From NCBI GenBank assembly GCA_012519615.1, contig JAAYPW010000027.1, forward strand, positions 1 through 37,785: a stretch of DNA of 37,785 bases, written 5' to 3'. Position 1 is the stretch's first letter. The number at the start of each line of letters is the position of its first letter. This stretch comes from Fusobacteriota bacterium. GTDB lineage: Bacteria > Fusobacteriota > Fusobacteriia > Fusobacteriales > JAAYPW01. The notes beneath the pieces are model-generated. The model did no database searches. It had not been told where the DNA came from and saw only the letters and a list, made by a program, of their open reading frames with translations. The position numbers were made by a program, and so were the translations under genes. Shown in pieces: positions 1-37,785 of the stretch.

Positions 1-779
1 GCTTCAGACATTTTTATTCTTTCCTCTTTTTCAGCTTCTGCAATACCTATTTCCCTATCACGTTTTGCCTCTGCAATTTTAATATCTCTTTCTCTTTCAG
101 CTTCAGCTTTACCAACTTCCCCATCTCTTTCTCGTTCTGCTACCATTTTTTTCGCATCATTTATAGCTTTTGCCGCAGCTTCTTTTCCTAATGCAACTAT
201 ATATCCTGATTCATCTTCTATATCTGTTACGTTAACATTTATAAGTTTTAGTCCGATTTTTTTAAGCTCTGATTCTACATTTTTTGATACTGCTTCAAGA
301 AATTTATCTCGATCTGTATTTAATTCTTCAATATCCATTGTTGCAATAATAAGTCTCATTTGCCCTATAATTATGTCTTTTGCCATCTCTTGAATTGCTT
401 TTAATGATAAACCTAATATTCTTTCTGCAGCATTTGTCATTACTGATGGCTCTGTTGATATTGCCACAGTAAATCTAGAAGGTACATCAACTCTTATATT
501 TTGTTTACTTAATGCTTTATTTAGATTAACTTCGATTGACATAGGTGTTAAATCTAAAAACTCATAATTTTGGAAAACTGGCATAATAAATGCTGCTCCT
601 CCATGTATACATTTTGCTGAACGTTCACTACCATCTTTTGCCCGTCCAATTTTACCATAAACTACTAATATCTTATCTGATGGACATCTTTTATATCTTG
701 ACAATATAATAATAGTTATTACAAATATTACAGCTACGAGTGATCCTATTAAACCTATTAATGCTCCTACATTACTCAT
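1..779 (-). CDS. Flotillin/SPFH-domain protein, partial (C-terminus beyond left edge)
   Basis: Reverse-strand translation from ATG at 779: MSNVGALIGLIGSLVAVIFVITIIILSRYKRCPSDKILVVYGKIG...GGAAFIMPVFQNYEFLDLTPMSIEV..., then EAE/AER-rich coiled coil; open to window edge. Confidence 0.9.
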   Translation of the reverse strand, partial: MSNVGALIGLIGSLVAVIFVITIIILSRYKRCPSDKILVVYGKIGRAKDGSERSAKCIHGGAAFIMPVFQNYEFLDLTPMSIEVNLNKALSKQNIRVDVPSRFTVAISTEPSVMTNAAERILGLSLKAIQEMAKDIIIGQMRLIIATMDIEELNTDRDKFLEAVSKNVESELKKIGLKLINVNVTDIEDESGYIVALGKEAAAKAINDAKKMVAERERDGEVGKAEAERERDIKIAEAKRDREIGIAEAEKEERIKMSE

Positions 780-796
780 TTTATTCCTCCTTAATA

Positions 797-1351
797 TTAT
801 ATTTTAATTACTTTTACATAGCTATTATCAATTACTTCTATAACTTTAACTAATTCACCAGTTTTTAGCTCATTTTCATCGTCTGTTATTGCATCTAATT
901 CTCTTACAGCTCCCTGAACAACAAGTTGAACTTTCCCTTTACCAGTTTTATTACCCGGTATTCTTATATATACTTCTCCTGTTTGATGTATTGCATAATT
1001 TATATCATCGACCCTCTCATTTGTCATTTTGAAAAATAGATAATATATATATCCCACAACAAACATCATTAAAATACCCATGAAAAATGCAAATAATATA
1101 GTTACCGATTTAGGAAAATTCATTTTTACTCCTACTAAACCAGACCACCCAAATATCATAAAAAATATTACAAAATTTCTAAATGATAATATTGGAAATC
1201 CACCACTATCATGATTAGTGTCGAGCATTCCACCAGACTCTGGGGCATCCATCTCATATTCACCTATTCCTACAAATGCTAATATTGCTTGTATTATAAA
1301 TACTATTGTAAAAACAACTGCAAATGCAAAAAATATTTTTTCTAAACTCAT
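797..1351 (-). CDS. NfeD/YqiJ-like membrane protein, flotillin partner
   Basis: TM-rich N-terminus, C-terminal OB-like domain (GEVYIRIPGNKTGKGKVQLVVQGAVRELDAIT...GELVKVIEVIDNSYVKVI), adjacent to flotillin. Confidence 0.75.
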   Translation of the reverse strand: MSLEKIFFAFAVVFTIVFIIQAILAFVGIGEYEMDAPESGGMLDTNHDSGGFPILSFRNFVIFFMIFGWSGLVGVKMNFPKSVTILFAFFMGILMMFVVGYIYYLFFKMTNERVDDINYAIHQTGEVYIRIPGNKTGKGKVQLVVQGAVRELDAITDDENELKTGELVKVIEVIDNSYVKVIKI

Positions 1352-1367
1352 TTTATCACCCCGTTTT

Positions 1368-4073
1368 CTAATATCTATCTAAAATACTATATAGTTTTTC
1401 AAATCGAATTGGTTTTGTTATACATTCATTCATCCCTACATCTAAACACTTTTCTATATTTTCCTTACTATTATATGCTGTCACACCAATAATTATAATA
1501 TCTTTATCTTTTTTTCTAATTCTTTCTGTTGCTTCGTATCCATCAAGAACGGGCATTTGTATATCCATAAAGATCATATCAAATTCATGTAAATTAGCCA
1601 TTTTTACAGCAATCTCCCCATTTTCAGCAACTTCAACTTTACAATCTCTTTTCTCTAGAAGTGTTTTAATAGCTAATCTATTTATTTCATTATCTTCTAC
1701 AACCAGAACATTTTTTTTGCTAGATGCATTCATTTTTTTTATTTCTTCTAAATCCTGTTCAATCTCCTCTTCTGCTTTTTTATTTAATAAATACGTAATT
1801 ACTTGGACTAATTCTTCTTTATCAATTGGTTTAAGATTAAATCTTATTTGTTCACTTACATCTATCTTATTTAAACAACTTTTTATAGATTTATTATTAC
1901 TAAGTGCAATAATAATTCTTTCATTCTTATTATATTCATATATTTTTTTCAAAAAATCCAGATTTTCAATAGTTTCATTATCATTTTCATATATAATTAT
2001 ATCATATTCTTTCATTTTATCTTTTAAACTTGCTGCTTCTATAAGGTTTTTCACTTCAAATACTCTCATTCCAATTGTTTCAAATATTTTAGGGTATACA
2101 CTATTCAATGTTTCATTTATAAACAAACAAGTCATATTTTGAAATTTTAATTTTAAATTTATAATATTTTCAATTTCCTTAAAAACTGATTTTAATATTA
2201 TATTAAATTTAACTGTAGTTCCATTATTTTCAATACTTTTAACCTCTAAACTTCCATTCATAAGTTCTATTATTTTTTTACCAATAATTACGCCCATACC
2301 TACACCAGAATATTTATTATTAAAATGTAGTTTTGAATTTGAAAAAGGAATATATAATTTTTCTAGTTTGTTATTATCTATACCGACACCTGTATCCTCA
2401 ATAATAAATTCTATACTATGAATATTATCTTTTAAAACAGTAGCTTGTATATCAACAAAAATAGTTCCTCTTTCTGTAAATTTAATCGCATTATTTAAAA
2501 AAATTTCAGCAACTTTTTTTAATTTTAATCTATCTGATATTACCCATGTTGGGATATCTTTGCCTATTTTAAATACAAAATCTAATCCTTTATTATTTGC
2601 ATCGCTTTTATACTTGTATACTAGATCATATAACATTTTTTTCAATTCAAATTTTTCATCGTAAAGTACAATCTCGTCTTGTTCAACTTCAGAAATATCT
2701 AGCAAATCATTTATTATCGATATTAAAATATTTGATGAAAATTTCAGCTTATTAATATAGCTTTTTTGTTCCTCATCTAACTCACTATTAAGAAGAATTT
2801 CTAATATACTTATTATCCCATTTAATGGAGTTCTAAATTCATTACTTAAGTTTTTAAAAAATTTAGTTTTCGCAAGATTTTTTTCCTCTAATTTTTTTAT
2901 GTTTTTTTCATAATCTTCAATTATCGTTATCATGTTTTCGTTTGTTTTTTCAAGTTTATCTGTTTTTTCAAAATTTTTCTTAGTTTTTTCTTTATAATCA
3001 TTTAAAATTTCGTAAATTTCATTAAATATAATTTCTTTTTGTTTTTTATCCATTGATGTATTATTATTTTCATATTCTAGTATTTCAAAAATTTTACCTT
3101 TTATTTTTTTATATGCGATTTTACTAATATGTGTATAAAAAATTATATTTATTGCTGAAAATAATAGAAATAATACAAAAGCAAGCAAAAAATATTTTAT
3201 AAGTAAATTATTTCCGAACTTACTAAACTCATCATAACTATATGTAATTTTTACAAAAATATTTTCTTCCACAGTTAATTTTAAATCATTATTTATGTAT
3301 TTAAAATAATAAGTTATATTTGTTTTATCTCTCTCTCTGTATATTTTACCATTTGCTACACTATTATAATTAGTTTTTTTTAACTGAATCAAGGAGTTAT
3401 CTTTAATATTATACTCATTGTAATATACAGATATATCTAATAGTTTTATTATCCCAACACATTCAAATTTAATGAAATTTTCCTTATTTAATAATGCTGA
3501 TAACTCTCTATTTACAATTGATTTTAATGTAACAAAGAATTCTAATATTGTTCCATTTTCCATAAAAAAGTACATACTTTTTTTATTTTCATTCTCAATA
3601 AATGGAATATTATCTATAATTCTTTCGCTGTTTATGTATCGTTCCATAAATGATATTATTGTTTTATTTTCATAAATATAATTAATGTTATTTTTTTCAG
3701 TAGAATCAATAATTTTATTATCTTTAATTATATTCATATTAATTAAATCGTAATCAGAAATTAGATCATTAAAATAAGAGATCTCCAGATCAATATTTTC
3801 AATTATATTACTATTTTTTTCTAAAAAATCCACTAATTTATTTTCCTTAAATGAAGAGAGTAAATTAGATTGTAGTTTAGATATTTCCTTATCATTAGAA
3901 AAATAATTGTCTATATATGATTTTAATCTCATCTCATTATGTAACATAAATTTATTTTTTTCATTTATTGCGAAAAAAACAAAAAACATAACTAAAAAGA
4001 AAAACAAAATTAAATTAATTACTAAGTTTATTACTAAATTTTTCTTATTCATAAATGAACTTTCCTCCCTCAT
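1368..4073 (-). CDS. Hybrid sensor histidine kinase/response regulator (degenerate H-box)
   Basis: Two TM segments around an extracytoplasmic domain, HisKA-like (SNEFRTPLNG), HATPase (NNAIKFTERGT, DTGVGID, GVGMG), degenerate REC, intact C-terminal REC (MIFMDIQMPVLDGYEAT...TKPI). Start may be MNKKNL, 7 codons in. Confidence 0.9.
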   Translation of the reverse strand: MREESSFMNKKNLVINLVINLILFFFLVMFFVFFAINEKNKFMLHNEMRLKSYIDNYFSNDKEISKLQSNLLSSFKENKLVDFLEKNSNIIENIDLEISYFNDLISDYDLINMNIIKDNKIIDSTEKNNINYIYENKTIISFMERYINSERIIDNIPFIENENKKSMYFFMENGTILEFFVTLKSIVNRELSALLNKENFIKFECVGIIKLLDISVYYNEYNIKDNSLIQLKKTNYNSVANGKIYRERDKTNITYYFKYINNDLKLTVEENIFVKITYSYDEFSKFGNNLLIKYFLLAFVLFLLFSAINIIFYTHISKIAYKKIKGKIFEILEYENNNTSMDKKQKEIIFNEIYEILNDYKEKTKKNFEKTDKLEKTNENMITIIEDYEKNIKKLEEKNLAKTKFFKNLSNEFRTPLNGIISILEILLNSELDEEQKSYINKLKFSSNILISIINDLLDISEVEQDEIVLYDEKFELKKMLYDLVYKYKSDANNKGLDFVFKIGKDIPTWVISDRLKLKKVAEIFLNNAIKFTERGTIFVDIQATVLKDNIHSIEFIIEDTGVGIDNNKLEKLYIPFSNSKLHFNNKYSGVGMGVIIGKKIIELMNGSLEVKSIENNGTTVKFNIILKSVFKEIENIINLKLKFQNMTCLFINETLNSVYPKIFETIGMRVFEVKNLIEAASLKDKMKEYDIIIYENDNETIENLDFLKKIYEYNKNERIIIALSNNKSIKSCLNKIDVSEQIRFNLKPIDKEELVQVITYLLNKKAEEEIEQDLEEIKKMNASSKKNVLVVEDNEINRLAIKTLLEKRDCKVEVAENGEIAVKMANLHEFDMIFMDIQMPVLDGYEATERIRKKDKDIIIIGVTAYNSKENIEKCLDVGMNECITKPIRFEKLYSILDRY

Positions 4074-4225
4074 AGTACTACTATTTTCTATTCACCTATA
4101 CTATACAAATTTATTTGAATTTTTCCTTTTTTATTTTTAAGTTATTTTTAATACTATTTTTTTTATTAATTCAATATGTATTAATCGTATTTATATTATA
4201 TTTATTATTAAAAAATATTTAAATA

Positions 4226-5605
4226 CTACACTAGTTCTTCAGATTTTCGTATCTTTTTCTTTAAAATATTTAATTCTTTTCTTAAAAAGAAATAAGTAAT
4301 TATAATTGCAAGTAAATCTGCAGCTGGTCTTGATAACCATATTCCATTAATTCCCATAAAATTTGGAAAAATTAATAAAAACGGGATTACAAATAAAATA
4401 TTTCTTATTAAATTAAGTATAATTGATAATCTCGGTTTTCCTGTTACCTGAAAATAATTTGCTCCTACAATTTGATACCCAACTATAAAGTTTGATATAA
4501 AAAACAGTCTTATTCCAACTGTTCCCATTACAATTAAGGATTCTTCACCTTTTGAAAACATTTTTATAAATATATCTGGATATAATTGCACAATTATAAA
4601 GGAGATTATAGATACAATTGTTGCTAATTGAGCCGATAACTTAAAAGTATCATATACCCGTCTATAATTTTTAGCACCGTAATTATATCCCATTATTGGT
4701 TGACTTCCTGAATTAAATCCATTTAACGGTAATATAATCAATGCAATAATAGTATTTATTATCCCCATAACTGCAATTCCTGTTTCGCCACCATATTTCA
4801 ATAACAATTTATTATACATTATCCCTATTATACTAAAAGATATCTGTAATATAAAAGGTGACATACCTACTTCAATTGTCTCTCTAATTAAATCTTTATC
4901 TAATTTAAAGTTTTTAACTTTTAATTTTAGAACTGATTTTTTACTAAAAGTAAAATGATATATATTCCATGAAGCCGACGCAATATTTGCAATTAATGTT
5001 GCAATTGCAGCTCCTCTTACTCCCATTTTCAATCCAAATATAAAAATTGGATCTAAAACTGTATTTATTATAGCACCGATTATCATTGTATACATTGCTA
5101 TTTTTGGATTACCCTCTGCTCGAATAAAATTATTTATACCCATAGAGTAAAATACAAAAACAACACTAAAAAGAACATAACTTGTATATTGTTTTGTATA
5201 GATAAAAGTTTCTTCTGATGCACCTAAAGCATATATAAGCTTATCCAGAAAGATCATTCCAAATAAATAAACTAAAATTCCAAGTACTGTATATATTATA
5301 AATACATTTCCCAGTAGTTTTTCAGCTTCATCTTTTTTCTTTTCACCTAATTTAATAGAAGCAATATTCCCTCCGCCTGTACCAAATAACATTCCTATTC
5401 CAGATGTTGCCATAAATATTGGAAATACAATTGATATACTTGCAATTCCTATTTCACCCATGTTTTTACCTATGAAAAAACGGTCTACAACGTTATATAA
5501 GCTTACAACTAACAAGCCAATTATTGTTGGCAATGAAAATTTAATTAATAATTTCCATATTTTTTCTGTTCCTAGTATTTTAGTTCTCTCGTTCTCTATT
5601 TCCAT
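4226..5605 (-). CDS. MATE family efflux transporter
   Basis: 12-TM protein; KFSLPTIIGLLVVSLYNVVDRFFIGKNMGEIGIA, GFNSGSQPIMGYNYGAKNY. Confidence 0.92.
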   Translation of the reverse strand: MEIENERTKILGTEKIWKLLIKFSLPTIIGLLVVSLYNVVDRFFIGKNMGEIGIASISIVFPIFMATSGIGMLFGTGGGNIASIKLGEKKKDEAEKLLGNVFIIYTVLGILVYLFGMIFLDKLIYALGASEETFIYTKQYTSYVLFSVVFVFYSMGINNFIRAEGNPKIAMYTMIIGAIINTVLDPIFIFGLKMGVRGAAIATLIANIASASWNIYHFTFSKKSVLKLKVKNFKLDKDLIRETIEVGMSPFILQISFSIIGIMYNKLLLKYGGETGIAVMGIINTIIALIILPLNGFNSGSQPIMGYNYGAKNYRRVYDTFKLSAQLATIVSIISFIIVQLYPDIFIKMFSKGEESLIVMGTVGIRLFFISNFIVGYQIVGANYFQVTGKPRLSIILNLIRNILFVIPFLLIFPNFMGINGIWLSRPAADLLAIIITYFFLRKELNILKKKIRKSEELV

Positions 5606-5636
5606 TATAATGCTCCTTTATTGTAAATTATAAAAT

Positions 5637-6434
5637 TTACATCTCCTTAGAGTTCAATGAAAGTTTTTCAATTAACTCTTTTATCATTAAATAATTACGG
5701 ACTCTAGATCTTATTCTAGCCATAAATATATCACTCACATATGGTTTTATAATATAGTCATCAGCTCCAATAGATAAAATATGTGAAATAGTTTTCTCAT
5801 TAGTAACAGAAGATACTGTAATTATAATACTCTTTTCATTTTTTTCTCTTAAATTTAATATTACCTCTTCGCCACTACAATCTTGTAAAATTAAATCAAT
5901 TAAATATAGATCATATCCTTCACTGGAAGAAATTAGTTCTTTTCCTTTTGTATAATAATCTACATTCCATATTTTTTTATCTTTAAATATATCTTTTATA
6001 ATATTTAATTCGACTTCACTGTCATCTAAAACTGCAATTTTAAATTTTTTTAAAGATTTTATAAACTCCTCTTCATTTATAAAACTTTCTATTATCTTAA
6101 CAATATCAAATATTGATGTTTTTTTTAATATATAGTCAACAATTCCAAAACTAAAAACTTCTTTTCTTGTATCTAACTCCTCTTTACCGCTTATTACAAA
6201 AATAGGAATTTCAGCATATTTTATATTTGAATTTAACTCCTCTAAAAAATGATTAATATTAGATTTTGGTATTTCAATTGCTGTTAAAATGAGATTAATT
6301 TTTTTACTATCTAAAACTTTATATGCATCTTCTACCGTTTTTACAAAAATATAATTTATATTTTTCTTTCGGAAAATATCTTCAAATATTTTTTTAAAAA
6401 AATCACTATTCTCTATATGTAATATAGTATACAA
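5637..6434 (-). CDS. Double receiver-domain response regulator without output domain
   Basis: Two REC domains; second has AVLDDSE...LYLIDLILQDCSGEE...IIKPY. Confidence 0.85.
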   Translation of the reverse strand: MYTILHIENSDFFKKIFEDIFRKKNINYIFVKTVEDAYKVLDSKKINLILTAIEIPKSNINHFLEELNSNIKYAEIPIFVISGKEELDTRKEVFSFGIVDYILKKTSIFDIVKIIESFINEEEFIKSLKKFKIAVLDDSEVELNIIKDIFKDKKIWNVDYYTKGKELISSSEGYDLYLIDLILQDCSGEEVILNLREKNEKSIIITVSSVTNEKTISHILSIGADDYIIKPYVSDIFMARIRSRVRNYLMIKELIEKLSLNSKEM

Positions 6435-6467
6435 GAATTTCCCTCCTTATCATTTATTCAGCTAATT

Positions 6468-8219
6468 TTATACTGAATATTTCATCTCACAATTTAAATT
6501 TTTTATCATTCCACAATTATTACAACCTAGTCTACAATCTTTCGTAAGGGAAATTTCTTTAGCTTTTTCCAATTCTTTCATTAAAAAATCTCTACTAACA
6601 CCAATATTTATAAAATCCCAAGGTAATTCAAGATCTTGTTTTCCAAAGAACTCCTCCTCTTTTATATTAGTATCATTTAAAGCTTGTATCCATACATTGA
6701 ATTTAAAATGTTCTTTCCAACTTTCAAATTTGGCTCCTAATTCCCATGCTCTTTTTATAAGTTTGCCAGTTTTTTCATTTCCTCTAGATATATATCCCTC
6801 AATATATGATAATTCCTTATCATGTAGTCTTAATGTAACTCTTCTATTTTTAAAAAACATCTCTCTTAATAAATTTTGTTTTCTATCTATCTCACTAAGA
6901 TTGATTTGTTTTTCCCATTGAAAAGGGGTATGTGGTTTTGGTACAAAATTTGATACACTTACTGTAACTTTTAAACTACGGTTAATAGGTACACATTTTC
7001 CTAATACTTCATTAATAAGTTTCCCTATTGCATATACATCTTCATCAGTTTCAAATGGTAACCCAATCATAAAATAGAATTTTAATCTAGTCCAACCGTT
7101 TGTTACAGCTGAAATAGCCGTTTCCATTATCTCCTCTTCTGATACACCTTTATTTATTATGTCTCTCATCCGTTGTGAGCCTGCTTCAGGTGCAAAAGTA
7201 AATCCTGTCTTTTTCCCCTCCTCTATTTTCGCAGCAATATCAACAGAATGGGTATTCATCCGAAGTGATGGTAGTGATACAGATATATTTTCTGACTTAT
7301 ATTCTGTAGAAAATATATTAATTAACTCAGATATTTTCGAATAATCACTACTACTTAGAGAAGTGAGCGAGATCTCATTATACCCTGTACTATCTAGTAA
7401 ATTTCTTATCTCATCTTTATTTTTAGAAAGATTTTTTTCACGAATTGGTCTATATACAATTCCAGCTTGACAAAATCTACAACCTCTTGTGCATCCACGT
7501 TGTATCTCAAGAATTGCTCTCTCGTGTACTACTTTTACAAATGGTACAATTTGTTTATATTCATAATTTAAGTTATTTAAATCAGCAACAATTCTTTTTT
7601 TCACCTCTTTTTTAAATAAAGGTACGTAAACTCCATCTATATTCGAAAGTTTTTCAAGTTTTTCTTTTTTAGTTAAATGTTGATTTTCCTTTATTGCATT
7701 AAGCATCTCTAGAAAAACTTCTTCCCCTTCTCCAATTATAAATGCATCAAAGAATTCTTCCATTACAATTGGATTGTTAGCACCTGTTCCACCAGCAATT
7801 AATATAGGGTCCGACTCAAGTCTATTTTTGCTTTCCAATTCCATTTTACCTAAATTAATTATATTCAATACATTTGTATAACTAAGTTCGTATGACAAAG
7901 TGAATCCTAACACATCAAATTTATTTAATGCAGTTTTCGTTTCTAAAGAAAATAAAGGTAAATCTTTTTTACGTAATATCTCTTCTAAATCAATATCTGG
8001 TGCAAAAGCTCTCTCTATATAATGTTCGCTTTCATTATTTACAATATTATATAAAATATGTACTGCTAAACTTGACATCCCAATCTCATAAAGATCTGGA
8101 AATATAAAACAACTATGTAATTTATAATCATTTTTATTTTTATGTACACTATTTAACTCATTACCTAAATATTGTGCTGGTTTTGATACTTTCACTAAAT
8201 ACTTATTAATATCTATCAA
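6468..8219 (-). CDS. B12-binding-domain-type radical SAM protein (TIGR03960-like)
   Basis: SKPAQYLGNELNSVHK, EIQRGCTRGCRFCQAGIVYRPIREK, C-terminal CRLGCNNCGM. Confidence 0.92.
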   Translation of the reverse strand: MIDINKYLVKVSKPAQYLGNELNSVHKNKNDYKLHSCFIFPDLYEIGMSSLAVHILYNIVNNESEHYIERAFAPDIDLEEILRKKDLPLFSLETKTALNKFDVLGFTLSYELSYTNVLNIINLGKMELESKNRLESDPILIAGGTGANNPIVMEEFFDAFIIGEGEEVFLEMLNAIKENQHLTKKEKLEKLSNIDGVYVPLFKKEVKKRIVADLNNLNYEYKQIVPFVKVVHERAILEIQRGCTRGCRFCQAGIVYRPIREKNLSKNKDEIRNLLDSTGYNEISLTSLSSSDYSKISELINIFSTEYKSENISVSLPSLRMNTHSVDIAAKIEEGKKTGFTFAPEAGSQRMRDIINKGVSEEEIMETAISAVTNGWTRLKFYFMIGLPFETDEDVYAIGKLINEVLGKCVPINRSLKVTVSVSNFVPKPHTPFQWEKQINLSEIDRKQNLLREMFFKNRRVTLRLHDKELSYIEGYISRGNEKTGKLIKRAWELGAKFESWKEHFKFNVWIQALNDTNIKEEEFFGKQDLELPWDFINIGVSRDFLMKELEKAKEISLTKDCRLGCNNCGMIKNLNCEMKYSV

Positions 8220-8238
8220 TAAAATCTCATCCTTTTTT

Positions 8239-8658
8239 TTAAAATTTATCGTCTAGCTTTTGAAAATATAGAATTATTTCATTATATGTATATTTATTAT
8301 GATGTTCAAGTATTAATTTTGCAACATCACTATTTATGTTTTCCATAATCTCATAACCTTTTTTTGCATGAAAATAGTTTTTTGTTATAGAATGTTTTAT
8401 TCTTTTCATTAAATTATAACTATAGATTTTTCCAATATCATGTAATAATGCAAATTTTACTAGTAATTTATTGTCTTTATGAAAAGGATTATTTATAATC
8501 TCTTTTACAATATTTACAGAATGTTTTTTATCGTAGTCATCCATTTGAGAAAATATAAAATACTCTTCATGATTAAGATATTTAATTGCATATTTATCAT
8601 CATCTTTAGAATACGTATAAGTGTAGTAATTTAATAACTGTTTTATTTTATGTAGCAA
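8239..8658 (-). CDS. HD-domain phosphohydrolase-like protein
   Basis: FALLHDIGKIYSYN and ILEHHNKYTYNE. Confidence 0.8.
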   Translation of the reverse strand: MLHKIKQLLNYYTYTYSKDDDKYAIKYLNHEEYFIFSQMDDYDKKHSVNIVKEIINNPFHKDNKLLVKFALLHDIGKIYSYNLMKRIKHSITKNYFHAKKGYEIMENINSDVAKLILEHHNKYTYNEIILYFQKLDDKF

Positions 8659-8690
8659 TTTATTCCCCTTTATATATTTTATTTTATTAA

Positions 8691-9320
8691 TTATTTGTGA
8701 AATCCTAAATCAGCTGGATTAATATCTCCAGAGACATGTTTTATTGTTCCACCTTTTTTTTCAAATTCAGTCCTTAGATTTGTAACCATTTTTATTAGAT
8801 TAACTGTTTCTTCAGGTAGTTTATCTTTATTCATAATTCCCTTTGACCAATAATCTATTATAAGTTTACTGTCACCAAATATATTTTTCACATCTCTTTT
8901 AAGTGCTATTTTAAATGCAATATATGATCCTAGAAGCTCCCCAAAATTGTTAGTACTTCCATCTTTTGCTGTATAATTTCCATAATCATTTATTTTATCT
9001 TTTGGTACAACTTCATCAAGTAAGTTTTCCCCTTTTTCATCAGTAACTTTAACTTCAACACCTATTCCACGACCAGTGCCAGCATCAAAATATATACCTC
9101 TTTCTAAAACTTTACTAGTTTCACATACCGAATATTCAGGTTCCGATGCACTTTTATATTTAGCACCACTATCTAACCAATTTTTCGCATCATTAATATC
9201 TATGAAACTTTTATATCTAGATTTTTTTTTATAAATTGTCTCTTTACATTTCTCCCAAGAATCTAGTATCCCATTTTCTCCCGATTCTTCTAAATAAAAT
9301 GCATAATACTTTTTTTTCAT
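8691..9320 (-). CDS. Ribonuclease H with N-terminal viroplasmin-like domain
   Basis: N-terminal MKKKYYAFYLEESGENGILDSWEKCKETIYKKKSRYKSF and RNase H-like YFDAGTGRGIGVE...ELLGSYIAFKIAL...GDSKLIIDYWSKG. Confidence 0.85.
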   Translation of the reverse strand: MKKKYYAFYLEESGENGILDSWEKCKETIYKKKSRYKSFIDINDAKNWLDSGAKYKSASEPEYSVCETSKVLERGIYFDAGTGRGIGVEVKVTDEKGENLLDEVVPKDKINDYGNYTAKDGSTNNFGELLGSYIAFKIALKRDVKNIFGDSKLIIDYWSKGIMNKDKLPEETVNLIKMVTNLRTEFEKKGGTIKHVSGDINPADLGFHK

Positions 9321-9347
9321 CTAAATCTCCTTAATAAATCATATCTT

Positions 9348-10259
9348 TTATAAATCTAATAGCTTTATTAATTCATCTTTATATTTTTTAGTCTCTTTAT
9401 AACCTTTATTTATAATTTTATCTGCTTTTCTAAAATCCATTCTACTAAATTTTTTCAAATCAATATAAATATATAAATCACTATTTTTTTTATTTTCATT
9501 TAATGTGGCATTAAAAACAATATCCATCATATTTTCTATCTGTACAAAGCCCTCTTCCAATACAGATACTGTACGTGGTTTATTATTTAGTTCATCATTA
9601 CAGTACATATCTTTCAATAAATTTTTTCTAATCTTATGTATATTTTTTTTTACCATTTTTTTTTCGTAAATTGCTCTTGCATCCATCTCTAGATCCTCAG
9701 TATATTCAGAAAATCCAACACTGATTATTTTATCTACACCCTGTTTTTTTGCAATATTTACCGGTAATGGATCCGATACACTTCCATCTATTAGAAGTCT
9801 ATCTCCTATTTTATACGGTTCAAACACCCATGGCACTGATACACTTGCTCTCACTGCTTCTGCCACGCTACCTTCATTTATTAATACCTCTTCCCCAGTG
9901 AAAAAATCTGCAGCATTTAAAAAAAGTTGCTTATCTAGTTCGTTAAATGTTCTATTTTTTGTTAATAGCTTTAGAAAATTTAAAACATGATCCCCCTGTA
10001 ATAAACCTCGTCGTCGTTTTTTATCACTAGAGATAAAATCTAATAAAAGTTTTGTATCGAAACTAACTGCGATTGACTCCATATATTTGGAATTAAATCC
10101 ACAAGAATAAAGTGCTCCTATTAACGCTCCCATACTACTGCCTACAATTATATCTGGTACAAAACCTATCTCTTCAAATAATTTAATTGCACCAATATGA
10201 GAAAGTCCGTATGCTCCTCCACCACTTAAAACTAATGCATTTTTTCCCATATTTTTCAC
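9348..10259 (-). CDS. Patatin-like phospholipase
   Basis: GGGAYGLSHIGAI, GSSMGALIGALYS (GxSxG), LIDGSVSDPLPV. Confidence 0.93.
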   Translation of the reverse strand: MKNMGKNALVLSGGGAYGLSHIGAIKLFEEIGFVPDIIVGSSMGALIGALYSCGFNSKYMESIAVSFDTKLLLDFISSDKKRRRGLLQGDHVLNFLKLLTKNRTFNELDKQLFLNAADFFTGEEVLINEGSVAEAVRASVSVPWVFEPYKIGDRLLIDGSVSDPLPVNIAKKQGVDKIISVGFSEYTEDLEMDARAIYEKKMVKKNIHKIRKNLLKDMYCNDELNNKPRTVSVLEEGFVQIENMMDIVFNATLNENKKNSDLYIYIDLKKFSRMDFRKADKIINKGYKETKKYKDELIKLLDL

Positions 10260-11350
10260 TCCAAAACTTTAAATTCGTAATTATTTTCTGTTAAAACTTT
10301 AATAGCTTTATTTGAATCAATATTTTTGTCAAAAGCAATCCTAATACTTCCACCATAATTTTCTCTTACATGTAAAACCTCAATATCTTTTATATTTATC
10401 CCATGTTCCCCCAATAAATTTGTGAAAGTCCCAATTATACCTGGTTTATCCGGAACATATAATATCATCTCAAACATAGTGGATAAAATCCCTTTCCGTT
10501 TTTTTGGTAAACTATCTCTCAACTCTTTGCCATTTTTAAAAAGTTCCAATAGTTTTTCTTCATCTTTTTTTTCTATTGCACTTTTAAATTTATTAAGTTC
10601 AATTTGCAAATTATCAATAACAGATACAATTTTATCTGCATTTGTTACACATATATCTTTCCACATTTCAGGGCTCCCAGATGCAATCCTTGTTGTATCA
10701 CGAAATCCACCAGCTGCTAAGCTTAATATATTATTTGTATTATTATCAATTTTACCTGCATTACTTACTAAAGATGATGCTACTACATGTGGAACATGAC
10801 TTACAGTTGCCACAGCTAAATCATGTAATTCATAATCTATCTCCAAAATATTTGCATCTAGAATTTTAACCATATCTTTTATAATATTCATAGAGTGCTC
10901 ATTACTAAATTTTGTTTTACATAGCACATAAACAGCATTTTCAAATATATATGGGTCTAATGCTTCGACACCTGTTTTTTCAGAACCTGCCATTGGGTGT
11001 CCACCAATAAAATAGTGATCATCTGATAAAATTTTTTCTACTTCTCTTATAATATCCCCTTTTGTGCTACCAATATCTGTAATAATAACTCCTTTTTTTA
11101 GATATGGGATTATTTTTTTTATGTAATTTGGAATAATAAGTACTGGTACACATAAAATTAGTATATCAATCTCTTTTAATCTATTATCAAAAATAGTAAT
11201 ATACTCATCTATCGCTTTTAATTCAATTGCTTTTTCAAGTTTGTTCTCATCTCTACCAATCCCGATTACTTTTTTAGCCCAGTTTTTTCTTTTTAATATA
11301 TATCCAATACTACCACCTAATAATCCAACACCAACTATTCCAACTACCAT
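10256..11350 (-). CDS. tyrA: Prephenate dehydrogenase with C-terminal ACT domain
   Basis: GIVGVGLLGGSIGYILKRK, FIGGHPMAGSEKTGVEA, ATVSHVPHVVASSLV; ACT region PGIIGTFTNLLGEHGINIKDIEVLHVREN. 4-nt overlap with patatin gene. Confidence 0.95.
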   Translation of the reverse strand: MVVGIVGVGLLGGSIGYILKRKNWAKKVIGIGRDENKLEKAIELKAIDEYITIFDNRLKEIDILILCVPVLIIPNYIKKIIPYLKKGVIITDIGSTKGDIIREVEKILSDDHYFIGGHPMAGSEKTGVEALDPYIFENAVYVLCKTKFSNEHSMNIIKDMVKILDANILEIDYELHDLAVATVSHVPHVVASSLVSNAGKIDNNTNNILSLAAGGFRDTTRIASGSPEMWKDICVTNADKIVSVIDNLQIELNKFKSAIEKKDEEKLLELFKNGKELRDSLPKKRKGILSTMFEMILYVPDKPGIIGTFTNLLGEHGINIKDIEVLHVRENYGGSIRIAFDKNIDSNKAIKVLTENNYEFKVLE

Positions 11351-11443
11351 TATTTCCTCCGAAAATATATTTTATAAAGTAATTATATCATATTTCTCTT
11401 TTTTTTTCTACTATTTTTCTACATTTATAGTCAATAATTATAA

Positions 11444-11477
11444 TAAAAAAACTGTATAGAGTAATCATATACAGTTT
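11444..11477 (-). terminator. Intrinsic terminator downstream of TonB receptor
   Basis: Minus strand AAACTGTATA...TATACAGTTTTTTT. Confidence 0.75.
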
Positions 11478-11493
11478 AATTTAGTATTTATTT

Positions 11494-13452
11494 TTAAAAT
11501 TTATATCCTACACCTATATAATAGATCTGTTCTGCTGCTGGATAATAGTATTTACTGTCATTATAGTCTAAATAACCTACAAAATCATAGTGCTTTTTCC
11601 CAAATAAATTATCTGCTCCAATATATACTAAGAAATTTTGTTTTTCATAGTTTAATCTCATATCAAAAATACCATATCCTGGTTCTTTACCAGCTTTATT
11701 ATTAAAATCTGCTGATGCGTAGTAATCTCCATTGTATCTATAAGCTCCGTTTAAACTGATCTCTTCAGTTATATTATAATTAACAGCTAATTTTAACGAG
11801 TATTTCGATACACCTGGAAGATAATTTCCTTTATAATCTCCATCTTTAATTTTAGCCTTTATATATGTTGCGCTCTCTGTAAAATTAAATTTACTAACCA
11901 CTTGCTTTAAAGTAATATCTGATCCATATCTTCTAGTTTTACCATCAATATTTGTATTTACCATTTTTTGGTCATCATAATAGATCTCATTTTTAGTATC
12001 TGTTAAGAATACTGATATATTATAGAATGTTTTAAATTGATAATCACGAACTCCAATTTCATAATCAATATGTTCTTGTGCTTTAAATTCAGCTAGTGCA
12101 AACCCAAGTTCATCTGTATTAGGTACTCTGAATCCAGTATTTATCTTAAAATATGCATTCCCTGTTTTTGAATAAAGATGATTTAACGATAAATCATATA
12201 CATTTACTGTGTATTCCTTATCTAAACTCTCTTTAAATTTAATTTTTTCATGTCTATATCCTTGAGTTGTTATAAAATTATCTTTTGAATATTTATTATG
12301 AATAAAAAATCCATTACTCTCTTTCTTAACAGTGTATTTTGACCAACCATCTACATCTGATTTTCCAGTATTTAAATTGTATCCAATAGTCGTTTGACTT
12401 TGATTTTCTAGATAATAATATATCGATTTAATACCCAATCCATTTTGTCTAGTATCTGCTTTATTATCGCTACCGTAATATCTTGAATTCGCTTCAATCT
12501 CTCTAATATTGTAATCTACTACTACTTTTAAATTACTATCAAGAAGTTGTTCATAAGAAATCGTATAATTTTCTTCATCATTAAATGATCTATCATCTGG
12601 CGTATTTGAATGTTTTCTATTACTATTAACTTCTGCTTTTGTTAATGACCCTGGTAGTCCGAAATCTGATTTAATTTTATTAAACTTTAATTTTACGTTA
12701 TATGTTGAATTTACATCATCGAAATAATTTAATCCAATATTAAAGTTTTTATTTTTTAAATCACTATTTTTTCTATAACCATCAGTATTTTCCTGAAAAT
12801 AAGAGATACTCATAGAATATTTATCAAATTTTTCACTATAAATCCCACCAAAATTTAAGTAATCATCATTTCCATATTCTAATTTTACATTTTTATATTT
12901 TTTATCTGTTTGGAATGTTTTTGTATAAATATTTATTACACCACCAACAGCTCCATCTCCGTATAATACTCCATTACCACCACTAGTAATCTCAATGTGC
13001 GAGACATTGTCTATTGGTATTGCATTTAGATTCGCTCCATTCATATCAATTGTATTTAGTCTGACTCCATCAATAAATATAAGTATATTTGATATTGATG
13101 TTTCTCCCTGTCCACGAATATCGACTTTACCTCTTCCAAATCCGTAACTTGATTTTACACTTGCAACTGTATCTAGAATACTAATTAAATTTTTTGCACC
13201 ACTTTTTTTAATATCTTCCTCTGTGATAATCTCAATACTACTTGGTTCTGTTGTAATATTTGTCTCTAAAATATTTGATGTAATTATCATTGTTCCTAAC
13301 TCTTTTTTCTCTTGTGCAGCTTTGTCTTTACTGTTACCATATTTTTTTCTATACTCTGCTGTACTATAATCATTGGCGAACATAGCTATATTTAAGCTAA
13401 GTACTACTACTAAAAGTAAAATTTTCTTCATCATTAATCCCTTTTCCTCCAT
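11494..13452 (-). CDS. TonB-dependent receptor, probably cobalamin/corrinoid (BtuB-like)
   Basis: Signal peptide; plug domain (PSSIEIITEEDIKKSGAKNLISILDTVASVKSSYGFGRGKVDIRGQGE...GVLYGDGAVGGVINI); C-terminal barrel ending in F; downstream of a cobalamin riboswitch. Confidence 0.92.
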   Translation of the reverse strand: MEEKGLMMKKILLLVVVLSLNIAMFANDYSTAEYRKKYGNSKDKAAQEKKELGTMIITSNILETNITTEPSSIEIITEEDIKKSGAKNLISILDTVASVKSSYGFGRGKVDIRGQGETSISNILIFIDGVRLNTIDMNGANLNAIPIDNVSHIEITSGGNGVLYGDGAVGGVINIYTKTFQTDKKYKNVKLEYGNDDYLNFGGIYSEKFDKYSMSISYFQENTDGYRKNSDLKNKNFNIGLNYFDDVNSTYNVKLKFNKIKSDFGLPGSLTKAEVNSNRKHSNTPDDRSFNDEENYTISYEQLLDSNLKVVVDYNIREIEANSRYYGSDNKADTRQNGLGIKSIYYYLENQSQTTIGYNLNTGKSDVDGWSKYTVKKESNGFFIHNKYSKDNFITTQGYRHEKIKFKESLDKEYTVNVYDLSLNHLYSKTGNAYFKINTGFRVPNTDELGFALAEFKAQEHIDYEIGVRDYQFKTFYNISVFLTDTKNEIYYDDQKMVNTNIDGKTRRYGSDITLKQVVSKFNFTESATYIKAKIKDGDYKGNYLPGVSKYSLKLAVNYNITEEISLNGAYRYNGDYYASADFNNKAGKEPGYGIFDMRLNYEKQNFLVYIGADNLFGKKHYDFVGYLDYNDSKYYYPAAEQIYYIGVGYKF

Positions 13453-13539
13453 ATTATTTTGATCGTGATATCTTGTGAAATAAGTACTTTAAATTGGTAT
13501 TAACCTAGTCATTTTACCATCTCCCTCCGAAATTTTTTT

Positions 13540-13690
13540 ACAGGTAAGTCTCCTGACTTAGCTTCATCCTTAGATTTCACCTTCCCAAATTATTATTTAG
13601 TGGTATATCGAAATCCTCGTCAGCAATACAGTAGCGGGGGCTGTGACGGATTCTAACCGTCTTCCTTTTTATTAAATAAATTTAACCTGT
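13540..13690 (-). ncRNA. Cobalamin (AdoCbl) riboswitch
   Basis: Minus strand ACAGGT...GGAAGACGGTTAGAATCCGTCACAGCCCCCGCTACTGTA...GTCAGGAGACTTACCTGT; B12-box core and closing P1 stem. Confidence 0.95.
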
Positions 13691-13692
13691 AT

Positions 13693-14628
13693 CTATTTTA
13701 ATTTTATAAAAACGCCTCTTTCATTTTTTACACTCTCTATTAATTTAAAATTTTCTAGTATGTCTAAATATTTATTAATTTCCAATACATTTATCCCAGT
13801 AATATTTGAGATATCTTCTACTGTACACGGTCTAATAGAAAGCATATTTAATATTGTTTTCTCTTTTAAATCTGAATACGCGCAGACCTCTTTTCTATTT
13901 TTATATTTATCAATTATAACTACATTTTCAATATTCCAATAGTTTTTTATCTCCTGCAATATAGAAATATCTGTTTTTTTCACCCAATTTTCTACAGGTG
14001 GACGGTCTAGTGAGTTTAGCTCTATTTTATCTGGTTTAATTTTTAATAGTACCTCCTTAAAGTAGTCCAACTCCTCTTTACTATTATTTATCCCATCAAT
14101 TATAAATATCTCTAAAAATATCTGTTTTAAATATTTATCTCTTAATAATATTAATCCCTTTATAATTTCATCTATTTTTATATTTTCATAAGGTCTATTA
14201 ATTTTATTAAAAGTTTCTTGAAATACTGCATCAAGAGAAGGAATTATCACATCTACATCTACTATTTCATCGATAATTTTACTATTTGTAAATAATATCC
14301 CATTTGTAATAAGTGCTATTTTTGTATCTGTTATACTTCTAATATATTTAATTATTTCACCAATTTTATTATTTAACATCGGTTCTCCAGAACCTGCAAA
14401 GGTTATATAATCAAGAATACAGTTATTATATTTAAAATAGTGTGTAATTTCTGATTTTATCTCATCTAAATCAATATATTCATCTCTTATTATAGTATAA
14501 TTCGTTGTTTTACCAACTTCACAATATACGCAATCTAAATTACATGTTTTTTTAGTAATTATATCTATCCCAAGAGATATCCCGAGTCTTCTTGATGGAA
14601 CAGGCCCAAAAATGTGTTTATACTCCGT
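13693..14628 (-). CDS. Radical SAM protein (COG0731/wyosine-like Fe-S oxidoreductase); ORF track start at 14379 is too short
   Basis: In-frame upstream translation T-E-Y-K-H-I-F-G-P-V-P-S-R-R-L-G-I-S-L-G-I-D-I-I-T-K-K-T-C-N-L-D-C-V-Y-C-E supplies CxxxCxxC and the PSRRLG motif; no ATG/GTG/TTG between upstream TAA and the motif. Confidence 0.85.
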   Translation of the reverse strand, partial: TEYKHIFGPVPSRRLGISLGIDIITKKTCNLDCVYCEVGKTTNYTIIRDEYIDLDEIKSEITHYFKYNNCILDYITFAGSGEPMLNNKIGEIIKYIRSITDTKIALITNGILFTNSKIIDEIVDVDVIIPSLDAVFQETFNKINRPYENIKIDEIIKGLILLRDKYLKQIFLEIFIIDGINNSKEELDYFKEVLLKIKPDKIELNSLDRPPVENWVKKTDISILQEIKNYWNIENVVIIDKYKNRKEVCAYSDLKEKTILNMLSIRPCTVEDISNITGINVLEINKYLDILENFKLIESVKNERGVFIKLK

Positions 14629-14693
14629 AATAATCCTACCTATTTATTGTGACTTATTGAAATTATTATATCATAAGTAGATATCATTTGCAA

Positions 14694-14732
14694 TAAAAAA
14701 GTAGGAGCAAACATTTAGTTTACACCTACTTT
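14694..14732 (-). terminator. Intrinsic terminator after lipoprotein gene
   Basis: AAAGTAGG...AAAC-loop-GTTT...CCTACTTT with T-tract on minus strand. Confidence 0.7.
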
Positions 14733-14745
14733 ATATAATTAATTT

Positions 14746-15354
14746 TTATTTATTTGGCGAAAATTTATTTTCTTCTTCTTTAATTTTCTCCTCATCTATT
14801 TGAATTTCGAATTTAAAAATATATTCAATTATTTCATCTGCTACTTCTATAGGTAATAATAATGAAACTACTGCTTGATTTCCTTTTATTAAAGGACTAT
14901 ATCTCCATTCACTATTAATAAATTTTATATTTTTTGCTGGTACTATATTATCTTCTATCCTTCCCCTTCTACTAACTATAGTTGGCACTTGAAAATTATA
15001 ACTGTCTGTTAACTTAACACCAACATGAATAACCCTATTGCTTAAATTATATTCGTCAATAAATATTGCATTATCCCAATGAATTTTCATTGTACTATCT
15101 GTTTTATTATTAAAATCAATCTTGATAACTTTACTATTAGCATAAAGTAGTAAAGTTATTATCTCATCTTCATACAATGCATAATTTTTATTGTCTTTTT
15201 CTAATATTTTTATTTCATAATTATAGTCATCGACACTAGTTGATGTTTCTACAGAAATTAATGTAGTTTTATATATATTTCTCGTACTGGTACCAGTACA
15301 TCCCCCAAATATAAACAAAGATAATATTGTTACAAATAATAATTTTTTCTTCAT
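14746..15354 (-). CDS. Putative lipoprotein of unknown function
   Basis: Signal peptide with lipobox-like IFGGC; RBS AGGAGG. Confidence 0.75.
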   Translation of the reverse strand: MKKKLLFVTILSLFIFGGCTGTSTRNIYKTTLISVETSTSVDDYNYEIKILEKDNKNYALYEDEIITLLLYANSKVIKIDFNNKTDSTMKIHWDNAIFIDEYNLSNRVIHVGVKLTDSYNFQVPTIVSRRGRIEDNIVPAKNIKFINSEWRYSPLIKGNQAVVSLLLPIEVADEIIEYIFKFEIQIDEEKIKEEENKFSPNK

Positions 15355-15569
15355 ATAAATCCTCCTTATTTTTATTTTTTAAACTCTCTCTATTAATATT
15401 TAATCAAGATTGTTTAAATATACTTTTTCTTATTTAAATATAAATGTAAATCTAATTATAGTTTTGTATAAAAATCTATTTATTACAACAATTTTTTAAT
15501 TAAATCCTGTAATTAGATTTTTATTTGATAAATAAATACTTCCGGATAAAAAAGGCATTAAATATTTTG

Positions 15570-15605
15570 TTAGAGATAAACATATAATATATAATTTTTC
15601 TTCAT
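15570..15605 (-). other. 11-aa micro-ORF with strong RBS, possible decayed 5' end of a gene
   Basis: AAAGGAGGATTTTTAAGA ATG AAG AAA AAT TAT ATA TTA TAT GTT TAT CTC TAA. Confidence 0.4.
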
Positions 15606-15660
15606 TCTTAAAAATCCTCCTTTCTTTTTTATAAATAAATTATAATTGGTAATAATTTAT

Positions 15661-15689
15661 AGTATACTATAAAAAGTGGGGGGGGTCAA
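15661..15689 (-). promoter_or_regulatory. Candidate sigma70 promoter with homopolymeric C tract in its spacer
   Basis: Minus strand TTGACC-[CCCCCCACTTTTTATAG, 17 nt]-TATACT. Confidence 0.6.
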
Positions 15690-15799
15690 GTAATATATGA
15701 AAAAATTTATTTTTATTTGCAGCAAAAATATTAACCTATGAGGAGAGGCTTTTTGTAACCGTATTTATAATACTTACATTGTTTATTGTTTTGATTTCA

Positions 15800-15990
15800 C
15801 CCGCATATCGTAACACAATTACAATTTTCTTAATGAAATCTTCGCTTAAAAAATTGCACCGCTTGAACGCAGTGAGCTTGCAATTTTCAGAAGATGAATT
15901 TAGAAAATTAATTGAGTGTAGATCGAGCGGGCGGCATTTTTTGCTTACTTTTTTTTGCTGCAGAAAAAAAGTAAGAAGATTTAAGTTTTT
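15800..15990. repeat. Structured intergenic element with several inverted repeats
   Basis: AAAATTGCA...TGCAATTTT, flanking ATCTTC/GAAGAT, and CTTACTTTTTTT-TGCTGCAG-AAAAAAAGTAAG; locally GC-enriched. Confidence 0.5.
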
Positions 15991-16122
15991 TATTTTAAAA
16001 AAAAGTAATTAAAAAATAAACTATTCTTTTTATGGTATTTTATTTTATCCAATCTAAATATTTTTTTAAATAGCATTATGAATGACGTAAAACATAATTC
16101 ATATTATATCTATATATAAACA

Positions 16123-16153
16123 TAAAAAGACCTAGTATTTTAAACTAAGTCTT
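16123..16153 (-). terminator. Intrinsic terminator after Spy-like gene
   Basis: Minus strand AAGACTTAGT...ACTAGGTCTTTTT. Confidence 0.7.
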
Positions 16154-16176
16154 CTTTTATTTAATTTAGATTAATT

Positions 16177-16698
16177 TTATTTTATTTTTGGATTTTCTTT
16201 ATTCCATTTTTTATTATTTATATCTCTATTAGGAATATTTTTTTTATTTCGATTAGGTTTATTATGTTTTCTATTAAAATTTTCTTCTATACCATACTTA
16301 TCCTTCATTTGGTATTTGTGTTTTAATAGGTGTACTTCCATCTCTGTTCTTTTATCATTTTTATTTTTTATTGCTTTTTCTACTTTTGTCCAATTAATAT
16401 TATCATCTAATAATAATTTTTTTACTTCGATCTCTCTCTCTTGTAATTCTAATTTTTTTAGTTGACTCTCTTTTATAAATTGTTTTTTATCTTTTTTAAA
16501 TTCCTCTCTTTGTTCTGCAGTTAATTTAGCTAAAGGTCCTTGATTCTCTTTTCGGATTTGTTTATTAGGTGATTTTTTAGATTCTCTCAAAACTTCTTGC
16601 TTTACCGGTTCACTAATTCTCATCACTTTACTATTTTCATTTGCCATTACCCCTAATCCTATTACTGCAAACGCCATTACTAATATCATTTTTTTCAT
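16177..16698 (-). CDS. Secreted basic charged protein, possibly Spy/CpxP (LTxxQ)-like
   Basis: Signal peptide; LAKLTAEQREEFKKDKKQF motif; helical charged region. Confidence 0.55.
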   Translation of the reverse strand: MKKMILVMAFAVIGLGVMANENSKVMRISEPVKQEVLRESKKSPNKQIRKENQGPLAKLTAEQREEFKKDKKQFIKESQLKKLELQEREIEVKKLLLDDNINWTKVEKAIKNKNDKRTEMEVHLLKHKYQMKDKYGIEENFNRKHNKPNRNKKNIPNRDINNKKWNKENPKIK

Positions 16699-16818
16699 TT
16701 TTAATCCCTCCCTATTTTTATTATGAAAATTTAATTTTTGTTAAATCTTCTCTACACTTATATATTACCTCATCTAAATGTCCTTTATGTGTTCAAAATA
16801 AAAATTTTTCGGGTTCAA

Positions 16819-17976
16819 TTAGAAAGCTTGTGAAGTCGATATTCTTAACTGCGTTTGCTCATTACATATTGCTAAATCTGCCCTTACCATTACAAGGTCA
16901 TTGAAATAATAATGCAAACCAAAGCCACCATCAAGTTTTAAGTCTTTATAGAACATTTGGGCATCATATTTTCCGCTAACTCTACCAAATTCAGTAAAGA
17001 AACTCCCTCTTATATTATTTTTCTTATTTATCGGGAATCTATATTCCATTTGCCATACAGCACTATTATAATCTTTATATCTCATAAAATAATACCCTCT
17101 AAATAGTCCCAGATCCCCTAAAGTTGCAAAGTCAAAATCTCTCATGTTTTTATCAGGTTCTTTTAAATAATCCATATGCATCGTAAGAAATCTAATTGCC
17201 AATGTTTTTTTCTCGCCAACAGGAATATATTTTCTTGCATCAAATTTTAATTTATAGTAATCTCTATCGTTGGAACTATCATTTGAAATTAAATTTAAAC
17301 TTTTTTCAAATATAAACGCAATTTTCTCTCCTGTCATAGCACGATCTCTATTAAATGTTTTATCTCTTCCAATTTCAAAACCAATTTTATCCGTTTTTAA
17401 TTTTATTCTTCTTTGTAAAATTTTCGAATCCATGCCTAATTCACTATAATTAAATAGGTATTTATAATAATCATAGTCATTTAATTCTTTTTTTAAATTT
17501 AAATTTAAATTTGTATATTTACCATGTCCGTTATCATATCCTGCCATATTTTCTAATGTAAATGCATTTTTACTACTATCATTTCCACGATCATATAGAC
17601 GAATCTCGTCAAAAGATGCCCAAAAGAGATCTCCGCCTATTTTATATTTTCCAAAAACAGGAATATCTTTTAATTCCATCCAATCAACACCTATATCAGT
17701 TGAAGGTGAATACATAATTACATTTGTAATAAATCCACCTTTATTAAACAAATTTGTATTATAATAAAAGTTTCCAAATGTAAGCCCAGTTTCAGATGCA
17801 TAATATGGGAAAAAGAATGTTCTACTTGTAGAAACATCATCTGTTCCATAATATCTTTTAATTTTTTTAATAATATTATTACTCTTTTTTAAATCTAATT
17901 CTTTTTTATTTTCTTCTGAAAATATTACTATAGTTAATAAAAGCATAAATAAAATAACTAATTTATTTCTTTTCAA
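16819..17976 (-). CDS. BamA/D15-like outer membrane protein (TTG start)
   Basis: Signal peptide; beta-barrel pattern; LGLFRGYYFMRYKD...GSFFTEFGRVSG...GFGLHYYFNDLVMVRADLA; terminal F; start AGGAGGGCAACAGT-TTG. Confidence 0.7.
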   Translation of the reverse strand: MKRNKLVILFMLLLTIVIFSEENKKELDLKKSNNIIKKIKRYYGTDDVSTSRTFFFPYYASETGLTFGNFYYNTNLFNKGGFITNVIMYSPSTDIGVDWMELKDIPVFGKYKIGGDLFWASFDEIRLYDRGNDSSKNAFTLENMAGYDNGHGKYTNLNLNLKKELNDYDYYKYLFNYSELGMDSKILQRRIKLKTDKIGFEIGRDKTFNRDRAMTGEKIAFIFEKSLNLISNDSSNDRDYYKLKFDARKYIPVGEKKTLAIRFLTMHMDYLKEPDKNMRDFDFATLGDLGLFRGYYFMRYKDYNSAVWQMEYRFPINKKNNIRGSFFTEFGRVSGKYDAQMFYKDLKLDGGFGLHYYFNDLVMVRADLAICNEQTQLRISTSQAF

Positions 17977-18040
17977 ACTGTTGCCCTCCTATTTATTTTC
18001 TACTAAATAAACATATTTTATTTTTAATGTTTATTTAAAT

Positions 18041-18084
18041 TTGACTCATGAGTCAATTATAGGACTTTTCTACTAATTTGTCAA
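18041..18084 (-). promoter_or_regulatory. Consensus sigma70 promoter overlapped by a perfect palindromic operator
   Basis: TTGACA-N17-TATAAT followed by TTGACTCATGAGTCAA (16-bp perfect palindrome), upstream of D15-like OMP gene. Confidence 0.8.
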
Positions 18085-18445
18085 CTTAAAAATATCATTA
18101 TTTTTAATGCTTTTTAATTTTTTATACACTTTCTAATTAATTGTGGATTTTTAGAAAGTATTTTCACAATAAATTTTATTAATAAAATTAAAATATCGCT
18201 CTTTAACACATATTTTAGAGATAATATCTATTTTGAAATATATTTTTTATCTAATCTAATTTAAATAAGGACTTTACAAGAGAATTTGCTTATAAATTTA
18301 TTATAATATCCAGTTTTTTTATTTCATCTTCTTTTTAATCATATATGTATTTATCTATGGCTATAGTAATTGAATTTGTAAAATATATTTTTAATAATAA
18401 CTAGTTAATTAGTATTTTACATAACATTTTAATTTATAAGATATT

Positions 18446-19788
<1,343 letters not shown>

Positions 19789-19804
19789 TAAATTATATAC
19801 CTAA

Positions 19805-19833
19805 ATTATAACATTTTTTTTCTCATTAATCAA
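19805..19833 (-). promoter_or_regulatory. Predicted sigma70 promoter of leader ORF/kinase
   Basis: TTGATT-N17-TATAAT about 42 nt upstream of the leader ATG. Confidence 0.7.
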
Positions 19834-19858
19834 TTTTTTATACTATAAATTTAAAATT

Positions 19859-21151
19859 TTATTTATCTTTTTTTGCAACTCTTTTACTTCTTTTTACAGC
19901 ACAGAAATCCCCACACATTGCACATACTTCTTCATCTTCTGGCATCTGACTTTCTCGATATTTTATTGCTTTTTCGGGGTCAATTGCAAGGGCAAACTGA
20001 TCTTTCCAGTTAAGTTCTTCTCTTGCTTTACTCATTGCATTATCCCATTCTATAGCACCTTTTATCCCTTTTGCAATATCTGCTGCATGTGCTGCTATTC
20101 TACTTGCTATTACTCCCTCTTTAATATCATCTAAATCTGGTAATCTTAAATGCTCTGCCGGTGTTACATAACATAGGAAATCAGCTCCATATGTTGCTGC
20201 AATTGCTCCACCTATAGCTGATGTAATATGATCATAACCTGGTGCAATATCTGTAACTAAAGGGCCTAATACATAAAATGGAGCCCCATGACATAATTTT
20301 TTCTGAATTTGCATATTTGCAGCAATCTCATTTAAAGGTACATGCCCTGGACCCTCTATCATAACTTGTACATTTTCTTTCCATGCTTCTTTTGTTAGCT
20401 CGCCTAATGTGATTAGTTCTTGAATTTGTGGTGCATCTGTAGCATCTTTTATTGATCCTGGTCTTAATCCATCGCCTAAACTTAAAGTAACATCATATTT
20501 TTTACAAATCTCTAATAATCTTCCGAAATGCTCATAAAATGGATTTTCATTTCCAGTCTCTTTTATCCATTCATATAGTATTGCGCCACCTCTACTTACA
20601 ATATGTGTAAGTCTAGGATTTTTATCCACTCTTTCCACAGCATATTTATTTAAACCAGCATGTATTGTTAAAAAGTCAATCCCATTTTCTGCATGTTGTT
20701 CTACAACTTGAAATATCTCATCTACAGTTATATCTTTTACATCTTTATGATTAAATTGTACTAATGCATCATACATCGGTACAGTTCCTAACATAACTGG
20801 CGATATCTCTACTAATTTTTTCCTAAATGATTCTGTATCACCATAAGTACTTAGATCCATTATTGCATCAGCTTTTAGCTCAATTGCCTTCATAACTTTA
20901 TTTGTTTCTAACTCAATATCAAATTTATCTTGAGATACTCCAAGGTTTACATTTACTTTCGTTTTTAATCCTTTCCCAATTGCAATTCCTCTTAGATTTT
21001 TATGATTTTTATTTGCAGGAATTACGATTGTTCCGTTAGCTATCCCTTCTAATAAATCTTCTTTACTAATAAATTCATCTTTTAAAACATCACTCATCTG
21101 CTTTGTAAGTATCCCTTTTTTAGCCGCATCCATTTGTGTTGTATAAGTCAT
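19859..21151 (-). CDS. thiC: Phosphomethylpyrimidine synthase ThiC
   Basis: ThiC sequence including [13 protein letters not shown] and C-terminal [11 protein letters not shown] cluster motif. Confidence 0.98.
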
Positions 21152-21172
21152 TAATCTCTCCCCTTTTTAATT

Positions 21173-22201
21173 TTATTTATTCATTTTATTTAACAACGAC
21201 ACAATTTTATCATTTATATTTTCTGCTCCAACTATTTCTGTAACGAGACAAATTGTTTCTGCACCTATATTAATTACATCATAAATATTATTTTCTTTGA
21301 TTCCACCTATTGCTACAAATGGGATCTTATTTTCTTTTACAGCGTATTCTAAATACTCTAGTCCCACAGGATCACATACATCATCTTTTGTATATGTTTT
21401 ATAAATGGGACCTACACCAATATAGTCAGCTCCATCTTCCAGAGCTTTTTGGTATTGCTCCTTTGAATGTGTAGATAATCCAATAATCTTGTTCCCTACA
21501 AGTTTACGCACCTCTTTTATAGGTACATCATCTTGACCAATATGAACTCCATCTGCATCAACCATCATTGCAATATCAATATGATCATTTACTATAAAAA
21601 TTACACTATTCTTTCTTGTAATTTCACGTATTTCTAGACATTCTTCATATTTTTCCTTCATTGATTTATATTTTTCCCGATATTGGATAATTTTTACTCC
21701 AGATTCTATCATCTCACGAACTACGTCAATATTTTTTCTACCATTTGAATATTTTTCAGCAGTTATCCCATATATCCCTTTAGGTAATTTTATTGTTATA
21801 AGTTTTAATATCTCTTTTTCTAGATAATATGCCTCGTATCTTATATTTTCCATTATTTTGCTTTTTTCATATTTTTCAATAATTTTAAGGGATTCCTCCA
21901 TTGTTCTTACAGCTTCTTCTACTCTTTTGAAATTTGCAGTTATTAACTGTTTTAAGTCTGTTTTTTTATCTAAAGTAGTGTTCTGGCTAATATCTTTTCC
22001 AATATCGTGTTCAGAATCTCTAGAATTAACGAAATCATCATCGATATTTTTAAAAGTTTTTCTTAATTTATGTCGAATTTCTCTTAATTTTTTTGTTTTG
22101 TCTTCATCTTCGAAATAAAATCTACATACATCTTCAATTACACGAATACCTTCAGCAGCTCGATTTACATTTGCATCAAGAATTCTATTTATTTTATACA
22201 T
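21173..22201 (-). CDS. thiE: ThiD2-ThiE fusion (N-terminal ThiD2-like domain + thiamine phosphate synthase)
   Basis: N-terminal RILDANVNRAAEGIRVIEDVCRFYF (ThiD2-like); C-terminal IFIVNDHIDIAMMVDADGVHIGQDDVP...GPIYKTYTK...FVAIGGI. Confidence 0.92.
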   Translation of the reverse strand: MYKINRILDANVNRAAEGIRVIEDVCRFYFEDEDKTKKLREIRHKLRKTFKNIDDDFVNSRDSEHDIGKDISQNTTLDKKTDLKQLITANFKRVEEAVRTMEESLKIIEKYEKSKIMENIRYEAYYLEKEILKLITIKLPKGIYGITAEKYSNGRKNIDVVREMIESGVKIIQYREKYKSMKEKYEECLEIREITRKNSVIFIVNDHIDIAMMVDADGVHIGQDDVPIKEVRKLVGNKIIGLSTHSKEQYQKALEDGADYIGVGPIYKTYTKDDVCDPVGLEYLEYAVKENKIPFVAIGGIKENNIYDVINIGAETICLVTEIVGAENINDKIVSLLNKMNK

Positions 22202-22746
22202 TAATTATCCACTCCAACTCCATGTTTTTCTATAATTATATTTGCCATTGTACCTGCTATAATAGATACTTTTGTAGAATATGTCTTATAGTCTATTATA
22301 TCACTTTTAAAATCACCAACAATAAATATATTTTTTCCTAGTTTTTTAGTTACAATATTTGATAAATCTAATCCACCAATTCCATTAGCAGATACAATTA
22401 ATTTATTTGAATTTGAAAAAACCTCTAGTAATTCTATTTTTCTCTCTTTAATATCAAATCCCTCTACAATAATATTACAATTATTAAACTTCTCTAGCAT
22501 ATTATCTTTTGTAAGTTCTAAAACTTCTTTCTCTATAATTATATCACCATTAATATTTTCTAAGTTTTCTTTTAACATATCAACTTTATATTTCCCAACC
22601 TGATTTTTAAAGAAAAATTGTCTATTTAAATTAGATTCCGTTATTATATCAAAGTCTATTATCTTAAATTTTGTAAACCCAGCTCTAACTAAATACATTG
22701 CAACATTAGAACCTATTCCGCCTACACCTGCAATTCCGATTTTCAT
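22201..22746 (-). CDS. thiF: ThiF family adenylyltransferase (short form)
   Basis: GIAGVGGIGSNVAMYLVRAGFTKFKIIDFDIITESNLNRQFFF. Confidence 0.93.
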   Translation of the reverse strand: MKIGIAGVGGIGSNVAMYLVRAGFTKFKIIDFDIITESNLNRQFFFKNQVGKYKVDMLKENLENINGDIIIEKEVLELTKDNMLEKFNNCNIIVEGFDIKERKIELLEVFSNSNKLIVSANGIGGLDLSNIVTKKLGKNIFIVGDFKSDIIDYKTYSTKVSIIAGTMANIIIEKHGVGVDN

Positions 22747-23861
22747 CTAATTTCACCAGATTCCCATATCCAATCTTTATATATCGCTTGATAATTTTGA
22801 CTTTCTATAGAATGAACCATTTCCTCAACATTACGATTATCTGATATTTCAAACTGTTTTGTGGAATTATCAACTTTAGTATGGCCTCCAACATCGGTTT
22901 TTGAATCTGCGGACATTTTTGTAACACCTAGTTTCATGATATTATCTCGAAACTCCTGTTTTTCTCTTGTAGATATATTTATACCTGCTCTATTAGCAAA
23001 AATTCTATAGGCTGTCATTATTTGGACAAATTTTTTATCTCTCATAGGATCATTTGGTTTAAATCCACCTTCAGCATCATTTATTCGTGGTAATGAAATA
23101 CTAAATTCTGTATCAAGATAATTATCCATTAGATATCTTAGATGTAATCCACTAAAAAACGCCTCTTTTATAGTTTCCCCTAACCCAAATAGTGTACCAA
23201 TGCTAACTTGTCTAAATCCTGCAATTGCACCTCTTTCCGGTGTATCTAGTCTATAATGATAATCTCTTTTTTTTCCCGCTAAATGTACTTTCTCATATAG
23301 TTCTTTATTATATGTTTCCTGATATACAGTTAGACCATCTACCCCTAATTTTTTCAACTCAATATATTTATCTGTGTCCATAGGAAATACCTCTATTGAT
23401 ATTGACGGAAAATAATTTGATAATAATTTTATCGAATCTTTTAAATAGATAAAATCTTTTTCTGTATCTGCCTCACCAGTTAAAACTAATAGATGTTTTA
23501 AACCAGTTTTTGCAATTTCAATTGCCTCTTTTTCAATCTCCTCTAGTGTTAGTTTAGCTCTTTTAATCTTATTATCTTTATTAAATCCACAATATATACA
23601 TCTATTTGTACAATAATTTGAAATATACATTGGTGTATATAGAGAAATTGTACGACCGAAATACTGTCTTGTTATATCCATAGATTTTTTTGCCATAATC
23701 TCAATATATTTTTCCGCTTTATTAGAGATTATATTTAAAAAATCCATATCATTTAACTTTGTTTTATTTAAACTATTTATAATATCCTCATTTTTTATAG
23801 AATTACAATAGTTTTCAAAATCAAACGCTTTATATTTTTCTATTATATCATAAAATCCCAT
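22743..23861 (-). CDS. thiH: 2-iminoacetate synthase ThiH (radical SAM)
   Basis: LYTPMYISNYCTNRCIYCGFN, LLVLTGEAD, thi operon context. Confidence 0.97.
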   Translation of the reverse strand: MGFYDIIEKYKAFDFENYCNSIKNEDIINSLNKTKLNDMDFLNIISNKAEKYIEIMAKKSMDITRQYFGRTISLYTPMYISNYCTNRCIYCGFNKDNKIKRAKLTLEEIEKEAIEIAKTGLKHLLVLTGEADTEKDFIYLKDSIKLLSNYFPSISIEVFPMDTDKYIELKKLGVDGLTVYQETYNKELYEKVHLAGKKRDYHYRLDTPERGAIAGFRQVSIGTLFGLGETIKEAFFSGLHLRYLMDNYLDTEFSISLPRINDAEGGFKPNDPMRDKKFVQIMTAYRIFANRAGINISTREKQEFRDNIMKLGVTKMSADSKTDVGGHTKVDNSTKQFEISDNRNVEEMVHSIESQNYQAIYKDWIWESGEIR

Positions 23862-23863
23862 AT

Positions 23864-24637
23864 TTAATCACCTAAAAATCCAGTAAGAGGCGATGAAGCA
23901 TCTGCATATTTTTTCTCTTCGGCCATTTTAGCTAAATATCCCATTCTTCCTGATTTAACAGCATATTTAAATGCTTCTCCCATTAATATTGGGTCTTCTG
24001 ATGTAGCAATTGCTGTATTTACAATAACAGCAGCTGCACCAATTTCCATAGCAGCAGCAGCATGCGAAGGCTTTCCTATTCCAGCATCTACAATTACAGG
24101 GATTTTTACATTTTCTATTATTATTTCAATAATATCTTTTAGTAATAGCCCTTTATTTGTCCCAATTGGTGCACCAAGTGGCATTACAGCAGCTGCACCA
24201 GCACTTTCCAAACGTTTAGATATTGTTAAATCAGGCATAATATATGGCATAACATGAAATCCCTCTTTAGCAAGTATTTCTGTTGCTTTTAAAGTCTCTT
24301 CATTATTAGGTAGAAGATATTTCATATCGTTTATTATCTCAATTTTTATAAAATTACCGCAACCTGCTTCCTTTGCAATTCTTGCTATCCTTACAGCTTC
24401 CATATGATCTCTTGCACCAGATGTATTTGGTAAAAGCATTACATTTTTTGGAATATAATTTAAGATATTTCCATCTTTATCGCTGTTATTTACCCTTCTA
24501 AGAGCTACAGTTATCATTTCAGACTCGCTACTTTCTAACATTTTAGGTATTATTGATTTTGAAGAAAATTTACCTGTTCCTGTAATTAATCTACTTTTTA
24601 ATTCTAAATTACCTATTTTAAATAAGTCTTTTTCCAT
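23864..24637 (-). CDS. thiG: Thiazole synthase ThiG
   Basis: [58 protein letters not shown]. Confidence 0.98.
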
Positions 24638-25393
24638 TTTTCTCTCCTTAAAGTTATAAATTAATATTAAAATATTAATATTAATACAAAATTTAGTCTT
24701 TTTTATTATTTCTATAGATTTTTAAATAAAATAGACTTTTTATAAACATATAACGTCTCTCTACAAAAAATATTTGTATGCATTTTTTATAATAGAAATA
24801 TATTCTTATTCTTGTATTTAATTTTATAAATATCCATATAGTTAACTAACACTTTGTATTATTTCATAATCCTGTATTGCATAAATTACGCCTCGTACAT
24901 AATATTTAATTAAAATTTATATCATTAATTAAAATTTTTTTTCTACAACTAAATATTTATTTGAATAAAAAAAGTAAAAAACAGTGTATACTCGATTTAT
25001 CTTTCAAATAATAATTAATCATATTGTAAAAATATTGCTAATAATTTTATATATTTATACTCTAAAAACGCGGTCTATATGAAAATAAAATTTTATGGCA
25101 AAGTTTTATTTTGAAAATTATATTTTCATTTCCTAAATACCATTAACTACGTTCTAAGCTCTAAAATCACATCTTTTGCCCTTACATTTCTTTAATCTAT
25201 TTGAATTCGCGTCCTTCTATGTCTAAAATTATTTTTTAATTTTCAATTTTAATTTTTTTATATTCATATTTGATTATGTACATATTATGTTAGTAAAATA
25301 ATTCATTACTATTTTAATATTTACAGCCTCATTCTATATTCTTCTAATTTTGATTTTACAGAGTAGTTGAAACAATGTGAGTTGTATATATTT

Positions 25394-25594
25394 TTATCCA
25401 CCACCAACAAAATTTAATAGTTCAATATTATCTTTATCATCTATTATTGTACTATCCCAATTCTCTTTTTTTAAAATATTATAATTATATTCCACTATTA
25501 GAGATTTTTTTTCTAATTTTTTCATATTAATTAATTCTTCAATTGTTTTTCCAATAACATTTTTCTCGATAAGTCCATTTATAGTTACAGCCAT
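25394..25594 (-). CDS. thiS: Sulfur carrier protein ThiS
   Basis: Small protein ending in GGG, directly after TPP riboswitch. Confidence 0.9.
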   Translation of the reverse strand: MAVTINGLIEKNVIGKTIEELINMKKLEKKSLIVEYNYNILKKENWDSTIIDDKDNIELLNFVGGG

Positions 25595-25621
25595 TCATTT
25601 CACCTTCTTTCTTTATTAAAT

Positions 25622-25651
25622 AAAAAAGCTCTCCCTAAATAAGGAAAGCTT
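25622..25651 (-). terminator. Riboswitch expression-platform terminator
   Basis: Minus strand AAGCTTTCC-TTATTTA-GGGAGAGCTTTTTT. Confidence 0.8.
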
Positions 25652-25677
25652 CTATTTATTTTAATAAAATTTAAATA

Positions 25678-25760
25678 GTCTGCTTCCCTTCGTTGGCATT
25701 ATCCAAACAGGTTCGAAGGGTCGGAAATCTCCTCTCAGCTTATTAGCTCCCCTAGCAAGT
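25678..25760 (-). ncRNA. TPP riboswitch
   Basis: Minus strand CTAGGGGAGC...GCTGAGAGG...GACCCTTCGAACCTG...TGGATAATGCCAACGAAGGGA. Confidence 0.97.
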
Positions 25761-25814
25761 ATATTATCACATTGTATTACATAATTGTAAATTGTTACTT
25801 TATGTTTAAATTAG

Positions 25815-26888
25815 TTAATATATCACATTACATCCTCTTGATTCCAATTTTTTTATAGTTTTATGTACTGGAGAATTTGTCCCTGTATCAAGATTAGGTG
25901 TATTCCATAGATATAAATCCTCTAAATTTTTTAGTTCTTCTAAAGACGATATATCTTTTACAAGAGTTTTTTCTAAATATAGATACATTAAATTCTGAAG
26001 TTTAGATAGTACACTTATATCTTCAATTTCAGTTTCTTGTAAATATAACTCCTCAATTGCTGTTAAATTCTCAAGTGGAGATATATCAACTACATTTGTT
26101 TTTGATATACGTAAATAAACAAGATTCTCTAATGTAGATAATGGTTCAATATTATCAATATCAGTTTTCCATAAATCTAATTTTTGTAGACCTATTAAAT
26201 TTTCTAATCCAATTAAAGACGAAATATTCTTATTTGATAAAGATAAAGTACTTATATCAACTAAGTCTTCTTTATATATTGGTCCTTCTAATTTATTTAT
26301 TTTTTCTCTTACAGCACTTTCTAAATTTGGATCTTCAAATTGAATTCCATCATTAGATATTGTTTTTTTACTTCCATCTCCAATTCCATATTCACTTTCG
26401 TATTGGATAATTGGTTTTTCGCTTTCAATAAAATTATCATCTTCATCATTATTAGATGTAGCTGCCACTTCTCCATCTGCAACAACTTGTTTAAATGAAG
26501 ATTTTTTTAACAAATTATTTAATCTTTCTATTTCTTCATGCATCTCTCTTGTTGTTTTATTTCTTCTTATCGCCAAGAAATCTATTGATTCTAGTACTTC
26601 CAACATATCTTTCTCAAGTTTATTAGAGTTTTTAGTATTTAATTTCGACATTTTAGTATTATCCTCTATTTCTACAATTAACTCTATAACCATTTTTTTG
26701 AAAATATAAAAGTTAAATATTACAATTGCGGTTACTGCAATTGCTCCAATAGTTAAATAATTTTTTGGATTATCTTTTATCACCATAAAAATCATTGTAA
26801 CTGCTACTAACAATATTAAAACACCTATAAATATAAAAAAATTCCCCATAAGCTTTGCTTTATTTTGTCTGTCAGTCATTGTTAACAT
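25815..26888 (-). CDS. Membrane-anchored leucine-rich-repeat protein
   Basis: Two N-terminal TM helices; C-terminal 22-aa LRRs (LENLVYLRISKTNVVDISPLENLTAIEELYLQETEIEDISVLSKLQNL). Confidence 0.88.
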   Translation of the reverse strand: MLTMTDRQNKAKLMGNFFIFIGVLILLVAVTMIFMVIKDNPKNYLTIGAIAVTAIVIFNFYIFKKMVIELIVEIEDNTKMSKLNTKNSNKLEKDMLEVLESIDFLAIRRNKTTREMHEEIERLNNLLKKSSFKQVVADGEVAATSNNDEDDNFIESEKPIIQYESEYGIGDGSKKTISNDGIQFEDPNLESAVREKINKLEGPIYKEDLVDISTLSLSNKNISSLIGLENLIGLQKLDLWKTDIDNIEPLSTLENLVYLRISKTNVVDISPLENLTAIEELYLQETEIEDISVLSKLQNLMYLYLEKTLVKDISSLEELKNLEDLYLWNTPNLDTGTNSPVHKTIKKLESRGCNVIY

Positions 26889-26964
26889 CCCCTTTTTTAT
26901 TTTTATATAATTTGTTCACATTAGTATAGCTTATTTTTTTTATTAAAGTCAAGTTTTATATAAA

Positions 26965-29040
26965 TTATAAATTAGTTATTAAAACAATTTTATTAAAAAT
27001 TTCATCTAGCTTTTTCAATAACGATAATCTATTTATTTTAATATTTGGATTTTTATCCATTACCATCACTTTTTCAAAGAAATCATTAATTATATTTTCC
27101 CCTTTTAGTAAATCATCGAAGAAACCACGATAATCTTTTTTTTCAATATCTTTTTTTGCTTGATCTTTAAATTCATTGTAATATTCATATAGATTTTTCT
27201 CCTCTTTTTCCACAAAGAAATTTTCATCAATTACAACATCATTATCTGAGAAATCTTTAGTTATATTTTTTACCCTTTTTACTAGCATGATTAAGTTTGT
27301 AAATTCATCACTATCAATTACTTTTTCTAAAATTTCTACCTTTTTTTCAACATCAATTATACTATCACAATCGGCAGCAACTACAGCCTCAATAATATAT
27401 TTTTTGTACCCTTTATTTATTAATACATTAATGATTCTATCTTTGAAGAACTCATTTATATTATCAAATACATCTTTTTTATTTATAGTTAAAATTCCAT
27501 TAGATTCATATATATCTAATGAATATTTAACTAAATCAAATATAGAAATTTCTAATTTAGATTCTAATATGATATTTACAATACCTAAAGCAGCTCTTCT
27601 AAGAGCATATGGATCTTGTGAACCACGAGGTATTAATCCAACTGTGAAGCATCCTACAATGGTATCTAATTTATCAACTATTGCAGCTATAATTCCCTCT
27701 TTTGTTACAGGTAAAGTATCCCCTTGATATCTCGGCATATAGTGCTCATATATTCCATTAGCTACATTGTCTTTTTCGCCGAATTTTTTAGCATACTCCA
27801 TCCCCATAAATCCTTGTAATTTTGTATACTCTTTCTCACCTATCATATTTGTAACTAAGTCAAATTTACATATCTCTACTGTTCTAAGAATATCAATTTT
27901 TTCCTCTTTTTTTATATTTAATTTATCAGATATAAAATTTGCTATTTTAAGATTTCTTTCAATTTTATCATATATTGTACCAAGTTTATTTTGAAATACA
28001 ACATTTTTTAAATTTTCATTAAAATATTTTACATTTTTTTTCAAATCTTCATAATAAAAAAATCTGGCATCTGCTAATCTCGCACTTAATACTTTTTCAT
28101 TTCCTATTTGCACCTCTTGAGAATCTTCGATACCATTTCTTATTAGTACAAATTTCGGTAATAATTTTCCATCATTATCTAATATAGGAAAATATCTTTG
28201 ATGAGCCTGCATAGTGATTATAAGTACCTCTTGTGGTACCTCTAAAAACTCTGCATTAAATGTACCAGTAATCGGATATGGATATTCAATTAGATTAGCT
28301 ACTTCATCTAAAAGTTCATCTTCAATTAAAACTTTTTCACCAATTTTAGCTGTTTTCATTTTAATATCATCTAATATTGCTTTTTTTCTTTTTTCAATAT
28401 CTATAATAACGTTATTTTTCTTAATTTTTATAAAATAATCATCTATATTTTTGACCTCTATCTCTTTTTCACCGAAAAATCTATGTCCTGAAGTCATCAT
28501 AGAACTTTTTATTCCTGCTACTTCAATTGGTATTAGTTTATTATCACAAATAGCAAGAATCCATCTTAATGGTCTTGCGAATTTAAATTGTTTCTCTCCC
28601 CATCTCATAGTTTTTGGAAAATTAATATCTAATATAGTTTTTTTTAGTATTTCAGGCAATAAATCTTCTGTATTTTTACCTTTTTCATATTTTGTTACAG
28701 AAATATATTCACCTTTTTCATTTTTTAATATATCTAATTCTGTTACCTCTACTCCTTGAGATTTTGCAAAACCTATACCTGCCTTAGTTAACTGTCCATT
28801 AATATCATAGGCTATATTTTTAGCAGGACCTATATTTTGACTTGTAATATCTTCTTGCTTTTCTGATAATTTATTTACTGATAATACTAATCTTCTCGGT
28901 GTACCATAAGTTACAATTTTTTCATAATTTATTCTTTGCTCTTTTAATGTTTTTTTAATTATCTCCTCTATATTATTTAATGCTGGTACTAAAAATCTAG
29001 CGGGTATCTCTTCTACACCGATTTCTAATAATATTTCCAA
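26965..29040 (-). CDS. glyS: Glycyl-tRNA synthetase beta subunit
   Basis: LLEIGVEEIPARFLVPAL, FPKTMRWGEKQFKFARPLRWI, DPYALRRAALGI. Confidence 0.98.
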   Translation of the reverse strand: MEILLEIGVEEIPARFLVPALNNIEEIIKKTLKEQRINYEKIVTYGTPRRLVLSVNKLSEKQEDITSQNIGPAKNIAYDINGQLTKAGIGFAKSQGVEVTELDILKNEKGEYISVTKYEKGKNTEDLLPEILKKTILDINFPKTMRWGEKQFKFARPLRWILAICDNKLIPIEVAGIKSSMMTSGHRFFGEKEIEVKNIDDYFIKIKKNNVIIDIEKRKKAILDDIKMKTAKIGEKVLIEDELLDEVANLIEYPYPITGTFNAEFLEVPQEVLIITMQAHQRYFPILDNDGKLLPKFVLIRNGIEDSQEVQIGNEKVLSARLADARFFYYEDLKKNVKYFNENLKNVVFQNKLGTIYDKIERNLKIANFISDKLNIKKEEKIDILRTVEICKFDLVTNMIGEKEYTKLQGFMGMEYAKKFGEKDNVANGIYEHYMPRYQGDTLPVTKEGIIAAIVDKLDTIVGCFTVGLIPRGSQDPYALRRAALGIVNIILESKLEISIFDLVKYSLDIYESNGILTINKKDVFDNINEFFKDRIINVLINKGYKKYIIEAVVAADCDSIIDVEKKVEILEKVIDSDEFTNLIMLVKRVKNITKDFSDNDVVIDENFFVEKEEKNLYEYYNEFKDQAKKDIEKKDYRGFFDDLLKGENIINDFFEKVMVMDKNPNIKINRLSLLKKLDEIFNKIVLITNL

Positions 29041-29099
29041 GAAATTCCTCTCCTTTCAAATGCAACAATTTTCTAACAATTTATTTGATTTTTTATTAT

Positions 29100-29969
29100 C
29101 TATTTTTTTAATAATGGAAATCCAAGTTTTTCTCTTTCAGCAACATATAGTTCAGCGCAAGATTTCGCAAGATTTCTTACTCTAAGTATATAGCTCATTC
29201 TCTCAGTAGTACTTATTGCACCTCTTGAATCAAGTATATTAAAGCAATGAGAACATTTTAAAACATGGTCGTATGCTGGTAAAACTAATTTATTATCTAT
29301 AATTTGTTTTGCTTCTTGTTCGTATTTATTAAATAGATCAAAATGCATTGCTACATCTGCTATTTCAAAACTGTATTTTGAAAATTCATATTCAAATTGA
29401 AATCTCATATCTCCATATTTAACATTGTTTGTCCAATCTAAATCGAAAACACTGTCTTTATTTTGAATAGCCAGTGCAATTCTCTCTAAACCGTATGTTA
29501 TCTCCACAGGTATAATATCTAGCTCTATACCTCCAACTTGTTGAAAATATGTAAATTGTGTAATTTCTTGACCATCTAGCCATACTTCCCATCCAAGTCC
29601 CCACGCACCTAAAGTTGGAGATTCCCAGTCATCTTCTACGAATCTAATATCATGTTTTTTAGAATCAATACCTAATTCTTTAAGGCTTTCAAGGTACATT
29701 TCTTGAATATTTTCTGGTGATGGTTTCATTATTACTTGAAATTGATGGTGTTCATACAGTCTATTGGGATTTTCACCATATCTTCCATCTTTTGGACGAC
29801 GTGACGGCTCCACATATGCTATATTCCAAGGTTCTGGCCCTAATGACATAAGAAATGTATTTGGATTAAAAGTACCTGCCCCTGTTTCCACATCATAAGG
29901 ATTTCCTATTATACAGCCTTTTTCATTCCAAAATTTTTGTAATTTTAATATAATATCTTGAAAAGTCAT
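29100..29969 (-). CDS. glyQ: Glycyl-tRNA synthetase alpha subunit
   Basis: [51 protein letters not shown]. Confidence 0.98.
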
Positions 29970-29987
29970 TTTTTCCTCCTGTTTCTG

Positions 29988-30593
29988 TTAATTGTTTTCT
30001 AGACTATTTTCTTTATCTATCTCATTTGCTTTTAATTTTTCTTTCTCTATCTCTTTTTTTAATTTTTTTGTCTCTTTACACGATTTTTTATCTTGTTTTT
30101 TAGTATAAATACTCTCTTTTTCCAGTATAAATTCTAATAACATTAGTATAATACCTATGTTAATCGCTATATCTGCAACATTAAAAATGTATTTCCATAT
30201 ACCTGCAAAATCTATAAAATCTACAACATATCCCCTTAATAGTCTATCAAATAGATTACCAAATGCTCCACCTAATATAAATATATATCCAAATCTTGAC
30301 CAATTTGAATGCTCTTCATCTTTTTTATGTAGGTATAGAATCATTGCAACTATAGCAATAAGTCCTAAAAGAACAATAAAAAAAATTTTCCCTTGAAAAA
30401 GTCCAAATGCAACCCCTTCATTTCTAACATAAGTTATATTAAAAAAATCTTTTATTAACTCTTTTCTATCGCCTACCTCTTTGAAATTATTTTCCACAAT
30501 ATATTTTGTATATTGATCTAAGGCAAATATAAAAAATATCATAATTATATTTACTGTTAGCTCTTTAACTCTGTTATTTTTCAAAAATATCAC
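29988..30593 (-). CDS. lspA: Signal peptidase II
   Basis: DQYTKYIVE, FFNITYVRNEGVAFG, FILGGAFGNLFDRLLRGYVVDFIDF, NVADIAI; lysine-rich C-terminal tail. Confidence 0.96.
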   Translation of the reverse strand: MIFLKNNRVKELTVNIIMIFFIFALDQYTKYIVENNFKEVGDRKELIKDFFNITYVRNEGVAFGLFQGKIFFIVLLGLIAIVAMILYLHKKDEEHSNWSRFGYIFILGGAFGNLFDRLLRGYVVDFIDFAGIWKYIFNVADIAINIGIILMLLEFILEKESIYTKKQDKKSCKETKKLKKEIEKEKLKANEIDKENSLENN

Positions 30594-30629
30594 CCTTTTT
30601 TATTTATTATTTATTTAAATATGATATAA

Positions 30630-30668
30630 CACAAAATGAAAAGTAAAAAAAATTACTTTTATTTTGTG
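30630..30668. terminator. Hairpin between ileS and lspA
   Basis: CACAAAAT.AAAAGTAA...TTACTTTT.ATTTTGTG. Confidence 0.4.
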
Positions 30669-30685
30669 TTTTTATCAATATATTA

Positions 30686-33472
30686 TTACATTAAAGCATC
30701 TGTACAACTAGGGCATATATCTTTATACTGTTCATTTTTACCTAATTCCTCAGAGTATTTCCAGCATCTTTCACATTTTTCACCAGGAGCTTTTTCAATT
30801 ATAATTTGAGCTTCATCTAGTGATTCATCTTTTTCTACAACTAATTTAGAAGCAATAAATACATCTTTTAATAAAGATAGATTACTATTTATAAATTCAT
30901 ACTCTTCATTAGTATTAGTAATAATTTTTACTAACGCATTTAGAGAATGTCCAATTACTTTATCTTTTCTAGCTTCTTCTAAATTTTTATTTACATTTTC
31001 TCTTAATTTAATAATTTTATCCCATTTTTTTGATAATTCTTCATTTACATACATATCATTTTCTTCATACCAATTCGATAACAATACACTTTCACTCTCT
31101 TTTACAACTTTTGGTAACATTTGCCATATCTCTTCTGATGTAAATGACAATACCGGTGCCATCATTTTTGTAAATGTAATTAATATATCAGTCATTACTG
31201 TTTGAGCAGCTCTTCTCTCTACAGAGTTTGCTTTTGTAGTGTATAGTCTATCTTTTAGTATGTCTAAATAAAATGCACTCATTTCAACTGCAGCAAAATA
31301 ATGTATATCATAAAATAAGTTATAAAATTCAAATTTTTCATAGTTTTCATTTACTTTTCTTTTTAATTTTTCTAATTTATGCATTGCCCATTTATCTATT
31401 TCTAATAAATTTTCATACTCCACTCTATCTTTTGCTGGATCAAAATCATTTATATTTCCTAATATATATCTTGCTGTATTTCTTAATCTTCTATACGATT
31501 CTGTCATTTGTTTTAAGATCCCATCTGATATTTTTACATCTTCTCTATAGTCCACAGATGCACACCACAATCTTAATATATCTGCACCATAAGTTTCAAT
31601 TACTTCACTTGGATTTACTACATTTCCAGCAGATTTACTCATTTTCATCCCTTTACCATCATTTACAAATCCATGTGTAAGAAGAGATTTATAAGGAGCT
31701 TCCCCATCTGCACCTACAGCAGTTAGTAAAGATGTTTGGAACCACCCTCTATGTTGGTCGCTTCCCTCAAGATACATATCTGCAGGTTTATAAAGTTCAT
31801 CATATACTTCTAATACAGAGCTGTGACTTGCACCAGAATCAAACCATACATCCATTATATTCGTTTCTTTTCTAATATCTTCGTCAGTTAAACCTATTTT
31901 ATTAAGTAATTCCTCACCTAATAATTCTGATGGCTTATATTTATACCAAGCGCTACTTCCCTCTAATCTTACTTTTTCTATGATTTTATCTAATATCTCT
32001 TTACTAAAAATCTCTTTTTGAGTTTTTTCATTGTAGAATACAGGAATCGGAACTCCCCATACACGTTGTCTCGATATACACCAATCCGGTCTTGACTCTA
32101 ACATTGTAGTTATTCTATTTCTTCCCCATTCAGGTACGAATTTTACATTTTCAAGTGATTTTAAAGCTTTTTCTCTTAAATCAGAATCTTCACATTTTAC
32201 AAACCATTGTTCTGTTGCTCTAAAGATTACAGGTGTTTTTGATCTCCAATCATGTGGATATGAGTGACTAATCTCTTTGAAATTTAGTAGATATCCTGTT
32301 TCTTCAAGATATTTTACAATTTCTTTATTCGCTTTTGCATAAAATAGTCCTGAAAATTGTCCTGCTTCTTCAGTTAATACACCTTTATTATCAATAGGAG
32401 ATATAATTGGTAATTTATATCTTGTACCAACTACATAGTCATCTTGACCATGTCCAGGTGCTGTATGTACACATCCTGTCCCAGCTTCAAGGGTAACATG
32501 CTCCCCTAATATCACCACTGAATCACGTTCTAAAAAAGGGTGTTTAAAGTTTAATTTTTCTAACTCTTCACCTTTTATTTTTTTTATAATTTCATAATTT
32601 TCAATACCAATATCATTAAATGCTTTTTCTAATAATTCCTCTGCAATTATAAGTATACCTTTATCTGTTCTAGCAAACACATATGTGAAATCTGAGTTTA
32701 AACATATTGCAACATTTCCTGGTAATGTCCACGGTGTTGTAGTCCAAATTACACAATAAATCTTTTCATTTTCATTTATTGTTAAGTTAAATTTTCCAGT
32801 TAAATCATCTTTTGCTTCAAATTTAACATATATAGCCGGCGACTTGTGGTCATGATACTCAATTTCTGCTTCTGCTAATGCTGTTTCGGTAACAGGTGAC
32901 CAATAAATTGGTTTTAACCCTTTAAAAATATATCCATTTTCATACAATTTACCAAAAACTTCTAATTGTTTTGCTTCATATTCTGGATTTAATGTAATAT
33001 ATGGTTTTTCCCAATTTCCAAAAACACCCAATCTTTTAAATCCCTCTTTTTGTATATTAACATATTTCAATGCATATTTTTTACACTCTTCCATAATATC
33101 TAATCTATCCATAGTTTTTACTTTTTCACCTAAAATTTCATTAACTTTAAGCTCAATAGGTAGTCCATGTGTATCCCATCCAGGAATATACGGAGAGTTA
33201 TAACCTTTTAGTCTTTTATATTTAAGTATAATATCTTTTAATATTTTATTTAGTGCGTGTCCAATATGAATATCTCCATTTGCATATGGTGGACCATCGT
33301 GTAATATAAAAGTTTTATTTTTGTTTAAAAGACTTTTTTCATATATTTTATTATCATTCCAATATTTCAAAAATTCTGGTTCTTTTTTTGGTAATCCTGC
33401 TTTCATTTGAAAGTCTGTTTTAGGTAAATTAAGAGTGCTACCATAATCCATTTTTTCAGTATTATCTGACAT
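30686..33472 (-). CDS. ileS: Isoleucyl-tRNA synthetase
   Basis: [30 protein letters not shown]-terminal Zn motif [12 protein letters not shown]...CPSC. Confidence 0.99.
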
Positions 33473-33513
33473 TTTTTCCTCCTATTTTATATTAATTATT
33501 CTTTATTTATCTA

Positions 33514-35676
33514 TTATTTCATAGTAAGTGATACTCTTTTTCTTTTCATATCTACTGATTTTACTTTAACTTTTACAATATCTCCAACAGACATAACTAA
33601 TGTTGGGTCTTTAATAAATTTATCTTTTCCAAATTCTGATATATGTAAAAGTGCGTCTTCATGTAGTCCAATATCAATAAATGCACCAAATTGTATTACA
33701 TTTCTAACAGTTCCCTCTAATTCCATCCCCTCTTTTAGATCTTCCATTTGAAGAATATCATCTTTTAATAAAGGTTGTGGAAAACTGTCACGTGGATCTC
33801 TTCTTTCTTTTAGAAGTGCATTATATATATCAAGGGTTGTTTCCTTCCCGTAATTATTTTTTTCTATAAATTTATTTATATCAATTGTTCTCAATTTTTC
33901 TTTTAATTCTTTTAAATTATTATCAATATCTTCAAGTTTACATTTAATTTCATCTAATATTTTAACAGCAATTTCATATGATTCTGGGTGAATTACTGTA
34001 TTATCCAAAGGATTTTCACTATTAGTTACAACCATAAACCCAGCACATAAAGTATAAACTTTTTCTCCTAATCCTTTTACCTTTTTTAATTCTTCCCTAT
34101 TTTTAAAATTACCATTTTCTTTTCTATAATCAACAATATTTTTTGCAACATTCTTCTTTATCCCAGATACATATCCCAGTAGTGCCCAAGATGCAGTATT
34201 TACATTTACACCAACATTATTTACTACACTTTCAACAATATCCTCTAATGATGTTGTTAATTTCTTTTGATCAACGTCATGTTGATACATTCCCACGCCT
34301 ATTGATTTAGGGTCAATTTTTACTAATTCTGCAAGTGGATCTTGTATTCTTCTTGCTATTGAGATAGCTCCTCTTGCTGTAACATCTAATTCTGGAAACT
34401 CCTCAATGGCTAATTTTGATGCTGAATAAACTGATGCTCCAGCCTCATTTACAATAACGAATGCAGGTTTTTTATTAAATTTTTCTGTTTTAATTATATC
34501 TGCTACAAACTTTTCTGTTTCTCTAGAGCCCGTCCCATTTCCTATTGCAAGTATATCAATTTCGTATTTTTTTATAAAATTTATTATTGTTTTCTTAGCT
34601 AAATCAAATTTAGCGTCTCCATGCATTAAATAAATAATTGTATCTTCAATAAAAAAACCATCTTTATCTATAATAACTACTTTACAACCTGTACGATACC
34701 CCGGATCTAGTCCAATCATATTTTTCCCATAAATAGGAGCTTGTAAAAGTAAGTTTTTTATATTTTTTTTAAATATTTCTATTGCATCGTCTTCCGATCT
34801 CTCTGTAATTAAATTTCTTGTTTCTCTTTCCACTGATGGTAAAATTAATCTATTTAGACTATCTATTATAATATTTGTATACAATTCACAAAGATTTTTA
34901 TTTTTATATTTACTAAGTACATATTTTACTAAATTATCAAAATTTGTCTCATCTAATTTAACTGAAATACTTAATACTTTCTCTTTGTCACCACGATTTA
35001 CTGCTAAAACTCTATGTGATGGGATCTGCTTTACAGCTTCTGAATATTCATAATAATCTTGATAAACTAATTTACTATCTAAATCTCTATTTTTTTCAAT
35101 TAATTTTGAGTATAAAACTCCATATTTTTTATATAGATCTCTAATGTAGTCTTTTATCTCTATATTTTCAGATAGATCCTGTGCAATTATTAATTTAGCA
35201 CCTTCAATTGCATCTTGTATATTTTCAACGTTTTCATTTATATAATCTATTGCAATTTTCTCTAATTCCGCTATAGTAATTTTTTCATTAAGCATAATTT
35301 CTGATAGTGGTAACAACCCATTTTCAATGGCTATATCTGCTTTAGTTTTTTTCTTCTTTTTATATGGTAGATATAAATCTTCTACTCTTTGTAATACTGT
35401 TGCATTTAAAATATCTTTTTTTAATTCTTCTGTAAGTTTTCCTTGTCCCTCTATTGAAGAGATTACTTCTTCCTTTCTTTTTTCTAGATTTCTTAAATAT
35501 TCAATACGTTCATTTATTTGTCTAATTATTTCTTCATCTAAACTTCCTGTGATCTCTTTTCTATATCTTGCAATAAAAGGGACTGTCCCCCCCTCATCAA
35601 GTAATGTAATAGTACTATTCACTTGTTTTTCTGTAATATTTAATTCATTTGCTATTATATTAGATATATTTAACAA
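33514..35676 (-). CDS. tex: Tex family RNA-binding S1 protein
   Basis: GGTVPFIARYRKEITGSLDEE, GLDPGYRTGCK, IGNGTGSRETEKFV, S1 domain GTVRNVIQFGAFIDIGLHEDALLHISE. Confidence 0.97.
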   Translation of the reverse strand: MLNISNIIANELNITEKQVNSTITLLDEGGTVPFIARYRKEITGSLDEEIIRQINERIEYLRNLEKRKEEVISSIEGQGKLTEELKKDILNATVLQRVEDLYLPYKKKKKTKADIAIENGLLPLSEIMLNEKITIAELEKIAIDYINENVENIQDAIEGAKLIIAQDLSENIEIKDYIRDLYKKYGVLYSKLIEKNRDLDSKLVYQDYYEYSEAVKQIPSHRVLAVNRGDKEKVLSISVKLDETNFDNLVKYVLSKYKNKNLCELYTNIIIDSLNRLILPSVERETRNLITERSEDDAIEIFKKNIKNLLLQAPIYGKNMIGLDPGYRTGCKVVIIDKDGFFIEDTIIYLMHGDAKFDLAKKTIINFIKKYEIDILAIGNGTGSRETEKFVADIIKTEKFNKKPAFVIVNEAGASVYSASKLAIEEFPELDVTARGAISIARRIQDPLAELVKIDPKSIGVGMYQHDVDQKKLTTSLEDIVESVVNNVGVNVNTASWALLGYVSGIKKNVAKNIVDYRKENGNFKNREELKKVKGLGEKVYTLCAGFMVVTNSENPLDNTVIHPESYEIAVKILDEIKCKLEDIDNNLKELKEKLRTIDINKFIEKNNYGKETTLDIYNALLKERRDPRDSFPQPLLKDDILQMEDLKEGMELEGTVRNVIQFGAFIDIGLHEDALLHISEFGKDKFIKDPTLVMSVGDIVKVKVKSVDMKRKRVSLTMK

Positions 35677-35774
35677 TTAATTCACCACCACAACATTTTT
35701 GTTTTATTATATCACAACTAAACCGGTTTGTAAAACTCTATTTTTAAAAATTCATCTATTTTGCTATATATAAG

Positions 35775-35805
35775 AAAAGAGAAGCAAATTTACTGCTTCT
35801 CTTTT
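35775..35805. terminator. Bidirectional-looking hairpin terminator
   Basis: AAAAGAGAAGCA-AATTTAC-TGCTTCTCTTTT. Confidence 0.75.
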
Positions 35806-35909
35806 CAATATAAAATTTTATTATTTTAATTAGTTATAAAGTTATGGTCAAAAAACATTATTGTATGTAATACTATAGTCATGCCCTTTCATAAAATTAT
35901 ATAAGTTAT

Positions 35910-36015
35910 ATTTTATTTTTTATATGAGCATCATAAGTTTCTAACGCAAGAGCTAATTTTATTGCATTCCATCTAAATTTCCATTATTTGAACAATCTTC
36001 TACAATCTCTACGCT
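35910..36015 (-). pseudogene. Possible decayed C-terminal coding tail of adjacent lipoprotein or another gene
   Basis: In frame after the TAG: SVEIVEDCSNNGNLDGMQ*; shifted frame RWNAIKLALALETYDAHIKNKI*. Confidence 0.4.
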
Positions 36016-36360
36016 CTATTCTTCAGTAATATTAGCAATTGGTTCTAACCTAATTACTAGATTTGTTCCATTTTCTACAGCTTCTACGTGTTTATGCCCG
36101 ATTTTTTCATATTTTTTTGTATTTATCCCTTCAATAGTAAACGTATATAATTGATATCCTTTTAGATCTTCAAATGTATAAGGATATGAAGATTCTCCTA
36201 CACCATATAAGATTACTTCTAAATCTGTTACTTCATTTTCAAATTCATCTAACACCGTTATTGAGATTTTACCAGTTTTCTCTTTTGAACTACATCCAAC
36301 TGTATAAAACATCGATGTTAATATTACTAGTAAAATTAATATTTTTTTCATTAAATACAC
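36016..36360 (-). CDS. Small putative lipoprotein
   Basis: MKKILILLVILTSMFYTVGCSSKEK signal/lipobox. Confidence 0.75.
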   Translation of the reverse strand: MYLMKKILILLVILTSMFYTVGCSSKEKTGKISITVLDEFENEVTDLEVILYGVGESSYPYTFEDLKGYQLYTFTIEGINTKKYEKIGHKHVEAVENGTNLVIRLEPIANITEE

Positions 36361-36372
36361 CCCTTTTTTTAA

Positions 36373-37785
36373 TTAGAACAACCAGTAACCAATTGTTAGA
36401 TTTATTCTATGGAAATCTACTTTTGATTTATCTTTAACTTCATCAACTATAATTCCGTATGCATTATTGTATTTTTTTTCAAATTCTATTTTTGATACTG
36501 TATAGAATAATTCAAATTGGAAATTTTTATATTCTAATCCTGTGCCTAAACCATAATATAACCCACCTTTTGAATCCTCAAAGTTATGATAATTATAATC
36601 TCCTACAAATGAGTATCCTAATCTTGCACCTAAATATGGTTTCCAATCGCTATCTTTATTTAAATTGTATCTTCCTGTAAAATATACAGGTATTAAATCT
36701 AACTCTTTATTTTTATTATCATAATATTTAATATAGTCATCATCACCAACTATTAGGTTTCCAGATGAAGATTTTTTCTTAGGTTGTACTTTAGGTTCAT
36801 AAAGTGCTCCTAAACCTAGTCCAATTTTTTCTGATACTGGTAATATTAACTCTCCACCTATTATAGGCATTATTTTTGTAGTTTTACTTGTTTTATTACT
36901 TGTATTGATACTAGTTCCTAATACACCGCTATCATAACTATCTCTTTTATGGTTAACATTCTCTTTTAGTTTACCATATACATTAACTCCACCTTTTAAT
37001 ATAAGGTATTTTCCACTTTTTTTAGTAAATGTTTTTTCTGATGATGATGTTAAATTATTTTTTGTTTTTAAAGCTTCTACTTTTATAATATTAGCACCTT
37101 TACTTTTGTATATTGTACCTAATTCGTAAGGTTTTCCATTTATTGTAGCAGTATATTCTACACCTTCTTCTTTATTCTCAATATTTATTATAGGATCTTT
37201 AGATATTTTTTCTCCATTTTCCACTCCTACAATTACTGGTACTGCTGGAGGTAACATATCAATCTCAAATGTTCTTGTTTCACTACTTTTCAATCCGTTT
37301 TTTAATTTTATTGCTTCCACATATAATTGATGTATTCCATTTTCTGAATATTCGCTTCCTTCTTCATAAATTTCACTATCTATATAAAAATCATATTCGA
37401 TTCCTAGTTCTCTATCTTTTACATCAATATAAACTGGTTGTGCAAGTATTTCACCATTTTCTACACCCAGCACTATTGGTTTTTTAGGTGGTAGTGTATC
37501 TATTTCGAAGTTTCTTTTTGTTTCACTAGATAATCCATTTGATAATCTTGTTCCTTTTACTACTAGTTCTGATTTACCTAATTCACTATATTCAGTCCCT
37601 AACTCATATGGCAATCCATTTATTGTAGCAACGTATTCTGTGTCTGCTTGTTTTTCATCAACTGTAATTACTACACCTTCTGCATAAGTTTTACCATTTT
37701 CTACACCTAAAATTACCGGTTTTTTAGGTAAAGTTTTATCAATTTCAAAATTTACTTTTGCTTCATTTGTTAATTTATTTGATAA
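36373..37785 (-). CDS. Outer-membrane protein with tandem 80-aa Ig-like repeats and C-terminal beta-barrel, partial (N-terminus beyond right edge)
   Basis: Frame is open from 37614 to the window edge; KKPV/IxxGVENG repeats every 80 aa; OMP barrel ending LTIGYWLF. Confidence 0.85.
   Translation of the reverse strand, partial: LSNKLTNEAKVNFEIDKTLPKKPVILGVENGKTYAEGVVITVDEKQADTEYVATINGLPYELGTEYSELGKSELVVKGTRLSNGLSSETKRNFEIDTLPPKKPIVLGVENGEILAQPVYIDVKDRELGIEYDFYIDSEIYEEGSEYSENGIHQLYVEAIKLKNGLKSSETRTFEIDMLPPAVPVIVGVENGEKISKDPIINIENKEEGVEYTATINGKPYELGTIYKSKGANIIKVEALKTKNNLTSSSEKTFTKKSGKYLILKGGVNVYGKLKENVNHKRDSYDSGVLGTSINTSNKTSKTTKIMPIIGGELILPVSEKIGLGLGALYEPKVQPKKKSSSGNLIVGDDDYIKYYDNKNKELDLIPVYFTGRYNLNKDSDWKPYLGARLGYSFVGDYNYHNFEDSKGGLYYGLGTGLEYKNFQFELFYTVSKIEFEKKYNNAYGIIVDEVKDKSKVDFHRINLTIGYWLF
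37190..37785 (-). repeat. 240-bp in-frame tandem repeats encoding Ig-like modules
   Basis: CCATTTTCxAC motif on + strand at 37214, 37454, 37694. Confidence 0.85.

Follow-up and report, generated by a model that had tools for sequence, protein, structure and literature searches.

In Neisseria meningitidis, the porA promoter carries a poly-G tract in the spacer between its −35 and −10 elements, where a change of one base shifts the spacing (PMC3899988), and the promoter of the surface protein gene opc contains a poly-C tract, C11–C12, for which a change in expression has been tested (PMC3447861). The fim2, fim3 and fimX promoters of Bordetella pertussis hold a C-stretch, down to C7/C8 in fimX, and genomes with contingency loci have long G/C tracts above expectation, in B. 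pertussis above 8 nt (PMC1891110). A different arrangement is described for pil1 and pil3 of Streptococcus gallolyticus, in which GCAGA repeats lie in a leader and stops in or near a hairpin switch the genes on (PMC3894217).

The window analysed here, the whole stretch of 37,785 nt, is one contig of a 1.80-Mb genome assembled in 158 contigs; of the 98 phylum genomes searched, no other belongs to its family. Direct reading of the minus strand from 15689 to 15661 gives TTGACC-CCCCCCACTTTTTATAG-TATACT with a spacer of 17 nt, and a run of eight C residues provides the final two bases of the −35 element and the initial six of the spacer, so that a homopolymer lies between or across the −35 and −10 elements as in the porA/opc-type promoters. 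The sequence-only reading had placed this motif and its 17-nt spacer at the same coordinates, with C8 across the −35/spacer junction, and on these points it was correct. The site and its surroundings comprise the following features:

15661–15689, minus strand: sigma70-like promoter candidate, TTGACC-17-TATACT
15689–15684, minus strand: −35 element TTGACC
15666–15661, minus strand: −10 element TATACT
15678–15685: C8 tract of the minus strand (G8 on the plus strand); the 1.80-Mb genome has two runs of this length, this being one
15656–15673: perfect palindrome of 18 bp, TTTATAGTATACTATAAA, which covers the −10 element and is not enriched in the genome
15616–15622, minus strand: Shine-Dalgarno sequence AAGGAGG of the 11-aa ORF, by direct reading
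15570–15605, minus strand: 11-aa ORF, MKKNYILYVYL
14746–15354, minus strand: gene for a putative lipoprotein of 202 aa, an orphan
14698–14732, minus strand: terminator-like hairpin with a T run, 3′ of the lipoprotein gene (z −4.3)
16124–16156, minus strand: terminator-like hairpin with a T run, after the upstream gene 16177–16698 (z −4.6)
15697–15741, plus strand: 14-aa ORF MKKFIFICSKNINL, possibly a vestigial start site; the G8 tract lies 11 nt before it
15721–16000, plus strand: incomplete copies of a multi-copy intergenic repeat; they set in 32 nt upstream of the −35 element

We favour, at a probability of roughly 0.48, the reading in which the site is an ordinary sigma70-type promoter of a one-gene lipoprotein unit, with the C8 run belonging only incidentally to its −35 element and spacer and not acting as a switch. 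Transcription by RNA polymerase would begin near 15654 on the minus strand and yield a leader of approximately 300 nt, with the 11-aa ORF ahead of the lipoprotein gene; the length of the tract would be effectively fixed. The lipoprotein gene is monocistronic with strong hairpins on either side and, because these hairpins bound it, a promoter is needed in the interval unless there is read-through. Across the 750 nt searched from the terminator of the upstream gene to the lipoprotein gene, the C8 site is the top sigma70-like match (10/12), and no other minus-strand site between the upstream hairpin (16156–16124) and the lipoprotein start reaches that score. The strong Shine-Dalgarno sequence of the 11-aa ORF lies some 30–40 nt beyond the predicted transcription start. 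Together, the best match in the interval, this Shine-Dalgarno sequence and the bounding hairpins make a promoter directed toward the lipoprotein gene plausible.

A promoter directed toward the 11-aa ORF and the lipoprotein gene had been proposed from the sequence; both ORFs and the orientation are indeed present and the site is the best match in its interval, but when that interval is dinucleotide-shuffled, 44% of the shuffles contain a match scoring 10/12 or better. Promoter-like sites in the region number 38, against 42.8 ± 7.0 in shuffles, and so are not in excess. When the tract was held fixed and both 100-nt flanks were shuffled, a promoter scoring 10/12 with five or more tract bases in its spacer arose in 1.9% of cases, a rate that is only suggestive, the criterion having been picked post hoc. 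In favour of the promoter reading, bona fide-looking promoters of this form occur elsewhere in the window, with 12/12 matches to TTGACA-17-TATAAT at 18084–18056 and 19760–19732. The former adjoins a 16-bp palindrome, TTGACTCATGAGTCAA, the two together spanning 18041–18084 on the minus strand upstream of the gene 17976–16819, and this palindrome is a likely operator. Palindromes as long as the 18-bp one over the −10 element of the C8 site appear in 3.4% of shuffled intervals; we considered it as a regulon operator and rejected it, since it matches 15 places in the genome at up to two mismatches, compared with 22 for a control. The folding stability of the leader (15655–15340) is not unusual (z −0.23).

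The product of the lipoprotein ORF (15354–14746; MKKKLLFVTILSLFIFGGC) matched no Pfam or NCBIfam model; no relatives were found among the 98 genomes of the phylum other than in its own genome, and none in the genome contig collection. Nor were relatives of the neighbouring TonB receptor found in the same collection. The start region of the 11-aa ORF shares 71% identity over 55 nt with the lipoprotein start, and we considered whether this ORF is a remnant of a lipoprotein duplication. The start of the gene at 16698 resembles the lipoprotein start equally (45 nt, 71%); shared start-site composition therefore suffices, no duplication is needed, and the idea was rejected. Further copies of the repeat upstream of the −35 element lie at other loci (L002, L003, L004, L006, L007, L010 and L014), several of them at contig ends, and the repeat is probably one reason for the split of the assembly into 158 contigs. 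The window also contains a cobalamin riboswitch (13526–13705, minus strand) before a BtuB-like TonB receptor gene, and a TPP riboswitch (25668–25763, minus strand) upstream of a thiamine gene region that includes thiC. A search of the plasmid collection gave only weak matches, to Cetobacterium at 73%, around the cobalamin riboswitch; on the basis of these matches and of composition, the order is taken to be Fusobacteriales-like.

Against the promoter reading, the tract can also be read on the plus strand as a Shine-Dalgarno-like element, the orientation in which most non-coding G runs of this genome lie. The G8 run would then serve, or once have served, the plus-strand ATG at 15697, which opens a signal-peptide-like MKKFIFIC... 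peptide, of a gene cut at codon 8–9 by the repeat near 15721, and the apparent −35 element TTGACC would be the mere complement of GGTCAA. The plus strand reads GGGGGGGGTCAAGTAATATATGAAAAAATTTATTTTTATTTGC ahead of MKKFIFIC, with G8 before an ATG (GGGGGGGGTCAAGTAATATATGAAAAAATTT), and homology to the repeat begins just after the ATG-AAA-AAA segment. The genome's 44 G runs of 6 nt or longer were classified as 25 coding sense, 1 coding antisense and 18 non-coding; in 14 of the 17 other non-coding runs the next gene lies downstream on the G strand, mostly 3–54 nt away, a placement that Shine-Dalgarno-like elements would be expected to show. A search of the 98 phylum genomes for TTGACCCCCC-N(8–16)-TATA returned six matches in five genomes, two of the six being the C8 site itself counted at two spacings, as against five in five for a control read backwards. 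The other four, in relatives, are in every case the reverse complement of a GGGGGG(G)TCAAAATG that stands where a gene begins. In the Shine-Dalgarno-like G runs of this genome and order, however, GGGGGG(G)TCAA is followed by an ATG and the start of a gene, whereas here the ATG stands 11 nt from the run (4–5 nt in the clearest cases) and opens an ORF of which a mere 14 codons remain; moreover, the plus-strand promoter is weak and the surrounding known genes all lie on the minus strand. A vestigial plus-strand start site is a serious rival, albeit one that we regard as unlikely. The G-rich start-site elements of this order imitate a −35 element plus poly-C on the opposite strand, which makes them a trap for scans. 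Non-coding G7 runs at four further loci (L052, L053, L058 and L063) follow an A run and lead immediately into a short palindrome or hairpin, 19–43 nt before the next gene.

The ordinary promoter also has to be weighed against the switch that the sequence-only reading had proposed, in which slippage in C8 alters the −35/−10 spacing and hence lipoprotein expression. The spacer has the optimal length and the tract sits precisely in it, a putative surface lipoprotein would be the target, and porA, opc and the Bordetella fim genes are precedents (PMC3899988, PMC3447861, PMC1891110); the C7/C8 promoter tract of B. pertussis fimX, in particular, differed among strains (PMC1891110). The genome as a whole speaks against such a switch. 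The number of its G/C runs drops from 44 at 6 nt or more to 16 at 7 or more, 2 at 8 or more and 0 at 9 or more, and the long-tract excess that accompanies promoters of the porA/opc type is absent. Two runs of 8 are expected from 16 runs of at least 7 at an extension probability of 0.12–0.2, and C8 is thus an ordinary endpoint of a run-length distribution that falls steeply. A run of eight lies at the lower edge of the tract lengths that are usually unstable. MutS is present and intact (933.6 bits, well over the cut-off), and the promoter–tract architecture occurs at chance level in the phylum. Nor would single slips be expected to act as a switch: C7 and C9 would give spacers of 16 and 18 nt and, because sigma70 promoters can use spacers of 16, 17 and 18 nt alike, gain or loss of one C would be expected to tune expression rather than turn it on or off. 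With no tract of 9 nt or more, no tract excess, MutS in place, a chance-level architecture and a motif that can be taken just as readily for a plus-strand Shine-Dalgarno element, the phase-variable promoter finds no support, and we consider it improbable.

No close relatives were found in which the tract could be compared, a DNA search of 40 relatives giving only short AT-rich matches, and the literature searched describes no homopolymer-spacer promoters in this Fusobacteriota-like order. G9 matches are numerous in other members of the phylum, so the missing tail of long runs is a feature of this genome. Three genomes of one genus (G028, with up to 80, G096 and G012) each contain dozens of overlapping G9 matches and are candidates for genuine contingency loci of the homopolymer type; G027 has dozens as well, but most of the matches listed for it fall within a single G run of approximately 40 nt. 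Within the window, a G7 run at 35587–35593 was considered as a coding contingency tract and rejected, as it sits within LLDEGGTVPFIARYRKE, which we take to be a Tex-like motif.

That the arrangement is a product of chance, with no promoter and no start site in decayed intergenic sequence, would fit the shuffle rates, the repeat fragments that adjoin the site and the truncated ORFs that flank it on both sides, but the lipoprotein gene requires a promoter, for which the C8 site is the best candidate, and we hold this view to be highly improbable.

A much stronger candidate for phase variation in the window than the C8 run is a pentanucleotide array in a leader 4 kb away, identified in a tandem repeat search. 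Its parts, all on the minus strand, are:

19833–19805: TTGATT-17-TATAAT site, some 40 nt before the start of the leader ORF
19763: ATG start codon of the leader ORF, with AGGTGAT upstream; the encoded peptide has 13 residues followed by (SRAEQ)n
19725–19626: perfect (GAGCA)20 array inside the leader ORF, the only stretch of the genome with at least three GAGCA units
19595–19573: terminator-like hairpin CCGCAGTAGCTACTTTACTGCGG-GTTTTTG after the array (fold z −1.98), followed by AAGGAGGTGAT
19519–18446: PAS-HisKA-HATPase kinase gene

With the 20 repeats of the assembly, the leader stop lies 27 nt short of the hairpin; 18 or 21 repeats would place it 14 nt short, and with 19 or 22 the leader would cross the hairpin and end 16 nt inside the kinase ORF. 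The stretch 19519–19833 has the pil1-type layout: a leader ORF with a ribosome-binding site, repeats, a stop that depends on their number, and a hairpin before the gene. If the pil1 model applies, the assembled 20-repeat state would be OFF for the kinase. A complication is the 12/12 promoter match at 19760–19732, which lies within the leader ORF, such that transcription could begin at the array. Were the C8 run additionally a slow rheostat of a family-restricted surface lipoprotein, the window would contain two phase-variable loci independent of each other, a combination that we think very doubtful.

Set beside the described systems, the C8 site shares with porA a homopolymeric G/C run between the −35 and −10 elements but differs from it in that the run is only 8 nt and other long tracts are missing from the genome. 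A poly-C promoter run is common to opc and the C8 site, at C11–C12 in the former and C8 here. The fim promoters likewise have poly-C but also a 'fim box', and none was identified at this site. In AT-rich DNA, a short C run within a promoter-like string is common enough by chance and is distinct from real evidence for a contingency locus. The (GAGCA)20 leader resembles pil1/pil3 more fully: GCAGA is GAGCA rotated, and the order is the same, from a leader ORF with a ribosome-binding site through a hairpin terminator to the gene (PMC3894217). It differs in preceding a predicted PAS histidine kinase, not pili, and in belonging to a different phylum; it would carry a streptococcal pilus mechanism over to a sensor kinase in another phylum.
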